Source: Paraburkholderia sp. BL21I4N1
GTDB lineage: Bacteria; Pseudomonadota; Gammaproteobacteria; Burkholderiales; Burkholderiaceae
DNA length: 64,000 nt
Assembly (NCBI RefSeq): GCF_002973525.1
Contig: NZ_PVEN01000001.1
Coordinates: 372,001 to 436,000, forward strand
Direction: 5' to 3'
In this document: piece after piece, positions 1 to 64,000 of the stretch
Layout of the letters: every line of letters starts with the position of its first letter
Numbering within the stretch: the first letter of the stretch is position 1
Notes under the pieces: model-generated
Seen by the model: only the letters and a program-made list of their open reading frames with translations
Database searches by the model: none
Told to the model about the DNA's origin: nothing
Position numbers and translations under genes: made by a program

Positions 1-651
1 GATGCCGTTCGCACCGACGTTGGCGGCGGTCGACATCAGGCGGCCCACCTGGCATTCGGACGGCGCGGCGGCCGTCAGTGCCGGGTCGCCGATCACCTGG
101 ATCGGCAGCGTCGACGCAATCTCGCCCGACAGCGCGAGATCGGCGGTATGCACCGTGCCCCACGTATAGCCGCTGCCGAACAACGCGCACTCGGCGAGCG
201 GCAGGCTGTTGGCCGTTTCGGTGCCGAGCGTGTTAAAGGTCGCGTCCGGAATCGCGGAACGCACGAGGCGCAGCCCGTACGAGCCCGTGTCGACCAGCAC
301 GTTCGGAATCGTCACGCAGTTGGTGGTGGCGTTCGTCCCCGGCGTGCAGAGCTTGATGCTCACCATCGGCTGGTTGTGAATGCTCGTGCCGCTGACCGTC
401 ACCGCCATCGTGTTGCCGGGACCGACCGCGGTCGGCACGGCGGACGCGTCGGCTGCGAGCACGTTCGGCGTCGAGGTGATCAACGGCGGACTCGAGGTGC
501 CGTTCGTCGCGCCGCCCGACGGTGTGCCCGAATTGCCGCCCGATGCCGACGAACTGGTTGTCGAACTGTTGCTGCTGCCGCCACCACCCCCACCGCAGGC
601 GGCCAGACTCAGGCCGAGCGCCGCGGCAATAATCCATGCGATTTTGCGCAC
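1..651 (-). CDS. DUF3443-type lipoprotein, N-terminal part (cut by window edge)
   Basis: The frame opens at a GTG at 651 and runs to base 1 without a stop, so 217 codons are visible and the C-terminus is outside the window. Residues 1-19 are a lipoprotein signal with lipobox LAAC (Cys19), followed by a Gly run and a Ser/Thr/Gly-rich linker to about residue 56, so the protein should be anchored in the envelope. The folded part contains VDTGSYGLRL around residues 120-129. A purine-rich GAGAGAAT lies just before the GTG. It sits 29 nt downstream of the DUF2844 gene on the same strand, a pairing common in Burkholderia. The family assignment is from memory of the motif and neighbour; function is unknown. 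The DTGS motif resembles an aspartic protease site. Confidence 0.75.
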   Translation of the reverse strand, partial: MRKIAWIIAAALGLSLAACGGGGGGSSNSSTTSSSASGGNSGTPSGGATNGTSSPPLITSTPNVLAADASAVPTAVGPGNTMAVTVSGTSIHNQPMVSIKLCTPGTNATTNCVTIPNVLVDTGSYGLRLVRSAIPDATFNTLGTETANSLPLAECALFGSGYTWGTVHTADLALSGEIASTLPIQVIGDPALTAAAPSECQVGRLMSTAANVGANGI

Positions 652-680
652 TTGTATTCTCTCGATTGATTTCTGTTGAT

Positions 681-1193
681 TTACTTGATGTCGTCAGCGC
701 TCAGGCCTTGCGGCAGCGCTTGCGGCAAATAGGCACGGCCCACGAAGGAGCCCATGTGCCCACCCGTCTCCACGACCAGCCCCGTCTGACGCACGACGGC
801 GGCGCTGTAGCCGCTGCCTTGCGTGTTGTGCGCGTCGGTGAGTGCCTGGACGTATGTCGGGAAGTAAGTGGCGAGAAGCGTCTTCAGCGGCGGCATGGCC
901 GGACCTTGCCAGCTCAACGCGAACACGGTGTTCCCCGCCGTGATGTACTCGTTGACCACCGTGCCGGTGGGCAGCGTGGTCTGGCTGACGGTATAAGCCG
1001 GCGTCGCTGCATTGGCGCTGGCGTTCGCCGCGAAGCGCGCCACTGCGGCGCCGCCAGGACTGGCCGCGCCAGCGTTGGTGCTGCTGGCTGTCACCGGATA
1101 CGTCGGCGCGCTACCCAGCGCCGCGTAAGCCGGCGCGACGGCAACGAGCGACGCCGCCGCCACGACGGCGATTCCAAATTTGCTGGTTATCAT
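681..1193 (-). CDS. DUF2844 family secreted protein
   Basis: A 170-residue protein with a cleavable signal peptide (hydrophobic residues about 7-24, ending AYA-A) and an Ala/Ser-rich first third. The C-terminal half (NEYITAGNTVFALSWQGPAM and later RAYLP) matches my memory of DUF2844, a periplasmic family of unknown role found next to DUF3443 in Burkholderiaceae. It precedes the DUF3443 lipoprotein on the same strand with a 29-nt gap, so the two are probably co-transcribed. The start is the only good ATG before the signal peptide; no clear Shine-Dalgarno sequence precedes it. The 229 bases upstream are locally AT-rich (about 1260-1330) and probably hold the promoter. Confidence 0.8.
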   Translation of the reverse strand: MITSKFGIAVVAAASLVAVAPAYAALGSAPTYPVTASSTNAGAASPGGAAVARFAANASANAATPAYTVSQTTLPTGTVVNEYITAGNTVFALSWQGPAMPPLKTLLATYFPTYVQALTDAHNTQGSGYSAAVVRQTGLVVETGGHMGSFVGRAYLPQALPQGLSADDIK

Positions 1194-1422
1194 TTTTTGG
1201 TTTTGCGGAAGTTTTCGAAAAATACGCGCGAGCTTGCCCTCGCGCTCGCGCGAAAAGAATCTTAGCGTGCAGTCGCGTTTTTAAATTTAACGAATTGAGA
1301 AGTGAATCCGCTTCTGTTTGAAATTGAAAGCTTGGCCATGCGGAGAAAGCAAGCTGCACTAAGTGATGCGTAATGGCTATCGAATCGACGCGCGCGCGGT
1401 GGTGATGGTTTTCGTCACGTGT

Positions 1423-2985
1423 TCAGACGGCCAGTTGCGCGCTAATCGCGCGCGCCATCACGCGGTTGCGTCCGGCGGCTTTCGCTGCGTACAGCTGGGT
1501 ATCCGCCGCCGCGAGCAGCGCGGCCGCGCTGCCGCCTTCGGGCGGTTGGCAAGCCGCGCAGCCGACGCTGATCGTCACGTGGCCGCCCGGTGTATCTTTG
1601 TTCGCGAGTCCTGCCGACTCGACGCGTTTGCGGATTTTTTCGGCGACCTTGAGCGCACCGTCGAGCGACGTATTGGGCAGCACCACGGCGAATTCCTCGC
1701 CACCGTAGCGGGCGGCAAGGTCCAATGCGCGTCGCGTGCCCGACAGAATGCGTTCGGCGACCACGGTCAACACTTCGTCGCCGGTGGCGTGTCCGTAGGT
1801 ATCGTTGAAGCGCTTGAAATGATCGATGTCGATGAACAGCAGCGCCAGCGACGTTTGCTCGCGCTGCGCGCGCCGCCACTCCTGCGCGAGCCGATGGTCG
1901 AAGGCGCGGCGGTTGCTGAGTCCGGTCAACGCGTCGGTGGCGGCGACGCGCTGCAACGCGGCCTCGGCGCGCACCTTGTCGCGCAGCGCGAAAGCGAACA
2001 GCCACACCACCACCACGTAGGCGCCGCCGAATAGCACCGTCATCGCGCCCGCCAGCAGATTGCGACGCCGCCAGCCCGCCAGCACGTCTTCCACGGCCGG
2101 CGCGATACCGACGATGATCGGCGTGTCCGGCACATGCGCAAACGTGTAAAGCCGCGAGACGCCATCCAGCGAACCGTCCGAGACGAAGCTGCCGGTCTCG
2201 TTGCCGGCAATGCCGGCGAAGTTCGCGGTCTTCGCATAGTTCGAGCCGATGCCGAGGCGCGCCGCGGGCTGGCTCGCGAGCAGCGTGCCGTTGTTCAGCA
2301 CGATAAAGCCGCCGCCGTTGGGGCCGAGCGAGATGTTGTCGAGCAGATGCTCGAAGTATTCGATTCGCACGCTGGCCATTGCAATGCCGTCGAAGGCGCC
2401 GTCGGGCGTCTCGACGCGTCGTGACAATGCGACGGCCAGCGCGCCGCCGCGCACTTGCGACGCATACGGATTCGACAGGTAGAGGCCCGCGTGCGGCGTG
2501 TTCTGTTGAACGGTGAAGTAATCCCGCTGCGCGAACGACAGCCCCGGATACAACTTGCCGCTCATCGACGCTTTCACGCGGCCTTGCGCGTCGAGCACGT
2601 AGGCGTCGCCGGCTAGAGGGGAACCCAGCGTGCGATCGAACAGCACGCGCTGCCGGAGGTCGGGCGGCAAGCGCCACGTTTCTGCCTCGCCCGCGTCCTT
2701 TGCAACCCCGAGCAGGGAGGTGTCATACAGATGGAAGTTGCGCGAGAGATCGCGGCTGATGATCGTGACGAGGTTGCGCGAGCTCTCGACGGCGTGGCGG
2801 AATTCTTCCTCGCGGCTGTTGTAGAGCGCGAGGAACGTGAGGGCGGCCATCACCGTGGCGGTGAGCATGCCGGAGAGGCCCGCGAGAAAAGGATGCCGGC
2901 CGATCGCACGCAAAATGCAGAGGCGTATCTCGACGAGCCGCCGCGCCAACCTGTACCGCGAGGTGACAACCTGTCTTTTCGACAC
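1423..2985 (-). CDS. membrane diguanylate cyclase with periplasmic Cache-type sensor
   Basis: A 520-residue protein. Transmembrane helices lie at about 34-55 and 308-334, bracketing a roughly 250-residue periplasmic domain typical of Cache/PAS-like ligand sensors. A GGDEF domain follows (about 345-510). The active-site loop is GGEEF (428-432) and an RALD inhibitory I-site sits five residues earlier (419-422), so the enzyme should make cyclic di-GMP from two GTP and be product-inhibited. The start is a GTG with GGGAG about 8 nt upstream. It is a single gene with no obvious operon partner. The ligand cannot be told from sequence. Confidence 0.93.
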   Translation of the reverse strand: MSKRQVVTSRYRLARRLVEIRLCILRAIGRHPFLAGLSGMLTATVMAALTFLALYNSREEEFRHAVESSRNLVTIISRDLSRNFHLYDTSLLGVAKDAGEAETWRLPPDLRQRVLFDRTLGSPLAGDAYVLDAQGRVKASMSGKLYPGLSFAQRDYFTVQQNTPHAGLYLSNPYASQVRGGALAVALSRRVETPDGAFDGIAMASVRIEYFEHLLDNISLGPNGGGFIVLNNGTLLASQPAARLGIGSNYAKTANFAGIAGNETGSFVSDGSLDGVSRLYTFAHVPDTPIIVGIAPAVEDVLAGWRRRNLLAGAMTVLFGGAYVVVVWLFAFALRDKVRAEAALQRVAATDALTGLSNRRAFDHRLAQEWRRAQREQTSLALLFIDIDHFKRFNDTYGHATGDEVLTVVAERILSGTRRALDLAARYGGEEFAVVLPNTSLDGALKVAEKIRKRVESAGLANKDTPGGHVTISVGCAACQPPEGGSAAALLAAADTQLYAAKAAGRNRVMARAISAQLAV

Positions 2986-3083
2986 GTGTGTGGCTCCCGG
3001 AGAGGCCGGTCGATCCGGCGTTCGGGACGATGTCCGTCACCGCTTCCCGGCGCTAGGATTGAAGCATTGAACTCGCCGGAGGG

Positions 3084-3800
3084 TCAATCGCGGCTTTCCG
3101 CCTGACTCAAGGCATGCGCGCGACGCAGCCGTTCGCGGCTGTTGCTCAGATGCATGCGCATGGCGGCGCGCGCGTCGTCCGCGTCCTGGCGTTCGATCGC
3201 GCGATGGATCATCTGATGCTCGGCCAGCACGTTGCGCAGATGCTCGATATGGTCGAGCTCCGCGATCTCGGCGGTGCCGAGTCGAGTCCGCGGACTTACC
3301 GAGCGACCTAACTGACTGAGCACGTCGAAGAAATAACGGTTGCCGCTCGCCCGCGCGATCTGCAAATGAAACTCGATGTCGTGCGCGACGGTGTCGGTGC
3401 TGCCGCGTTCGAGTTCCGACTCGAAGCGTGTCAGCGCGGCGCGCATCTGCTTCAGATGCTGGTCCGTGCGCCGCGCGGCGGCGAGCGCGGCCGACGCGGC
3501 TTCGACGTCGATACGAAATTCGATGATCGCCATCACGTCCAGCATGCTGGAGAGATCGGCGGCGGGCAATTGCAGCGGTTCTTCCGAAGCGGGCGCGAGC
3601 ACGAAGGTGCCGATGCCGTGCCGGGTCTCGACCACTCTCGCCGCCTGCAGGCGCGAGATCGCCTCGCGGACCACGGAGCGGCTCACGGAGAGCTGCTTCA
3701 TCATCGCGACTTCGGTGGGAATGCGGTCGCCCGGCCGCAACGCGCCGCGGCGGATTTCGTCGGAAAGGGTGGCCACCACCTTCTCAGTTAGGCTGCTCAT
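3084..3800 (-). CDS. GntR-family (FadR/FCD) regulator of the glucarate genes
   Basis: A 238-residue regulator with an N-terminal winged helix (residues 5-70; SVSRSVVREAISRLQ is the recognition region) and a C-terminal all-helical FCD ligand domain (about 90-220), which in this family binds small carboxylates, often through a metal. It is transcribed away from the glucarate permease and dehydratase. Two matching TGTC-N4-GAC repeats lie in the 403-base gap between them. By position it probably represses or activates glucarate use in response to the substrate or a breakdown product; this is inference from context. Confidence 0.88.
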   Translation of the reverse strand: MSSLTEKVVATLSDEIRRGALRPGDRIPTEVAMMKQLSVSRSVVREAISRLQAARVVETRHGIGTFVLAPASEEPLQLPAADLSSMLDVMAIIEFRIDVEAASAALAAARRTDQHLKQMRAALTRFESELERGSTDTVAHDIEFHLQIARASGNRYFFDVLSQLGRSVSPRTRLGTAEIAELDHIEHLRNVLAEHQMIHRAIERQDADDARAAMRMHLSNSRERLRRAHALSQAESRD

Positions 3801-3958
3801 TTCTGTGGTTTGTCGGCTAATCGGCTAAAAATGCGCGCGTTGCGTGCGCGAGAGGTCGTACAACGGGACGGCCCGGCCATCATAGCGCCGCTCGGCGGCA
3901 CGGACGATCCCGCGACCGAGATCTTAATCTGCCGGGCGTACGAGATACTTCATATTAT

Positions 3959-3970
3959 TGTCATCAGACG
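3959..3970. promoter_or_regulatory. candidate GntR operator, copy 1
   Basis: TGTCATCAGACG: half-sites TGTC and GAC(g) around a four-base centre, in an AT-rich stretch. It matches copy 2 at 10 of 12 positions. FCD-type GntR proteins typically bind short palindromes of this kind, and the only adjacent regulator is the divergent GntR gene. Binding is inferred. Confidence 0.45.
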
Positions 3971-4096
3971 TCTTGGTTTTTTGCTGTGCGCCGCGCGGCC
4001 ACGTCGGTGAAATCCGCGCACAATCCATGTGGGACGGCGATTTAAGCGAGGAAGGGTAAACACCGCATTGGAATCATTCAAGCTCTGCATGTAGAC

Positions 4097-4108
4097 TGTC
4101 GTCAGACA
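4097..4108. promoter_or_regulatory. candidate GntR operator, copy 2
   Basis: TGTCGTCAGACA: a TGTC/GACA inverted repeat with a four-base centre, 138 bases from copy 1 and about 96 bases before the permease start. Two sites this far apart would allow looping or separate control of the divergent promoters. Confidence 0.45.
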
Positions 4109-4203
4109 ACGTATCACGCGCTTCCCGCATCTTTGCACTTCTGCCCGAATGCGTCGCGTTGTGTTCGATCAGGCTACCCAAGTGGTCGATACTGGAGACA
4201 ACC

Positions 4204-5535
4204 TTGACCTCTGCTCTTGCCCCGGCCGCCGATCCGCTCGAATCGGCGGTCTCCAAAGTCAAACGACACGTATTGCCGCTGTTCCTGATCATGTTCATCG
4301 CGAACTACATCGACCGCGTGAACATCGGTTTCGTCAATTCGCACATGCAGACGGACCTGGGCATCGGCGCGGCGGCGTATGGTCTGGGCAGCGGTTTGTT
4401 CTTCATCGGCTATGCGCTGTTCGAAGTGCCTTCGAACGTACTGATGCAAAAGTACGGCGCGCGCGCGTGGCTCACCCGCATCATGGGTACGTGGGGGCTC
4501 GTCGCGGCGGCCATGGCGTTTGTCTGGAACGATACGTCGTTCTATGTGCTGCGTTTTCTGCTCGGTGTCGCCGAAGCGGGCTTCTTTCCCGGCGTGGTGT
4601 TTTACTTCACCCAGTGGCTGCCGCAGAAAGATCGCGGCAAAGCGGTAGCGGTTTTTCTCGCCGGTTCCGCGCTGGCCTCGGTGCTGTCCGGCCCGATCAC
4701 CGGTAGCCTGCTGTCCATTCGCGGCTTCGGCCTGCACGGCTGGCAGTGGATGTTCCTCGTCGAAGGCGGCTTTTCGATCGTGCTGTGCGGCGTGAGCTGG
4801 GTGCTGCTGAAGTCGCGCATTCGCGACGCGTCATGGCTCACCGCCGAAGAACGCACGGTGCTCGAAACGTCGATCGCGACGGAACAGGCCGAGCGCGAGG
4901 CGCACGGCGGCGCGCATCTGCCCGCCATGAAACTGCTGAAAGATCCGCAGATTCTGCTGTTCTGCTTTCTCTACTTCGCGATTCAGTTGACCATCTACGC
5001 CGCGACCTTCTGGCTGCCGACCATCATCCGCAAGATGGGCGGTCTGTCCGATTTCCAGGTCGGCATGCTCAACGCGATTCCGTGGCTGATCGCCATGGTT
5101 GCGATGTACTGTTTCGCAGTGCTGTCGTCGAAGTGGCGCTATCAGCAAGCGTGGCTCGCGGTGGCGCTGGTGATCGCGGCGTGTGGGCTGTTTGCATCGA
5201 CATCAGGCAATCCGGTGCTGTCGTTCGTGGCAATCTGTTTCTCGGCGATCGGCTTCAAGGCGGCGGCTTCCCTGTTCTGGCCGATTCCGCAAGGCTATCT
5301 GGATGCTCGCGTAGCGGCGGCGGTGATCGCCTTGATCAACTCGGTGGGCAACCTCGGCGGCTTCTTTGCGCCGGCCACGTTCGGCTATCTGCAGCAGCAC
5401 ACCGGTTCGATTACCGGCGGCCTGTACGGCCTAGGCGTGGCGTCGCTGATCGCCGCAGCCGCCGGCTTCCTGACCCGCGACCGGCGCGTGAATCGCGACG
5501 CGCAGCCGGAGCCGGTGCATCGCAGCGCGCACTGA
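4204..5535 (+). CDS. MFS transporter, anion:cation symporter family; probable D-glucarate permease
   Basis: A twelve-helix major facilitator of the ACS family (GudP/GarP-like). The first helix region reads IMFIANYIDRVNIGF, typical of this family, and the second part of the N-terminal half contains the ALFEVPSNVLMQKYGAR signature. I place the start at a TTG (4204) because GGAG lies 6 nt before it; an upstream ATG at 4159 in the same frame lacks such a site and would add 15 untypical residues. The dehydratase follows after 144 bases on the same strand, which makes glucarate or galactarate the likely substrate. Length (443 residues) is normal. Confidence 0.88.
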   Translation: MTSALAPAADPLESAVSKVKRHVLPLFLIMFIANYIDRVNIGFVNSHMQTDLGIGAAAYGLGSGLFFIGYALFEVPSNVLMQKYGARAWLTRIMGTWGLVAAAMAFVWNDTSFYVLRFLLGVAEAGFFPGVVFYFTQWLPQKDRGKAVAVFLAGSALASVLSGPITGSLLSIRGFGLHGWQWMFLVEGGFSIVLCGVSWVLLKSRIRDASWLTAEERTVLETSIATEQAEREAHGGAHLPAMKLLKDPQILLFCFLYFAIQLTIYAATFWLPTIIRKMGGLSDFQVGMLNAIPWLIAMVAMYCFAVLSSKWRYQQAWLAVALVIAACGLFASTSGNPVLSFVAICFSAIGFKAAASLFWPIPQGYLDARVAAAVIALINSVGNLGGFFAPATFGYLQQHTGSITGGLYGLGVASLIAAAAGFLTRDRRVNRDAQPEPVHRSAH

Positions 5536-5679
5536 TTCCACGGATCGCTAGCGGTGTTCATCATGGGTTAAGCCATTTCTACTTTTCGTCCGCCGGCTGT
5601 GTCGAACGCGAGCGCTACGGAGCGCCACGCTGTTCACTTGCCGGCTCACTAACTCACTCACTTACGCAGGCTCAACATC

Positions 5680-7029
5680 ATGTCCACGCAACCCACTCAA
5701 TCGAACGCGACGCCGACCGTCACCGAACTGCGCGTCGTGCCCGTCGCCGGACGCGACAGCATGCTGATGAATTTGAGCGGCGCGCATGGCCCGTTCTTTA
5801 CGCGCAACATCGTGATTCTGCGCGATAGCGCGGGGCATATGGGCGTCGGCGAAGTGCCGGGCGGCGAGAGCATCCGCAAGACCATCGACGACGCGCGGCC
5901 GTTCGTCGTCGGTCAGTCGATCGGAAATTTGCAAGCGATCCTGAATAAAGCGCGCACGCAATTCGCCGATCGCGACGCGGGCGGCCGCGGCCTGCAGACC
6001 TTCGATCTGCGTACCACCATTCACGCGGTCACCGCGCTCGAAGCCGCGTTGCTCGATCTGCTCGGCCAGCATCTCGGCGTGCCGGTCGCGGCGCTGCTCG
6101 GCGAAGGCCAGCAACGCGACGAAGTGGAAATGCTCGGCTATCTGTTCTATATCGGCGACCGCAATAAGACCGATCTGCCGTATGCAAGCGGCGCCGACGG
6201 ACACGACGACTGGGAGCGCGTGCGCACCGAACAGGCAATGACACCCGAAGCCGTGGTGCGGCTCGCCGAAGCCGCGCAGGCGCGTTACGGTTTCAACGAC
6301 TTCAAGCTGAAAGGCGGCGTGCTGCCCGGCGACGCCGAAATCGAAGCGGTCACGGCGCTTGCCGAACGCTTTCCGAACGCGCGCGTGACGCTCGATCCGA
6401 ACGGCGCGTGGTCGCTGGCGGAGGCGGTGCGCCTGTGCCGCGATCAGCACGACGTGCTGGCTTACGCGGAAGATCCGTGCGGCGCGGAAAACGGTTATTC
6501 GGGCCGCGAGGTGATGGCCGAGTTTCGTCGCGCGACCGGCTTGCCGACGGCGACCAACATGATCGCCACCGACTGGCGTCAAATGGGCCACGCGATTCAA
6601 TTGCAGTCCGTGGATATTCCGCTGGCCGATCCGCACTTCTGGACCATGCAGGGTTCGGTGCGCGTCGCGCAGATGTGCAACGAATGGGGCCTCACGTGGG
6701 GCTCGCATTCGAACAATCACTTCGATATTTCGCTGGCTATGTTCACGCAGGTGGCGGCCGCGGCGCCCGGCAAGATCACCGCGATCGACACGCACTGGAT
6801 CTGGCAGGACGGTCAGCGTCTGACGCGCGACCCGCTGCAGATCGTCGGCGGTAAGGTGAAGGTGCCGCAGACGCCGGGTCTCGGCGTCGAGCTGGATATG
6901 GATGAACTCGAGAAGGCGCACGCGCTGTATCAGCAGCATGGTCTCGGCGCGCGCGACGACGGCGTCGCGATGCAGTATCTGATTCCGAACTGGAAGTTCG
7001 ACAACAAGCGCCCGTGCCTCGTGCGCTGA
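5680..7029 (+). CDS. gudD: glucarate dehydratase
   Basis: An enolase-superfamily enzyme of 449 residues that dehydrates D-glucarate (and L-idarate) to 5-dehydro-4-deoxyglucarate in the cytoplasm. Key residues are all present with a constant +4 shift from the E. coli enzyme as I remember it: KxK base (K209, K211 in FKLK), metal ligands D239, E270 and N293, and the D317/H343 dyad (ADPHF, SHSNNH). It lies after the permease and is closed by a terminator. The next pathway step (5-dehydro-4-deoxyglucarate dehydratase) is not in this window. Confidence 0.95.
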
Positions 7030-7036
7030 TCGAGAA

Positions 7037-7065
7037 AGGCCGCCGTCGTCGTCGGGGCGGCTTTT
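7037..7065 (+). terminator. intrinsic terminator after gudD
   Basis: GCCGCC (7039-7044) pairs with GGCGGC (7056-7061) and is followed directly by TTTT, 8 bases after the gudD stop. Confidence 0.65.
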
Positions 7066-7100
7066 GCGTGCGTCGGCGGATTCAATGACGATGCAACGAA

Positions 7101-7137
7101 AAACGCCGCCGGTTCAAAAACCGGCGGCGTTTTTTTC
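7101..7137. terminator. bidirectional intrinsic terminator
   Basis: A perfect 14-bp stem (7101-7114 with 7119-7132) around a four-base loop, with a T-run on the plus side and A-run on the other. It separates gudD from the convergent DUF3761 gene and can serve both. Confidence 0.85.
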
Positions 7138-7166
7138 GTGGTGCTCGCGTTGCTAACTGGCGGCGA

Positions 7167-7622
7167 TTACTGGCAAGCCTTGCCGTGATCCGCGTGATAG
7201 CCCTGCGCCTTGGCGTCGGCTTCGGACATGTAAGAGCCTTGCTTCGTCTTACCGTAGTACTTGTCGCCGGAGCAGTGATACACCTTGGTGCTGGTATTGA
7301 CCCACACCTTGCCGGGGCCGCCGCCTGCTGCCGGTGCGCTGGACGACATCGCGGCCATCGGCTTCGGTGCTGCCGCGGTCGACGAAGCGGAGGTGGCCGC
7401 TGCCGGCGCGCTCATCTTGGAAGCCGCTTTCTTGTCGACGCCGCCGTGACCACGGCAGGCGCCCTTCATCGTGGCGCCGGAGTACGAGGTTCCGTCTTTA
7501 CAGGTGGCGCTCACGGCGCCCGACGACATGGCGGATGCCGCCATCGGCGCGCTGGCTTGCGCGAACGCGGCAGAGGATGCGAAGGCGGCGCTCAGCGCGA
7601 GAATCAGGAACGGCTTATTCAT
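7167..7622 (-). CDS. DUF3761 family secreted protein
   Basis: A 151-residue exported protein: signal peptide (residues 1-21, ending AFA-Q), a conserved Cys/Gly block (TCKDGTSYSGATMKGACRG), a long Ala/Ser/Pro/Met-rich low-complexity linker, and a C-terminal block (VWVNTSTKVYHC, later YYGKTKQGSYMSEADA) with two further Cys. This two-block pattern matches my memory of DUF3761, of unknown function. I start at the ATG at 7622 because GGGGAG lies just upstream; a longer frame from 7646 adds eight residues without such a site. Four Cys suggest disulfides in the periplasm. It ends at the shared terminator with gudD. Confidence 0.8.
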   Translation of the reverse strand: MNKPFLILALSAAFASSAAFAQASAPMAASAMSSGAVSATCKDGTSYSGATMKGACRGHGGVDKKAASKMSAPAAATSASSTAAAPKPMAAMSSSAPAAGGGPGKVWVNTSTKVYHCSGDKYYGKTKQGSYMSEADAKAQGYHADHGKACQ

Positions 7623-7808
7623 TTCGTAGCTCCCCAGGATAAGCACGAAGGTTACGTGCGTTCTCCAGAAACGTTAGCCGTACCGATTACGTTGACCGCC
7701 ATTCGACCGCTTGAGGGTATTTGACAATTGAGTTGCGAGGCTATGCCCGGCGCCTGTAACGGCCGCCAGGCGGGCAACGCGAGCCCGGGACGCTGTGGTG
7801 CGACCGGC

Positions 7809-8264
7809 TCAAAGCAGGGATTTCCCCTGGGCGAGAATCTTGTCGCAAACCTGTTTGGTGACCTGTTCCTTCAGGCCGCCGCCGCTCAGATCCACCTGCT
7901 GGCCGCTGCCGCTGCTGAGGATGCCTTTGGCGCCCTGGGTATAGCCGCTGTCCGAGGTGGACGAGCCGCCCGGTAGTTTGCTCATCAGCGAGTCTTTCAC
8001 CGACGACGCGCCGTCGCCGCTGAGATAGTTGTTCTTGATACAGAACTGCAGCACGCCGGCGACGTTGCCGGTGCTGCCGGAGGTCACGGATTGTCCCGAC
8101 AGCGCGCCGCCCAGTCCGCCGAGGCTGCCGAGTCCGCCGCCGGACGATCCGCCCGAGTTGCCCTGCTGGAGTAAGTTGCCGAGTTGCGCGTTGGCCGCCG
8201 AAAGTGGCAGCAGCGCGGCGAACAGAATCCCTGCGCGTGCGGCCCGATACGTGCGTGCTTTCAT
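7809..8264 (-). CDS. DUF2501 family secreted protein
   Basis: A 151-residue exported protein with a signal peptide (residues 1-26, ending ANA-Q), a Gly/Ser-rich segment, then FCIKNNYLSGD and a C-terminal block with a second Cys (KQVCDKILAQGKSLL). This matches DUF2501 (YjjA-like) from memory; function is unknown. It is transcribed alone, in the same direction as the downstream DUF3761 gene but 186 bases away. Two Cys could form one disulfide. Confidence 0.8.
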   Translation of the reverse strand: MKARTYRAARAGILFAALLPLSAANAQLGNLLQQGNSGGSSGGGLGSLGGLGGALSGQSVTSGSTGNVAGVLQFCIKNNYLSGDGASSVKDSLMSKLPGGSSTSDSGYTQGAKGILSSGSGQQVDLSGGGLKEQVTKQVCDKILAQGKSLL

Positions 8265-8401
8265 CGTGGGCTCCTTCCGAGGATTTGAAAGAGCTTCTAC
8301 TATAGGTGCGTTTCGGGGGCCCGACTGTTAAACCTTGGCGGCACGCAATACGCACCGGGCGCGCCAGCAGCAATCGTGCCGCGCTTCGTGCCGGCTGCGG
8401 A

Positions 8402-10009
8402 TCAGCTCTTGCGGAATACCACGTGCGAAATGCGTTGCACCAGCAAGGCGGCCGCCAGCGCCGCGACGGCCGTGAGCCAGACGCCGATATGAATCGACTG
8501 CACGAGCGCATCGCGCGCGGTGTCGATCAGCGCGAGCGTATTGAGCCCCGAGGGCTTCATATCCGCGATCAGTTTCAGGCGCGAAGCGTCGTCGATCAGA
8601 ATGCGCAGATCGACGAAACGCGGCTGCCATTGCGACGCGGCCGGCTCGCCGAGCACGCTGAGCGTGCGCGTGACGACGTCGCGGTAATGGTGCTGCACGA
8701 CGGTCGCGACGATACTCGTGCCGAGCATGCCGCCCACCATGCGGGTGGATTGCAGCAATGCGGTCGTAATGCCGAAGCGTTCGCGTCCGGCAATCTCCTG
8801 GCCGAACACGTTCAGATTGTTGAGGATGAAGCCGAGGCCGATACCGACCGCCGCCATCGGCAATTCGATCCAGAGGGTCGGCGTATCCGGATTGGCGAAC
8901 GCCAGCCCGATCGACGCAAACAGCAGCAGCGCAAAGCCGATCGACAGAATTCGCGTGGGCTTTTTCATGTGAATCACAATCCGCGTGTTCAGCACGCTGC
9001 CGAGGGCGATACACGCGGCGATCGGCGTGGCGAGCAGCCCGGCCTGTTGCGGCGACAAACCGAAGCCGCCTTGCAGCAGCAACGGCGCGAAGAAGATCAG
9101 CGAGAACATCACGAAGCCCGACAGCATGCCGAGTGTGAACAGCGTGACGAGTTGCGGGTCCTTGAACAGATCGAGCGGAATGATCGGATGCGTGGCGCGT
9201 TTTTCGCACACCAGCAAGGCGATCGCGCCCACGATCACGCAGACGGCCAGCACCAGATTGCCGGCGGTGAGGCCGTGTTTCGGCACCGCTTCGATCAAGG
9301 CCTGCAGACCGCCGAGCACCGCGGCGACCAGCGCCGCGCCGAGCCAGTCGATCTTCACTTCGCCTTCGTGCGGGCGCTTAAAACTGGGCAGATGCGCCCA
9401 GATGAAGTAAAGCGCCGCCGCGCCCACCGGCAGGTTGATCAGGAAGGTGGAGCGCCAGCCCCAGTGTTCGCTCATCCAGCCGCCGAGCGACGGCCCCGCC
9501 GCGGTGCCGATGCCGTACGCGGCCGCCATCACGACTTGCCAGCGAACCCTTGCGCGCGGATCGGGGAACAGATCGGGAATCGACGCGAAGGCCGTGCCGA
9601 CCATCATCCCGCCGCCAATGCCTTGCAGACCGCGCGCGATCACGAGAAACAGCATGTCGTTCGCGACGCCGCACAGCACGGACGCCACCGTGAAGGTGAT
9701 GACCGCGGCGATCACGAAGCGCTTGCGGCCGAAGTAGTCGCCGAGCCGCCCGAACACCGGCACCGTGACCACCGACGCCAGCAGATAAGCGCTCGCGATC
9801 CACGCGTAGTACTCGAAGCCATGCAGTTCAGCGACGATGGACGGTAGCGCGGTGCTGACGACGGTCTGGTCGAGCGCGACCAGCATGTTGACGAGGCCGA
9901 TGCCGAGCATCGCGAATAAGGCGTTTCGGAAGGGCAGGGCGGCGGCGGTCGGATTCACGGGTGGGGGCGAAAGGAGCTTGTCAGGTCGACGCGGCGCGGC
10001 GGAACGCAC
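8402..10009 (-). CDS. DHA2-family MFS drug/solute exporter (14 helices)
   Basis: A 535-residue EmrB/QacA-type drug:proton antiporter. The first helix carries LDQTVVSTALP, the motif-C/D signature of the DHA2 group, and the loop after helix 2 has GRLGDYFGRKR. The start is uncertain: the frame opens at a GTG (10009) and another GTG at 9958 is also possible; neither has a clear ribosome site. A TATAAT-like -10 and a perfect 16-bp palindrome lie just upstream, suggesting repressor control. No HlyD or TolC-like partner is adjacent. The substrate is unknown. Confidence 0.88.
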   Translation of the reverse strand: MRSAAPRRPDKLLSPPPVNPTAAALPFRNALFAMLGIGLVNMLVALDQTVVSTALPSIVAELHGFEYYAWIASAYLLASVVTVPVFGRLGDYFGRKRFVIAAVITFTVASVLCGVANDMLFLVIARGLQGIGGGMMVGTAFASIPDLFPDPRARVRWQVVMAAAYGIGTAAGPSLGGWMSEHWGWRSTFLINLPVGAAALYFIWAHLPSFKRPHEGEVKIDWLGAALVAAVLGGLQALIEAVPKHGLTAGNLVLAVCVIVGAIALLVCEKRATHPIIPLDLFKDPQLVTLFTLGMLSGFVMFSLIFFAPLLLQGGFGLSPQQAGLLATPIAACIALGSVLNTRIVIHMKKPTRILSIGFALLLFASIGLAFANPDTPTLWIELPMAAVGIGLGFILNNLNVFGQEIAGRERFGITTALLQSTRMVGGMLGTSIVATVVQHHYRDVVTRTLSVLGEPAASQWQPRFVDLRILIDDASRLKLIADMKPSGLNTLALIDTARDALVQSIHIGVWLTAVAALAAALLVQRISHVVFRKS

Positions 10010-10025
10010 GTCACGGCAGAGGGTG

Positions 10026-10072
10026 GAGGACGTACGTCCTCTAGATGTCTGACCTCTGGAATGACGATTATA
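10026..10072 (-). promoter_or_regulatory. promoter and palindromic operator of the DHA2 exporter
   Basis: On the minus strand TATAAT (10072-10067) is an ideal -10 element; the -35 is weak. A perfect 16-bp palindrome, GAGGACGTACGTCCTC (10026-10041), lies about 25 bases downstream, between the expected transcript start and the first GTG. This is the arrangement of a repressor roadblock. No regulator gene is adjacent. Confidence 0.5.
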
Positions 10073-10188
10073 CGGGTTATCCCTTACCTGAAACTATTCG
10101 CCGCCGACGGCGGGGGCAAAAAAAGCCGCATCTGACGATACGGCGCGCCGCGGCATGGCGGTCGGCAACCCCCAAGCGATAGTCCGGT

Positions 10189-10548
10189 TCAGGTGCGGCG
10201 ATCGCCCTCCAGCAATCCATAAAGCGCGCTGTCCGACACTTCATCGCCCACGATCCAGCGTTCGCGCAACAGACCTTCGTGGACAAAGCCGAGCCGTTCG
10301 AGCAAACGCGCCGAGGCGGTATTGCGGGGATCGATATCCGCTTCGAGCCGCCGCAAATTCAGCGCGCCGAACGCATGCTCGATCACCGCTGTTGCGGCCT
10401 CGCTCATGAAGCCGCTTCCCCAATGCCGGCGCTTGAGACTGAAGCCGATCTCCGCGCGGCGGCATTGCGCTTCGGCGTCGTCGAGACGCGGTGCTCGCAG
10501 CATGAGACGCGGTGTGATTAGCGTAATGCGCTCGGTAAATGGCATAGG
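10189..10548 (-). CDS. GNAT acetyltransferase, internally shortened (probably inactive)
   Basis: Only 119 residues, against about 170-185 for RimJ/RimL-like GNAT enzymes. The first 20 residues (ITPRLMLRAPRLDDAEA) are the normal N-terminus and residues from about 25 on (AEIGFSLKRRHWGSGFMSEA, then NTASARLLERLGFVHEG) are the normal CoA-binding half, but the roughly 50-60 residues between them are missing with the frame kept. Loss of strands beta-2/3 and the substrate side should abolish or change activity. It follows the NmrA-like gene on the same strand, 136 bases downstream. It could be a pseudogene. Confidence 0.7.
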   Translation of the reverse strand, partial: PMPFTERITLITPRLMLRAPRLDDAEAQCRRAEIGFSLKRRHWGSGFMSEAATAVIEHAFGALNLRRLEADIDPRNTASARLLERLGFVHEGLLRERWIVGDEVSDSALYGLLEGDRRT

Positions 10549-10684
10549 GAATAAAGAGGAGGAGCCTTTGCGGCGAGCCCTGATGGTAGCCGAAGCCAGA
10601 CTTAAAACGTCGAGCGACCCTATGCCTTCAACGGATCGCTCGACGCAAGCATCAGGTATCAACCACCAACCGCTGCATGACGCT

Positions 10685-11563
10685 TTAACCCTTCGCCCAT
10701 GCAGCCGCCGTCTCGACCGCAAAGTCCCGATACGACCTCGGCTGACGCCCCAGCAATGCCGCAAGCCGTTCGACCTCCGTCTTCGAGGCGGCCGCGCCGT
10801 CCTGCTGATAGCGGCTCATCATCAGGCGCATGTCGTAAGCAAGCCATGCCGGTGTGGCTGCCTTCATGCGTTGTTCGAGCACATCGAGATCGTCGCCGCC
10901 GTAACGCACGCTACGCCCCAACGCATCGGCCCAGATCGACGTCACGGTTTCCGCGTCGATCACATCGGGGCCGACGAGTTCATACGTCTCGCGCGGCAGA
11001 CGGTTCGCCGCCCGCTCACGACGCAACAGTTCCAACGCAGCCGCTTCGCCGATGTCGCGCACGTCGACCATCGAAATCCCCTTCGCGCCGATCGGCATGC
11101 CGTACACGCCGTGCGTGAGCAACGGCTCTTTCTGACGCACGTCGTTCTGGATGAAGTAGGCGGGACGCAGCACCGTCGCCGGTATATCGAGGTGTTCGAT
11201 CATGCGCTCGACCGTGTGCTTGCCGGTGAAGTGCGGCACATCCACATATTCCGCCCCCTTGAACACCGACAGATACACCACGCCCTTCACGCCGGCTTCG
11301 CGCGCCACGCTGAGCGCTTGCAGCGCTTGCGTCAATTCGTCCGGCGCATTCGGCGCCAGCAGGAACAGCGTGCTGACGCCTTGCATCGCGCGGCGCAAGC
11401 CGTCCACGTCGGACAGGTCGCCTTGTATCGCACTGACGCCTGCGGGGAATTGTGCTTTTTCCGGCGATCGGGTCAGCGCGCGGATGTCGATGCCGCTGCC
11501 GTTCAGATGGGCGAGAACCTGCTTGCCGATCACGCCTGTGCTACCGGTTACGAGGATTGCCAT
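10685..11563 (-). CDS. NmrA-like NAD(P)-binding oxidoreductase (atypical SDR)
   Basis: A 292-residue single-domain Rossmann protein. The N-terminal dinucleotide loop GSTGVIGKQV (residues 7-16) and the RPAYFIQND segment are typical of the NmrA/QorB-like atypical SDRs, which use NADPH or sense the NADP redox state. The classical YxxxK catalytic pair is not evident, as in other NmrA-like members. It is divergent from a LysR regulator 116 bases away, a common arrangement in which the LysR protein controls the reductase. The substrate is unknown. Confidence 0.85.
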   Translation of the reverse strand: MAILVTGSTGVIGKQVLAHLNGSGIDIRALTRSPEKAQFPAGVSAIQGDLSDVDGLRRAMQGVSTLFLLAPNAPDELTQALQALSVAREAGVKGVVYLSVFKGAEYVDVPHFTGKHTVERMIEHLDIPATVLRPAYFIQNDVRQKEPLLTHGVYGMPIGAKGISMVDVRDIGEAAALELLRRERAANRLPRETYELVGPDVIDAETVTSIWADALGRSVRYGGDDLDVLEQRMKAATPAWLAYDMRLMMSRYQQDGAAASKTEVERLAALLGRQPRSYRDFAVETAAAWAKG

Positions 11564-11601
11564 GATGTACTCCTTGGGTTGGATGGGCTGCCGTCAGCCC
11601 G

Positions 11602-11676
11602 TGAGACGAACAATAGTCGTTCCATCTGATCGCCGAAAGTGCAAGAATACAGACACCTCGTCTCATATTTGGAACG
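11602..11676. promoter_or_regulatory. candidate LysR binding region between nmrA-like and lysR genes
   Basis: In the 116-base divergent gap, TGAGACGA (11602-11609) is the exact inverse of TCGTCTCA (11658-11665), and CGTTCCA (11618-11624) is the exact inverse of TGGAACG (11670-11676). GAAC-N7-GTTC (11608-11622) fits the usual LysR T-N11-A dyad style. This suggests a two-site operator acting on both genes. It is inferred only from symmetry. Confidence 0.4.
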
Positions 11677-11679
11677 ATC

Positions 11680-12603
11680 ATGGACTTGACCTCGCTGGCC
11701 GATTTCAACGCGGTGGCGCTGCACGGTGGGTTTGGACCGGCCAGCCGGGCGCTCGACCGCCCCAAGGCCACGCTGTCGCGGCGCGTGGCGGAACTGGAGG
11801 AACAGCTCGGCGTGCGCCTGATCGAACGCGGCTCGCGCAGGTTGCGGCTCACCGAGGAAGGCCTGGTGTTGCACGAGCGCACGCGCGGGCTGATGACGGA
11901 GATTCAGGAGGCGGGTGAAAACGTTGCGTCGCGCGCGCCGGTGCCGCGTGGGCGCTTGCGTATCAGTGCGCCGATAGTGTTCGCGCATGTGGTGCTCGGC
12001 CCGATCGCAACGCGATTCGCGCTGGCCTATCCGCAGGTCGAGCTTGAAGTGGTGGCGGAAGACCGCGTCGTCGATCCGGTGGAAGACGGCTATGACCTCG
12101 TGATCCGCATTAATCCGCCGAGCGACGAGCAACTGGTGGGGCGCCGCATTCTCGGCGATCAACTGTGGATGGTCGCGGCGCCGACGGTGTCGATTCCGTC
12201 GGCATCGGCATCGGCATCGGCATCGGCATCCGCCTCCGCGAGCGACGCCGACGCGTTACCGGTGCCCGCCGTGATGTTTGCCGCGGCGGCGCGGGTTGTG
12301 CGCTGGCGCGTGCGGGTGGATGGCGGCGAGGTGCGAACGTTTGCGCCTACGCCGGTGCTGCGGCTGTCGTCGTTATTGATGGTGCGCGACGCGGTGCTGA
12401 GCGGCGTGGGCACGGCGCTTCTGCCGCGTCTGCTGGTGGAGCCCGACGTGCTGTCAGGACGGCTCGTCTGCTGGGGAATCGATGACGGCCCGCCCGTCGA
12501 GGTCTGGGCGCTCTATCATTCGCGGCGTCTGTTGAGCGCCAAGGTGCGAGCGTTCATGAACCTGCTGCAAGACTTGCCGGGCCGGGAGCAAAAATCCGGC
12601 TGA
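11680..12603 (+). CDS. LysR-family regulator with Ser-Ala repeat insertion
   Basis: A 307-residue LysR regulator: winged helix-turn-helix at residues 1-60 (FGPASRALDRPKATLSRRVAELE) and an effector domain from about 90. Residues 174-188 are a Ser-Ala repeat encoded by five exact GGCATC units plus degenerate ones, inserted in the effector domain near the hinge into subdomain II; I know of no such stretch in relatives. It is divergent from the NmrA-like reductase, its likely target. No ribosome site is obvious, but the ATG is the only sensible start before the DNA-binding domain. Confidence 0.9.
   Translation: MDLTSLADFNAVALHGGFGPASRALDRPKATLSRRVAELEEQLGVRLIERGSRRLRLTEEGLVLHERTRGLMTEIQEAGENVASRAPVPRGRLRISAPIVFAHVVLGPIATRFALAYPQVELEVVAEDRVVDPVEDGYDLVIRINPPSDEQLVGRRILGDQLWMVAAPTVSIPSASASASASASASASDADALPVPAVMFAAAARVVRWRVRVDGGEVRTFAPTPVLRLSSLLMVRDAVLSGVGTALLPRLLVEPDVLSGRLVCWGIDDGPPVEVWALYHSRRLLSAKVRAFMNLLQDLPGREQKSG
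12201..12230 (+). repeat. hexanucleotide microsatellite (GGCATC)5 inside the LysR gene
   Basis: Five exact tandem copies of GGCATC. The unit length is a multiple of three, so copy-number change would lengthen or shorten the Ser-Ala stretch without a frameshift. Confidence 0.9.
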
Positions 12604-12661
12604 CGCGACCCGCTTTCAACGTTGAACTTGCAATGAATTTTGGCCGGATACGCTCGCGAGT

Positions 12662-12709
12662 TTCGAGCCGCGCTTCGAACCACGCTTCGAGCCGCGCTTC
12701 GAGCCACCT
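12662..12709. repeat. 12-bp tandem repeats upstream of the amidase
   Basis: Four imperfect copies of TTCGAGCCGCGC lie in the 161-base gap between the LysR gene and the amidase gene. Copies 1 and 3 are identical over 12 bases. Their role is unknown; they could be slippage-prone sequence or repeated protein-binding sites. Confidence 0.7.
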
Positions 12710-12764
12710 TACCCAGGTGTGATTCGCCCTGGAACGTACAACAAACGCCAATTCCAATCTCTCC

Positions 12765-14336
12765 ATGCAACGACGCGGATTCATCAAGTCATTCGGTTTC
12801 CTCGCCTCCGGGCTGTTCTCGACCCACGCTACGCATGCGGCAGACATGAGTCCACTCGCGCCGGTATCGGGCGACCTCGCGGCCAACGCCACTCAGGCCA
12901 CGCGCCTCGCGCTCAGCCGCATCGACGCGCTCGACCGCCGTGGTCCGCGCCTGCGCAGCATCATCGAACTGAATCCCGACGCGCTGCGGATCGCCGCTGC
13001 GCTGGATCGCGAACGCCGCGCGGGCAAGCCGCGCGGTCCGCTGCATGGCATGCCGATCGTCATCAAGGACAACATCGCGACCGGCGACCGCATGTCGACC
13101 ACCGCAGGCTCACTCGCACTCGACGGCATTCGCGCGACGCGCGACGCCGAGCTTGTGCGCCGCTTGCGCGAGGCGGGCGCGGTGATTGTCGGTAAAACGA
13201 ATCTGAGCGAGTGGGCGAACATTCGCTCCACCCGTTCGACCAGCGGCTGGAGCGGACGCGGCGGTCTGACGCGCAATCCCTACGGATTGGATCGCACCAC
13301 CAGCGGTTCGAGTTCCGGGTCGGCGGCGGCAGTCGCGGCGGGCATGACGACCCTGGCGATCGGCACGGAGACCGACGGCTCGATCGTGTCGCCCGCGTCG
13401 ATGTGCGGCGTGGTGGGCCTCAAGCCGACGGTGGGTCGCGTGAGCCGTGACGGCATCATCCCGATCTCACACAGTCAGGACACACCCGGTCCGATCACGG
13501 CGACGGTTCGCGACGCGGCGCTGCTGCTTTCGGCAATCGCAGGCGGCGGCGATCCGCGCGATCCGCGAACGCTGCCGGCCCCGGCCCCGGACGATTATCT
13601 GCGAGCCCTGCACAAAGACGCGCTCAAAGGCGCACGCCTCGGCGTGGCGCGGGAGTTCTTCACGGGACATGACGAAGTCGACCAGCGGATCGAGTTGGCC
13701 ATCGCGCAGTTGAAGCGCCTCGGCGCGGAAATCGTCGACCCGATCGATCTGCCGAAGGTCGATTACGGCAAGGAGGAACTGGCTGTTCTGCTGCACGAAT
13801 TCAAACACGATCTGCCGCTGTGGCTCGACACGTTCGCGCCGCACGCGCCGATTCATACGCTGGCCGATCTGATTGCTTTCGACAACGCGCATGGTCGTGA
13901 CGAGATGGCTTACTTCGGCCAGGAATTGTTCGACCAGGCGCAGGCGCTCGGCGATCTGGATAGCGACGCGTATCGCGCCGCGCTGGCCACCTGTGCCAGG
14001 CAATCGCGCGACGAAGGGCTCGATCGTGTACTGCGTCGGCACGGGCTGGATGCGATCGTCGCGCCGACCGGCGGCACGGCGTGGCTGACCGATTTCATCA
14101 ACGGCGACAGCGACGGCGGCGGATTTTCGACGCCGGCCGCCGTGGCGGGTTATCCGCACCTCACGGTGCCGGCCGGCCAGGTGCGCGGTTTGCCGGTCGG
14201 ATTGTCGTTCGTCGGACCCGCGTGGAGCGAGGCGCGTTTGCTGGCGCTCGGCTATGCCTACGAACAGGCCACCCAGTGGCGCAAACCGCCGGACTACCCG
14301 GCGCACACGGCCACGCCGATGCCGTTGCCGATCTAG
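12765..14336 (+). CDS. Tat-exported amidase (amidase signature family)
   Basis: A 523-residue amidase-signature hydrolase. The N-terminus has a twin-arginine signal (QRRGFIKSFGF) ending near residue 26 (AHA-like sequence THAA), so it should be exported folded to the periplasm. The Ser-cisSer-Lys triad is visible as K101 (VIKDN), S183 (in SGSSSGSAAA) and S206 (TETDGSIVSP). Such enzymes hydrolyse amides to acid and ammonia; the substrate cannot be named. It is not GatA, since no gatB/gatC is near and it carries a signal peptide. It is the first gene after a LysR gene and appears to be monocistronic. Confidence 0.9.
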   Translation: MQRRGFIKSFGFLASGLFSTHATHAADMSPLAPVSGDLAANATQATRLALSRIDALDRRGPRLRSIIELNPDALRIAAALDRERRAGKPRGPLHGMPIVIKDNIATGDRMSTTAGSLALDGIRATRDAELVRRLREAGAVIVGKTNLSEWANIRSTRSTSGWSGRGGLTRNPYGLDRTTSGSSSGSAAAVAAGMTTLAIGTETDGSIVSPASMCGVVGLKPTVGRVSRDGIIPISHSQDTPGPITATVRDAALLLSAIAGGGDPRDPRTLPAPAPDDYLRALHKDALKGARLGVAREFFTGHDEVDQRIELAIAQLKRLGAEIVDPIDLPKVDYGKEELAVLLHEFKHDLPLWLDTFAPHAPIHTLADLIAFDNAHGRDEMAYFGQELFDQAQALGDLDSDAYRAALATCARQSRDEGLDRVLRRHGLDAIVAPTGGTAWLTDFINGDSDGGGFSTPAAVAGYPHLTVPAGQVRGLPVGLSFVGPAWSEARLLALGYAYEQATQWRKPPDYPAHTATPMPLPI

Positions 14337-14524
14337 TCTCGAACGGCCGCTTGAACGGAGTTGGGGTCAGCGCGATGCCGGGCATGCCTTCGATCGCGCC
14401 CAGGTGTTCGGCCCGCATCGCATCAGTTAAGATGAATCACAGGGCCGAAAGACACTAGAGAAGCTGAATCGCCATAGGGGCACGATGGGTTTCATCGCGC
14501 ATCCTCGGTTTAGGGGGTCACGTT

Positions 14525-16045
14525 TTGCGCTACTTGCCAACGTCGATACGTTTCGCACCGTTTGCTTTGTGCTTCATCGGCGCACACGCACTGTGCCTGC
14601 TGATGTTGCCGTCGCGCTCCGCCCTGGTTAGCTATCCTTTTCTGATCGTCGCGCCTTCGCTCGCATTGGGAGCCTGCTTCTGGCGCGCCCGCGCCGAGGT
14701 CCGCGCGTTGCGCATGCCGTGGGTTCTGCTCGGCGCCGGCCTGTTTCTGTGGATTCTCGGCATCGCGCTCAGCGCCTGGGAAGATATCTTCCAGCAGATT
14801 CCGGAGAGCATCGCGTGGTTCTCCGACTTCAGCTATTTTCTGTACGCCGTGCCGATCCTCCTTGCGATCGCGTCGGTGTCGAACCACCAGCGGATTCCGT
14901 TTTTCGTGTGGATGGACGGCATTCAGGCGGTCGTGACCGCTTACCTTGCGTACATCACGATTTTCTCCGTCGTGCCGTTTTCAGGTCACGCCCTCGCGCC
15001 GATCTCGGCGTCGGTGCTGGTGCTGACTTACAACGTCGAGAACGGCCTGCTGGCCGTCGCGGCGACGTTGCGCCTGCTGGTTCAACCGCGCAACGCGGGC
15101 CGCCGGTTCTACGAAATTCTGTGCGGTTATTTATGGGTCTATGCAATCGTCGCAGGGTTGTACAACCACTGGGCCTCGGTTTCCGACGGCCACGCAACAA
15201 TGGACGTGATCGTCGACATTCCGTTCCTGCTGTTGAGCGCAACGTGTCTGACGCGTCCGCGGAACGCCGCCGACACCGACACGGCCGAATGGAAGAGGCC
15301 GCTCGCGGTCATTATCGAAAACGTCAGTCCGATCTTCTATACGTTGGCGCTGCTTGCGTTGAGCATCGTTCTGATGCGTGAACACTTTTACGTCGGCACG
15401 GTGGGCATTTTTACCGCATTGGTGGTGTACACGATCCGTACCACGACCTTGCAGAGCCGGCTGGTTCGAACCCAGCAGGAATTGCGCGACGCGCGCGACC
15501 GCCTTGAAAAAATCGCACTGACGGATGCGTTGACCAACACGGCCAACCGCCGTTGTTTCGATCAGACGCTGACGCTCGAATGGAATCGTGCGGCGCGTAC
15601 ACAGCGTCCGCTCGGCGTGCTGCTGATCGATATCGATCACTTCAAGAAGCTCAACGACCGCTACGGTCATCCGGCCGGCGACAAATGCCTCGTGGCGGTG
15701 GCGGCCGCGTTGCAGGGGGCGCTGCCGCGCGGCGGCGATCTGCTGGCGCGTTATGGCGGCGAAGAGTTCGCCGCGATCCTGCCGGCCACCGACGAAGACG
15801 GCGCGCGACGCGTGGCCGCGAAAATGCTGAGCGCCATCCACGCGCTGCGGATCCGCAACGAGACACCGCTGGGCGATTTCGCGACGGTCAGCATCGGCGT
15901 GGCGGTGTCGGAATCGGCGGGTGTGGGCTCGGCGCATCAGATTGTCGAAGCGGCGGACCAGGCGCTCTATCGCGCGAAAGACGCCGGACGAAATCGCATC
16001 GAAGCCTTCGTGCCGCGCGATTATCAGGGGAGCGGGTCGACCTAG
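14525..16045 (+). CDS. integral-membrane diguanylate cyclase
   Basis: A 506-residue protein with about eight or nine hydrophobic helices in residues 8-305, resembling MASE-type sensory membrane domains, then a short coiled linker (310-330) and a GGDEF domain (330-500). The loop is GGEEF (411-415) with an RGGD inhibitory site five residues before (402-405). It should synthesise cyclic di-GMP with product inhibition. The start is a TTG with AGGGGGT about 8 nt upstream. The membrane domain could bind a hydrophobic or small ligand; nothing in the sequence identifies it. Confidence 0.92.
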   Translation: MRYLPTSIRFAPFALCFIGAHALCLLMLPSRSALVSYPFLIVAPSLALGACFWRARAEVRALRMPWVLLGAGLFLWILGIALSAWEDIFQQIPESIAWFSDFSYFLYAVPILLAIASVSNHQRIPFFVWMDGIQAVVTAYLAYITIFSVVPFSGHALAPISASVLVLTYNVENGLLAVAATLRLLVQPRNAGRRFYEILCGYLWVYAIVAGLYNHWASVSDGHATMDVIVDIPFLLLSATCLTRPRNAADTDTAEWKRPLAVIIENVSPIFYTLALLALSIVLMREHFYVGTVGIFTALVVYTIRTTTLQSRLVRTQQELRDARDRLEKIALTDALTNTANRRCFDQTLTLEWNRAARTQRPLGVLLIDIDHFKKLNDRYGHPAGDKCLVAVAAALQGALPRGGDLLARYGGEEFAAILPATDEDGARRVAAKMLSAIHALRIRNETPLGDFATVSIGVAVSESAGVGSAHQIVEAADQALYRAKDAGRNRIEAFVPRDYQGSGST

Positions 16046-16094
16046 CCCGCACGGTCGCGATGTCGATGCATGTTGACAGAGGGTTTGTCTCTAG

Positions 16095-16121
16095 TCATAT
16101 CGCCGTCACAGTTGCCGATAA
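16095..16121 (+). promoter_or_regulatory. candidate sigma-28 (FliA) promoter of the chemoreceptor
   Basis: GCCGATAA at 16114-16121 is an exact match to the flagellar sigma-28 -10 element; the -35 position (TCAT at 16095-16098, 15-base spacing) matches only partly. It is 95 bases before the chemoreceptor start, which fits control with motility genes. Confidence 0.42.
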
Positions 16122-16216
16122 ACGGATTGAGTGGCCGCATTCAGCGCAGCCCTAAAAATAACGATAACTCGAACAAGACTTCGTTCAATCCGTCGACACC
16201 GATCTGAGGCGTGGGC

Positions 16217-17854
16217 ATGCATCGATTCAGTTTCACGCAGAAACTCTGGCTGCCGCTCGTCGTCAGCCTGGTCGCACTCCTTGCCGTGTCCGTGTCGGCG
16301 GCGTGGCTATCGCGGCAGACGCGCATCGAGGAACGCAAACACGATCTGGTGAACGTGGCGCACGTAGGCCTCAGCATCGTCAATGAATATGCGGCGCTGG
16401 CGCAAAGCGGCGCGCTCAGCGAGGCCGACGCGCGCAAACAGGCGCTCGAGCGCCTGCGGGGCGTTCGCTACGGCGAAGACGGCTACTTCCTCGTGATCGA
16501 TTCGACGCCGCGCATGGTCATGCATGCGATGAAGCCCGCGCTGAACGGCAAAGATCTCGCCGCCACCGCCGATGCCGACGGCCGCCATCACTACGTGACG
16601 TTCGCCACGGTCGCGCAGTCGCCGCAAGGCGGCTTCGTGGATTACGTGTTCCCGCATCCGCAAGATCCGCCGTCCGCCGCGGTCGGCAAGATCGGCTACG
16701 TGGTGCGTTACGCGCCGTGGGACTGGATCATCGCGACCGGTGCGTACGTGGACGATATCGACGCCGCGTTCAGGGAGTCGCTGTACTTTGTCGGCGGCGT
16801 GTTCGCGGCCGTTGCGCTGTTACTGTCCGCGCTGGCGAGTCTCACCAATCGCAGCATTCAGCGCGCCATTGGCGGCGATCCGGTCTACGTGGCGGAAGTG
16901 GCCGGTGCGATCAGCAACGGCGATCTCGTCGTGCCGATCCAGACCCGTCACGGCGACGAGTCGAGTCTGCTGCTCACCATGCAGCGTATGCGCGACGCGC
17001 TCGCACATACGATCGAACAGATCAAGGGCGCGGCCGACAAAGTAGCGATCGGCGCGCGCGAGATCGCGGGCGGCAACGCGGACCTGTCGGCACGCACGGA
17101 GAGTCAGGCGGCCTCGCTGCAGGAAACCGCCGCGAGCATGGAACAGATGACGGCGATGGTCAGGCAGACGGCGGAGAACGCGCAGACCGCCAGCCGGCTC
17201 ACGTCGAGTGCGGAGCAGATCGTCAATCGCGGCGGCGAGATGGCGGCCGAGGCGGTGTCGACCATGCAGGAAATGTCGGCGGAGTCGCAGCGCATGGTGG
17301 AAATCATCGCCGTGATCGAAGGCATTGCATTTCAGACGAATATTCTCGCGCTTAACGCGGCGGTCGAAGCCGCTCGGGCCGGCGACGAAGGGCGCGGTTT
17401 CGCGGTGGTGGCCGGCGAAGTGCGAACCCTGGCGCAGCGCAGTGCCTCGGCCGCGAAAGAGATCCGCACGTTAATCAGCCGTGCGGCGGAAAAGGTCGAG
17501 AACGGGGCGGCGCTCGTCGGTAAAACCGGCGCGACGATCCACGACGCGCGCGAGGCGATCGCGAAAGTGTCAGGCGTCATGCGCGATATCGCCGCCGCGG
17601 CCGCCGAACAGAGCGCGGGCATCGATCAGGTCGGCGACGCCGTCACGCAGATGGATAGCGTGACGCAGCAAAATGCGGCGCTGGTCGAGCAGGCGGCGGC
17701 CGTTGCGCAGACGCTCACCGAGCAGGCGAAACTGCTGCAGGTGTCGATCTCCACGTTTCAGTTGCGGGACGGTTCGACGAATGCGTCCGCATCGCCGCCC
17801 CTGAATCCACGAGCCGCGCGCCGCGATGCGCGGGGTCTCGCTACCGCGCTATGA
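16217..17854 (+). CDS. methyl-accepting chemotaxis protein with single Cache sensor
   Basis: A 545-residue transducer. Helices at about 10-30 and 190-212 enclose a periplasmic domain with [10 protein letters not shown] and later [20 protein letters not shown], the hallmark of an sCache_2 domain, whose relatives often bind short carboxylates. A HAMP region follows (about 215-270), then the signalling hairpin with [20 protein letters not shown]. No C-terminal CheR-binding pentapeptide is seen. ATG 16217 is preferred because GAGG ends 7 nt before it; a GTG two codons earlier is less well placed. A flagellar-type promoter lies upstream. Confidence 0.92.
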
Positions 17855-17935
17855 ATCGGCATTAAAGCGCTGGACATGTCTGCCTCTTTCAACGGATGAG
17901 CCGAATATAATCGGTCAGCCTTGGGAGGATCTCAT

Positions 17936-19042
17936 GTGCATCGCATTTCGACATCTCCAGTCAAGACAGCGCCACGTAAGCCCAGTCCGGTGACGCGGCA
18001 TATCGCGTGGTTTCGTCACGTGGTTGTGCGCGCAAGCGTCGGCGTGGTTGGCCTGGTGTTGGGCCTGCATCGTGCCATGGCGGCGGACGACGGCACCGTC
18101 ACGCTATACGGCGTGCTCGACACCAGCGTTGAAATCACCAACCCGGGCTCCGGATGGACCGCCCGTCTCGACTCGGGCGCCTATCGCGGCTCGCGAATCG
18201 GATTGCGCGGCGCCGAGCCGATCGGCGCCGATACCTATGTGGTGTTCGCGCTGGAAAACGGTTTCAGCACCACGGACGGCACCTTGCAAACGCCGGGTGT
18301 GATATTCAACCGCCAGGCATGGATCGGTTCGCGAGGTCATTGGGGCGAAGTGCGTTTCGGCCGCCAGTATTCGCCGATCTATATTCCGTTCAAAGGCGAT
18401 CTCGACGCGTTCGGCGCAGGTACGATCGGGTCCGGGCTCAACAACCTGTCGAAAATCACGCCGTACACGAATAACGCGATCACGTATCTGTCGCCGCAAG
18501 TCGGCGGCTTTGACGCGACGGTCATGATGGCCCTGCGCGATGCGTCGGAGAACGACGGTAACGGCGTCGACGGTTACTACGTGACGGCCCGTTATCAGAT
18601 CGACAACTTCAAGCTGTTGTTCGCGCGTCAGCAGACCCACGGTGCCGCTGCGCTGCGCGCCAATCTCGGCGGCGCGAGTTATGCCATGGATAAGGTCCGC
18701 GTGTGGCTGTCGTTCTTCAACGGCGACGGCGGCTCGCCGCGGTATCACGGCGCGGGCGGCTCGCTGTCGGCGCAATACAGCTTTTCCGCCGACACGCGCG
18801 CCTCGCTGGGCTATGCGCACGTGCGGGATTTCACGGGCGAAGGCGCAAGCGCCGATCAGTTCAGCGCATCGTTCGAATACAACCTGTCGCGCACGCTGCT
18901 GTTTTATTTCACCGCCGCCTATCTCGCGAATCACGACGATGCCGGCTTCACGCTGCGTGGCGTCAACGTGACGGGCTTGCCGGTTGCGTATCCCGGTGCG
19001 CCGGTCAAAGGCGTACAGCTTGGCCTCGTGCAGCGGTTCTAA
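17936..19042 (+). CDS. Gram-negative general porin (Burkholderia type)
   Basis: A trimeric outer-membrane porin of 368 residues. A signal peptide ends near AMA-ADD, followed by GTVTLYGVLDTSVEI, the conserved first strand of the OmpC-like Burkholderia porins. RQAWIGSRGHWGEVRFGRQ is the next conserved block, and the chain ends in a C-terminal Phe as required for barrel assembly. The start is GTG 17936, 7 nt after GGGAGG; an overlapping ATG at 17934 is out of frame. The signal region is long (about 40 residues before the hydrophobic stretch ends). It is convergent with the patatin gene. Substrate specificity is unknown. Confidence 0.9.
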   Translation: MHRISTSPVKTAPRKPSPVTRHIAWFRHVVVRASVGVVGLVLGLHRAMAADDGTVTLYGVLDTSVEITNPGSGWTARLDSGAYRGSRIGLRGAEPIGADTYVVFALENGFSTTDGTLQTPGVIFNRQAWIGSRGHWGEVRFGRQYSPIYIPFKGDLDAFGAGTIGSGLNNLSKITPYTNNAITYLSPQVGGFDATVMMALRDASENDGNGVDGYYVTARYQIDNFKLLFARQQTHGAAALRANLGGASYAMDKVRVWLSFFNGDGGSPRYHGAGGSLSAQYSFSADTRASLGYAHVRDFTGEGASADQFSASFEYNLSRTLLFYFTAAYLANHDDAGFTLRGVNVTGLPVAYPGAPVKGVQLGLVQRF

Positions 19043-19092
19043 GCGGCGCCGCATCGGGAGCGCGCTATTGCCGGTTTCGCCGCACCGCGCAC

Positions 19093-19995
19093 TCAATGCG
19101 CGTGTTGTCGCAATTCACCGGGGATGAACACATGCTCCAGGCCGCCGCCATCCAGCCACTCGCGCGTTTTTCCGGCGGCCCGATCGATCAGACGATCGCA
19201 TTGCGTGTAATCGTAGGGCGAGATTTCGAGCGGGCAGAGCGGCGGTACGACGAAGATGTCGGCGCGCGTCGAGTAAAACTCCAGATCGCGAACCAGCTGA
19301 CGCGCAATGACCAGCGTCAGCGCGTGCATGGCCTGGCCGATCGCGCTGGAAGGCGGCGCGTGCAGTGCGCACGCAAAGCCGGCCGGCAGCACGACGATGC
19401 GTGTGGCGCCGAGACCGATCGCGACTGAAATGGGCGTGTTGTTGGCGACGCCGCCATCGACCAGATCCACGCCGTCGATCCGCACCGGCGGAAACACGCC
19501 GGGAATCGCCGCGCTGGCAAGCACCGCCTCCACCACCGGGCCGGACGAGAGAACGACTTCGTTGCCCGACAGCACCTCGGTCGCGACGATATGCAGCGGC
19601 AAGGCCGCCTGCTCGATGCGCGCGTAGCGCAGGTTTTTTTCCAGCAGCGCGCGCAGTGCTTTGGCTTCCACGAGATGCGGACGGCGCCGCAACAGAATGT
19701 CGAGCAGCCCGAGCATCGAAAACGGCATGATGTCCTGCCGGCGGATGCGGCACCAGAGTGCTTCCAGTTCCGCGACGCCTTCGCCATTGGGCGTACCGGC
19801 GAAATAGGCGGCATTGATCGCACCCGCCGAAGCGCCGACGACGCAACCGGGACGCTCGCCGCGATTCAGCAGTTCCCGCAGCATGCCGACCTCGATTGCG
19901 CCGAGACTACCGCCGCCCGCGAACACGAACGCGGTTAGCGGTGCTCGCGCCGCGCTTGCGGGCAGATCGGACTGCGTGGCTTGAATCGATGACAT
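19093..19995 (-). CDS. patatin-like phospholipase in the sigF operon
   Basis: A 300-residue patatin-fold lipase/esterase. An oxyanion loop (FAGGGSLGAIEVG) is followed by the nucleophile elbow GASAG and the catalytic Asp in VDGGVANNTP, giving the Ser-Asp dyad. No signal peptide is seen, so it should act in the cytoplasm or at the inner membrane. ATG 19995 is preferred over a GTG at 20007 because GGAG lies 7 nt before it. It begins 27 bases after the nrsF stop on the same strand, so it is probably the third gene of the sigF-nrsF unit, linking phospholipid or lipid turnover to that stress response (inference). Confidence 0.88.
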   Translation of the reverse strand: MSSIQATQSDLPASAARAPLTAFVFAGGGSLGAIEVGMLRELLNRGERPGCVVGASAGAINAAYFAGTPNGEGVAELEALWCRIRRQDIMPFSMLGLLDILLRRRPHLVEAKALRALLEKNLRYARIEQAALPLHIVATEVLSGNEVVLSSGPVVEAVLASAAIPGVFPPVRIDGVDLVDGGVANNTPISVAIGLGATRIVVLPAGFACALHAPPSSAIGQAMHALTLVIARQLVRDLEFYSTRADIFVVPPLCPLEISPYDYTQCDRLIDRAAGKTREWLDGGGLEHVFIPGELRQHAH

Positions 19996-20022
19996 GACGG
20001 TCTCCACGACATATCGGGCGCC

Positions 20023-20667
20023 TCACCAACGCAACAGGCGCGGTCCCAGCAATGCACCGACGATAGTCGGCACCAGCATGCCTAGCACGTACCACACGCC
20101 CCAGAACGGGATCCCCATCTCAGGGCAATGCAGGCAATAGGCGAGCGTGGCCGTCGAGCCGGCCAGCAGCCCGCCCGCCGCGCCGGCCAGCGCGAGGCGG
20201 GTCGGCGCGAGTCCCTTCAGCGCCCAGAAAATGGCGATGAAGCCCGGCACCGACAGCATCGTGATATTGAACGGGCAGACGCGCCATGTTTTGCCGAGCA
20301 CGAGCGCGAGCCGCAGGTCGGACGGCGCGGACATCAGCACATACAGCCCCGCCAGCCAGACCACGGCCACCGGCACGGCGACCAGCAGACGGCCGCTCGC
20401 GCTCAGCGCCGCGCCGGGCCGGGCGAGCCGCGTGGACAGTTGCAGCGCGCCAAGCATCAGGCACAGCGGCAACGCGATTTTCGCCCAGAAGATCGGCGTG
20501 GCCGCGACTTCCGCCAGATCGCGGCGCACGCCGAGCAGCACCGCGACCATCAGCGTCGCGCCGACCGCGCCGACCAGCACGGCGAGGCTGAAGCGCTTGG
20601 CGAGCAGGTGCCGGTCGACCGGCGCGGCGCCCGTTGCAAGCAGGGAAATCAAGTCGTCCGTTTTCAT
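20023..20667 (-). CDS. nrsF: NrsF-type anti-sigma factor (DUF1109)
   Basis: A 214-residue inner-membrane protein with six hydrophobic helices and a short cytoplasmic N-terminus ([16 protein letters not shown]) typical of DUF1109. In Caulobacter NrsF holds SigF inactive at the membrane, and conserved periplasmic Cys are needed for release. Here the candidate pairs are Cys in KTWRVCPFN and in AYCLHCPEM. The ATG overlaps the sigF stop by four bases (ATGA), so the two are translationally coupled. A longer frame extends upstream but is antisense-like noise over sigF. Confidence 0.9.
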
Positions 20668-21188
20668 CGCGTTCCTCGAATCTTTGCCGCCAGCGCCTTG
20701 AGCCCACGGTGTACGCCGATCTTCACCGCCGATTCCGACAAGCCCGTCATTTGCGCGGTCTCCGACACGGAGAGCCCTTCCAGCTTGACGTGCACGATCG
20801 GCAGCCGCTGGCGGTCCGGCAATTGATCGAGCAGCTTGCCGAGATCGCGCCTGGCCTGCGCCGGCTCCAGATCGGGCGCGGCCAGCAATTCGGAGGCGTC
20901 GTCGAGCGGATCGTTCAGCGCGTCGTAACGCGAGCGCGCCCGAAAGTAATCCGTCAGCTTGTAGCGTGCGATCGCGTGGACCCAAGCGGTCAGCGGTTCC
21001 TCGGGCCGGTAGGTGTGCCGCCCGTTGTGGACGGCCAGCAGCACTTCCTGCACGAGATCTTCGATATCGCCCGGCTGGCTGTGCAAACGCCTCCTCAGAA
21101 AACCGCGCAAGTGCGTGCTCAACTCCGACAGGAACCGCCGATACGCCGCTTCGTCACCATCCATGCCTTTGAGAAGCAGCGCCTGCAA
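20664..21188 (-). CDS. sigF: ECF sigma factor, SigF type
   Basis: An ECF sigma-70 factor with region 2 (RGFLRRRL to [13 protein letters not shown], then [17 protein letters not shown]) and region 4 ([18 protein letters not shown] with [16 protein letters not shown]). I start it at TTG 21188 (174 residues): AAGGAG lies exactly 6 nt upstream. The frame also opens at ATG 21236, but a perfect SigF-type promoter (21252-21227) overlaps that ATG, so the transcript would begin downstream of it. Partners are the overlapping anti-sigma gene and the divergent bufferin operon, whose promoters carry the same motif. Oxidative or metal stress is the probable signal, by analogy with Caulobacter SigF. Confidence 0.88.
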
Positions 21189-21226
21189 GTGCCTCTCCTT
21201 GATTTGCAACGTCGCGTCATCGTTAG

Positions 21227-21253
21227 TTCGATCCATCGGTCGCTCTGGTTACA
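21227..21253 (-). promoter_or_regulatory. SigF-type promoter of sigF (autoregulation)
   Basis: Minus strand: TGTAACC (21253-21247), 16-base spacer, CGAA (21230-21227). It matches the GTAACC-N16-CGAA pattern I recall for Caulobacter SigF and the two promoters facing the other way. The expected transcript start near 21220 leaves a leader of about 30 bases with AAGGAG before TTG 21188. Confidence 0.85.
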
Positions 21254-21340
21254 CAAAGAGTGAAATTTATTTTGCGCAGATTTTACGCTGCCGCGCGCGC
21301 GGACCCAAACCACCGCGAACCGCATTCGGTGCGGTAGGCG

Positions 21341-21388
21341 CGAAAAATTTTTTCGACGCCGTGTAACCGCACGACGTGTCGCGGCGAA
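21341..21388 (+). promoter_or_regulatory. SigF-type promoter P1 of the bufferin operon
   Basis: A/T tract CGAAAAATTTTTTCG (21341-21355), then TGTAACC (21362-21368), a 16-base spacer and CGAATTA (21385-21391). An exact GTAACC-N16-CGAA match, 220 bases upstream of bufA1. Confidence 0.82.
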
Positions 21389-21460
21389 TTAGCTCACAGA
21401 CCGAACGCTGGGGTCCCATGAAGACGCCGCACCGTGATTCCAGCCGGGTCGCAAGAAGCC

Positions 21461-21507
21461 GCAAAATTTTTTTTCGTTGCTGTAACCGGTTGTCGAAAGT
21501 CGTCGAA
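21461..21507 (+). promoter_or_regulatory. SigF-type promoter P2 of the bufferin operon
   Basis: A/T tract (21462-21474), then TGTAACC (21481-21487), a 16-base spacer and CGAATTA (21504-21510). It is the proximal copy, about 100 bases before the bufA1 ATG. Confidence 0.85.
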
Positions 21508-21607
21508 TTACCTTCCAGCAAACGCAAGCAAATCCGGCCCACTGCCTGAACCGCCTGCGCTGCTAACCAACCTGAACCCTGAAACGAAGTCTCTTGAGGA
21601 ATCCATC

Positions 21608-21886
21608 ATGAACAACCTTAAACTCGCCGCCGCCGCTCTCGCCCTCGCTTCGCTCGCTAGCGGTGCTTTCGCTCAAACCCAACCGGCCGCTGGCGGCGCG
21701 ATGGAGAAGTGCTACGGCGTGGCGATGGCCGGCCACAACGATTGCAAGGCCGGCGCGGGCACGACGTGCGCGGGCACCTCGAAGACGGACTATCAGGGCA
21801 ACTCGTGGAAGAACGTGCCGGTCGGTACCTGCACGACGATCAAGACGCCGCACGGCACGGGTTCGCTCTCGCCGATGGCATCGTAA
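21608..21886 (+). CDS. bufA1: bufferin-type precursor peptide (DUF2282)
   Basis: A 92-residue exported peptide. A signal peptide (1-22, ending AFA-Q) precedes a core with four Cys at 35, 46, 54 and 75 in the contexts [19 protein letters not shown] and VGTCTT, the conserved DUF2282 pattern. In Caulobacter such peptides (bufferins) are modified at Cys by a DUF692 enzyme and then bind copper in the periplasm. Here the DUF692 gene starts 22 bases downstream. AGGAATCC precedes the ATG at a suitable distance. Two SigF-type promoters lie upstream. Identity is strong; copper binding in this organism is inferred. Confidence 0.9.
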
Positions 21887-21908
21887 TTCGCCGCGCCGCC
21901 CGTCGATC

Positions 21909-22751
21909 ATGAAGACGCTAACCCACATGGGCGCCGGTTTGGGCCTCAAGCCCGACCACTACGCGCAGGCTCACGACTGCAACGCGGAAGGTCTGTGGTT
22001 CGAGGTTCATCCCGAGAACTACATGGTCGACGGCGGCCCTCGCCTCGCATGGCTGGACGCGATTCGCAGCCGTCATGCGCTGTCGCTGCATGGTGTGTCG
22101 TTGTCGCTGGCGGCGGATAGTGCGCCCGACGCGGTGCATCTGCAAAGACTGAGGGCCCTGGCGGATCGCGTCGAACCGGCGCTGGTGTCGGAGCATCTCG
22201 CCTGGTCCACGTGGCGCGGCGCGTATCACCCCGATCTGCTGCCGTTTCCACGTACTCGCGAAGCGCTCGTGCGCATCGCGGACAACATCGCCCGGACTCA
22301 GGATGCGCTCGCGCGGCGCATCGCGATTGAAAACCCCACGCATTATCTTCAGCTCGACGGTCATGACATGGACGAGCTGACGTTTCTCGGCGACCTGTGC
22401 CGCACGACTGGGTGCGGTTTGCTGCTCGACGTGAACAACGTTTTTATCAGCGCGCACAACCTGGGCTTCGACGCGGCGTCGTATCTCGACGCGGTGCCGG
22501 CCGACGCGGTGATGGAAATTCATCTTGCCGGCCATAGCCGCGACGCTCACGCCGCCACCACGCTGCTGATCGATTCGCACGACGCACCGATCGCCGACGA
22601 CGTCTGGTCGCTGTATGGCCGCGTGATCGAACGGATCGGTGCGAGGCCCACGCTGATAGAGCGCGACGATCACCTTCCGCCGTTCGACGATTTGCTAACG
22701 GAACGCGCCATGGCTCAACGGTTATTGGCGAACTCGGAGGCAATCGTATGA
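21909..22751 (+). CDS. bufB: DUF692 multinuclear iron oxidase (MNIO), bufferin maturase
   Basis: A 280-residue TIM-barrel enzyme of the MNIO family (relatives MbnB, TglH), which use clustered iron ions to rewrite Cys residues of ribosomal peptides. Candidate His/Glu/Asp/Asn ligands appear in the expected order: LHGVSLS, SEHLAW, ENPTHY, LDVNNVF, EIHLAGH and DSHDAPI. It lies 22 bases after the precursor and overlaps the DUF2063 gene by four bases (ATGA), the standard MNIO/partner arrangement. The start ATG 21909 gives the family N-terminus ([11 protein letters not shown]); the frame extends upstream over bufA1 but that part is not coding. Confidence 0.93.
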
Positions 22752-23515
22752 ACCGCTCCCTCAGCCACTTCCAGGATGCCTTCGCGGGCGCGCTTTACGA
22801 CGCCGATGCGGCGCCGCCCGTGCTCGCTTCGTTGCTCGCGCAACCGGGCTTCGCGGTGTATCGCAACAACGTCGTGAAGGCTTGCATCGACGCGTTGCAA
22901 GCGAACTTTCCGAGCGTGGAGCGGCTGGTCGGCCGCGACTGGTTTCGCGCCGCCGCCGCGATCTATGTGCGCCGACAAGCGCCTTCGGACGCAAGGCTGC
23001 TGTACTACGGTCACGATTTCCCCGCGTTTCTGGACGGCTTCGAGCCGGCTCGCGAACTGCCTTATCTGGCGAACGTCGCGCGACTCGATCGCTTGTGGAC
23101 CGAGACGCACGCGGCGGCGGACAACCCCGGCATCGACGTTCTCGCGCTGGCCTGCCTGACACCGGAAGCACTCGGACGGCTGACGCTGCCGCTACGCGCC
23201 GCCGTGCGTTGGCAATGGTTCGTCAACCAGCCGGCCTACACGATCTGGCATTGCAATCGCGAAGCGATCGACCTGCCGTCACATCTCGACTGGTCAGGCG
23301 AAGGCGCGTTGCTGACGCGCCCGGAAGGCGCCGTGCTGTGGCGACCGCTCGGCGCGGGCGGCTGCGCCTTTCTCGACGCATGCGCCGCCTCGCAAACACT
23401 CGACGTCGCCGCACAAAACGCGCTCGACGCGCAACCCTCACTCGATTTCATGCAACTTCTCGGCGACCTGATCGCGGCGGGCGCATTCGCTGCCATCGAC
23501 GTTGCCACTCACTGA
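22748..23515 (+). CDS. bufC: DUF2063 partner protein of the MNIO enzyme
   Basis: A 255-residue protein whose N-terminal domain ([11 protein letters not shown], later [20 protein letters not shown] and [16 protein letters not shown]) is DUF2063. In MNIO systems this partner recognises the precursor peptide and delivers it to the enzyme. It overlaps the bufB stop by four bases, so stoichiometric production is likely. The C-terminal half is less conserved. No signal peptide, so it acts in the cytoplasm with BufB before export of the peptide. Confidence 0.9.
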
Positions 23516-23541
23516 ACACGTTAACCGACACGGAGATTCAT

Positions 23542-24015
23542 ATGGAAGCGATCCAGAACACGGCGCCCGGCGCGCACACCACGTTGCGCGGACGCTGGAA
23601 CGCGCTAGCCGCGAAGCTGCAAATGTTGATCAACGACTCGCTGTTGTCGCTGGTGGCGCGTTTCGCGATTGCCGCGATTTTCTTCATGTCGGGACGCACG
23701 AAAGTAAGCGGCATCCTCACGTTGACGCCGAGCACGTACGAACTGTTTCGCACCGAATACAAACTGCCGCTCGTGCCGCCGGAAATCGCCGCGCATATTG
23801 CCGCGTATTCGGAGCATCTGTTTCCGTTGCTGCTGGTGCTGGGTCTGTTCTCGCGCTTCTCGGCGTTCGCGCTGCTCGGCATGACGACGGTGATCGAGGT
23901 CTTCGTCTATCCGGACGCATGGCCGACGCATCTGTCGTGGGCCGGCTTGCTGCTGGTGATCATCGGACGCGGTGCGGGCGTGTTCTCGCTGGATCATAAG
24001 TTCGGCATCCGCTAA
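23542..24015 (+). CDS. DoxX-family membrane protein of the bufferin operon
   Basis: A 157-residue protein with four hydrophobic helices (about 33-52, 78-100, 102-122, 126-145) and the family sequence [11 protein letters not shown]. DoxX proteins often accompany DUF2282/DUF692/DUF2063 operons; their role is unclear, perhaps redox or quinone-linked. The gene starts 26 bases after bufC with CGGAGATTCAT before the ATG, so it is the last gene of the operon. No terminator with a T-run was found immediately after it. Confidence 0.9.
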
Positions 24016-24313
24016 GGTCGGGCAGCGCTGACGCGGCTTTCGGCCGCTGATGCTTATCCCGCTCGCTATTCGTGACAAAGACACTGAATAGTCGTTATGG
24101 ATAACCCATTCCCGCTTTCCCCATTGCGGCAACCCGGTCTACCGGCCCTTCGCCCGTGGCAATGGCCGCCTTCTGCGCGAATAGCGGTTTAATTTCACGA
24201 GATTGTTAAATTACGTGAGGCTATGCTGGGCATTTAGTTTGCCTATCGCGCGAACATCTCTTAAATGCGCGGACGCCCGATGGCGATTGGCATTGGCCGC
24301 AAAAGCGACGCGG

Positions 24314-24510
24314 GAATAAAAAAGGCCGACACAGCGTGTCGGCCTAAAGACTCTGGCGTCCGAGGATTGCATGCCAGAACCTGAGAGACGTTTGTCGGTC
24401 AATTTTGCGATTGACGCAGTGCAATGCAGTATTTGTTGCGCTATCTCAAGCCGGATAGGCGTTTGCGACAGTTCGTAACAAGCAGGCTTCCAACCGGACC
24501 GCCGTGGTAG
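24314..24510 (-). ncRNA. candidate small RNA ending in a strong terminator
   Basis: Promoter-like CTTGAA (24543-24538) and TATAAT-like TAATAT (24521-24516) with 16-base spacing are followed about 195 bases later by a strong hairpin and T-run. No coding frame with a ribosome site fits. It could instead be the 3' leader/trailer of the upstream response regulator transcript. No known family recognised. Confidence 0.3.
24318..24345 (-). terminator. intrinsic terminator on the minus strand
   Basis: A perfect 10-bp stem (24323-24332 with 24336-24345, three-base loop) followed on the minus strand by six T. It lies 290 bases after the response regulator stop. Confidence 0.85.
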
Positions 24511-24634
24511 GCGAGATATTAAACCAAAACTTAGTGATTCAAGCATAAAGCCGATCATAAATTTTGTCGGTCAGAGCACCCGCAATTGAGTGTCAGTAAA
24601 TCCTGATAAAAATGTAAGGATTTCCTGAGTCCAC

Positions 24635-25267
24635 TCATTCCGTACTCAGGTGATGCCGGATCGCGTAGCGAATCAGCTCTGAATTATTGCTGAGGCCGAG
24701 CTTTTGCATCAGGCGCATCTTGTGAGTGCTGATGGTTTTGGCGCTGAGTGCGAACGTTTCGGCAATGTCATTAATGCTTTTTCCGGCGGCCAGTGCTTGC
24801 AGCACCTGGAATTCGCGGTCGGACAGAATGGCATGCGGCGGTGTTTCGCCAGTGTGCGTGCCGAATATCATCGAGTCCACCAGTTTCGGATCGATAAAGC
24901 GGCCGCCTTCGGCGAGCTTGCGAATCGCGGTCAACAGCACCTCGGGGTCGCTGTCTTTCGTCAGATAGCCGGTGGCGCCGGCCCGCAGCGCGCGCGACAC
25001 GACCTGCGCCTCGTTGTGGATGCTCAGCACGAGCACCGGCAGGCTGGCGTATTCGGCCCGCACGCGCCGGATCAGATCGATGCCGCTGATGCCCGGCATC
25101 GTCATGTCGAGTAGCAGCAGATCGGGGCAGCCGGCGCGCAGTTTGTCGAGTACCTCTGAGCCCTCGGCCGCTTCGTCCGCGACGATCATGTCGGCGGTGG
25201 TCGCGATAATCTGCTTCAAACCGCCTCGCACGATCGCGTGGTCGTCTGCAATGAGAATTCTTATCAT
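24635..25267 (-). CDS. NarL/FixJ-type response regulator
   Basis: A 210-residue two-domain regulator: receiver domain (1-120, phospho-Asp54 in LLLLDMTMPG, acidic pair D8/D9 and Lys in LTKDSD) and a LuxR-type helix-turn-helix (about 145-205, SDREFQVLQALAAGKSINDIA). Its ATG overlaps the stop of the upstream kinase by four bases, so it is the output of that kinase. The long frame that continues upstream is antisense noise over the kinase. Targets are unknown. Confidence 0.93.
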   Translation of the reverse strand: MIRILIADDHAIVRGGLKQIIATTADMIVADEAAEGSEVLDKLRAGCPDLLLLDMTMPGISGIDLIRRVRAEYASLPVLVLSIHNEAQVVSRALRAGATGYLTKDSDPEVLLTAIRKLAEGGRFIDPKLVDSMIFGTHTGETPPHAILSDREFQVLQALAAGKSINDIAETFALSAKTISTHKMRLMQKLGLSNNSELIRYAIRHHLSTE

Positions 25268-27276
25268 GGGTGATTCCGGGTCGTGAGCGGGATATGAATC
25301 GAGACGGTCGTGCCCGCGCCCGGCGCGCTCTCGATCTGCAACGTGGCGCCGATCAGCCGCGCGCGCTCGCTCATGCCCAGCAGTCCGTAGGAGTAGCGGC
25401 GGCGCGCGGCGGCCGGGTCGAAACCGCAGCCGTCGTCGCGGATGTGAAGGATCAAGGCGTCGTCGCGGCCGGTGAGGGTCACGTCGACGCGCGAGGCCCG
25501 CGCATGGCGCGCGATATTGGTCAGCGAGGCCTGCACGATACGGAACACGGCCGTGGCATGGGCGTCCGGCAGCACCGGTTCGCCGCCGTGAATGGCCAGC
25601 TTGCACGGCAGTTGATTGCGCCGGACGAAGTCGTCGACCAGCCATTCGAGCGCCGACACGACGCCGAAGTTGAGCGCGGCGGGTCGGAGGTGGCTGGCGA
25701 CATTGCGCACCATCCAGATGGTCTTTTCGACGAGCTCGCGCATGTCGTCGGTTTTGCGCGCCGCTTCCGAATCGCTGACGAGGCGCATGCGCAGTAACGA
25801 CACATCCATTTTCAGCGCGGTCAGCAACTGGCCGAGTTCGTCGTGAATTTCCATGGCGATGCGTTTGCGTTCTTCCTCGCGCACCGCTTCCATATACGCC
25901 GACAATTCCCGCAACCGTTCGCGCGATTCGAGCAGTTCCTGTTCGACACGCTTGCGTTCCGTGATGTCCTGCATCGTACCGACCAGCGTGAGCGGTTGGC
26001 CGAGGCCGCCGCTCGAACATTCCACGTGCAGTTGTACGATCCGCGGCTCGCCGCCGCTGCTGCTCAGCCGGCAATCGAGAAACTGCGGCTGCCGGCTCGC
26101 GATCACCGCATGCACCGCGTGCCGCACGGCGGCGCGGTCGTCGGGATGCAGCGCGGCGCGCAGCGTGCGCAGGTTCGGGCGTACGCCGTTCGGATCGAGA
26201 CCGAGAATCCGGTACATCTCATACGACCAGTGCGTCACGCCGTCGCTGACGTTCCATTCCCAGTCGCCGAGTTTGGCGAGCCGTTGCGCGTTCGCGAGGC
26301 TCGCTTCGCTCGCGCGCAGCATTTCTTCCGCCAGTTTGCGCGCGGTGACGTCGTTGAAGCCGACGTAGATTGCCGGCGCGTCGTCGAAGGTCGCGATGCG
26401 GGCGGTGGCGACCGCCCAGAAGCTTGCGCCGGTCGAATCCTTGAACTGGATTTCGGCGTTGGTGAAGCCGCCTTCGGCGCGCATCAAGGCAATCGTGCGG
26501 TCGCGTTCGGTCGGGTCGACGTAAAAGTCGGCAATGTAGGTGACGCCGCGCAATTCCTTGTCGAGTGCGAACAGCCAGCGAAACGGCGCGTTCATGTACA
26601 GCACGCGGCCGTCGTGCATGGACGTGATGCACAGCGGCACCGGGCTGGTTTCGACAATGGTGCGAAAACGCGCTTCGCTCGACACGAGCTTGGTTTCGGT
26701 CCGCTTGCGTTCGTCGATTTCGATCAGCAGGTTGGCGTTCGCGCGGGCCAACTGGCTGGTCCGGTCCGCGACCCGGATTTCAAGCTCGTCGCGCACGCGC
26801 GATAACGCGGCCTGTTCCTCGCGATGCGCCGCGACTTCGTTCGAGAGTCGCGTGTTCTGCGTCCGCAGCTGCTTGTGCAGCGCACGCAGCGCGAGGTGGG
26901 TGCGGATCCGCGCCAGCATTTCGGCGAGCTGGAACGGCTTGGTCACGTAGTCGATGCCGCCGGCCGAGAAGCCCTCCACGAGATCGTCGGGTTCGCCCAG
27001 CGAGGTCATGAAGATCACGGGAATCTCGCGGGTTTGTTCTTCACGCTTGAGACGGCGGCAGGTTTCGAAGCCGTCGATGCCCGGCATTTTCACGTCGAGC
27101 AGAATCAGATCGGGCTGCGAAAAATGCGCGCGTTCGAGCGCTTCCTCGCCGTCGAGCGCGATCAGCACGCGAAAGCCCTCGTCTTCGAGACTGTCCACCA
27201 CCACGCCGATGTTGATCGGCGCGTCGTCCACGACCAGGATGGTGGCCGGCTGCGTCGGGCTGGCGTTGGCGTTCAT
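25264..27276 (-). CDS. REC-PAS-PAS sensor histidine kinase (HPK7/NarX type)
   Basis: A 670-residue soluble kinase: N-terminal receiver domain (phospho-Asp61 in LLLDVKMPG), coiled linker (about 140-210), two PAS domains (about 210-330 and 345-455, the second with a DWEWNVSDGVTHWS motif), then a HisKA_3 dimerisation helix with the phospho-His in MEIHDELGQLL and a HATPase domain. No membrane helix is seen. The start at ATG 27276 overlaps the upstream hybrid kinase stop by four bases; the frame extends 45 codons further but into that gene. The receiver likely takes phosphate from the upstream hybrid kinase and this kinase drives the LuxR-type regulator (inference from order). Confidence 0.92.
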   Translation of the reverse strand: MNANASPTQPATILVVDDAPINIGVVVDSLEDEGFRVLIALDGEEALERAHFSQPDLILLDVKMPGIDGFETCRRLKREEQTREIPVIFMTSLGEPDDLVEGFSAGGIDYVTKPFQLAEMLARIRTHLALRALHKQLRTQNTRLSNEVAAHREEQAALSRVRDELEIRVADRTSQLARANANLLIEIDERKRTETKLVSSEARFRTIVETSPVPLCITSMHDGRVLYMNAPFRWLFALDKELRGVTYIADFYVDPTERDRTIALMRAEGGFTNAEIQFKDSTGASFWAVATARIATFDDAPAIYVGFNDVTARKLAEEMLRASEASLANAQRLAKLGDWEWNVSDGVTHWSYEMYRILGLDPNGVRPNLRTLRAALHPDDRAAVRHAVHAVIASRQPQFLDCRLSSSGGEPRIVQLHVECSSGGLGQPLTLVGTMQDITERKRVEQELLESRERLRELSAYMEAVREEERKRIAMEIHDELGQLLTALKMDVSLLRMRLVSDSEAARKTDDMRELVEKTIWMVRNVASHLRPAALNFGVVSALEWLVDDFVRRNQLPCKLAIHGGEPVLPDAHATAVFRIVQASLTNIARHARASRVDVTLTGRDDALILHIRDDGCGFDPAAARRRYSYGLLGMSERARLIGATLQIESAPGAGTTVSIHIPLTTRNHP

Positions 27277-29438
27277 GACGTGCGCCTCCGGTCGAGATGC
27301 GCTTCGACGAGCAGCAGAATCGCTTTCGACTGATAGTCCTTCACCAGCCCGCGCAGTTGCGCCGCGAACGGCAGGTTGCGCGCGTCGAGCGCCGTCATCC
27401 GGTCGGCCCACGCGGCGATCGCGCGCATGTCGCCGAGACGGGCCAGCCGGTGCAGATTTTCCATCTCGGCGGTCGGCAACGCGGGCGACGGTTCAGGCGG
27501 CGGCTCGACCGGCGCGGAGCCCGTCGGCGGCGCGCAGCACCATTCCAGCGCGAGCAGGTCGGCAAGATGCGCTTGCAGCCGGTCGAACTCGACCGGCTTG
27601 GGTAGAAACGCATTCGCGCCCGCATGGAGACAGCGTTTCTCGCCGCTCCACGACGGATTCGCCGACATCGCGATGATGGGAATGTCATGGCAGCCGGGCA
27701 GACGCCGCAAGCGGCGCGTCGTTTCGAGGCCGTCCATATCGGGCATCAAAATGTCCGTCATGACGAGCGACGGCGTCTGCTGACGGGCCATCGCAATGCC
27801 TTCGCGACCGCCCGCGGCTTTCTGCACGTCGAATCCCAACTGCTGCAGAAACTCGCTCACGAACGCGCGATTGATGGGTTCGTCGTCGATCACGAGCACG
27901 GAGCGGCGCGGGCCCGCGTAGCCGATCACACGCCGCGCCGATGTGCCGGGTGCGGCGATGGGCGGCTCGACGGAGTTGACCGTGGAGGCCGCCAGATCGA
28001 ACCAGAACGTGCTGCCGTGGCCGGGCTCGCTTTCGGCGCGGATTTCGCCGCCCATCGCGCGCACCAGTTGCTGGCTGATCGCAAGGCCAAGGCCGACGCC
28101 GCCCGCACGCCGGGCGGCGCTGCCCGCCTGTTCGAACGGTTCGAAAATGCTGCTGAGCTTGGCCGCCGAAATGCCGATGCCGGTATCGAGCACGCAGAAA
28201 CGCACCGCGCCGGAGGTTGCCCGCTCCACGTTCAGGCTGATCTGTCCCGTGTCCGTGAAGCGGAGCGCGTTCGCGAGCAGGTTCAGCAGCACCTGCCGCA
28301 AGCGCTGTTCGTCGGCGCGAACCGCGCAGGCCAGACCGGGGGCGATCTCGCAGGTGAACTGCAGGCGCTTCTGTTCCGCCTTCACGCCGATGATTTCGCG
28401 GATCGTGTCGAGTACTCTCGGCAACGGCACGTCGGTCATTTCAATGCGCAGCTTGCCGGCCTCGATGCGCGCGAAGTCGAGCGTGTCGTCGATCAGCGCC
28501 AGCAAATGTTCGCCACTCCGGTGAATGGCCTCGACCGCGCCGCGTTGGCGTTCGCTCTGGCTGCCGTCGCGCAGCAAAATCTGCGTATAGCCGAGGATGC
28601 CGTTCAACGGCGTACGCAGTTCGTGGCTCATGTTCGCGAGAAAGGCGCTTTTGGCCCGATTGGCCGCTTCGGCCAGATGCCGCGCCTCGCGCTGCGCGGC
28701 GGCGTCGCGCTCCACCAGATACGCCTCGTGCAACCGCGGTCCCATGTTGTTGAACGCGGCGACCACGCGGTCGAGTTCGTCGGGCCAGCGCGGCGGCGGC
28801 CGCGGCAACGTGAACGGCTGGTGCGCCGAGCGGAAATCGTATCGACCGACCTGCCGCGCGATCGTCGCGAGATGCCGGGTGACGAGGCGCGAAATGATGT
28901 AGATGGTGAACAGCGCGACGACAAACGTGTAGGCCGCCTGGCTCACCAGAATCACCAGCGCGGTTTGCGTGAGCGCGCGATACAGATTGTCGAGCGTCGC
29001 CTGCACATACAGGCTGCCGATTTTCTGCTGCACGCCGTGAATCCGATAGAAGATCGGAAACTCGCGGGCTATCACGGCGCCGCTTGCCGGCGTGCCGGCC
29101 TTCACCACCAGCGGCGCGGCGCTCGAACCGGTCTCGCGCACTTCGGCGGCGCGCATGTCGGCGAGCCGCAAAATTCCGTTCAGCTGCAACTGAAGCTCGG
29201 TGCGGTTCAGTTGCCACAGCGCTTCGCCCAGACTGTCGCGATTGCTTCGATCGATATCGGCCAGACGGGTCTCGATCGCCTCGACGCCGCGGCCGTAGTC
29301 GCGGTAAAGCTGGAGTGCGGTCAGCAACAGGGTGACCGCGCAACTGAACAGCAGCACGATCGCGAGCAGCCGCAGCACCACGCTATGCCGGAGTCGGCCG
29401 GTCGAGGCCAGGAGAGAACTCAAGCTATTGACCACCAT
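27273..29438 (-). CDS. membrane hybrid sensor histidine kinase
   Basis: A 721-residue hybrid kinase: helices at about 20-42 and 160-185 with a periplasmic sensor between, a HAMP-like segment, HisKA with the phospho-His in FLANMSHELRTPLNG, a HATPase domain (ENALRF-like box as LLNLLANALRF; GGVGLGLAIS), and a C-terminal receiver (phospho-Asp in MTDILMPDMDG). The extra C-terminus (about 640-721) is Pro-rich then helical and could be a degenerate Hpt-like domain, but no phospho-His motif is seen. It is the first gene of the three-gene relay. Confidence 0.92.
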   Translation of the reverse strand: MVVNSLSSLLASTGRLRHSVVLRLLAIVLLFSCAVTLLLTALQLYRDYGRGVEAIETRLADIDRSNRDSLGEALWQLNRTELQLQLNGILRLADMRAAEVRETGSSAAPLVVKAGTPASGAVIAREFPIFYRIHGVQQKIGSLYVQATLDNLYRALTQTALVILVSQAAYTFVVALFTIYIISRLVTRHLATIARQVGRYDFRSAHQPFTLPRPPPRWPDELDRVVAAFNNMGPRLHEAYLVERDAAAQREARHLAEAANRAKSAFLANMSHELRTPLNGILGYTQILLRDGSQSERQRGAVEAIHRSGEHLLALIDDTLDFARIEAGKLRIEMTDVPLPRVLDTIREIIGVKAEQKRLQFTCEIAPGLACAVRADEQRLRQVLLNLLANALRFTDTGQISLNVERATSGAVRFCVLDTGIGISAAKLSSIFEPFEQAGSAARRAGGVGLGLAISQQLVRAMGGEIRAESEPGHGSTFWFDLAASTVNSVEPPIAAPGTSARRVIGYAGPRRSVLVIDDEPINRAFVSEFLQQLGFDVQKAAGGREGIAMARQQTPSLVMTDILMPDMDGLETTRRLRRLPGCHDIPIIAMSANPSWSGEKRCLHAGANAFLPKPVEFDRLQAHLADLLALEWCCAPPTGSAPVEPPPEPSPALPTAEMENLHRLARLGDMRAIAAWADRMTALDARNLPFAAQLRGLVKDYQSKAILLLVEAHLDRRRTS

Positions 29439-29499
29439 GATTCCCCGCAGGTGCTGTGATTCTTGTGTTTGTATTTTGCACTTGCAGGCAAATCGCGGT

Positions 29500-29907
29500 C
29501 TATAAGGGGCCGTCGAGGAAATCGGCTTTTGTGAAGGCCGCCAACGTGGCGGACGGACTACCCAGGCGGACTCGCGTCCACATGATGCCGGCGCCGTTCG
29601 CCGCCAGCGCGCCCGGCGGGGCGGGCTCGCCGATGATGTCGCGCACGTTGCCGATGACCTCGCGGATCATCTGCGACGCGCCGGGGCTGAGCAAACTGGC
29701 CTGAAACTGCGACAGATCCGACATCACGTCGGCGATCTTTTTGACCGACACGGGATCGTGCCCGGTCAATGGCCAGCAGTGCAAAAGATACGCGAGCGGT
29801 ACACGTTTCTTCTCCTCACACCACAGTTCGAACAGAGCCGCGCACAGCGCGTCGATGCGATTGACCGTCTTTTTGCGCTGCAAAAAATAATCGGGCATGA
29901 CAGTCAT
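29500..29907 (-). CDS. hypothetical cytoplasmic protein
   Basis: A 135-residue protein with no signal peptide. The N-terminal part is basic and Cys/Trp-containing (RIDALCAALFELWCEEKKRV, then LLHCWPLTGH); the rest is helical. I do not recognise a family. It ends 61 bases before the hybrid kinase start on the same strand and may be co-transcribed with the relay. The start is chosen at ATG 29907; a second ATG three codons later is equally possible, and the longer frame from 29970 has no supporting ribosome site. Confidence 0.6.
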   Translation of the reverse strand: MTVMPDYFLQRKKTVNRIDALCAALFELWCEEKKRVPLAYLLHCWPLTGHDPVSVKKIADVMSDLSQFQASLLSPGASQMIREVIGNVRDIIGEPAPPGALAANGAGIMWTRVRLGSPSATLAAFTKADFLDGPL

Positions 29908-30036
29908 CCGGCAAGGCAAGGGGACACTCCACTTTAAACGCGTTGCCGGCTGCTGAACGTCAGGCGGCACGGACTCTGGGCGGCCGGTTTGCTGATTCCG
30001 GGGTCAGGAAATCCTGATTCGTTATCAGCCGATCCT

Positions 30037-31014
30037 TCAGTTGCGCTTATTTCCGATGAATGGATCGAGCCAGAGCGCTTTGCGATCCAACGGCACCCAC
30101 GCCGGCAAAAACGGATTCTTCAGGTCGATCAGCACGCGCTGGTCGAGATGCAGGTCGGCGATGCTGCGCGAGAAATACGCGCGAAACAGCGCGTCGAAGC
30201 TGCCGTCTTTCAGCATGGCTTCGAGGCCGTCGTTGATTCGCTTCGCGAGGATCGGGTCGTCTTTGCTGACGTAGAAAAACTGCGCGTACGGGTAGCGGAT
30301 CAGTAGATGGGATTCGATCCGCATCTGGGGGAAACTCGTTTGAAACGCCTTCAACTCACGCGTGATTTCCAGCACGCCGCGCGGAAACATGTCGAAGCGG
30401 TGATCGGCCAGCATTGGAAACAGCAGGTCGTAGCGGCTCGCCGTGACGAGCGGCACGCCGGCCAGCCGGTATACCGGCACGTCGCCCCAATCCTGGCCCT
30501 GACCGATCGTCAGCGTGCGCAGGCCCGCGAGGTCGTGAATCGCGTCGAACTTCGCCTGCTGCCCTTCATTGATGAGCGCGACGCGATAGCCGAGCAGGCC
30601 GCGGTCGATCGGAATGGGAATCGGAATGGTCGCGGCGTCGAGTTCATGATGGCCGGGTTCGCTGGCCAGCACGTTGATCAGGCGTCCTGCGATCACTTCG
30701 TCGATCTCGCGCCGCGCCGACATGGCGGCCGAATAGCTGTCGATCACGTAGGGGCCGTAAGCCGGCACGGTATGGTCCAGCGCGGTGATCAGAAAAGCCC
30801 AGCGGCCTTCGCGCACCGTGTCGCCCGGTACGCGGAGAATCCGCACGTGCATGACGCTCGCGGGCCCAGCGGTGGGCGATGAAGCGTCGGGAGCCGCACC
30901 GCAGAATGCCGGACGAAACAGCACGGCGGCCATGACGGGCAGCGCAACCAGCAGCTTGACGCAGGCGTCCATTCCGTAGCGGTGGATGGCGTCGACGAAC
31001 TTGGGTACGACCAT
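30037..31014 (-). CDS. periplasmic solute-binding protein-like (family 3)
   Basis: A 325-residue exported protein. A hydrophobic signal (about 18-40, ending FCGA-A) is followed by a type-II periplasmic binding fold: ASRYDLLFPMLADHRFDMFPRG and YAQFFYVSKDDPILAKRINDGLEAMLKDGSFDALF in two pieces are typical of amino-acid-binding-like family 3. No transporter genes are adjacent, so it may be a sensor or accessory binding protein. ATG 31014 is chosen (AGGTCAG upstream); the frame extends further without a ribosome site. It is divergent from the dienelactone hydrolase gene. Confidence 0.75.
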   Translation of the reverse strand: MVVPKFVDAIHRYGMDACVKLLVALPVMAAVLFRPAFCGAAPDASSPTAGPASVMHVRILRVPGDTVREGRWAFLITALDHTVPAYGPYVIDSYSAAMSARREIDEVIAGRLINVLASEPGHHELDAATIPIPIPIDRGLLGYRVALINEGQQAKFDAIHDLAGLRTLTIGQGQDWGDVPVYRLAGVPLVTASRYDLLFPMLADHRFDMFPRGVLEITRELKAFQTSFPQMRIESHLLIRYPYAQFFYVSKDDPILAKRINDGLEAMLKDGSFDALFRAYFSRSIADLHLDQRVLIDLKNPFLPAWVPLDRKALWLDPFIGNKRN

Positions 31015-31231
31015 GACTGACCTGAACCAGAAGCGATAAATAGCCGGCAGTATGAGAGCGACTGGCGGGTTTCGCAAAATTCGATCGTTGCCCTGGTGCA
31101 AAGATCCTGGCTGGCCGTGTCGGCGCCCCGGATTGGCCGACTCGCGTACTTGGCGCGGGATGGCGGGCGGCCGGCAGACCGGGTGGCACTGGCGCTATGC
31201 TAGCGGTTTCGTCCACCCTGGGGAGCACCCG

Positions 31232-31939
31232 ATGAAACAGCCACATGGATCGATGGTCACTTTTAACCGGCCTGACGGCAAGCCGTTGCAAGGCTATCTC
31301 GCGAAGCCGGCGAAACTGGAAGGCGCGCCCGCCGTCGTCGTGATTCAGGAGTGGTGGGGGTTGAACGACCAGATTCGTGGCGTTGCCGACCGGCTCGCCT
31401 TGGCCGGTTATCTGGCGCTGGTGCCCGATCTGTACCGCGGCAAGTCGACCGTCGAGGAGGAAGAGGCCCATCATCTGATGAGCGCACTTGATTTCGGCGA
31501 CGCCGCCACGCAAGACGTGCGCGGTGCGGTGCAATATTTGAAGCAGCAGGCGGACAAGGTCGCGGTGGCCGGTTATTGCATGGGCGGCGCACTGACCTTG
31601 CTTGCGCTCTCCAATATCCCTGAAGTGGCGGCCGGCGTGGTGTGGTACGGCTTTCCGCCGCTGGAATATATCGACGCCTCGAAAATCAAGGTGCCGCTGA
31701 TTGGCCACTGGGCGACGCAAGACCATTTTTTCGCCGCGGAAACGGTCGACGCGCTGGAAAAGAAGCTGACCGAAGCGAACGTCGACGTCGAATTTCATCG
31801 CTATCTCGCGCATCACGCGTTTGCCAACGAAACGGCGGTCGGCTACGGACGGATTCCGCACACCCAGTTCGATCCGGTCTGGTCGCAGCAGGCTTGGGAC
31901 CGCACGCTGACCTTCCTGGGCCGCACGATGTGGAAGTGA
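31232..31939 (+). CDS. dienelactone hydrolase family protein
   Basis: A 235-residue alpha/beta hydrolase of the carboxymethylenebutenolidase family. The nucleophile is Cys in GYCMGG, with the acid in the WATQDHFF segment and His in YLAHHAFAN; QEWWGLND is the oxyanion-region signature. Such enzymes open dienelactones or other lactone/ester substrates in the cytoplasm. The start ATG 31232 follows GGGGAGC; the longer frame upstream is rejected. It is not in an aromatic degradation operon here, so the true substrate is unknown. A GC-rich hairpin overlaps its stop codon. Confidence 0.9.
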   Translation: MKQPHGSMVTFNRPDGKPLQGYLAKPAKLEGAPAVVVIQEWWGLNDQIRGVADRLALAGYLALVPDLYRGKSTVEEEEAHHLMSALDFGDAATQDVRGAVQYLKQQADKVAVAGYCMGGALTLLALSNIPEVAAGVVWYGFPPLEYIDASKIKVPLIGHWATQDHFFAAETVDALEKKLTEANVDVEFHRYLAHHAFANETAVGYGRIPHTQFDPVWSQQAWDRTLTFLGRTMWK

Positions 31940-31958
31940 CCGGCGGGTTTGCCGGTCA
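31937..31958. terminator. possible hairpin between convergent genes
   Basis: TGACCGGC pairs perfectly with GCCGGTCA around GGGTTT, overlapping the dienelactone hydrolase stop. No T-run follows, so it may act as a weak or Rho-assisted terminator, or protect the 3' end. Confidence 0.35.
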
Positions 31959-31976
31959 GCGGGCGGCGTGGCGGGC

Positions 31977-32723
31977 TTAGAGCTTCGAGCCGCCGTCCAC
32001 GTGCAGCGTCTCACCGGTGATCCAACGCGCGGCGTCGGAGGCCAGAAAGGCCACGGCGCCGCCAATGTCGTCCGGTTGCGCGACCCGTTTCAAGGCCTGC
32101 ATGTTCAGCGTGACTTCACGTCCCGAATCGGTCTTCGTGAAACTGGACATGTCGGTTTCCACGACGCCCGGTGCGACCGCATTCACACGAATGCCGCGTT
32201 CGCCCAGCGCGGAAGCAAAATGCCTGACGAGCGTATCCACGGCGCCCTTGGTCGCGGCATAAGCGGGCAGCGTGCCCACTGCGGCGCGTGCCGCGAGCGA
32301 CGACAGCAGCACCACGCTGCTGCCCTTGCACATCACGGGCAAGAGCTGTTGCACAAGAAAGAACGGCGCGCGCACGTTCACGGCGAACAGATTGTCGAAA
32401 TCCGCGACGGTCGTGTCTTCAATGCTGGCCGCTTTCGAAATGCCGGCGTTCGCTACCAGAATATCCAGCCGATGGCCGATCACCGCGCGTACCTGTTTGG
32501 CCAGTTCGTGCGGGCCATCGGCATCGCGCAGATTCGCCGCGACTTTCTGCGCATTGCCGCCGGCCGCGCGAATCTCGGCGACCACGGCGTCCGCTTCCTT
32601 CTCTCCGCTGCTGTAGTGAACCAGCACCTGCGCGCCGGCCTGGGCGAGCGCGAGCGCGCTGGCGCGGCCGATGCCGCGTGAAGCGCCCGTGACGAGCGCG
32701 GTTTTTCCTGTGAGGTTGGTCAT
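31977..32723 (-). CDS. short-chain dehydrogenase/reductase
   Basis: A 248-residue classical SDR, FabG-like. The cofactor loop TGASRGIG (residues 13-20), NAG motif (VANAGIS), catalytic Ser (LLSSLAAR), and YAATK are all present; the chain ends HVDGGSKL as usual. It lies 63 bases after the alpha/beta hydrolase gene on the same strand and is probably co-transcribed with it under the divergent LysR regulator. Substrate unknown; FabG housekeeping role is unlikely given the context. Confidence 0.92.
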   Translation of the reverse strand: MTNLTGKTALVTGASRGIGRASALALAQAGAQVLVHYSSGEKEADAVVAEIRAAGGNAQKVAANLRDADGPHELAKQVRAVIGHRLDILVANAGISKAASIEDTTVADFDNLFAVNVRAPFFLVQQLLPVMCKGSSVVLLSSLAARAAVGTLPAYAATKGAVDTLVRHFASALGERGIRVNAVAPGVVETDMSSFTKTDSGREVTLNMQALKRVAQPDDIGGAVAFLASDAARWITGETLHVDGGSKL

Positions 32724-32786
32724 GGCGAGACTCCGGTTAGATGAATCGAATCGATGGATCGGGTGGATTGCGTTGATGGATCGCGC

Positions 32787-33650
32787 TTAGTCGGCCGCGC
32801 CGTCTTCCGACAGGAACTGCGCCACGTGCGTGACGAAGCGCTGCGGGTACTGGTACAGCGAGCCGTGGTTGGCATCCGGGTAAAGGATCAGCTGAGCGTT
32901 CGACAGGTTCTGCTGAAGAATCCACGAATTGATCGAGTAGATGATCACGTCGTTATCGCCGTTGACCACCAGCGTCGGTTGCTTCAGGTCGTTCAGATAA
33001 GCGAACGGCGTCGGACGCGGCGCGCCCCACTTGGCCAGCGCGGCGAGTTGTGCGGGCGCGACTTTCTCGTTGGCTTCCGGGTCGCGTCCTTCGGTGCGCA
33101 GACGGAAACGCTGCAGGAACCGGCGACCCGCGGCCTGGCTCGCTTCCGAAGGCGAGAAGTGCACGCGCAGCCACAGATGGTCCGGCTCGGCATAGGTCGC
33201 GCCGAAAATGTCCTGCGCTTCCGGCGTCAGCGATTGCATCGCTTCACCGCTGCGCGGACCCGTGCCGACCAGAATCAGACGGCGCACCAGCTTCGGCTCG
33301 GCAATCGCCAGCGTCTGCGCGATCAGACCGCCCATCGAAAAACCGAGCACGTCGACCTGCGTCAGGCCGAGCGCCCTGATAAACGCGGCGGCGTTGGCGG
33401 CCATCGCCTCGATCGAGTCCGGCACCTCGCCCGAGCTGCTGGAGATGCCGGCGTTATTGAACAGGATCACTTCGCGGCCTTGCGCGAGGCCATCGGTCAC
33501 GGCTGGGTCCCAGTGGTCCATCGTGCCGGTGAAATGGATGTTGAACACGAGCGGCACGCCGCCGGTCTTGCCGAAGCGGCGATACGCGAAGCGGATGCCG
33601 TTCGCGTCGACGTACTGGGTCGGGGCGGTCTGGTGGGTGTGCGTGGTCAT
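32787..33650 (-). CDS. alpha/beta hydrolase
   Basis: A 287-residue alpha/beta-fold hydrolase. The nucleophile elbow is GFSMGG, the acid Asp is in VVNGDNDV and the catalytic His in DANHGSLY. The chain resembles non-haem chloroperoxidase/esterase-like proteins, several of which are paired with SDRs. ATG 33650 has AGAGGAA before it; the frame from 33683 adds 11 residues without support. It is the first gene of a two-gene unit with the SDR, divergent from the LysR gene. Confidence 0.88.
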   Translation of the reverse strand: MTTHTHQTAPTQYVDANGIRFAYRRFGKTGGVPLVFNIHFTGTMDHWDPAVTDGLAQGREVILFNNAGISSSSGEVPDSIEAMAANAAAFIRALGLTQVDVLGFSMGGLIAQTLAIAEPKLVRRLILVGTGPRSGEAMQSLTPEAQDIFGATYAEPDHLWLRVHFSPSEASQAAGRRFLQRFRLRTEGRDPEANEKVAPAQLAALAKWGAPRPTPFAYLNDLKQPTLVVNGDNDVIIYSINSWILQQNLSNAQLILYPDANHGSLYQYPQRFVTHVAQFLSEDGAAD

Positions 33651-33810
33651 TTCAGGTTCCTCTGCGATATAGATGAAAGGCATGGTGTGCCGGTGTGTCG
33701 TGTCGATTGCGTCGCTGCCTGATGGTTAATGTAGTGGGGACTTGCGCAAAGGAAAAAGACTTTGTAGGCTGGCTGGCATGCCTGTGAGGCATGTCTTGCC
33801 AAGAGGGCTT

Positions 33811-34710
33811 ATGGAGCTTCGACATCTGCGGTATTTCGTGGCCGTCGCCGAGACGGGCAGCCTGACGGTGGCGGCGGAACGGCGTTTGCATACGTCGCAA
33901 CCTTCGCTGAGCCGGCAGATTCGCGACCTTGAGGACGAGGTCGGCGCGGCGTTGTTCAGCCGCAGCGCACGCGGGGTCGAACTGACCGCGGCGGGCAAGG
34001 CCTTTCTCGACCATGCGCGGCTCGCGCTGACGCAGGTCGACGCGGCGACCGAGGCCGCGCGCCGTGCGTCGCGGCCGGCCAAACAGGTGTTTGCGCTGGG
34101 GTTTCTGACCGGCCAGGAAATGACCTGGCTGCCGCGCGCCATGCAGGTGCTGCGCGACGAACTGCCGAATATCGATGTCACGGTATCGAGCCATTACTCG
34201 CCGGATCTCGCCGACGCGCTCGCGCGCGGCAAGCTCGACCTTGCGTTTCTGCGCGCCGAGCCGGGCTTAGATCTCGACTACAAGGTGGTGTACCGCGAAA
34301 AGCTCATCGTGCTGATGCCGAGCGATCACCGCTTGACCGAGCGCGCGACGATCCGCGCGGAGGATCTCGTCGGCGAGACGTTCATCATGGCGTCGAACAA
34401 GGCGAAGGTGCTGCACGACGTGATCGAACAGTATCTGCAGCAGAGCGGCGTGACGCTCACGCCGGAGCATGGCGTCGACAATCTGGCGATGGCCATGTCG
34501 CTGGTGGCGTCCACGCGCGGGCTCGCGCTGATGCCGGAGTATGCGAACAATCTGCTGCCGTGGTCGGTTGTGAGCCGGCCGCTCGAAGGCGATGCGCCGG
34601 GCGTCGATCTGGTGATCGGTTATAGCCGGGCGAATACGTCGCCGGTGCTGAAGCTGTTTTTGTCGCGAGCGGAAGAACTGGTGATGTCGGTGATGACGGC
34701 GTCGCGTTGA
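33811..34710 (+). CDS. LysR-family regulator of the hydrolase-SDR pair
   Basis: A 299-residue LysR regulator with an N-terminal helix-turn-helix (MELRHLRYFVAVAETGSL; AERRLHTSQPSLSRQIRDLE) and an effector domain resembling CatR/BenM-like members (VFALGFLTGQEMTWLPRAM). The ATG at 33811 fits the family start and follows AAGAGGG; the frame from 33742 is too long. It is divergent from the alpha/beta hydrolase and SDR, which it probably controls; TTGCGCAA (33742-33749) in the gap is a short possible half-site. Confidence 0.92.
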   Translation: MELRHLRYFVAVAETGSLTVAAERRLHTSQPSLSRQIRDLEDEVGAALFSRSARGVELTAAGKAFLDHARLALTQVDAATEAARRASRPAKQVFALGFLTGQEMTWLPRAMQVLRDELPNIDVTVSSHYSPDLADALARGKLDLAFLRAEPGLDLDYKVVYREKLIVLMPSDHRLTERATIRAEDLVGETFIMASNKAKVLHDVIEQYLQQSGVTLTPEHGVDNLAMAMSLVASTRGLALMPEYANNLLPWSVVSRPLEGDAPGVDLVIGYSRANTSPVLKLFLSRAEELVMSVMTASR

Positions 34711-34845
34711 GGCGTTCGTGACCGGTACGCCGCCACGCCGTTTTGCCGTGAGATCGCGCTAGCGGCTTGCGGATCGGTTCACCTATACTCGATTCACCTT
34801 GCAAGGCCGCCCATTCGTTGTCATACCAACAAAACGGAGCCTCCC

Positions 34846-36441
34846 ATGCGTGTAGCGATGCGAAACGCCGCCCTCGGGCTGCTGATCGGTTTCACGGCGA
34901 GCGTCAGCGTCGGTGTGCAGGCCGGCTCCGGCTCCAGTACTTGCGGCACGGGGTGCAAGGCTCAAGGCCAACTGCTCGATCATCACGTGTCGCTACGGCT
35001 GAGCGCCGCGGCGTTTGCAAAAATGCTGGCGTCGAATGCCTCTGGCCAACAGCTCACGCAGATCGCCGGTGCGCCCACTTGCGGTGTCGAGATCGTGACG
35101 TTCCGCTATAGCACGATCGGCGGCGCGGGCGAGCCGACCCAGGCCAGCGGCGCGCTGATGCTTCCGGCCGGACACGCGTCCGCATGCAGCGGGCCGCGTC
35201 CGCTGATGATCTACGCGCACGGCACCACGCCCTACCGTCAGTACAACCTCGCCGACATCACGCAAACGGACCCCGCCAATACAGACGGTGCCGGCGAAGG
35301 CCTCGCGGTGGCCGCAATGTATGCGGCTCACGGCTACATCGTAGTGGCGAGCAATTACGCGGGCTATGCCGGCTCCGATCTGCCGTATCACCCGTATCTG
35401 AACGCCGACCAGCAATCCGCCGATGTGATCGACTCGCTGCGGGCCGCGCGCCTCGTGCTGAACGACACGAAGCACGGACCCAGAACCCGCGAGAACGGCA
35501 AGTTGTTCGTCACCGGTTATTCGCAGGGCGGCTTCGTGGCGCTGGCGACGCATCGCGCGTTGCAGGCGGCCGGCGTGAAGGTCACCGCGTCGGCGCCGGG
35601 ATCGGGCCCATACGCATTGGCCGCGACCGCCGACGCGCTGATCGAAGGCGAAGTCAACGTGGGCTCGACGCTCTTCACGACGCTGGTCGTGACGGGTTAT
35701 CAGCACGCTTATGGAAACATCTATCGCCAGCCCGGCGATTTTTATGAAGCGGCGTACGCGCCGGGTATCGAGACCTTGCTGCCGAGTCTGCAACCGCTCG
35801 ATGCGATTTTCGCCGCGAAGAAATTGCCGCCGACGCAGCTCTTCAGCAGCGTGCCGCCCGCGCCGCCATTCGCTGCGATGACGCCGCCCGCCGCGCCGCC
35901 GCTCGTGCCGGTTGCGCTGAAGCCGGTGTCCGCGGCGGGATTTGGCGACGCCAACCTCGTGCGCAACGACTATCGCCTGGGGTTGCTCGAAGACGCCGCT
36001 GCTCATCCCGACGGTGCGTTTCCGCAGCCGACGCCAACCTGGACGCCGGCCGCGAATCCGCTGCATCCGCTGCGTCAGGCATTCAAGCGCAACGATTTAC
36101 GCAACTGGGTGCCGCGAGCGCCGGTGCAACTGTGCGGCGGCGAGGCGGATCCGACGGTGTTCTTCTTCAACGCGCGCACCGAGCAGGCGTACTGGTTGAG
36201 CGCGAAGGTGCCGGCGGGACTGACTTCGGTGCTGGATGTGGACTCGCCTGTGAGTGGGCCGAATGATCCCTATGCGCCGATCAAGCAGGGTTTTGCGGGA
36301 GCGAAGGCGTCGCTCGCAAAACAGGCGGTGGCGAGCGGCGCGACCGATGGTGGCGCTGCCGCCGTGTTGCAGGCGTATCACGGCGAACTGGTCGCGTCGT
36401 TCTGCATGGTGGCCGCGCGAGCGTTCTTCGCGAACTTCTGA
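34846..36441 (+). CDS. secreted alpha/beta hydrolase (lipase-like)
   Basis: A 531-residue exported hydrolase. A signal peptide covers residues 1-26 (ending VQA-G). A short Cys-containing segment follows, then an alpha/beta hydrolase fold with IYAHGTTPY (oxyanion loop), nucleophile elbow GYSQGG and a late VQLCGGEADPTVFF segment carrying the probable acid. It has an unusual Pro-rich insert (about 325-365) and resembles the fungal-type secretory lipase family from memory. It should work in the periplasm or outside on esters or polyesters. It appears monocistronic and convergent with ogt. Confidence 0.82.
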   Translation: MRVAMRNAALGLLIGFTASVSVGVQAGSGSSTCGTGCKAQGQLLDHHVSLRLSAAAFAKMLASNASGQQLTQIAGAPTCGVEIVTFRYSTIGGAGEPTQASGALMLPAGHASACSGPRPLMIYAHGTTPYRQYNLADITQTDPANTDGAGEGLAVAAMYAAHGYIVVASNYAGYAGSDLPYHPYLNADQQSADVIDSLRAARLVLNDTKHGPRTRENGKLFVTGYSQGGFVALATHRALQAAGVKVTASAPGSGPYALAATADALIEGEVNVGSTLFTTLVVTGYQHAYGNIYRQPGDFYEAAYAPGIETLLPSLQPLDAIFAAKKLPPTQLFSSVPPAPPFAAMTPPAAPPLVPVALKPVSAAGFGDANLVRNDYRLGLLEDAAAHPDGAFPQPTPTWTPAANPLHPLRQAFKRNDLRNWVPRAPVQLCGGEADPTVFFFNARTEQAYWLSAKVPAGLTSVLDVDSPVSGPNDPYAPIKQGFAGAKASLAKQAVASGATDGGAAAVLQAYHGELVASFCMVAARAFFANF

Positions 36442-36442
36442 C

Positions 36443-36473
36443 GAGGCGCGCGCGGCAACGACCCGCGCGCCTC
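36443..36473. terminator. hairpin between convergent hydrolase and ogt
   Basis: A perfect 10-bp stem (36443-36452 with 36464-36473) in the 35-base gap between the two stops. There is no T-run, so confidence as a terminator is modest. Confidence 0.4.
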
Positions 36474-36476
36474 CAC

Positions 36477-37103
36477 TCAATTGCCGAACAGCGACGCTTG
36501 CGTGCCGACGCCCGGCGCGTGACGTGCGGGCCTGGCTTTCGCCTCGACCTTGTGCGCGGGTGCGAGTGCCGGAACCGGCGTCGATGTTGTCATTGCCCCA
36601 TCCGCCGCCGCTTCCAACGAAGTCTGCCCCGCCTCCAGCGACAACAGCAGCATCTTGTTGGCCAAGCCGCCCGCGAATCCGGTCAACTCGCCCGAAGCGC
36701 CGATCACGCGATGGCACGGCGCCACGATGGAGATCGGGTTCTTGCCGTTCGCCGCGCCGACGGCGCGCACGGCGTTGATATTGCCGACCTGCACCGCGAT
36801 TTCCGTGTAGCTGCGCGTCTGGCCGAACGGAATCGTCAACAGCGCGTGCCAGACTTTCTTCTGGAACTCGGTGCCCTGAAAGTCGAGCGCGAGGTCGAAC
36901 GCCTGGCGCTTGCCGGCGAAATACTCGTTCAATTGCCGTTCGCTTTCGATCAGGATCGGGCGATCGTTCGCCTCGATCAACGCGCCGAGACGAACCCGGT
37001 TCGGCTTGTCGTTTTCCCACAGAATCGCGGCCAGCCGTTCGCCGTTGGCGACGAGCTTCAACTGTCCGACGGGTGAATCCATCAACTTGTATGCGTAGGT
37101 CAC
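36477..37103 (-). CDS. ogt: methylated-DNA-protein-cysteine methyltransferase
   Basis: A 208-residue suicide repair protein that moves the methyl group from O6-methylguanine to its own Cys, in PCHRVIG, the active-site box. The helix-turn-helix segment is present (FGQTRSYTEIA; NAVRAVGAANGKNP). A C-terminal tail of about 50 Ala/Pro-rich residues exceeds the usual Ogt length and looks disordered. The start is GTG 37103 with AGGAG 6 nt upstream; an ATG at 37184 in frame would add 27 untypical residues. It is divergent from the LRR-kinase gene. Confidence 0.93.
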   Translation of the reverse strand: MTYAYKLMDSPVGQLKLVANGERLAAILWENDKPNRVRLGALIEANDRPILIESERQLNEYFAGKRQAFDLALDFQGTEFQKKVWHALLTIPFGQTRSYTEIAVQVGNINAVRAVGAANGKNPISIVAPCHRVIGASGELTGFAGGLANKMLLLSLEAGQTSLEAAADGAMTTSTPVPALAPAHKVEAKARPARHAPGVGTQASLFGN

Positions 37104-37387
37104 GGTGCTGCTCCTGGCGGGTTGGAGGGGCGGCATGCCGGTGAGGCGAGGCCGCGATGTCGCGTAATGCGCGCCGATATTCAACAGGGTGAACTTCGTA
37201 GCCGCTGCCCGCGCTCCAGATCTTGCTGTTCAATTCGTGTGAAAGCATGACAGATGTACGCGTCGTATGGGGGCGTTTTGGTCACGGTGGATTGAATTAC
37301 CGCGAACGCGGACCCGTTCGCCGCGACTCAGTAGAATTGAGGCCCCCGGTACAACGCGTACCGGCAACGGATAGCCAGACCACGACT

Positions 37388-38725
37388 TTGATCACGACAC
37401 TTGAACAACTGCGGGCCGGCCAGCTCGCCGGCGCGCGCCAGCTCAAACTGGCGTGCGGGCTCAGCGAATTTCCGCGCGAAATCTTCGATCTGGCCGACTC
37501 GCTGGAAGTCCTCGACCTGTCCGGCAATGCGCTCAGCGCGCTGCCTGACGATTTGCCGCGCCTGAGCAAGCTGCGCATTCTCTTCGCGTCCGACAACCTG
37601 TTCACCGAATTGCCGCACGTGCTGGGGCAATGTGAGCAACTGAGCATGATCGGCTTCAAGGCCAACCGTATTCGTGAAGTGTCCGGCAATGCGCTGCCGC
37701 CGCTGCTGCGCTGGCTGGTCCTCACCGACAATCGGGTCGACGCGCTGCCGGTGGAAATCGGCCGCTGCACGCACTTGCAGAAGTTGATGCTGGCCGGTAA
37801 CCAGCTGCGTGCGTTGCCCGACACGCTGGCCGCCTGCACGCGGCTCGAATTGCTGCGTCTCGCCGCGAACCAACTCGATAAGCTGCCGGCCTGGCTGCCG
37901 CGCATGCCTCGGCTTGCCTGGCTGGCGTACGCCGGCAATCCGTTCGACGAAGCGCTGGAAGCCTCGGCGCTGATCGACACGCCGATCGCGGCGATTCCAT
38001 GGGATGCCTTGAAACTCGAACAGACGCTGGGCGAAGGTGCGTCCGGCGTGATCTATCGCGCGGAACTCCTGGAGCCGCACGAAGGCATCGTGCGGCCCGT
38101 CGCCGTCAAGCTGTTCAAGGGGGCGGTAACCAGCGACGGTTTGCCCGACTGCGAAATGGCCGCCTGCATCCAGGCCGGCGTTCATCGGAACCTGATCCCG
38201 GTGGCGGGCAAAGTGGCGGACCATCCGGCGGGCACGCATGGACTCGTGATGGAATTGATCGATCCGCGCTTTGGTAACCTGGGCGGTCCGCCGAGCCTCG
38301 AGTCGTGTACGCGCGACATCTACGCCGCCGGCACGCGCTTCGATCCGGCGTCCGCGTGGGCGATCGCGCAAGGCATCGCATCGGCGGCGAGTCATTTGCA
38401 TCGGCGCGGCATCATGCATGGCGATCTGTACGCGCACAATATTCTGTACGACGGACACGGCCACGCGCTGCTGGGTGATTTCGGCGCGGCATCGATCTAT
38501 CGCACGGAAGAGGCGGATACCGCCGCGGCGCTGCAGCGCCTCGAAGTCCGCGCTTACGGATGCCTGCTCGAAGAGTTGCTCGAGCGCTGCGACTGGCGCG
38601 ACACGCAGGGCGGCGTGGCGGCGAAGCTCGCGGAGTTGAAGGACAATTGCCTGAGCGAAACGACCGGTAGCCGTCCGCTGTTCGACGATATCGCAGCAGC
38701 CTTGCTCGCGTTGAAGCCGGTTTGA
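37388..38725 (+). CDS. leucine-rich-repeat protein kinase
   Basis: About 445 residues. Six or seven leucine-rich repeats of roughly 23 residues (LEVLDLSGNALSALPDDL, LQKLMLAGNQLRALPDTL) fill the N-terminal half and a protein kinase fold the rest: glycine loop GEGASGVIYRA, Lys in VAVKLFK, catalytic loop MHGDLYAHNILYD and DFGAAS. The catalytic loop reads HGD, not HRD, so activation-loop control is unlikely. No signal peptide or membrane helix. Start: TTG 37388 before ITTLEQLRAG fits relatives as I remember them; ATG 37247 and TTG 37223 are in frame but give an untypical N-terminus. It probably phosphorylates Ser/Thr of a partner bound by the repeats; partner unknown. Confidence 0.83.
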   Translation: MITTLEQLRAGQLAGARQLKLACGLSEFPREIFDLADSLEVLDLSGNALSALPDDLPRLSKLRILFASDNLFTELPHVLGQCEQLSMIGFKANRIREVSGNALPPLLRWLVLTDNRVDALPVEIGRCTHLQKLMLAGNQLRALPDTLAACTRLELLRLAANQLDKLPAWLPRMPRLAWLAYAGNPFDEALEASALIDTPIAAIPWDALKLEQTLGEGASGVIYRAELLEPHEGIVRPVAVKLFKGAVTSDGLPDCEMAACIQAGVHRNLIPVAGKVADHPAGTHGLVMELIDPRFGNLGGPPSLESCTRDIYAAGTRFDPASAWAIAQGIASAASHLHRRGIMHGDLYAHNILYDGHGHALLGDFGAASIYRTEEADTAAALQRLEVRAYGCLLEELLERCDWRDTQGGVAAKLAELKDNCLSETTGSRPLFDDIAAALLALKPV

Positions 38726-38819
38726 TGCTTGTCGCCATGCGCGCTGGCGAGCGCGGCAGACGGTGCACATCGAGTTGCGGAATCGCGATTCGTCAGCCCA
38801 GCGGAGGAGGAACACGTCC

Positions 38820-39836
38820 ATGACGCAGAAGACGCTCGGAAGGAAGTCTCCTTGGGCGACGTTCCAGGAGAACCCGCCTTCGGGCATGCGCCGCCGCGTG
38901 CTGTTCGCCGGCACGCTGGCCATCGCGGGTCTCGCAACCTCGCCCACGGTTCAGGCATTGCAAGGCGGCAAGCTGAAGGTCGGTCTCGTGCTGAAGTCGC
39001 TTGCCGATCCGTTCACGGCCGCCATGCAGAACGCCGCGCAGAACTACCAGAACCATTACGCAACGCAATTCGGCTTGACGGTGCGCGGTACGGCGTCGGA
39101 GGGCGACACGGCCGTGCAGATTCGCATGGTCGAGGACATGATCCGCGCGAAGATGGACGCGATCGTGATCGCGCCGACCGACTCCAAGGCGCTGACGCCG
39201 GTGATTGCGCGCGGGATCAAGGCCGGCATCATCGTGATTACGATCGACAATCCGCTCGACGACGCGTCTCAGGACGCGGCCGGTATTTCCGTGCCGTTCG
39301 TCGGCCCGAACAATCGCAAGGGCGCGTTTGAGGTGGGGAAGGTGCTGGCCGTGCGGCTCAAGGCGGGCGACGAAGTGGGGATCATCGAAGGTATTTCGGC
39401 GGATCGCAATGCCCAGCAGCGCACGGCGGGTGCCAGGGAGGCGATGAGCGCGGCGGGTATCAACGTGGTCGCCGTGCAATCGGGTCGTTGGGATTACGGC
39501 AAAGGCCGCGACGCGGCTGCGGCGATGCTCGGCGAGCATCCGCAATTACGCGGACTGCTGTGCGGCAACGACAACATGGCAATGGGCGCGGTCGATGCCG
39601 TACGCGACGCGGGCAGAACCGGCGGCGTGTCGATCACCGGCTATAACGATATCGACGCGATCAAGCCGTTGATTGCCGACGGCCGCGTGCTCGCCACCGT
39701 CGATCAGTTCGCGGACCGCCAGGCCGTGTTCGGGCTCGACGTGGCATTGAAGGCGGTGGCCGAGCAGAGGAAAGAAGGCGACCTGTCGAGGGTGATCGAG
39801 ACGCCGCTGCAACTGGTCACGGCGCCTGCGCGTTGA
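38820..39836 (+). CDS. orphan sugar-type periplasmic binding protein
   Basis: A 338-residue type-I periplasmic binding protein of the ribose/xylose group (KVGLVLKSLADPFTAAMQNA; ITIDNPLDD; LLCGNDNMAMGAVDAV). The hydrophobic leader begins after GMRRRVLFAG (about residues 23-45), a possible Tat-type start, with cleavage near VQA-L. GGAGGAGG precedes the ATG. No permease or ATPase genes are adjacent, so it either serves a distant ABC transporter or a receptor. It follows the LRR-kinase gene by 94 bases on the same strand. Confidence 0.87.
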   Translation: MTQKTLGRKSPWATFQENPPSGMRRRVLFAGTLAIAGLATSPTVQALQGGKLKVGLVLKSLADPFTAAMQNAAQNYQNHYATQFGLTVRGTASEGDTAVQIRMVEDMIRAKMDAIVIAPTDSKALTPVIARGIKAGIIVITIDNPLDDASQDAAGISVPFVGPNNRKGAFEVGKVLAVRLKAGDEVGIIEGISADRNAQQRTAGAREAMSAAGINVVAVQSGRWDYGKGRDAAAAMLGEHPQLRGLLCGNDNMAMGAVDAVRDAGRTGGVSITGYNDIDAIKPLIADGRVLATVDQFADRQAVFGLDVALKAVAEQRKEGDLSRVIETPLQLVTAPAR

Positions 39837-39909
39837 GGGCCGCGCAACGCGTCGGCAAGGCCTCGTATTGCAACACGCTGCCTTGCACGACCGCTGCACC
39901 CGCCACCTG

Positions 39910-40341
39910 TTAATTCGCGCTGACCTTGTGCGGCTTGGTCGCTTTTTCGAGCTTGTTGTACTCGAACTCGGGCACGGACTTCAGCGCGTCCTTGGTTGCG
40001 CCCGGCAGGAACAGATTGCCGTCGCGAATCTCGAAGTGGTCGACCGAAATCGCCACATAATGCTTGCCCATGCCGAGGAATCCGCCGACCGAGACGACCG
40101 CGTAGGTGGCCTTGCGATCCGGCGAAATGATCACGTCGTAGATGCTGCCGATCTTGTCGTTGAGGTCGTTGTAGACCGGTTCGTCGACCAGCGCCCGGCG
40201 CACGCTCCAGCCCTTGAGCAAGGCGTTGGTTTGCTCGACCGTGCCGCCGAGCGGTTGCAGGCCGGCCACCTGGGCGATTGCGCCCTGCGAGGCGCAGAGC
40301 GCGGCGAGCGCGGCGGCGCAGATCAGTGTCTTGGCTTTCAT
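39910..40341 (-). CDS. secreted PRC-barrel domain protein
   Basis: A 143-residue exported protein: signal peptide (1-23, ending AIA-Q) and a PRC-barrel-like domain (KIGSIYDVIISPDRKATYAV, then VGGFLGMGKHYVAISVDHFE in pieces), a small beta-barrel found in envelope and photosynthetic proteins. Function unknown; it probably acts in the periplasm. It is monocistronic and convergent with the sugar-binding protein gene. Confidence 0.86.
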   Translation of the reverse strand: MKAKTLICAAALAALCASQGAIAQVAGLQPLGGTVEQTNALLKGWSVRRALVDEPVYNDLNDKIGSIYDVIISPDRKATYAVVSVGGFLGMGKHYVAISVDHFEIRDGNLFLPGATKDALKSVPEFEYNKLEKATKPHKVSAN

Positions 40342-40439
40342 TTTCTACTCCTGGTTAGGTGTCGGAATGGATGCCGGACGGGTCCGGCAGTCAGCCTCCT
40401 GCCAAGGAGAAGCGATAGCACGTCATGTGCCCGATCGCG

Positions 40440-41453
40440 CTACAACGCGGGCTCGACCGCACGCAACGGCGCATGACCGGGTGGCACACGTCGCGCGCGC
40501 CAGGCATCGCCGGCGGCCACGATCGCGCCTTGCAGCGCCGCGCCGGGGCCGAAAGCGGCAATCACCACGTCGGGCGGATAGGGCACGGCGCGTTTCAGCA
40601 ACGACCGGAGGTCGTCCACCATGCCCGGAATCCGCGCCATGCCACCGCCGATCACGATTCGCGACGGGTCCAGCATCAAGCTCAGATTGACGATATGCAC
40701 GCCAAGGCAATGGAGCGTGTCGTCGAGCAGTGCGCTCACTTGCGGTACGGACTCGCGCATTGCAAACGCTTCACGCGTGGTGACATTGCGTCCCAGCAGC
40801 GCGCTCACACGCTCGCCGATCGCACGGCCCGACACGAAGTCTTCCAGCGGCGCGCCGTCATCGACGAACACCGTCTCGCCCGGCACGCCGCGCAACTGAT
40901 AGCCGATCTCGCCGGCCGCGCCATGCGCGCCGCGCAGCACCTTGCCGCCAATCACCGCCGCGGCCGCGAGACCCGTACCCAGGTTCACATACAACCCACA
41001 CTCGACGCCGGCCAGCGCGCCGCAACGGGCTTCCGCGAGCGCGGCGGCTTTGACGTCGGTTTCGACGCCGACGCATTGAATCGCGAATCCCCTGCGTAGT
41101 TCGTCGTGCAAGGCGAGCCGTTCCCAGCCCGGGTTGTTCGGCGCGAGGCGAATGCCGTCCGGTTTCACGATACCCGGCGTGACCGCCGCCGCCGCGAGCA
41201 ATTCGCCGCCGATGTCGGCCGCGGTCGTCGCGATGAGCGCTCGCGCCGCGTCGAACATGCGTCGCATGACGGTCTGCGCGCCTTGTTGCGCCAGGGTCGG
41301 AATCTCCGCTTCGTGAAGGCGCTGTCCGGTTTCCGTGGTGGTCGACATGGCGATCTTGGTGCCGCCGAAATCGATCGCCAGCAGAAATCCATGCTGCCCG
41401 GCGCTGGCGTGGCTACTAGCGCGCCGGGTCTCATCCAGGTCGTTAACGTGCAT
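40440..41453 (-). CDS. ROK-family kinase-like protein without zinc motif
   Basis: A 337-residue ROK protein with the ATP/phosphate loop (LAIDFGGTKIAMS), the YVNLGTGLAAAAVIGG second phosphate loop and GGGMARIPG adenosine loop. The canonical zinc cluster CxCGxxGCxE that follows GEIGH in most ROK sugar kinases is absent, and the His is Tyr (AAGEIGYQL). It starts 11 bases inside the 3' end of the permease gene, so it is co-translated with it. It probably phosphorylates the solute brought in by that permease, a sugar or amino sugar (inference). Confidence 0.86.
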   Translation of the reverse strand: MHVNDLDETRRASSHASAGQHGFLLAIDFGGTKIAMSTTTETGQRLHEAEIPTLAQQGAQTVMRRMFDAARALIATTAADIGGELLAAAAVTPGIVKPDGIRLAPNNPGWERLALHDELRRGFAIQCVGVETDVKAAALAEARCGALAGVECGLYVNLGTGLAAAAVIGGKVLRGAHGAAGEIGYQLRGVPGETVFVDDGAPLEDFVSGRAIGERVSALLGRNVTTREAFAMRESVPQVSALLDDTLHCLGVHIVNLSLMLDPSRIVIGGGMARIPGMVDDLRSLLKRAVPYPPDVVIAAFGPGAALQGAIVAAGDAWRARRVPPGHAPLRAVEPAL

Positions 41454-42921
41454 GCGTTTGCGTGGTAGCAGAAGCGGTTGCGGTGCTGCTCATCTGACGT
41501 TCGAGAAACACTTCGCGGATCGGTTTGGGACCAAACGGCCATTGACGCGCCACGCGTGCCCAGATCAGGAACGCGATCAGGCCGAGCACCAGCCAGCCGG
41601 TCGACATCAACTGCGACTGACGGTCGGTCGCATAGAACACGTAGAGCCAGCCGACCAGCGCGACCAGGCTCGGCAGCGGATACAACCACTGGCGGTACGG
41701 CCGTTCGAGCGTCGGCTGACGGCGGCGCAGCACGGTCAAGGCCGCGATCTGCGCGACCGACTGCAACAGCACCGCAACGGCGACCAGCATGTTGATCACG
41801 GAGGTCAGGTCGAAAAACGTGCCGGCCGCCGTGACCACGCCCATCACGATCAGTGCCACGTGCGGGAAATTGTGTTTGGGATGCAGCTTGCCGAAGGCGG
41901 CGAGAAACACGCCGTCGCGCGCCGCGTAGAAGGGAACGCGCGAGCCGCCGAGCAAGCCGGCGAAGACCGACGCGAACGCCGCGAACAGGATCAGCACCGT
42001 GACGATCGCCGCCGCCGTATGCCCCCAGTTGCGCTCCACGACCAGCGACGCCACCGACGTCGACTTCGCGACCTCCTGCCAGGGCACGGTGCCGATCACG
42101 CCGATCTGCATCGTGAGGTACAGCACCATCATCGCGATGATGGACACGATGATTGAACGCGGCATCACGCGGCCGGGGTTTTTCAGTTCGTCGCCCATGT
42201 ACGCGGTGGTGTTGTAACCCGCGTAGTCGTAAATGGCGATGATGAGGCCGGCGCCGAGGCCGGTGAAAAACTTGCCGAGATCGCCCGCGCCGGCCGGCAG
42301 CGTGGTCGCGAGGCTCAGATGAAAATCCGAGTACGCGGCGGCGATGGTCAGCCCGACCGCCAGCATCATGATGACCCACAGCACCGTGCTCAACGCGCGA
42401 ATCGATTCGATCCGGCGGTACAGCGCGAGCACCACGAGCGCGGTCACGCCGACGCCGATGGCGTGCGTCTGCCATGCCGTCAGCGCGGGCAGAAAGAAGC
42501 CAAGGTACTGCACGAAACCGATGATGCCCGTGCTCATGATGAGCGGAATGGACAGCATCGCGGTCCAGACGAACAGGAACGGCATCAGCTTGCCGGTGCG
42601 GTACTGAAACGCTTCGCGTACGTAGAGATAGGTGCCGCCGGCGCCCGGCATCGCCGCGCCGAGTTCGGCCCAGACGAGGCCGTCCGCCATGGCCAGCACC
42701 GCGCCGAGAATCCAGCCGATGATCGCGAGCGGCCCGTTCAGCACGGCGACGATCGCCGGAATGGTCAGGAACGGCCCGACGCCGCAAATCTGGATCATGT
42801 TCACGGCGATCGCCGGGAACAGGCCGACCGAACGGCGGAAGTGCGGCGCCTCGGCCGTCGGCTCGGCGGCCGAGGCAGCCATGGCTTGCGGGGACGGTTC
42901 CCGCCAGGTGGAATCGCTCAT
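41443..42921 (-). CDS. APC-family permease
   Basis: A twelve-helix amino acid/polyamine/organocation transporter of 492 residues (FPAIAVNMIQICGVGPFLTI is the first helix with its unwound centre; AIYDYAGYNTTAYMGDELKNP in parts marks helix 6). The start at ATG 42921 follows GGAGAT; two upstream starts in frame are possible. It shares an overlap with the ROK kinase gene and is divergent from a ROK regulator. APC transporters normally carry amines or amino acids, so with a sugar-kinase-like partner an amino sugar or glycosylated amine is a reasonable guess. Confidence 0.9.
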   Translation of the reverse strand: MSDSTWREPSPQAMAASAAEPTAEAPHFRRSVGLFPAIAVNMIQICGVGPFLTIPAIVAVLNGPLAIIGWILGAVLAMADGLVWAELGAAMPGAGGTYLYVREAFQYRTGKLMPFLFVWTAMLSIPLIMSTGIIGFVQYLGFFLPALTAWQTHAIGVGVTALVVLALYRRIESIRALSTVLWVIMMLAVGLTIAAAYSDFHLSLATTLPAGAGDLGKFFTGLGAGLIIAIYDYAGYNTTAYMGDELKNPGRVMPRSIIVSIIAMMVLYLTMQIGVIGTVPWQEVAKSTSVASLVVERNWGHTAAAIVTVLILFAAFASVFAGLLGGSRVPFYAARDGVFLAAFGKLHPKHNFPHVALIVMGVVTAAGTFFDLTSVINMLVAVAVLLQSVAQIAALTVLRRRQPTLERPYRQWLYPLPSLVALVGWLYVFYATDRQSQLMSTGWLVLGLIAFLIWARVARQWPFGPKPIREVFLERQMSSTATASATTQTHAR

Positions 42922-42997
42922 CGATATCTCCATGCGGCGCTCGCCGCGTCGTTGATCGGATGCTTGGGCATTCATCTCATTTTTGTGTTGCCGAATG

Positions 42998-43018
42998 ATA
43001 GGAAACTTTCTTTACTAA
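42998..43018. promoter_or_regulatory. candidate ROK-repressor operator
   Basis: A 21-base imperfect inverted repeat, ATAGGAAAC-TTT-CTTTACTAA, of the nTAGnAAAn-N3-nTTTnCTAn type seen for Mlc/NagC/XylR-like ROK repressors. It is AT-rich in a GC-rich region and lies between the permease and the ROK regulator. Confidence 0.55.
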
Positions 43019-43118
43019 TTCAAGCGAGCCAAAAATGTTCGTTCCGCTCGGCAAGGGTGGCGGCTTGCCCCGCCGTACAGTCGTTGATAGGATCGGCCAT
43101 CCCGAAACCAGACCGCCC

Positions 43119-44327
43119 ATGCACGCGCATAGAAAGCACAGCCAGCCGACCGTCACCCGAGGCCCCGCGTTTGTCCGCCAGGGCAACGAATGGGCGATTT
43201 ACCAGCATCTGCTGTCGATGGCACCCGCCTCCAGCCCGCAGCTCGCGGAGAGTACGGGCCTGTCGAAGGTGACGGTCACGGCCGCGCTGAGCAATCTCGA
43301 ACGCTTGGGTCTGGTCGAACAGACGGGGGTGCGCGGCGGCAGCGCGGGGCGTTCTCCGCGTCTTTACGCGCCGCGCGCCCGAGCGGGCTTCGTGGTCGCG
43401 ATCGACGTCGGCGCGGAATGGATTCGCGGCGCGGTGGCCGATCTGACCGGCACGGTGGTGGCGCGGCTCGACAAGCGCACGCCAGCGAAAGTGGAGCGCT
43501 TTGTCGCACGCATCGTCGAGATCGTCGACGCGATGCTGGACGAGCAGCAGGTTTCGCGCGACGCCGTGCTCGCGACGGTGTTCGGTTCGCCGGGCGTGCT
43601 GGACGTCGATCACGACCGGCTGCGTCTCGCGCCGAACCTGCCGGATCTGGAGCGGCCGGGGCTCATTCCTTCGCTCAGGGACGCACTCGACGCGGACCTG
43701 TTCGTCGAGAACGACATTAATCTGGCCACGCTAGGCGAACAGCAGCACGGACTTGGGCGCGGCATCGACAATTTCGTGTTCATGTCGGTCGGTACGGGCG
43801 TGGGTCTCGGGATCATTGCCGACGGCCGTTTGCATCGCGGCGCGCATGGTTTTGCGGGCGAGATCGCGGTGTTGCCGGCCGCGCCCGTGGTCGGCTCGAA
43901 ATCGGATGGCGTGTACCGGCCGATGTTCGAAACATCGTCGGCGGCGAAGGGGATCGTTGCGCAGGCGCAGCAGCACGGGCTGACCGTGTCGAATGCCGAG
44001 GAGGTGTTCGTCGCGGCGAACGCCGGCGATCAACGCGCGCTCGACTGCGTGGCGGAAGAGGCGCGTCAGCTGTCGTGGGGCCTCGCGTCGATCATTCCGA
44101 TTCTCGATCCGAAACTGGTGGTGCTGGGCGGCGGCGTCGGCCGCAGCGGCGCGTTGCTGTTGCCCGCGATCCGCGATCATCTCGCGCAATGGCTGCCGAT
44201 TCCGGTGCCCGAATTCGCCGTGTCGGCGACCGGCACCGACGCAGTGCTGCTCGGCGCGATCGTGCTCGGTGTCGAGCGGGCGCGGGTGAAGGCTTTCGAG
44301 CGCTTGGGGTACGCGACGACGGCTTAG
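43119..44327 (+). CDS. ROK-family transcriptional regulator
   Basis: About 402 residues: an N-terminal winged helix (residues about 15-80; SPQLAESTGLSKVTVTAALSNLERLG) followed by a ROK sugar-binding domain (VVAIDVGAEWIRG; VGTGVGLGIIADG; GGGVGRSG). Like its neighbour kinase it lacks the Cys-rich zinc motif after GFAGEIAVLP. It should repress the divergent permease-kinase operon, released by the substrate or its phosphate. The start is uncertain: ATG 43119 gives a family-like N-terminus; ATG 43035 is in frame, closer to the operator, and would add 28 residues. Confidence 0.87.
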   Translation: MHAHRKHSQPTVTRGPAFVRQGNEWAIYQHLLSMAPASSPQLAESTGLSKVTVTAALSNLERLGLVEQTGVRGGSAGRSPRLYAPRARAGFVVAIDVGAEWIRGAVADLTGTVVARLDKRTPAKVERFVARIVEIVDAMLDEQQVSRDAVLATVFGSPGVLDVDHDRLRLAPNLPDLERPGLIPSLRDALDADLFVENDINLATLGEQQHGLGRGIDNFVFMSVGTGVGLGIIADGRLHRGAHGFAGEIAVLPAAPVVGSKSDGVYRPMFETSSAAKGIVAQAQQHGLTVSNAEEVFVAANAGDQRALDCVAEEARQLSWGLASIIPILDPKLVVLGGGVGRSGALLLPAIRDHLAQWLPIPVPEFAVSATGTDAVLLGAIVLGVERARVKAFERLGYATTA

Positions 44328-44360
44328 CGAGGGCGATGGCGGTGCGACCGCGTTGCGACT

Positions 44361-45815
44361 TCACGAAACGGGGTATGTGGTCTGCCAACCCCCACCCAGC
44401 GCTTTAAACAACGTCACGAGCGATACCGCCACCTCGGTCGAACTTGCAGCGAGCGCCTGCTGCGTGCCGAGCAGATTCTGCTGCATGGTCAGCACATTCA
44501 GAAAATCCGCCGCACCGGCAACGTATTGCCGTTGCGCGTTGTCGAGCGCGATCCGGTTCTGTTCGACCGCTTCCGCCAGCTTGTCGTGATGCGATTGACG
44601 TGCGTCGTAATCGCTCATTGCGTTGTCGACTTCGTGCCAGGCGTTCAGCACCGTGCGCTGAAATGCGATGGCCGCTTCCTGTTGTTGCGCTTCGCGCAGC
44701 GCCAGGTGTCCTTTCAGCCTGCCGCCTTCGAATAGCGGCACGGTCAACGCCGGACCGACGCCGAACATGTGCGAACTCCATTGGTCGAGATCGCCGACAT
44801 GCATGGCCTGCAAACTCAGATTTGCCGACAGCGTGACGCGTGGATAAAAATCGCCGACCGCCACGCCGATACGCGCGGTCGCGGCGTGCAATCGCGCTTC
44901 GGCAACGCGAATGTCCGGCCGGCGCTCCACCAGTTCCGACGGCAACCCGGCCGGCACGCGCGACGGCAGCGCCGGAATCGGTGCGGCGTCGCGCAACTCG
45001 TTCTTCAGCGTGTGCGGCGGCGCGGCCATCAGAAAGCTCAACGCGTTGACGAGGCGCGCGTGCTGGTTGTCGAGCAACGGTAATTGCGCTTCGATCATGC
45101 TGACTTGCGCGGCGGCTTCGGCCATGTCCAGATGCGTCGCGACACCGTCGGTGAAACGGATTTTCGTCAACGCCAGGCTGTGCCGCGCGATCTCCAGATT
45201 TTGCTGAACGATCTGCTGCTGTGCCTGCACGCCGCGCAATTGCAGATAGTCGCTCGCGGTTTCGGCGAGCGTTGCGAGCAATACGTCGCGGCGCAGATCC
45301 GCGCTGGCTTCGACGTCGGCATCGACGGATTCGTTTTCGCGCCGCACGCGGCCCCACAGATCGAGTTCCCACGACGCGTCGAGTCCCGGCTGCCACACGT
45401 TGAAATCGTGCTTGCCGCCGAGCCCGGCAACGTCGAGTAGTCCGTTCTGGCTCGAGCGCGCGTGTTGGTAAGACGCCGTGCCCTCGACCGAGGGCAGTGC
45501 ATCCGAGCCGCTCACACGACGTGCGGCGCGAGCTTGCATCAGCCGTGTGCTGGCGGTCTTGACGTCGAGACTGGCATGCGCGACACGCGTGATCAGCGAC
45601 GACAGTTCGGCATCGTGAAACACGTTCCACCACAGCGGATCGAGCGCGCCGTCGACGATCTGCGACGGCGCGGCAGAGAGAGACGGGGTTGTTTGCCCCA
45701 CTTCCCAGCGCGCCGGCAACGCAGCCGCCGGGCGATGAAAATCAGGCCCGACCGTGCAGGCAGTGAGGCTCAACGCGCAAACCCCCAAGGCGATTCGTGA
45801 GATCGATGTGTTCAT
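44361..45815 (-). CDS. NodT-family outer-membrane efflux lipoprotein
   Basis: A 484-residue TolC-like channel. The signal ends in lipobox LTAC (Cys20), then TVGPDFHRPA, the conserved NodT start, and two homologous OEP halves (LDLWGRVRR; LVERRPDIRVAEARL). It exports substrates across the outer membrane with the HlyD adaptor and DHA2 pump encoded just upstream. Its ATG overlaps the adaptor stop by four bases; it is last in the operon. Confidence 0.94.
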   Translation of the reverse strand: MNTSISRIALGVCALSLTACTVGPDFHRPAAALPARWEVGQTTPSLSAAPSQIVDGALDPLWWNVFHDAELSSLITRVAHASLDVKTASTRLMQARAARRVSGSDALPSVEGTASYQHARSSQNGLLDVAGLGGKHDFNVWQPGLDASWELDLWGRVRRENESVDADVEASADLRRDVLLATLAETASDYLQLRGVQAQQQIVQQNLEIARHSLALTKIRFTDGVATHLDMAEAAAQVSMIEAQLPLLDNQHARLVNALSFLMAAPPHTLKNELRDAAPIPALPSRVPAGLPSELVERRPDIRVAEARLHAATARIGVAVGDFYPRVTLSANLSLQAMHVGDLDQWSSHMFGVGPALTVPLFEGGRLKGHLALREAQQQEAAIAFQRTVLNAWHEVDNAMSDYDARQSHHDKLAEAVEQNRIALDNAQRQYVAGAADFLNVLTMQQNLLGTQQALAASSTEVAVSLVTLFKALGGGWQTTYPVS

Positions 45816-46885
45816 CGCGCAGCGACCTTTTCGCCGGCCGACGAAGCATGCGCGTCGCCGGTGCGAATCGTTGCATCGACCGACATGCCGACGCGCAATT
45901 TATCGAGCGACGCCTGGCCCGCGCGCAGCACGATCTTGACTGGAATCCGCTGGACCACTTTGGTGAAGTTGCCGGTGGCGTTGTCGGGCGCAATGGCGGC
46001 GAACGTGACGCCGGTCGCGGGCGCAAAACTGTCGACCGTGCCGCGCAACACCACACCCGGATAGGTGTCGACACGAATCTCGGCGGGTTGGCCGGGACGC
46101 ACGTCGGTTAACTGGGTCTCCTGGTAATTCGCCACGATGTAGGCCTGCTGCAACGGCACGACCGCCAGCAACGGCGTACCCGGCGTGACGTACGCGCCGA
46201 CCCGCGCCGCGCGCTGCCCGACCACGCCGTCGATAGGCGCGACGATGCGGGTCCACGACAGATCGAGGCGCGCCCTGTCGAGCGCGGCTTGCGTCTGCTG
46301 GAGCGTGGCTTCGGCGCGCTCGCGCTGGGTCGTCAGCACGGCGACCTGCTGTCTGGCCGCTTTCAACGCGGCGTCGTTGCGCGCGACGTCGGCGAGCGCG
46401 GTGTCGGTGCGCGAGCGTGCCTGCTGCGCGTTCTGCGTACTGCCTGCGCCGTGTTGTGCGAGGTCGGCGTAGCGGGCGTCGTCGGCGCGCGCGAACACGG
46501 CGTTCGCGTGGGCGGCGGATAACGCCGCGGCGGCCTGATCGATCAGCGACTGTTGCTGCAGCAGGCTCGCCGACACGTTGTCGATTGCCGCCTGCGCAGC
46601 CGCGACGTTGGCCTGTGCCGAGGCCACGGCCGCCGCGTAATCGCGGTCGTCGATCTGGGCGAGCAATTGCCCTTTGCGCACGACCTGATTGTCGTCGACG
46701 CGGAGCGCGCTGATCTGGCCGGCAACGCGCGGTGCGACGACCGTGTAATCGGCGCTGACGAAAGCGTCGTCGGTGTTCGGTCCGGAGGGTTTCAACGCGC
46801 CGTAGACGAGTGCTGCGGACAGGCCGATCAGCACGATCGCTGCCGTGCCGACGGCGTAAATCTTGTTCGATTTCGACTCAGACAT
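45812..46885 (-). CDS. HlyD/EmrA-family periplasmic adaptor
   Basis: A 357-residue membrane-fusion protein: one N-terminal helix (10-30), a biotinyl-lipoyl half (VAPRVAGQISALRVDDNQVV), a long coiled-coil hairpin (about 80-200, Ala/Gln-rich), the second lipoyl half (IVAPIDGVVG) and a beta-barrel (YIVANYQETQLTDVRPGQPA). It bridges the DHA2 pump and the NodT channel. It begins 42 bases after the pump gene and overlaps the channel gene by four bases. Confidence 0.94.
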   Translation of the reverse strand: MSESKSNKIYAVGTAAIVLIGLSAALVYGALKPSGPNTDDAFVSADYTVVAPRVAGQISALRVDDNQVVRKGQLLAQIDDRDYAAAVASAQANVAAAQAAIDNVSASLLQQQSLIDQAAAALSAAHANAVFARADDARYADLAQHGAGSTQNAQQARSRTDTALADVARNDAALKAARQQVAVLTTQRERAEATLQQTQAALDRARLDLSWTRIVAPIDGVVGQRAARVGAYVTPGTPLLAVVPLQQAYIVANYQETQLTDVRPGQPAEIRVDTYPGVVLRGTVDSFAPATGVTFAAIAPDNATGNFTKVVQRIPVKIVLRAGQASLDKLRVGMSVDATIRTGDAHASSAGEKVAAR

Positions 46886-46927
46886 AGGTCAACCTTTTTA
46901 CTCATTCGATCGGATCGGTGGATCGCT

Positions 46928-48574
46928 TTACGGTTTGAGGGGCGGTGGTGCGGGCGCGGGCGTAGCCGGCATGACGGCGGCGCGCGGCGGATACACCCGC
47001 GTCGGGATCACCGCGATCAACGCGATGAGCACCAGCGCGACGCCGGTCATCAAACGGAAGACATCCGCCGACGCGAGCACCAGCGCCTGTTCGCGGATGT
47101 GTTGATCGAGCAGCGCCAGCGCTGCATGCGGATCGACGTGCAGGCGCGTCGTGAAGTCCCGCTGTGTCGTCGCGAACACTTGCGGCCGGTTACCCAACTG
47201 ATCGATCAGGACGTTCGAATGGAAGCGTTCTCGCGCGCTCGTGAGGCCTTCTGTGACGCCCGTGCCGACCACGGCGGCGAAACCCTTCACGGTGTTGAAC
47301 CAGGCGGACGCGAACGGACCTTCCTGCGGCGTCATGCCGTTGGTCGAGAGCATCAGCAGCGGAATCACCGCCATGGGCTGCGCGACGATCTGCATGATTT
47401 GCAGCGTGTAGAAGTTGTCGCGAATCCAGTCGGACGTCATGAAGCTGCCCGCGAAACACGAAAGGGCGATCAGGCCGAGTCCGCACGCCAACACCCAGCG
47501 GCAATCGACGCGCCGCAGATTGCACAGCGCGGCGACCGCGGGCAGCGCCACGAGTTGCGGCAACGCGACGCATAGCGCGAGCGGCGCGAGCTGCAACGGG
47601 CGGTAACCGCGCACTTCGATCAGATAGCCAGCGGGCACGCTCGGCACGGCGACCAGAATCAGCAGCACGCCGCCGAGCGTGAGCAGCGCATGCGACAGAT
47701 TGCGTCGCGCCAGCAACTGGATCTTGAAGAACGGCAACGGCTGAAACCATTCGTTGACAAAAAACAGCGCCAGCATCGCAGCGCCGCCGACGAGCAGCGC
47801 GCAGAGCCACGGCGCGTCGGTCCAGCCGACGCGAGTGCCTTGCTCCAGCGCGATCACCAGCATCGCCATGGCGGGGAAGCCGAGCAGCACGCCGCGCCAG
47901 TTGAATTGCTCGAAGCGTTCGAGGCGCAACGGATCTTGCGGCAAACCCCACGCGATCATGCCGATCGATACCAATGCGAGCGGCACGATCTGCCAGAACA
48001 GGAACCGCCAGCCGACATAGTCGGTCCAGAGGGCCGCGAGGGGCGTGCCGAGGTTCGGCGCGAAGGTGGCTGTCAGCGCGTACGCGGCGAGGCCGTACAG
48101 CTTGATGCCGGGCGGCAGGAAGCGCAGCGCGACGGTCATCAGCATGGGCGGGAGGCAGCCGCCCGCGAGTCCTTGAAGCGCGCGCAGCGCCACCTGCGCG
48201 CCGAACGTCGAAGCGAACGGAAAGACCACGCCGAGCAGCGCGAACGCGGCTACCGCGCCGATCGTGAAGCGCCGCAACGAGAAGGTTGCCGAACACCATG
48301 GCGCGAACATCATCGCTGAGACTTGCGTGACCTGGTACGCGGTGCCGAGCCACGACGCGTGATCGCGGCTGATGCCTAGCGCGCCTCGAATGTCGGCCAT
48401 GGCGGTGTCGGTGACGTGGTCGTTGAGTTGCGCGATCACGACGGCGATCAACACCCCCACGAGGCCGACGACCACTCGTGTGGTGAACGCAGGGGCTTTG
48501 GGCGGAGCTGCTGCTTGCGATGATGTCTGCGACGGTGCCGCGAACACGGGCACGGGATTGACGACGGTGTTCAC
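46928..48574 (-). CDS. DHA2-family (EmrB-like) efflux pump
   Basis: A 548-residue, fourteen-helix major facilitator pump, first gene of a three-gene tripartite efflux operon. It has the EmrB-type N-terminus (VIAQLNDHVTDTAMADI) and LQGLAGGCLPPM in helix 5. The usual LDxTIVNVALP motif is replaced by LNDHVTDTAMADI, so it belongs to a less common DHA2 branch often annotated as aromatic-acid or fusaric-acid-type exporters; substrate not determinable. A LysR gene and a perfect palindrome lie upstream. Confidence 0.9.
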   Translation of the reverse strand: MNTVVNPVPVFAAPSQTSSQAAAPPKAPAFTTRVVVGLVGVLIAVVIAQLNDHVTDTAMADIRGALGISRDHASWLGTAYQVTQVSAMMFAPWCSATFSLRRFTIGAVAAFALLGVVFPFASTFGAQVALRALQGLAGGCLPPMLMTVALRFLPPGIKLYGLAAYALTATFAPNLGTPLAALWTDYVGWRFLFWQIVPLALVSIGMIAWGLPQDPLRLERFEQFNWRGVLLGFPAMAMLVIALEQGTRVGWTDAPWLCALLVGGAAMLALFFVNEWFQPLPFFKIQLLARRNLSHALLTLGGVLLILVAVPSVPAGYLIEVRGYRPLQLAPLALCVALPQLVALPAVAALCNLRRVDCRWVLACGLGLIALSCFAGSFMTSDWIRDNFYTLQIMQIVAQPMAVIPLLMLSTNGMTPQEGPFASAWFNTVKGFAAVVGTGVTEGLTSARERFHSNVLIDQLGNRPQVFATTQRDFTTRLHVDPHAALALLDQHIREQALVLASADVFRLMTGVALVLIALIAVIPTRVYPPRAAVMPATPAPAPPPLKP

Positions 48575-48698
48575 GCGACTCGCCTGTCACGCAAACGATG
48601 CGCGTAGCCGGTTACGCCGACCGCATCGGAAGAACACATGATGCTGGCTCCAGGAATGGGACAGGAGCCAGTCTACGAACCATCGACCAATTCGGATA

Positions 48699-48713
48699 TT
48701 GCGATTTTCGCAA
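48699..48713. promoter_or_regulatory. perfect palindrome upstream of the efflux operon
   Basis: TTGCGA-TTT-TCGCAA, 125 bases before the pump ATG and between it and the LysR gene. This is the size and style of a LysR or TetR operator; the neighbouring LysR protein is the obvious candidate. Confidence 0.5.
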
Positions 48714-48769
48714 CCGATCCGTGCGTTGAACGCACGCCTCAGGCGCGGCGAACGGATTTAAAAATCCGG

Positions 48770-49666
48770 CTACCCGCCGCACGCATCCCGTACGACGCGC
48801 CGCAGCCACTGATGCGCCGGATCTCTCTGGAAGCGCGGATGCCACGCCTGAATCACGACGATGGTCTCCAGCGGCATGGGAATCGGAAACGACCGCACCC
48901 GGACGCCCAGCGCTTTCGCCGTGTCGGCGACATGGTCCGGCAACGCGACGATCAGGTCGGACGAGCCGGCCGCGAACACGCCGGTATGAAACGACGGCAC
49001 CACTAGCGACATGGTGCGCGTCAAGCCGAGCGCCGCGAGCGCCACATCGATCGGGCCGGTGGCACGCCCGCGGCGCGACACGCTCACCTGGTCGTAAGAC
49101 GCGAAACGCTGCGGCGTGATGTCGCCGCTGAAGATCGGATGATCGTCGCGCGCGAGACCGACGATCGTCGTCGTGAACAGTCGCTGCATATGAATGTCCG
49201 GTCCCAATGGGCGCATCGAGGTGATTAGCAGGTCGGTCTTGCCCTCCAGCACGACGTGCGCTTCGATGTCGTTGCCCGGCTCGAAGCGCAGCACCGAATG
49301 CGGCGCTTCACGCCGGACGCGCTCCAGCGCGGCGCCGCCGAACGAACTGGCGAAGGTGTCGTTGGCTTGCAGGTTGAACGTGCGTTCGAGCGTGGCCAGA
49401 TCGAGATCGCGTTCGGGCCGTAATAGCCGCACTGCGTTGTCCACCGATGCGCGCACCTGGTCGCGCAGCGCGAGCGCGCGGGGCGTCGGCACCATGCGCC
49501 GGCCGATCTTGACGAGAATCGGATCGCCGACGGCGTCGCGAATCCGCGCGAGCGTGCGGCTCATGGCGGGGGCGCTCAGGTGCATGCGCTGCGCGGCGCC
49601 GACCACGGAGCCTTCTTCGAGCAACGCGTCCAGCGCGATCAGCAGGTTGAGGTCAGGTGACTGCAT
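48770..49666 (-). CDS. LysR-family regulator, probable control of the efflux operon
   Basis: A 298-residue LysR regulator of the NodD-like branch (MQSPDLNLLIALDALLEEGS; MHLSAPAMSRTLARIRD). The effector domain starts near residue 90. It is transcribed in the same direction as the efflux operon and 195 bases before it, unlike the usual divergent layout, but it is the only regulator nearby. The start is ATG 49666; a GTG three codons earlier is also in frame. Confidence 0.9.
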   Translation of the reverse strand: MQSPDLNLLIALDALLEEGSVVGAAQRMHLSAPAMSRTLARIRDAVGDPILVKIGRRMVPTPRALALRDQVRASVDNAVRLLRPERDLDLATLERTFNLQANDTFASSFGGAALERVRREAPHSVLRFEPGNDIEAHVVLEGKTDLLITSMRPLGPDIHMQRLFTTTIVGLARDDHPIFSGDITPQRFASYDQVSVSRRGRATGPIDVALAALGLTRTMSLVVPSFHTGVFAAGSSDLIVALPDHVADTAKALGVRVRSFPIPMPLETIVVIQAWHPRFQRDPAHQWLRRVVRDACGG

Positions 49667-49881
49667 GGCACGCAATGATGGTGAATGAGGCGTGCAGTTT
49701 GACGCAGGGCCGGATTGTTTGCAGCAGAAGGGGCGAAGGAGGGCGTTAGCCGATCGACCGGTTGCGGCCCACTTGCACGAAGCTCACGGCGATCAAGCCG
49801 CGCGGGAGGGAATGAAAAAGGCTTCGTGAGGCATCCAGTGTTTCGCTAGTTTGTAGCAACGCGTTCGACGACCCCGCGCCG

Positions 49882-50508
49882 TCACTGCGTGCCGGATCGC
49901 GCCGGTGGCTGCGACGCCGAATCGACGCGCGCCGATTGCTTGACCAGTTCCTGCGTCATGGCGGCGGCGACGGGGTTCGACCCGCGCGGAGTTTGCCCGT
50001 CGCGCGCGGCGGGCGGTTCCGACGTCGGCGCTGATTGCATCGGCGCGGTGGGCATCGGCAACGACGGATCCGGTTTGGCCGATTCCTTGACGAGTGCGTC
50101 CGTCATCGCGGCCGCGACCGGATTCGAGCCTTGCCGGTTGATATCGCCCTGCGCGCTTTCCGCTGTCTGCGGTGCAGTCGTTTTCGTCTCGCCCAATCCG
50201 TTAACCGTGGCCGGTTTAACCGCATGAGCGTTCGGCTTGCGCGGCGGCGGCAGCGGCGCTACCGCCGCAATTTCACCGCTGCCTTGAGCGGACGAAGGCG
50301 CCGTAGGCAGCACGCTGCCTGCCACGACGTGGGTGTCGCTGGCACGGGGTCCGACCACGGCCACACTGACGGAACGGGTTTCCACCGCGCCGCCTGTCGC
50401 GCCGTTGGCCGCAGTCGTTCGTTCACCTCTAGGAACCAGCAGATAACCGACCACACCGAGGTCGATGAGTACCAGCCCAATGATCAATGCTTTGCCTGTA
50501 TTCGTCAT
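49882..50508 (-). CDS. membrane-anchored protein with duplicated GSNPVAAAMT motif
   Basis: A 208-residue protein with one N-terminal helix (about 6-26) and a long low-complexity tail rich in Ala, Pro, Ser and Thr. The tail carries the same block twice: GSNPVAAAMTDALVKESA and GSNPVAAAMTQELVKQSA, about 50 residues apart. I know no family for it. The tail should lie in the periplasm. The repeats may be short helices that bind a partner. It is divergent from the flavin reductase gene. Starts at ATG 50508 or two codons earlier are both possible. Confidence 0.7.
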   Translation of the reverse strand: MTNTGKALIIGLVLIDLGVVGYLLVPRGERTTAANGATGGAVETRSVSVAVVGPRASDTHVVAGSVLPTAPSSAQGSGEIAAVAPLPPPRKPNAHAVKPATVNGLGETKTTAPQTAESAQGDINRQGSNPVAAAMTDALVKESAKPDPSLPMPTAPMQSAPTSEPPAARDGQTPRGSNPVAAAMTQELVKQSARVDSASQPPARSGTQ

Positions 50509-50691
50509 ATCCAACCACCGGATTACTCACGTAATGCACTTGACTTAATGATAATCGACTGCCCATGACCGGACCGCGAAACTCAATAATCGCGCCGTGG
50601 GCGTTCCCGGCACCCGGCGCGGACGTCTGAGATAAGCTTCGTCTGGTTTGCAACGCGAGACGTGAACGACGTCGCCTCAGAAGGAATCCGC

Positions 50692-51285
50692 ATGGACAGT
50701 CATATCGCACCGGTCGACATGAAGAAGGCTTACCGGCTCCTCAACCACGGTCCTACCGTACTGGTCTCTGGCCGTCACGACGGCGTGGACGACGTCATGG
50801 CCGCAGCGTGGTCGTGCGCGCTCGATTTCTCGCCGCCCAAGCTGACCGTGGTGCTCGACAAAGCGACCCGCACGCGTGCGCTGATCGAGCAGACCGGCAC
50901 GTTCGTGATTCAGGTGCCGACGGTGGCGCAGCTTCAACTGACGCACGACGTCGGCACCGTGAGCCTCGCAAGCGACCCCGACAAGCTGCGGCGGTCGGCG
51001 GTGAGTTTGTTCGATATCGACGGATACGATCTGCCGTTCGTCGCGGGGTGCTCGGCGTGGCTCGCCTGCAAGGTGATCCCCGAGCCGCATATCCAGCAAA
51101 CCTACGACCTGTTCATCGGGGAAGTGGTTGGCGCGTGGGCCGACACGCGCGTTTTCGACAACGGTCACTGGAATTTCGAGCGTGCGGACCCTGCGTTGCG
51201 TAGCCTGCATTACATCGCGGGCGGTCAGTTCTACGCGATCGGCGAGGCGATGTCGGCCGTCGTCGATCCGGCGGACAACGCGTAG
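50692..51285 (+). CDS. flavin reductase-like (flavoredoxin) protein
   Basis: A 197-residue FMN-binding split-barrel protein (GPTVLVSGRHDGVDDVMAAAW; LTVVLDKATRTRALIEQTG) of the flavin reductase-like/flavoredoxin family, which binds FMN and may transfer electrons or reduce flavin. ATG 50692 follows AAGGAATCC. It appears monocistronic and convergent with the ABC exporter gene. Confidence 0.88.
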   Translation: MDSHIAPVDMKKAYRLLNHGPTVLVSGRHDGVDDVMAAAWSCALDFSPPKLTVVLDKATRTRALIEQTGTFVIQVPTVAQLQLTHDVGTVSLASDPDKLRRSAVSLFDIDGYDLPFVAGCSAWLACKVIPEPHIQQTYDLFIGEVVGAWADTRVFDNGHWNFERADPALRSLHYIAGGQFYAIGEAMSAVVDPADNA

Positions 51286-51350
51286 CGAGTGCCGTGGCGA
51301 GCGCTCGTTACATGGCGAGCGCCCGCAATCACCGTCAATCACGCCGTACC

Positions 51351-53186
51351 CTACATCAGATCCGGACGCGGCGCCGGCGTGCGTTTGATCTGCCGCGCGA
51401 GCGTGTCGCGGTAGATGCCCGGTACCATCGCCAGTTGCGCTGGCGAACCTTGCTGCACGACGCGGCCCCGATTGAGCACCACGATCCGATCGAAACTCTG
51501 CAACGTCGAGAGCCGGTGAGCGATGGCGATCACCGTGCGGTTTTTCATCAGCCGTTCGAGCGCGGCTTGAATCGCGATTTCAGAGGCCCTGTCGAGCGCC
51601 GAGGTCGCTTCGTCGAGCAGAAGAATCGGCGCATTCTTCAGGATGGCCCGCGCAATGGCAATGCGCTGGCGTTGTCCGCCGGAGAGTTTGGCGCCGCGAT
51701 CGCCGGCAACCGTTTCCAGTCCCTCCGGCAGTGCCGCGATGAAATCCAGGCAGTGCGCGTCCTGACACGCGCGGCGCACGTCCGCCTCACTCGCCTCGGG
51801 TCGGCCGTAGCGGATGTTCTCCAGCAACGAGCGATGCAGCAAGGTCACGTCCTGCGGAACGATCGACAGCGCGGCCTGCAAACTTTGCACCGTGACGTGC
51901 GCAATGTCCTGCCCCGAAATTCTCACCGTGCCCGAGCCCGGCTCGTAGAAGTGCTGCAACAACGCGAGCACGGTGGATTTTCCCGCGCCGGAAGGACCGA
52001 CCAGGCCCACGCGTTCGCCTGCTTCGATGTGCAGATTCAGCGAATTGAGCACGGGCCGCCGCCCCGGATACGCGAAGGTCACGTTTTCGAAATCCACCGT
52101 GGCGCGGCGCACGTCGAGCGGCGCGGCTTTGGTGGGCTCGGGCATGGCATGCGGAATCAGCAGCGTTTCCGACGCCTCGCCGAGACGCGCGACGTGCTGG
52201 GTCAGATCGACGAACGCGACCGCGATATCGCGCGAGCCGTGCAGGATCGAAAAGCCCAGCGAGCCGATCAGCACGACATCGCCGGTGGTGGCCTGGTCGA
52301 TGCTCCACAGCCACACCGTCCATCCGAGCACGCAGGCGGAGAGGATCGACGTCGCGACCGCGTGCAACAGCCTCAGCTTCTCCAGATACAGCAGACTGCG
52401 CTTGCGCGCGTCGCTCTCGGCGGCGAGCTGGCCGTCGAAGCGCCGGCGTTCCGGGAATACCGCGCAGAACGCGCGAACCAGCCCCATATTGCCGATCACG
52501 TCGACGAGTTCGCCATCGACTGAAGCCGCCTGTTTCGCGAACGCTTCGTGCCGGGCGGTGCCCTTACGCGCCAGCAGAAACAGACAGAACGCGAGCACCG
52601 CCGAAATGCCGACCAGCGTGAGGCTCATCGGAATGCTGACGGCCGCGACCATCGCGATGGCGCCGATGACCGTCAGACTCGGCGGCAACGCGGTCCATGC
52701 GACCGTGTTTTCGAGTACGTATACCGCGTTGGCCGTGGCGGAGATGCGACTCGACAATACGCCGGGCTGCTTGTCGGAGAAGAACGACGGCGCGTGGCCG
52801 GCCAGATAGTCGAACATTTCCCGGCGGATATCGCCGGTTACCGCGACGAACGTGCGCGCGGAGATCCAACCGGCGACGCGCCAGAACAGATTGTCCGCAA
52901 GGATCAGCGCGACCAGCACGGCGAACGCGCGCACCACGTTTTGAGGATGAGCGCGACCGCCCGGTAATGCGTCGATCAGATTACGGATACCGTATTGCGA
53001 CGCCAAAGCGCAGCCCACCGCCGCGACCACGCTGAACAGAACAACGCCGTGCGCGAACTTGTGGCGTGCCACGTAACGCCAGATCAGACGAATGGGGCGA
53101 CCCGCATAGCGGGATAACACGCGCGAACGTCGGCGTCTGCGCACGCGGCCGGCGCGGCTGGTGTCGCCATCATCGACTAAGTCCAT
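51351..53186 (-). CDS. ABC exporter, fused permease-ATPase
   Basis: A 611-residue half-transporter: a basic N-terminal stretch, six helices (about 45-330) and an ATP-binding domain (about 365-600) with Walker A GPSGAGKST, signature LSGGQRQR and Walker B ILLLDEATSALD, then the H-loop in IAIAHRLST. Two copies form an exporter of lipids, drugs or peptides. CGGAGAAC precedes the ATG. It is monocistronic; substrate unknown. Confidence 0.93.
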   Translation of the reverse strand: MDLVDDGDTSRAGRVRRRRRSRVLSRYAGRPIRLIWRYVARHKFAHGVVLFSVVAAVGCALASQYGIRNLIDALPGGRAHPQNVVRAFAVLVALILADNLFWRVAGWISARTFVAVTGDIRREMFDYLAGHAPSFFSDKQPGVLSSRISATANAVYVLENTVAWTALPPSLTVIGAIAMVAAVSIPMSLTLVGISAVLAFCLFLLARKGTARHEAFAKQAASVDGELVDVIGNMGLVRAFCAVFPERRRFDGQLAAESDARKRSLLYLEKLRLLHAVATSILSACVLGWTVWLWSIDQATTGDVVLIGSLGFSILHGSRDIAVAFVDLTQHVARLGEASETLLIPHAMPEPTKAAPLDVRRATVDFENVTFAYPGRRPVLNSLNLHIEAGERVGLVGPSGAGKSTVLALLQHFYEPGSGTVRISGQDIAHVTVQSLQAALSIVPQDVTLLHRSLLENIRYGRPEASEADVRRACQDAHCLDFIAALPEGLETVAGDRGAKLSGGQRQRIAIARAILKNAPILLLDEATSALDRASEIAIQAALERLMKNRTVIAIAHRLSTLQSFDRIVVLNRGRVVQQGSPAQLAMVPGIYRDTLARQIKRTPAPRPDLM

Positions 53187-53349
53187 GTCGCGTTCTCCGG
53201 GTTCGTTGGAGTCGGGCGTCCACGAAAACCTGCGGAGCAGGCGTCAGTCGAGATGTCCGGCTTGCTTGCATCGCAAGCGGCGTGCCTTGATGGCGGATGG
53301 TTCGCGTTGTCAGTGATTGGAAAGTATCGGCGCGCGTGAATGCCGTGTT

Positions 53350-53730
53350 TCAGGGCCCGCTTTCGCGGTCGAACGCCTGATTACTCGATTCGATGATTTC
53401 GCTTGAGCGCTCCGCCCATTGCTTTAACTCGGTGACGATCGGTAGCACGCTTTGCGCGAGCGGACTCAAGCCGTATTCCACGCGCTGCTGCCGTTGATCG
53501 TATGCATGGCGCTGCACGAGGCCGTCGCGTTCCATTGCCCGTAGTGTCTGGGTCAGCATCTTGTCGGAAACGCCGTGAATTCGACGGCGGATGTCGCCAA
53601 AGCGCAATGGCTCCTCGCGCAACGCCACGATCGCCAGCATCGTCCACTTCTGACCAATCCGGGCAAGGATCGAGCGCGAAGGGCACGACGGTGAAAACGC
53701 GTTGGGGTGTGCATCACGATTTCGCAGCAT
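53350..53730 (-). CDS. HxlR-family regulator
   Basis: A 126-residue winged-helix protein of the HxlR/MarR-like type (CPSRSILARIGQKWTMLAIV; LRFGDIRRRIHGVSDKMLTQ). The usual N-terminal HxlR Cys is present (PSCPS), which in relatives senses electrophiles or oxidants. It follows DUF934 by 21 bases on the same strand, so it may be the last gene of the sulfite reductase unit, or have its own promoter. Confidence 0.88.
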   Translation of the reverse strand: MLRNRDAHPNAFSPSCPSRSILARIGQKWTMLAIVALREEPLRFGDIRRRIHGVSDKMLTQTLRAMERDGLVQRHAYDQRQQRVEYGLSPLAQSVLPIVTELKQWAERSSEIIESSNQAFDRESGP

Positions 53731-53751
53731 GGTCTGTTTGGCGCGGGCTGC

Positions 53752-54147
53752 TCAGGACCGGCGGAACGGCGCGTCCTGAATCACGTCGCTCTGATAGAAC
53801 GCCGGGAAGCGATCCAGCTGATGTCGCGCCTCGTTCGGATCGATGCCTTCTTTCAGAACCGCACTGGAAAAACCGGTGCGTTCCATCTGGATCAACTGGT
53901 CGACGAGCACGTCGCCGGTGGCGCGCAGATCGCCTTTGAAGCCGAGCCGGCGGCGCAGCAGATACGCCTGGCTATAAGCGCGTCCGTCGGTGAAATTGGG
54001 GAAGTGCAATTCGACGCGCGCCGCTGCCGCGATTTCGTTCTTCCGGTCGTGAGGGTCTTCGTCGTTGGCTAACGCAACGACTGGCCGTGCCGGTTCCGAC
54101 GTGTGTTCCGACACAGTCAGCAATCTGATTCGCGTGGTGTCGTTCAT
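53752..54147 (-). CDS. DUF934 protein, sulfite reductase partner
   Basis: A 131-residue protein. The conserved segment VELHFPNFTDGRAYSQAYLL followed by RRRLGFKGDLRATGDVL identifies DUF934, which is found almost only next to ferredoxin/NADPH-type sulfite reductase genes in beta- and gammaproteobacteria and is thought to assist it. Its ATG overlaps the reductase stop by four bases. Confidence 0.92.
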   Translation of the reverse strand: MNDTTRIRLLTVSEHTSEPARPVVALANDEDPHDRKNEIAAAARVELHFPNFTDGRAYSQAYLLRRRLGFKGDLRATGDVLVDQLIQMERTGFSSAVLKEGIDPNEARHQLDRFPAFYQSDVIQDAPFRRS

Positions 54148-55934
54148 GCCGCGTTCTCCGCGTGCGTGCGTACGCGATCCGCCGCTATTCTGAACGGCTC
54201 GATCCCCGCGCGGCGTACCGTGTCGATGAAGGACTCGTGCCTGTCGTCACGCGTTGCCCGCAGGTCGAGATACGCGCCGAGCAGCGCGTCGATCACCTCG
54301 GGCACTTCGAGCGCGGAGAACGATGGGCCGATCACCTTGCCCGCTTGCGCTCGTCCACTGGCGTGCGTGCCGTCCGAGCCGCCCAGCGTGACCTGATACC
54401 ACTCCTTGCCGTCTTTATCGACGCCGAGAATGCCGATATGTCCGCTATGGTGGTGACCGCATGAATTGATGCAGCCGCTAATGTGCAGATCGATGTCGCC
54501 AATGTCGTTGAGTTCGTCGAGATCCTGATAGCGCTCGGTAATGGCTTGCGCGACCGGAATGGAGCGGGCATTGGCGAGCGCGCAGAAATCACCGCCCGGG
54601 CAGGCGATCATGTCCGTGAGCAGATTGACGTTGGCGCTGGCGAGACCCATGTCGTGGGCGGCTTGCCAGAGCGGCAGCAAGTCGTTGGCATGGACCCACG
54701 GCAGCACGACGTTCTGCGTGTGGGTGACACGTGCTTCGCCTGCGGAGAAGCGATCCACCAGATCGGCGAGCCGGTCGAGCTGATCCGCCGAGGCATCGCC
54801 CGGCGCCTGCAGCAGACGTTTGAACGACAGCGTCACGATGCGCAGCGACGGGTTCTTATGGGACGCGACATTGCGCTCGAGCCAGCGCCCGAACCGCGGT
54901 GTCGCGATGGCCGCGGCCTGCCGTGTCGCGGCTGCTTCAAGGTCGACGGCTGTCTGTGCGCCGGATTCGTGCGGCGGCACGAAACACGCACTGACGCGAT
55001 CCAGTTCGGCCTGCGGAATGGTGTGCGGCCCACCGTCGTGCTCGACGATCTGACGGAATTCCTCGTCGACATCGTCGATATAGCGCTGACCTTCCGCCTT
55101 CACCAGAATCTTGATGCGCGCCTTGTACTTGTTGTCACGACGGCCGTACTGGTTGTAGACGCGTACCACCGCCTCGATGTAATTCATGATCTGCCGCCAC
55201 GGCAGAAACGCCTTGAGCACCGTGCCGATCATCGGCGTGCGACCCATTCCGCCGCCCACCGTGACGCGAAATCCCAATTCACCCGCCTCGTTGCGCAGCA
55301 GACGCAAGCCGACGTCGTGCCAATCCGTCGCCGCGCGATCGTCGCTCGCGCCGGTAATCGCGATCTTGAACTTGCGCGGCAGGAACGCGAACTCGGGATG
55401 AAGCGTGGTCCACTGCCGCATGATTTCGGCGAACGGACGCGGATCGGCAATCTCGTCGGGCGCGACGCCCGCGCGTTCGTCGCAGGAAATGTTGCGGATG
55501 CAATTACCGCTGGTCTGGATGCCGTGCATGTCGACGCTCGCCAGCAGGTCCATCACGTCGGCGGCTTTGGCGAGCGGAATCCAGTTGAACTGGACGTTGG
55601 TGCGCGTCGTGAAGTGCGCGTGGTTCGTCGGCAAGCGCGTGGTGCCAAGCTTGCGCTGTGCTTCGCTGGCGAGGCGATAGACCTCGGCCTCGGGCGCGTC
55701 GTAGTCGCGCGCGATCCGGGCAAGCATGCGTAGCTGCGCGCTCGACAACTCTCCATACGGCACGGCAACGCGCAGCATCGGTGCATGCCGTTGCACATAC
55801 CAGCCGTTTTGCAGCCGCAGCGGACGAAAATCGTCTTCGCTCAGCTTGCCGGCCTGCCAGCGTTCGAGTTGATTACGAAACTGCGCGGCGCGGCTGCGCA
55901 CGAAGGATTGGTCAAACGGGGTGTATTGGTACAT
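54144..55934 (-). CDS. cysI: sulfite/nitrite reductase, sirohaem-[4Fe-4S] subunit
   Basis: About 596 residues with the two-fold sulfite reductase repeat. The [4Fe-4S]-sirohaem ligands are intact: CPGGDFC (Cys-x5-Cys) and SGCINSCG (Cys-x3-Cys). The N-terminal half has the substrate-side TNHAHFTTRTNVQF and NCIRNIS segments. It reduces sulfite to sulfide with six electrons for cysteine synthesis, taking electrons from a ferredoxin or separate flavoprotein. ATG 55934 fits the family start (MYQYTPFDQSF); a start eight codons upstream is possible. The usual neighbours cysH, cysD and cysN are absent, so this may be a second copy or part of an unusual assimilation branch. Confidence 0.93.
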   Translation of the reverse strand: MYQYTPFDQSFVRSRAAQFRNQLERWQAGKLSEDDFRPLRLQNGWYVQRHAPMLRVAVPYGELSSAQLRMLARIARDYDAPEAEVYRLASEAQRKLGTTRLPTNHAHFTTRTNVQFNWIPLAKAADVMDLLASVDMHGIQTSGNCIRNISCDERAGVAPDEIADPRPFAEIMRQWTTLHPEFAFLPRKFKIAITGASDDRAATDWHDVGLRLLRNEAGELGFRVTVGGGMGRTPMIGTVLKAFLPWRQIMNYIEAVVRVYNQYGRRDNKYKARIKILVKAEGQRYIDDVDEEFRQIVEHDGGPHTIPQAELDRVSACFVPPHESGAQTAVDLEAAATRQAAAIATPRFGRWLERNVASHKNPSLRIVTLSFKRLLQAPGDASADQLDRLADLVDRFSAGEARVTHTQNVVLPWVHANDLLPLWQAAHDMGLASANVNLLTDMIACPGGDFCALANARSIPVAQAITERYQDLDELNDIGDIDLHISGCINSCGHHHSGHIGILGVDKDGKEWYQVTLGGSDGTHASGRAQAGKVIGPSFSALEVPEVIDALLGAYLDLRATRDDRHESFIDTVRRAGIEPFRIAADRVRTHAENAA

Positions 55935-56236
55935 GGTCCGGGGCATCTGCCGCCACACAGGGCGCAGGCTCGCTGAGCGTCGTTTTCGTTGGATGGAGCA
56001 ATGATCGAACGAACGATAGAGGCAACGGTGCGCGCTGAACAGAAGCAGATGCCGCGTAAAACACGCTAGCAGATTGCGGATAGCGCCATGCCTGAAGGAT
56101 GGGTGGGTCGCGGCAGACCGGACTGCTGCGCTGCAATTGTCGTCAACTGCTGCTGTTTTTCACGAGCGGGGCGGCTCAGACTGATGCATGAGATACCGCA
56201 ATACCGCGAACAATCCTGCGTTGAGAAGGTGATGCC
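55935..56236. other. divergent gap between cysI and DUF2970
   Basis: 302 bases with no supported gene. Both promoters should be here. A short inverted repeat ATCG-AACGAA-CGAT lies near 56004-56017; no CysB-like site is convincing. Confidence 0.5.
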
Positions 56237-56425
56237 ATGAATCTGTTGAAGATGACGCGAATCGTCCTGTGGAGTTTTTTCGGCATTCGCCGCAGCGCCT
56301 CGCATCAGGCCGACATGGCGGGCGTCAAGCTGCCGCTGTTGCCGGTGGTCGCCGTTGCGCTTGCTGCCGGTTTCGGCGTGACGCTGTTCGGTCTGGTCAA
56401 GCTGGCGATCAACGTCGCGCATTGA
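56237..56425 (+). CDS. DUF2970 small membrane protein
   Basis: A 62-residue protein with one C-terminal helix (about 33-58) and the family N-terminus TRIVLWSFFGIRR. DUF2970 proteins are small inner-membrane proteins of unknown role in betaproteobacteria, often near respiratory or transport genes. AGAAGGTGA precedes the ATG. It converges on the MocR gene. Confidence 0.85.
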   Translation: MNLLKMTRIVLWSFFGIRRSASHQADMAGVKLPLLPVVAVALAAGFGVTLFGLVKLAINVAH

Positions 56426-56434
56426 GCGCGCGGT

Positions 56435-57850
56435 TTATGAACTCGCCTGCCCGATCAGCGAGCCCAGCGTTTTGACCGCGCTTTCCATATCGTCATTCCA
56501 CGGATGTCCAAAATTTAGCCGTACGTGGTGCCTGAATTCGTGTCGCGCGGAGAAAATAGGCCCCGGCGCAATGCCGATACCGTTCTCGATCGCGAGACGG
56601 TGCAGTTGCATCGCATCGACTCGCGGCGGCAACCGTAGCCACAAGAAATAGCCGCCGGACGGCAAGGTCCAATGCGTGTCGTCGGGCAGGTAGCGGCGCA
56701 GCGCGGCATCCATGGCGGCCAATTGATCGCGGAACGCACCTCGCAGTTTCCGCAGATGCTTGTCGTACCCGCCATGCTGAAGATAGTCCGCAATCGCCGC
56801 CTGAGCGGGAATGCTGGCCGATAACGTCGTCATCAATTTCAGCCGCTGCACTTTCTGCGCAAAACGCCCGGCGGCTACCCAACCAATGCGGTAGCCTGGC
56901 GCGAGCGTCTTCGAAAAAGAACTGCAATGCATGACGAGGCCCTTCGTGTCGAAGGCCTTGGCCGGCAGAGGGTGGGTTGCCGCGTGATACAGCTCGCCGT
57001 ACACGTCGTCCTCGATCAGCGGCACGTCGTGCTCGGCAAGCAGATCGACCAGCGCTTGCTTCCGCTCCCGTGGCATGGCGGCGCCGGTCGGATTCTGAAA
57101 GCTGGTCATGAACCAGCATGCCTTGATTGGATGCCGTTCGAAAGCCTGCCGCAATGCCTGCAGATCGACGCCGGACACCGGATCGACGGGAATTTCCACC
57201 GCTCGCAGATCGAGCCGTTCGATGGCCTGCAGGGCCGCATAGAACCCCGGCGATTCGATCGCGACAACGTCGCCGGGACGCGTGACCGCCATCAGGCACA
57301 GGTTGAGCGCTTCCAGCGCGCCGTTGGTAACGACGAGTTCGTCCATGGGTTGGGCAATGCCCATGCCCAGATAGCGCAGCGAAATCTGACGGCGCAATGC
57401 CTCATTGCCGGGCGGCAGATCGACCACGGTACTCCATGGACTGATCAGCCGGCTCGAATGGCCGAGCGACTTGGCGAGCCGTTGCAGCGGAAATAGTTGC
57501 GGAGACGGGAAGGCCGAACCGAGCGGCACCACGTCGGTGTGCTTCGCGGCTTCGAGCACGGAAAAAACGAGGTCGCTGATTTCGACCTTGGCCGACTCGA
57601 CCGCCAGCGGCGGTCTTGACGCCGTTTCCTGCTTGAGCGCCGCGCCCGGCGCGACGTAGTAGCCCGAGCGCTCACGGGCGCGAATCAATCCCCACTCTTC
57701 CAGCTGGTAATACGCCCGAAACACGGTCGACTGGCTGACGCCGTGCTGCGTGGTGAGCTGTCGCACGGATGGCATGCGCGAGCCAACCGGCCGGCTGCCC
57801 GAGCGGATTTCGTCGGCCATCGTATTGGCCAGCAATTCAAAACGTTTCAT
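56435..57850 (-). CDS. MocR-type regulator (GntR helix-turn-helix plus aminotransferase fold)
   Basis: A 471-residue protein: a GntR winged helix (1-70; MADEIRSGSRPVGSRMPSVR; HGVSQSTVFRAYY) joined to a PLP-dependent aminotransferase-like domain with FQNPTG, YGELY and the PLP Lys in SSFSKTLAPG. Such proteins regulate genes of amino acid or vitamin metabolism using PLP-bound effectors. It shares the family start at ATG 57850; the frame extends 64 codons upstream without support. It follows the TetR gene by 58 bases on the same strand. Confidence 0.92.
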   Translation of the reverse strand: MKRFELLANTMADEIRSGSRPVGSRMPSVRQLTTQHGVSQSTVFRAYYQLEEWGLIRARERSGYYVAPGAALKQETASRPPLAVESAKVEISDLVFSVLEAAKHTDVVPLGSAFPSPQLFPLQRLAKSLGHSSRLISPWSTVVDLPPGNEALRRQISLRYLGMGIAQPMDELVVTNGALEALNLCLMAVTRPGDVVAIESPGFYAALQAIERLDLRAVEIPVDPVSGVDLQALRQAFERHPIKACWFMTSFQNPTGAAMPRERKQALVDLLAEHDVPLIEDDVYGELYHAATHPLPAKAFDTKGLVMHCSSFSKTLAPGYRIGWVAAGRFAQKVQRLKLMTTLSASIPAQAAIADYLQHGGYDKHLRKLRGAFRDQLAAMDAALRRYLPDDTHWTLPSGGYFLWLRLPPRVDAMQLHRLAIENGIGIAPGPIFSARHEFRHHVRLNFGHPWNDDMESAVKTLGSLIGQASS

Positions 57851-57908
57851 TGGACAGTCGGTTCGGGCCGTGCATGCGCATGGCCGTGGGTGCGCTGGCG
57901 TTCGCCGT

Positions 57909-58676
57909 TCACTGCGGTGTTTCCTTTTGGGATTTCTTGCGACTGCTGGTTGCGGGCGCATCTTTCCGCGCGCCGGCATATTGAATGATTTGAAACTGAT
58001 CGATAACCGCATCGACCAGTTCTTCCGCATTCCGAATGCCATCGGCCGATGCGGCCAACGCCCTCAGACGGCCGTCGATCAGCAGCATCGCGAGACCGTG
58101 TACGTAAGCCCAGGCGGCTGTCATCGCGATAGCTTGCGCGGCGTCGGGGCGGCCGAACGCGGCGGTCTCGCCCGGTGTTTTTTTCGGCGGATTATCGAGC
58201 ACGCCGGTCAGCGCGCGCGCGGAAAGCTGTCTTGCTTCGATCAGCGACGCGCGCGTGTGATCGAGCATTTCGTTGCGCGACATCAGATGAAGCAGATCGG
58301 GATTGTCCACCGCGAAGCTCACATAGCCGCGCGCGACGGCCTTGTTACGCTCCCGCCCCGGCGCCTCGCCTTCCGCCTTGGCCGCCATGCTCGCGGCCAG
58401 GCGCCGATGCCCGCTTGCGGCCAGTTCGCTCAACACGCCGGCGGTGTCGCCGAAATGGTGCTGCGGCGCCGTGTGCGACACCCCCGCTTCGCGAGCGATC
58501 GCTCGCAGCGTGAGACCGCGTATGCCGTCCCGTCGCAAGACGGCTTCGGCAGCGGCCAGCAGCGCTTGCGGGAGCGCCCCGTGGTGATAGGGCTTGTCCT
58601 GCGTTGTCGCGGCAATGGGTTTTTTTGTTTTCGACGATGCTGCGGCCTTGCGGCCTGTTGACGACCCATCTTTCAT
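57909..58676 (-). CDS. TetR-family regulator of the carotenoid oxygenase regulon
   Basis: A 255-residue regulator: a basic Lys/Ala-rich lead, a TetR helix-turn-helix (about 30-85; LTLRAIAREAGVSHTAPQHHF), a ligand-binding core and a basic, Lys-rich C-terminal tail. It is divergent from the carotenoid oxygenase gene, with a 19-bp near-palindrome in the gap that recurs upstream of the membrane-protein gene at 60752. ATG 58676 is the family-like start; the longer frame from 58808 runs through the operator. Confidence 0.88.
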   Translation of the reverse strand: MKDGSSTGRKAAASSKTKKPIAATTQDKPYHHGALPQALLAAAEAVLRRDGIRGLTLRAIAREAGVSHTAPQHHFGDTAGVLSELAASGHRRLAASMAAKAEGEAPGRERNKAVARGYVSFAVDNPDLLHLMSRNEMLDHTRASLIEARQLSARALTGVLDNPPKKTPGETAAFGRPDAAQAIAMTAAWAYVHGLAMLLIDGRLRALAASADGIRNAEELVDAVIDQFQIIQYAGARKDAPATSSRKKSQKETPQ

Positions 58677-58748
58677 AGCGGCGGACTGATATCTCTGGTT
58701 TTCTGATTTCGAAAAGACATGTTGACCAAAAGGGTCGGGAAAGTCAAA

Positions 58749-58767
58749 ATCTTTCCACTGGAAAAAT
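58749..58767. promoter_or_regulatory. TetR operator, copy 1 (carotenoid oxygenase/tetR gap)
   Basis: ATCTTTCCACTGGAAAAAT contains a perfect TTTCCA-C-TGGAAA palindrome (58752-58764). It lies just before the oxygenase ribosome site and shares 16 of 19 bases with copy 2. Confidence 0.75.
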
Positions 58768-58780
58768 GTGAGGTGACCGT

Positions 58781-60190
58781 ATGAGCGAGCACACGAACGC
58801 AGAGGCATTTCAAGCCAACTTGCCGCCGATCGACTTCGAGGCGGACTGCGGACCCTTGCGCGTGCAGGGTGCGCTGCCGTCCGGACTCGTGGGCGTGCTG
58901 GTGCGCAACGGTCCCAATCCGCTTGATCCCGATCCGGTGCAGCACTGGTTTGCGGGGCACGGCATGGTGCACCGCTTCGAGTTCGCGGAGGCGGGCGTGA
59001 CCTATCGCAACCGCTGGGTTCGCACGCAGCGCTGGCTGGCCGAACGCGAGCGCGGTGTCGCGCGGGGCAACGTATTCGGTGACACCGCGCACGACGCGTT
59101 GCCGTACGACGACGGCAGCGCCAACACCAACGTGCTAATGCACGGCAAGCGTCTGCTTGCGCTGGAGGAGGCGCACTTGCCCGTCGAACTGCATGCGCGC
59201 TCGCTGGAAACGCTCGGTCAGATCGATTTCGGCGGCGCGTTGCAGCGCGCGTTTACCGCGCATCCCAAGTTGGATCCTGAGACCGGCGAGTTGCTGTTCT
59301 TCGGCTATGGCGGTCCGAATGGACTGGGCACGGGTATCACGGCGGGCAGCCTCGACGCGACGGGCCACGTCACGCGTCTGCGGCGCTTCGACGCGCCTTA
59401 CGCGAGCATGGTGCATGACTTCGGGATGACAGCGCGGCATCTGCTGTTCCCCATCACGCCGCTAACGGCGAGCTTGCCGAGGTTGCGTGCGGGCGGTCCG
59501 GCCTACGCGTGGGAGCCGCAGTTCGGCTCTTTTGTCGGTGTCATGCGGCGCGACGGCAGCGGTGAGATCGAGTGGTGGAACAGGCCGGCGTGCTTCGTCT
59601 TTCACGTGATGAACGCATGGGAGCAAGACGATTGTCTCCACATGGACGTGATGCAATTCGACGCCCCGCCGAATTTCCCCTGGCCTGACGGCCGACCAGT
59701 GGAGGACGCGGGCCATGCGCGCCTGTGTCGATGGACGCTGGATTTGAGCCGCCGCGCGCGCGTGTTCACCAGCCAGTTGATTGCCGATATCAGCGGCGAA
59801 TTCCCGCGGATCGACGAGCGCTTTGCCGGTGCGCCCTATCGTCATGGATGGCTGGCCGCGCATTCGGACGACGCGAGCCGCCTCTTCACGCGAATCGCTC
59901 ATATCGATCACGCCGATCCGCGGTCGCGCGATGTGTTCGAACTGCCGGAGGGCGACGCGACCTCCGAACCGGTTTTTGTACCGCGAACGCCCGATGCCCC
60001 GGAAGGCGACGGCTGGATCCTCGCGGTGGTATTCCGTGGCGCGCAAGCGCGCAGCGATCTGCTGGTGCTCGACGCGTTGAACGTGGCGGCGGGACCGCTG
60101 GCCACGGTGGAGATTCCGCACCGCGTGCCGAACGGGTTTCATGGAAACTGGCTGGCACGCGATTCGGCAAACGATTCGCCAAACGACTAA
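58781..60190 (+). CDS. carotenoid oxygenase family dioxygenase
   Basis: A 469-residue non-haem iron dioxygenase of the RPE65/carotenoid-cleavage family, a seven-bladed propeller whose Fe is held by four His. All four are present in typical contexts: H161 (FTAHPK), H212 (MVHDFG), H275 (VFHVMNAW) and H454 (GFHGNW). Bacterial members cleave carotenoids, or stilbene and lignin-derived alkenes such as isoeugenol. No carotenoid genes are near, so a plant phenylpropanoid substrate is at least as likely (inference). AGGTG precedes the ATG. Confidence 0.92.
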   Translation: MSEHTNAEAFQANLPPIDFEADCGPLRVQGALPSGLVGVLVRNGPNPLDPDPVQHWFAGHGMVHRFEFAEAGVTYRNRWVRTQRWLAERERGVARGNVFGDTAHDALPYDDGSANTNVLMHGKRLLALEEAHLPVELHARSLETLGQIDFGGALQRAFTAHPKLDPETGELLFFGYGGPNGLGTGITAGSLDATGHVTRLRRFDAPYASMVHDFGMTARHLLFPITPLTASLPRLRAGGPAYAWEPQFGSFVGVMRRDGSGEIEWWNRPACFVFHVMNAWEQDDCLHMDVMQFDAPPNFPWPDGRPVEDAGHARLCRWTLDLSRRARVFTSQLIADISGEFPRIDERFAGAPYRHGWLAAHSDDASRLFTRIAHIDHADPRSRDVFELPEGDATSEPVFVPRTPDAPEGDGWILAVVFRGAQARSDLLVLDALNVAAGPLATVEIPHRVPNGFHGNWLARDSANDSPND

Positions 60191-60203
60191 GTGCCGCTAA
60201 CCA

Positions 60204-60752
60204 TCACGCCCGTTTTGCCGCGTGTTGAGTGGGATACCACGCGGTGAACTTGAACGCGCCAACCAGGGCCGCAACCGTAGCGACGATTCCTACCGAGTGC
60301 GGCAACGCCGTTGCATAAGCCATGGCGATATCGGCCAGCACGAGCGCGCCGAACGCCGCGGCCCACGCCGCGCTGATCACATAGTTGACGCGGATGAACT
60401 CAGGGCTGTTCCACAGTTCGCGCGCTACGGTTTCGCGTGCGTATTGCAACGTAAATGGCCGGCGCAACGCGATCGACGCGAGAACGATCAGCATGAGTCC
60501 TCCGTCGACGCGCAAGCGCACGGCGGCGATGGACCATTGCACGTCGCGGGTCAGCGCGTAGAGCGTCAATGCGCCAAACAGCAGGAACGTGCCCACTTCG
60601 AGTAGTTTGATACGGCGCATCGGGCTCAGGAAATCGCGGACCAGCAGCGCGGCGGCGACGATCGCACCGGCGGCGAGTCCCGCCTGCGCACCGGCGAGGC
60701 GCTCGATTACCGCAAAGGCGAGGAACGGAGCAAACGTCAGAAGAAAAGTCAT
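60204..60752 (-). CDS. multi-pass membrane protein of the TetR regulon
   Basis: A 182-residue protein with about six hydrophobic helices and a central basic loop (RRPFTLQYARETVAREL). I do not recognise a named family with certainty. Its promoter region carries the second copy of the TetR operator, so it is probably co-controlled with the carotenoid oxygenase and may move or sense the same substrate. It converges on the oxygenase gene with a 13-base gap. GGAG lies 7 nt before the ATG. Confidence 0.82.
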   Translation of the reverse strand: MTFLLTFAPFLAFAVIERLAGAQAGLAAGAIVAAALLVRDFLSPMRRIKLLEVGTFLLFGALTLYALTRDVQWSIAAVRLRVDGGLMLIVLASIALRRPFTLQYARETVARELWNSPEFIRVNYVISAAWAAAFGALVLADIAMAYATALPHSVGIVATVAALVGAFKFTAWYPTQHAAKRA

Positions 60753-60852
60753 GGTGATCTCCGGAATGACGCGAGGATCGCGCGGTGGCGCGTGGGTTGG
60801 CGTCGAACGAGGGGGTAAGGCGGTGATTTCGCTACGAGCTAAAAATCACCAA

Positions 60853-60871
60853 ATCTTTACAGTGGAAAGAT
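60853..60871. promoter_or_regulatory. TetR operator, copy 2 (membrane-protein gene)
   Basis: ATCTTTACAGTGGAAAGAT, a near-perfect 19-bp palindrome, 101 bases before the start of the membrane-protein gene. It matches copy 1 at 16 of 19 positions. Confidence 0.75.
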
Positions 60872-60880
60872 TGTGATCGT

Positions 60881-60906
60881 AAAAAATCCGCGAGTCAAGC
60901 GCGGAT
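60881..60906 (-). terminator. intrinsic terminator of the polysaccharide operon
   Basis: ATCCGCG (60886-60892) pairs with CGCGGAT (60900-60906) around a seven-base loop, followed on the minus strand by a run of six T. It ends the GT2-GH26 transcript 54 bases after its stop. Confidence 0.82.
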
Positions 60907-60959
60907 CGTCGAAGTTGACGGAGCGTCGCTCGCGCGACGCCCCGTCGGTCTGCTTGCGG

Positions 60960-63632
60960 TCAACCCGCCGCGCCAATCGACTCCAATGCGCCCGGCGCCA
61001 CGCGCCAGTCGGGGCGATGCAGAGTCATCGGCCACGCACCGGGGGCATCGACGGCATTGAAGTACAACACCGCCTTGAGCATCGGCATGGTCGTCATGGC
61101 ATGTTGCAGATCGATCAGTTCGCTGCGCTGACGCTCGGGCGCGCCATCCACGCCCATTTCCGCCACGATCACCGGCAAGCCGTATTGCGTCACGCGCAGA
61201 TACTTTTCCTCGAGCATCCGTGCCAGCGGTTGATTGGCGCCCCCCGCCAACCCGCAGGACGAGCAATCGAACAGCGACAAGCCTACGTAGTCGGTAAATT
61301 CCTTGCCGGGGAAATAGGCGTTGAGCGTCGTGTCGCCGCGTGGCGACCAGACGAAGCGCATCAGTCGCGTATTGTCGCGACAGCGGGCCACGAAATGCCG
61401 GTACGCCTCGACGTAACCCTGCGGGTCGTCCACCGCCCACGGATAGCGTCCGGTCGACGTCTCCATCTCCTGGCCCCAACGCACGAACACCGGCGCGTTC
61501 AGCGAGCGCAGCGTGCCGCACACCGAGTCGATCTCGGCGTCGTAACCCCCCACGCGGATGTCGCGCAGCAGCGTGTGACTGTTGCGGGAGCGTGCCGGCC
61601 ACGGTTCGATCGACACCAGCAATTGACGGTCGAGACGGTTCGCATACTCGTAGGCGTTCTGGATCTGCGTCGGCGCACCCGGGTCGTCCCACGAGATGAA
61701 AATATGTTCGATGTCGATCGCGCTATTTTTGGCGGGGAACGCGTGCTCCGGATCGTAGACGCCGAGCAATTGTGGCTGCGCAACGACGACTTCCGGCACA
61801 GCTTGCGGCCGCGCCGAAGCGTCATGCCCGAGCAACGCGTTCGCGCCTTCCGGCAAGCGCTCCGTCATGCCCATGCCCAGCACCAGCACGGCGGCCACGA
61901 AGGCCACGCGGCGCACGCCGGGGCCGTCGCCGGCTGTCAGGCGGAGCAGGGACAATCGTTGCCCTTGTTCATGAGCATGCGCCACCACGATCAGCACGGC
62001 GACCGCCAGATAGACCAGCGCGTTGACACTCGATATCACGTAGAAACCGCGCGCGTTGCCGGCGTCGTCGATCATGACGAGCGGCAGGCTGCAGATCAAC
62101 GAGATCGCCAGATAAGGCAGCACCACGCGCAACGGCGGCCGCTCGTCGACGGGGACGCCTTTGGGCGTGACACGAAAAGCGAATTCGCGTCCGCGCAGAC
62201 AGTCGGCGAGCGCCGAGCCGATCCCCAGCAGCGACCACGGCCAGCGCGCGAACAGGAACGCCATGCCTTCCCACGACGTCACCTTCGCGTCGAACGGCCG
62301 GAAACTGCCGGTGCGCCGCACCCATGCCATCACCAGCAGAATGCTGACCGTGACGGCGCTCGCGTAGCCGAAGTAGGACAGATACGCGACGTCGCTCCAC
62401 ACGCGCCGCGTGACCAGCGCGATCACGGGCATCGCGACGGTCGCCGCCATGGTCAGCGAAAACAGCGGATACCAGAACTGCGCGAACAGGAACTGCGCCT
62501 TCAACCGCAACGGCAACACCTTGAAATAGCGGCGCGTATAACGCAGCAGAATCACCGCCAGACTCTTCGACCACTGATATTCCTGGGTCGCCATGTCGGC
62601 GAACGTGCGCGGACCTTCGCCGTGCGCAATCGCACCCAACGCATGCACGCCGCGCCAGCCATGCGCATTCATCATCAGGGTGGTCGAGTGATCTTCGGCA
62701 AGTTCGGGCCCGAGACCGCCGATGGAACGCAACGCGACCGTGCGCACCGCGTAGTGCGAGCCAATACATAAGGGCGCGAGGCCGCCATTGTGCCCGGCCT
62801 GCAGCGAGCCGTGCAGCGCGCCTTCGGCATGCAGCCGGCCGCGCGCCGACCAGCTGCCGGCGGCGTTGCTGTCGCAGATGCTCGGCGCGGACACGTAGCC
62901 GACGCGTGGATCGGCGAAGGGCCGCAGAATCGCTTCGAGGTAGCCCGGTTCAGGTACGTGATCGGCGTCGAGTTGCGCCACCAGGTCGTAGCGTTCGTAG
63001 CCGTAGTGATCGTAAAAGTAGGCGAGGTTGCCTTCCTTGCATCGCGTGCGTCTGGGCCATGACGCGTTGTGATAAGCGTCCACGCCTTTACGCGTCGACA
63101 GCAGCACGCCATGGCGCATGCACCAGTCGATGGTCGCTACATCGGGATCTTCGTCGGCGAGCCAGGTGTCGTGTGGATAGGGCTGGCCGAGCATCGCGAG
63201 TAGCGTGGTCTCGACGACCGCGAACGGCTCGGACGGCGCCTTGGTGACGACCATCGCCACGCGCAAACCGGCCGGTACCGGCCAGGCCAGATTCGACACG
63301 CGCGCTCGCGCGAAAATCAGCATGAAGTAGCCGGGGATCACCGTGGTCCAGAACAGCACCGCGCAATTGATCGCGTAGCGGGTTCGGTCGATGTCATGTT
63401 GCGGCCGCAACCACCAGATCCAGAATGCGAGCAACGCGAAGGCCCAGCAGAGGCATAGCGCTGCGAACTGGACGCGCTGCCGGCGCGTCAGCAGCGGCAC
63501 CAGAAACGGTTCGCCCGCATGGAATCGGGCCGCCGGCCCAGTTCCGTTGGGCGCTTCGGCACCCGCATGCGGGTCGGCGCCGCGCCAGCCTAACTGTGCC
63601 GGCGACCCCGGCACGAAGGGTGAATCGCTCAT
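60960..63632 (-). CDS. processive GT2 polysaccharide synthase fused to a GH26-like domain
   Basis: An 890-residue fusion. Residues 1-560 are a cellulose-synthase-like GT2 synthase: two helices (about 55-108), a glycosyltransferase domain with DAD (222-224), AED (312-314) and QEYQW (350-354, in place of QxxRW), then a block of helices. A further helix (about 573-590) leads to a periplasmic domain (about 620-890) resembling GH26: acid/base Glu722 in RWGQEMET and nucleophile Glu825 in VIVAEMG. The synthase should make and extrude a polymer, and the hydrolase trim it. The ATG overlaps the upstream UDP-glucose dehydrogenase stop by four bases, pointing to a uronic-acid-containing polymer (inference). 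Confidence 0.88.
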   Translation of the reverse strand: MSDSPFVPGSPAQLGWRGADPHAGAEAPNGTGPAARFHAGEPFLVPLLTRRQRVQFAALCLCWAFALLAFWIWWLRPQHDIDRTRYAINCAVLFWTTVIPGYFMLIFARARVSNLAWPVPAGLRVAMVVTKAPSEPFAVVETTLLAMLGQPYPHDTWLADEDPDVATIDWCMRHGVLLSTRKGVDAYHNASWPRRTRCKEGNLAYFYDHYGYERYDLVAQLDADHVPEPGYLEAILRPFADPRVGYVSAPSICDSNAAGSWSARGRLHAEGALHGSLQAGHNGGLAPLCIGSHYAVRTVALRSIGGLGPELAEDHSTTLMMNAHGWRGVHALGAIAHGEGPRTFADMATQEYQWSKSLAVILLRYTRRYFKVLPLRLKAQFLFAQFWYPLFSLTMAATVAMPVIALVTRRVWSDVAYLSYFGYASAVTVSILLVMAWVRRTGSFRPFDAKVTSWEGMAFLFARWPWSLLGIGSALADCLRGREFAFRVTPKGVPVDERPPLRVVLPYLAISLICSLPLVMIDDAGNARGFYVISSVNALVYLAVAVLIVVAHAHEQGQRLSLLRLTAGDGPGVRRVAFVAAVLVLGMGMTERLPEGANALLGHDASARPQAVPEVVVAQPQLLGVYDPEHAFPAKNSAIDIEHIFISWDDPGAPTQIQNAYEYANRLDRQLLVSIEPWPARSRNSHTLLRDIRVGGYDAEIDSVCGTLRSLNAPVFVRWGQEMETSTGRYPWAVDDPQGYVEAYRHFVARCRDNTRLMRFVWSPRGDTTLNAYFPGKEFTDYVGLSLFDCSSCGLAGGANQPLARMLEEKYLRVTQYGLPVIVAEMGVDGAPERQRSELIDLQHAMTTMPMLKAVLYFNAVDAPGAWPMTLHRPDWRVAPGALESIGAAG

Positions 63633-64000
63633 GTCGCCTCGCCGGCCGTCATCGACACAGCAGCAGCGGCGCTCGCGACGCTCGCCGCGTTATCGTCCGG
63701 CGCGCCGGCATGCATCGCCATCGCGGGCGTGGTGGCCAGCATCAGCAGATCACTTTGCGACGGCGTCCAGCCGATCTGCCGATGCACCATCCGCACCGAC
63801 AGTTGGCGCTGCGCGACGCTGGCCGATTTGCGCCCGATCCGCACGTAATGCCGGAAGCCGTTGCGCCGTACCCAGGACTCCTCGTAGAGATTGCGCAGGT
63901 CGATCATGACCGGGTCCGACATGTGCGCGGCCAACTCGCCGAGATCGCATTCGACGAAGTGCCGCCAGTCTGTCAGGATCACCACGGCGTCGGCGCTGCG
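63629..64000 (-). CDS. UDP-glucose 6-dehydrogenase, C-terminal part (cut by window edge)
   Basis: The last 123 residues of a nucleotide-sugar dehydrogenase. ADAVVILTDWRHF and PVMIDLRNLYEESWV mark the C-terminal substrate-binding domain of UDP-glucose dehydrogenases, which oxidise UDP-glucose to UDP-glucuronate. After GRKS it carries an unusual tail of about 70 residues ending in an Ala/Ser/Met-rich stretch not seen in typical members. It overlaps the GT2-GH26 gene by four bases and precedes it in the operon. Confidence 0.85.
   Translation of the reverse strand, partial: RSADAVVILTDWRHFVECDLGELAAHMSDPVMIDLRNLYEESWVRRNGFRHYVRIGRKSASVAQRQLSVRMVHRQIGWTPSQSDLLMLATTPAMAMHAGAPDDNAASVASAAAAVSMTAGEAT

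Follow-up and report, generated by a model that had tools for sequence, protein, structure and literature searches.

A SigF-type promoter motif across the sigF start codon at a Buf1-type bufferin locus: possible self-limiting wiring and apparent exchange of outputs

What does a sigma factor raise when the promoter motif that it is expected to recognize lies across its own start codon, more of itself or more of its inhibitor? The question is posed by a locus in a 64,000-nucleotide stretch of the Paraburkholderia sp. BL21I4N1 genome (the window), in which sigF and nrsF, perhaps together with a patatin-like gene, are divergent from bufA1-bufB-bufC-doxX (Table 1). This arrangement had been described in a first-pass annotation of the same DNA, and the gene order, together with Pfam profile matches for the products of all seven genes that it named, bears the description out. 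Earlier publications describe both the gene set and the motif in Caulobacter and Sinorhizobium; the gene set is also on record, under the name gigPABT-rpoQ-rsqA, from a betaproteobacterium, Cupriavidus metallidurans. This species, of the same bacterial family, is reported to have the same divergent arrangement (PMC10304878), and novelty in a Burkholderia-like genome is not supported. Two observations go beyond that annotation: the sigF site sits over the start codon, and the clade of the regulator does not match the kin of BufB.

Table 1. Features of the sigF-nrsF and buf units, in window positions.
Feature	Positions	Strand	Basis
Patatin-like phospholipase gene; possible third gene of sigF operon	19093..20007	-	Patatin PF01734, E 3.1e-31; 15 bp after nrsF
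nrsF, membrane anti-sigma factor	20023..20667	-	NrsF PF06532, E 1.1e-73
Shine-Dalgarno-like GAGGAA of nrsF	20672..20677	-	sequence
sigF, ECF (group 16 type) sigma factor; ATG 21236-21234	20664..21236	-	Sigma70_r2/r4_2, PF04542 and PF08281
AAGGAGAGG then TTG (codon 17); possible alternative sigF start, rival to embedded ATG	21186..21200	-	sequence
TTG at sigF codon 10; start place possible in more distant relatives	21207..21209	-	sequence
SigF-type promoter motif across sigF start codon	21227..21252	-	GTAACC-N16-CGAA
A/T tract upstream of sigF -35 element	21263..21273	-	sequence; A/T peak there in 59 sigF sites
A/T tract of promoter P1	21343..21353	+	sequence
SigF-type promoter motif P1 of bufA1	21363..21388	+	exact GTAACC-N16-CGAA
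A/T tract of promoter P2	21463..21474	+	sequence
SigF-type promoter motif P2 of bufA1	21482..21507	+	exact GTAACC-N16-CGAA; kept in L054 and L026
bufA1, DUF2282 bufferin precursor, 92 aa, four Cys	21608..21886	+	PF10048, E 4.5e-25
bufB, MNIO bufferin maturase	21909..22751	+	MbnB_TglH_ChrH PF05114, E 2.1e-95
bufC, DUF2063 partner protein	22748..23515	+	PF09836, E 3.6e-21
doxX	23542..24015	+	DoxX PF07681, E 4.4e-16

The proteins themselves fit known families. An ECF sigma gene beside an NrsF (DUF1109) anti-sigma gene is the arrangement that defines ECF16 SigF-NrsF, and NrsF, the sole match to its family in the genome, carries Cys131 and Cys181, which are present in 78 of 78 aligned sequences and numbered as in Caulobacter. 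With 137.9 bits against a cut-off of 300 for the NCBIfam AntiSigF_NrsF equivalog, it is a member of the Pfam family and not an equivalog. The four Cys that the annotation had noted in BufA1 (Cys35, Cys46, Cys54 and Cys75) are conserved in 95–99% of 79 aligned copies, and its N-terminus, judged by eye, resembles a Sec signal peptide. BufA1 reaches no cut-off among the NCBIfam bufferin models; its 23.5 bits against a cut-off of 60 for BufA2 agree with Buf1, not Buf2. These shortfalls of NrsF and BufA1 count against the reading of the locus favoured below. BufB, by contrast in score, is called an MNIO family bufferin maturase by NF050167 (358.8 bits against a cut-off of 310), and the DUF2063 partner that follows it and DoxX both lie above their Pfam cut-offs, as in Buf1 clusters. 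The window thus holds a complete Buf1-type bufferin operon facing sigF-nrsF. Such an operon is no surprise within a family already described; its gene set, as the annotation recognized, is known from Caulobacter, and so is the ECF16 motif (PMC3511200). The patatin gene adjoins nrsF in the window and in its nearest kin, L054 and L026; among the other relatives examined, L030 alone gave a match, a partial one.

A scan of the window recovers the three exact GTAACC-N16-CGAA sites of the first-pass annotation within 281 bp, against a chance level of 0.21 on average in shuffles of the window with spacers of 15–17 allowed; three sites arose in 0 of 100 such shuffles. P1 is absent from L026, where a segment of about 119 bp, flanked by two CAAAATTTTTTTTCG-like repeats, is gone. 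That a large genome rich in GC produced these sites by chance has next to no probability: their density speaks against it, and their conservation at the same place in relatives already refutes it. What chance may account for is most of the other ten exact sites, the genome of 8.44 Mb containing 13 in all against 9 for a reversed control pattern. At the locus the motif takes a fuller form, an A/T tract followed by TGTAACC-N16-CGAAYTA, which is matched in the genome by the three locus sites only. The further sites that the annotation had proposed to look for did not yield a wider regulon, since no site of the 10 combines a T ahead of GTAACC with CGAAYTA (L007 carries only the T, L013 only CGAACTA). 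The two other MNIO clusters (L018 and L019) have no site at up to 1 mismatch with spacer 16, and none lies close upstream of their bufA-like genes when GTAAC is held exact with up to 2 mismatches and spacers of 15–17. There are four msrP-like matches in the genome, and in the three regions inspected no site lies close upstream; the nearest is a one-mismatch site about 1.3 kb before the msrP-like gene in L193. To judge from these searches, the SigF regulon seems confined to one locus, whereas Caulobacter SigF is reported also to control msrPQ and a second DUF2282/DUF692/DUF2063 operon. Conversely, two motifs precede bufA1 here, and the available text on Caulobacter mentions no second buf promoter.

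On the sigF side, the motif is not upstream of the gene but over its ATG, which precedes the -10 element, and an in-frame TAA (21251-21249) within GTAACC means that there is no sigF start further upstream. The statement that such promoters drive both units may not hold for sigF. Of 59 related sigF sites, 56 embed an ATG or GTG; among 54 output sites, 1 does. One of 10 genomes with a stricter pattern, G138 (L143), was set aside as a false match with a frame of 14 codons. Because RNA from the overlapping site would begin after the sigF ATG, we infer that it may raise mainly or only NrsF; a mapped transcription start in this sigma group, that of Bradyrhizobium EcfF, is reported 6 bp after the -10 element (PMC3420878). 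An upstream promoter would then supply full-length SigF with NrsF and the SigF-type promoter NrsF only, so that active SigF would raise its own inhibitor, a self-limiting switch that we put forward tentatively, at somewhat worse than even odds. The same logic is described for Corynebacterium glutamicum SigH-RshA, where housekeeping promoters yield sigma and anti-sigma factor and a sigma-dependent promoter yields the anti-sigma factor only; that promoter is reported within the sigH coding region and, in the account available, not across the start codon, and the system includes no bufferin (PMC3489674). Also in favour of the self-limiting reading, nrsF has a Shine-Dalgarno-like match of its own in 40 of the 60 unique contexts seen among relatives. 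A search of 21150-21640 found no sigma-70 consensus promoter ahead of sigF, a weak negative that tells against the same reading.

There is about an even chance that the locus is instead ordinarily self-amplifying, with translation from the TTG at codon 10 or codon 17, so that SigF would lose its first 9 or 16 residues. This was the solution proposed for Bradyrhizobium EcfF-OsrA, in which Cys129 and Cys179 correspond to the NrsF pair: the transcription start overlaps the annotated ATG of the autoregulated gene, a parallel to the motif overlap in the window, and the authors chose a distal start and described positive autoregulation (PMC3420878). All 26 motif-bearing loci in a phylum sample have an in-frame start 8–20 nt after CGAA, and the window, like about half of its relatives, retains a downstream sigF start. 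Codon 10 is a start codon in 38 of 77 relatives with an embedded start, which lowers the odds of the self-limiting reading and raises those of self-amplification; a Shine-Dalgarno-like match with a start somewhere in codons 6–35 is found in 24 of 77, and such a match precedes just 6 of 62 embedded starts. In the window, AAGGAGAGG stands ahead of TTG-17, but TTG-10 has no Shine-Dalgarno-like match, and in L054, the nearest relative, codon 17 is CTG. Against self-amplification, too, the embedded ATG is retained at sigF although output sites lack one.

A difficulty for a downstream start is that ATG, GTG and TTG are absent from sigF codons 6–17 in 28 of 78 sequences arranged as in the window, in contrast to the distal start of EcfF (from codons 6–25 in 17 of 78 and from codons 6–40 in 13 of 78), and the sequence there agrees with the self-limiting reading. 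In the 26 such sequences among 72 that could be aligned, codons 12–17 evolve as coding, with 9, 11 and 29 substitutions at codon positions 1, 2 and 3 (p 6e-4) and 19 synonymous to 16 nonsynonymous changes in frame versus 4 to 70 in the other two frames (Fisher 2e-8). Codons 6–11 of the same group evolve neutrally, which weighs on the other side; in a comparison of 36 pairs the coding signal of these codons is weak (p 0.17). In C. metallidurans, moreover, the start is downstream of the motif in the usual way: rpoQ begins 16 nt after CGAA behind a Shine-Dalgarno-like GGAGAAG, whereas the window's sigF start is inside the promoter. The rpoQ-rsqA transcription start itself is reported as low-scoring and RpoD-dependent (PMC10304878).

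The second departure from the published systems concerns what the regulator controls. In a tree of SigF and NrsF combined, the window and L054 belong to a supported grouping (95/81) of 22 rows, among which 20 have Msr-type output; the regulator is thus nested in a clade of Burkholderiaceae in which the remaining members drive a Met-rich peptide/MsrPQ-like operon. In the BufB tree, where L134 is C. metallidurans, the window's BufB groups with Pseudomonas. As the closest kin of the regulator are not those of BufB, outputs have apparently been exchanged behind the regulator. Among 80 nrsF loci, 41 have at least two of bufA-C and no MsrP/MsrQ match, and 2 more combine buf genes with a distant MsrP-like match. 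A swap of outputs in situ, at a single chromosomal position, is not supported: in a comparison of 19 loci the neighbourhood of the window recurs only at L054 and L026, which implies that cassettes have also moved. The description of the module as transferable survives in part, given relatives on plasmids and megaplasmids (68–69% identity over 68–78% of the query, with 0 of 234 records covering 80% of it in one place; 68.4% DNA identity over 78% for the C. metallidurans gig locus), the differing kin and the position of the locus in a segment unlike its counterpart in a relative. Taking wiring and kinship together, we suggest, with less than even confidence, that in the Burkholderiaceae/Pseudomonas branch a self-amplifying switch was rebuilt as a self-limiting one, its sigF promoter placed on the start codon so that the RNA yields NrsF and no full-length SigF, and that Cys-based bufferin and Met-rich MrpX-MsrPQ outputs were exchanged several times, the window being one such exchange.

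This kinship also bears on the signal. The product of the Buf1 operon is predicted, with considerable confidence, to be a periplasmic peptide that binds copper and is made once metal stress frees SigF from NrsF. A thiol-reactive metal would act on Cys131 and Cys181 of NrsF, released SigF would direct RNA polymerase to P1 and P2, and BufB with BufC would oxidise the inner pair of BufA1 Cys to copper-chelating thiooxazoles, and DoxX would have an auxiliary role. Caulobacter supplies a precedent: its SigF-NrsF and CC3254-CC3257 (the Buf1 operon) share the gene set, order, motif and Cys131/181 with the window, the genes are regulated from the same motif as mapped by 5'RACE (PMC3511200), Cu is reported to induce SigF, which the cells require to grow normally in its presence (PMC8224329), and Buf1 is reported to bind Cu via Cys-derived thiooxazoles (PMC12452194). 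The gig operon of C. metallidurans is described as copper- and gold-inducible, with a small contribution to copper resistance; counting against the copper model, cells treated with metal expressed gig more strongly, not less, once rpoQ was deleted, an effect that the authors ascribed to compensation (PMC10304878), and S. meliloti rpoE7 reporters gave no response to H2O2, Cd or chromate.

Copper may not be the signal, because the nearest regulators control a Met-rich peptide/MsrPQ-like operon that acts against reactive chlorine in Azospira and Brucella. In Azospira SigF/MrpX/YedYZ and Brucella BcrS-AbcS/BcrXQP, a SigF-type sigma and NrsF-type anti-sigma factor govern a Met-rich MXKDX peptide and a methionine sulfoxide reductase directed against hypochlorite, in place of the window's predicted Cys-based copper peptide (PMC8315932; PMC4623255), and BcrS-AbcS with bcrXQP is reported to answer HOCl (PMC8315932). 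On this basis the bufferin operon here could answer reactive chlorine or thiol oxidants, its SigF-NrsF having descended from the Msr branch and its BufB being nearest to Pseudomonas. We consider this less likely than not: in Caulobacter one SigF controls both kinds of output and responds to Cu (PMC8224329), and since Cys131 and Cys181 are the same in both branches the tree gives no indication of the signal. Oxidative stress, to which the first-pass annotation had SigF respond, is a claim not supported as worded, SigF-dependent Caulobacter genes having been reported as not induced by ROS-generating agents (Kohler 2012). Poor resistance of a Caulobacter sigF mutant to oxidative stress in stationary phase is nevertheless cited (PMC8224329), and the Bradyrhizobium homologue EcfF is reported to answer H2O2 (PMC3420878).

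Overall, the point of interest is the wiring and not the bufferin operon itself. If the promoter across the start codon does serve the anti-sigma factor only, closely related sigma switches would have opposite feedback, and a sequence signature would reveal the difference in any genome. An exchange between a Cys-based copper peptide and a Met-rich oxidant scavenger behind one regulator would, in turn, make what NrsF senses directly testable.

The divergent arrangement of sigF, nrsF and a patatin gene against bufA1, bufB, bufC and doxX that the first-pass annotation described is borne out gene by gene, and its three exact GTAACC-N16-CGAA sites lie where it placed them; when the window was shuffled 100 times with spacers of 15–17 permitted, shuffles averaged 0.21 sites and 0 of 100 carried three. 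BufB also reaches the NCBIfam bufferin-maturase cut-off, NrsF falls below that of the narrow NCBIfam equivalog AntiSigF_NrsF, and BufA1 reaches none. The four DUF2282 cysteines ascribed to BufA1 are present and are retained in 95–99% of 79 copies, and Cys131 and Cys181 of NrsF in 78 of 78. The host genome is Paraburkholderia-like (8.44 Mb, 61 contigs), and among the named loci of a set of 80 chosen by NrsF similarity, the closest NrsF (94%) is that of P. bryophila, in the same neighbourhood.

Genes and SigF-type promoter sites of the locus (window coordinates)
Feature	Position	Strand	Pfam	Remark
patatin gene	19093-20007	-	above cut-off	
nrsF	20023-20667	-	above cut-off	
sigF	20664-21236	-	above cut-off	ATG 21236-21234
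sigF site	21252-21227	-		
P1	21363-21388	+		before bufA1
P2	21482-21507	+		before bufA1
bufA1	21608-21886	+	above cut-off	
bufB	21909-22751	+	above cut-off	
bufC	22748-23515	+	above cut-off	
doxX	23542-24015	+	above cut-off	

The observation is real and its main reading is right; the operon is one more representative of a family described before, and known already in the same bacterial family. The motif, 5′RACE ends and gene set of Caulobacter were reported by Kohler 2012, who also noted sequences resembling the motif ahead of the sigF homologues of other bacteria (PMC3511200). Of the two responses attributed to Caulobacter SigF–NrsF, the one to metal holds, since copper induces the system and a sigF mutant is reported as copper-sensitive (PMC8224329); the oxidative one is not supported as worded, as reactive-oxygen-generating agents gave no induction in the experiments described by Kohler 2012 (PMC3511200). 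Buf1 clusters are described as including sigma and NrsF genes, with their copper chemistry stated (PMC12452194). The gigPABT-rpoQ-rsqA genes of C. metallidurans have been described, with RpoQ control said there to be not yet shown (PMC10304878, PMC11022561), and gig is reported to be strongly induced by copper (PMC7563307). Other published systems are S. meliloti RpoE7 (PMC6180224), Brucella BcrS (PMC8315932) and the Azospira-type set of sigF, nrsF, mrpX and yedYZ (PMC4623255).

The genome-wide search that had been proposed for further sites does return 13 exact matches, but a reversed control pattern returns 9, so that outside the locus the motif is near chance. Among unique site sequences, sorted by position, from the 80 loci picked for similarity to the window's NrsF, an A/T tract lies 11–20 bases upstream of GTAACC (A/T fraction in its two 5-base bins 0.83–0.91 at output sites and 0.69–0.87 at sigF sites), T precedes GTAACC in 59/59 sigF sites and 54/54 output sites, and the −10 side is mostly CGAAYTAC. 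Only the window's three among the 13 exact genomic sites combine that T with CGAAYTA. The genome holds one NrsF match and three MNIO genes, and no SigF-type site was found close upstream of the other two MNIO clusters; judged from sequence, its SigF regulon looks like a single locus. These two MNIO/DUF2282-like clusters, both lacking the motif, are L018 (G000:C1:889000-897000), which by eye adjoins a PCu_AC-like gene, and L019 (G000:C1:1098000-1106000), which by eye adjoins a cyanase-like gene.

The two bufA1 promoters are 119 bp apart, each with an A/T tract ahead of it, and both are present in the P. bryophila locus (L054). The other nearest relative, L026 of genome G022, is missing a segment of about 119 bp that includes P1, and the gap falls between two CAAAATTTTTTTTCG-like tracts, which is what recombination between such tracts would leave. 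Aligned over 65 bases, P1 and P2 show 28 differences, so a duplication, if any, is not recent.

The sigF ATG sits within the minus-strand promoter itself, and an in-frame TAA within GTAACC, 15 bases ahead of this ATG, precludes any sigF start further upstream. Sought as GTAAC-N11-RTG-N3-CGAA with a frame of 150–230 codons, this arrangement occurs in 60 of the 80 loci chosen for NrsF similarity, in 8 of the 29 best-scoring genus loci and in 2 of the 29 best-scoring phylum loci. Of 150 Burkholderiaceae genomes, 10 have a stricter pattern, a count that includes the window's own genome and a false match (G138); in genus g50, whose BufBs are placed beside those of Pseudomonas, 14 of 25 genomes have it. 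Comparison of sites indicates that the RTG (ATG or GTG) is no part of the promoter itself, since it occurs in 56/59 sigF sites versus 1/54 output sites. Codon usage indicates that the promoter in turn restricts sigF codons: in 55 of 62 unique genes the fourth codon is ACT, a triplet that makes up 8% of Thr codons later in the gene; the search pattern had itself preset CGA as codon 3 and the initial base of the fourth. At L117 and L120 (Pseudomonas chlororaphis and P. morbosilactucae; 5398-5445) an additional GAACGAAYTACA-like copy precedes sigF, and therefore the ATG starts 9 nt after the upstream CGAA, leaving sigF near-leaderless and its ATG no longer overlapped. In Burkholderia sp. Ac-20379 (L110:2108-2195) a SigF-type site lies directly before nrsF and no sigF match was found at that place, on its layout a natural promoter-to-anti-sigma arrangement.

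Use of the embedded ATG was approached through a coding test on 92 loci, which reduced to 78 distinct coding sequences once six copies of the window's locus had been excluded. ATG, GTG and TTG are all absent from codons 6–17 in 28 of the 78, from codons 6–25 in 17 and from codons 6–40 in 13. Among the 72 sequences in the same register, 26 lack a start in codons 6–17, and in 13 disjoint pairs of these, substitutions in codons 12–17 are distributed 9/11/29 over codon positions 1/2/3 (p 6e-4), with a synonymous to nonsynonymous ratio of 19:16 in frame versus 4:70 for the two remaining frames taken together (Fisher 2e-8). Given this positional bias and in-frame synonymous excess, codons 12–17 are most likely translated in this group, and the embedded ATG is the sole canonical start ahead of them. 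Two observations speak against its use: codons 6–11 look neutral in the same group, and a Shine-Dalgarno-like match is present at only 6/62 embedded starts; for nrsF the figure is 40/60.

RNA from the sigF site would begin downstream of the −10 element. For EcfF of Bradyrhizobium, the transcript is reported to begin 6 bp after the −10, over the annotated ATG, and the authors picked a distal start (PMC3420878). The motif (GTAACN, spacer 15–17) stands near sigF in 26 of the 29 best phylum loci, and because all 26 have an in-frame start 8–20 nt after CGAA, a place corresponding to codon 10 of the window's sigF, the usual arrangement seems to put the start codon downstream of the transcription start site, leaving self-amplification possible. 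The embedded start looks like a later addition; L145 and L149, two phylum loci, have an embedded ATG in addition to the downstream start, and L146 has an ATG in a different register of the spacer. Among 77 relatives with an embedded start, a codon-10 start is present in 38, and a Shine-Dalgarno-like match with a start in codons 6–35 in 24. Where the downstream start is lost, SigF-driven RNA should give NrsF and not full-length SigF. The logic of RNA yielding anti-sigma without full-length sigma is reported as demonstrated for SigH-RshA of Corynebacterium glutamicum (PMC3489674); that the sigF loci with no downstream start share it we infer from sequence. In the window, ordinary self-amplification through a remaining downstream start could still operate, because TTG persists at codon 10, lacking a Shine-Dalgarno-like match, and also, preceded by AAGGAGAGG, at codon 17, where L054 has CTG; we rate this reading slightly higher than self-limitation. 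A search of 21150-21640 for a sigma-70 consensus promoter ahead of sigF gave no match. The rpoQ-rsqA transcription start of C. metallidurans is given as RpoD-dependent, with a low score (PMC10304878), a mere analogy because the rpoQ start codon, unlike that of the window's sigF, is in the ordinary place, 16 nt after CGAA.

Two kinds of output were recognised behind SigF–NrsF: the bufferin, a predicted Cys-based copper peptide made with bufA-C, and a Met-rich MrpX-like peptide with MsrPQ. The 80 loci chosen by NrsF similarity comprise 41 with at least two of bufA-C and no Msr match, 2 with buf genes and a distant MsrP-like match, 27 with an MsrP/MsrQ-like and/or MxKD-repeat output (22 both, 4 Msr alone, 1 MxKD alone) and 10 with neither. 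In a SigF + NrsF tree of 76 rows, from which L064 and L084 (stops in both), L110 (no sigF), L125 (sigF end not beside nrsF) and L129 were omitted, the window and L054 fall within a supported set of 22 rows, 20 of them with Msr-type output (95/81), and within a nested set of 13, 11 of them Msr (98/88). On this tree the three output labels require 5 changes; taken by itself, the buf label also requires 5, each of them imposed by supported branches; a quick tree of NrsF only concurs (89–92 on the same branches). The window's BufB clusters with Pseudomonas BufB (38 rows, SH-aLRT 96, in a quick tree whose long branches meet elsewhere); eight further named Paraburkholderia BufBs in this tree are placed away from it. 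To judge by the trees, the regulator and output of the window are an apparent recombinant pairing, with outputs exchanged. An alternative to exchange, with which the trees are equally compatible, is that two ancient outputs were lost differentially; in Caulobacter one SigF serves both.

The window's neighbourhood is common to none of the 15 Msr-type loci compared. Homology to its right flank stops near 24311-24318 in two genus relatives, and in genome G017 left-hand homology returns only below 12570, with different genes in between, which places the locus in a variable segment. The stretch 12570-24311 (~11.7 kb: amidase, GGDEF, chemoreceptor, porin, patatin, sigF-nrsF and buf genes) is thus occupied by other genes in G017 between shared flanks, and relatives of the locus occur on plasmids and megaplasmids.

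At L084 (4855-5202), opposite a 190-codon sigF, lies a signal-peptide-like protein with AMAADTMAPG-type repeats, perhaps another Met-rich output, and the adjoining nrsF contains two stops. Seven loci of a Pseudomonas clade (L073, L075, L083, L085, L087, L094 and L113) have sigF-nrsF with a sigF site, and neither an exact divergent site nor a recognised output was found in the flanks examined. In L104-L107, four loci of Pseudomonas, nrsF is present twice, at a distance of about 4.8 kb, both genes lying close to SigF-type sites; in L104-L106 both also have a bufA nearby.

In the titles and opening abstract text searched, mostly of papers from open-access journals, no description was found of sigF being overlapped at its start codon by a SigF promoter, nor of an output exchange behind SigF–NrsF, a result that falls short of proof of novelty. 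With its start-codon promoter and its recombinant pairing of regulator and output, this variant is worth a direct test.
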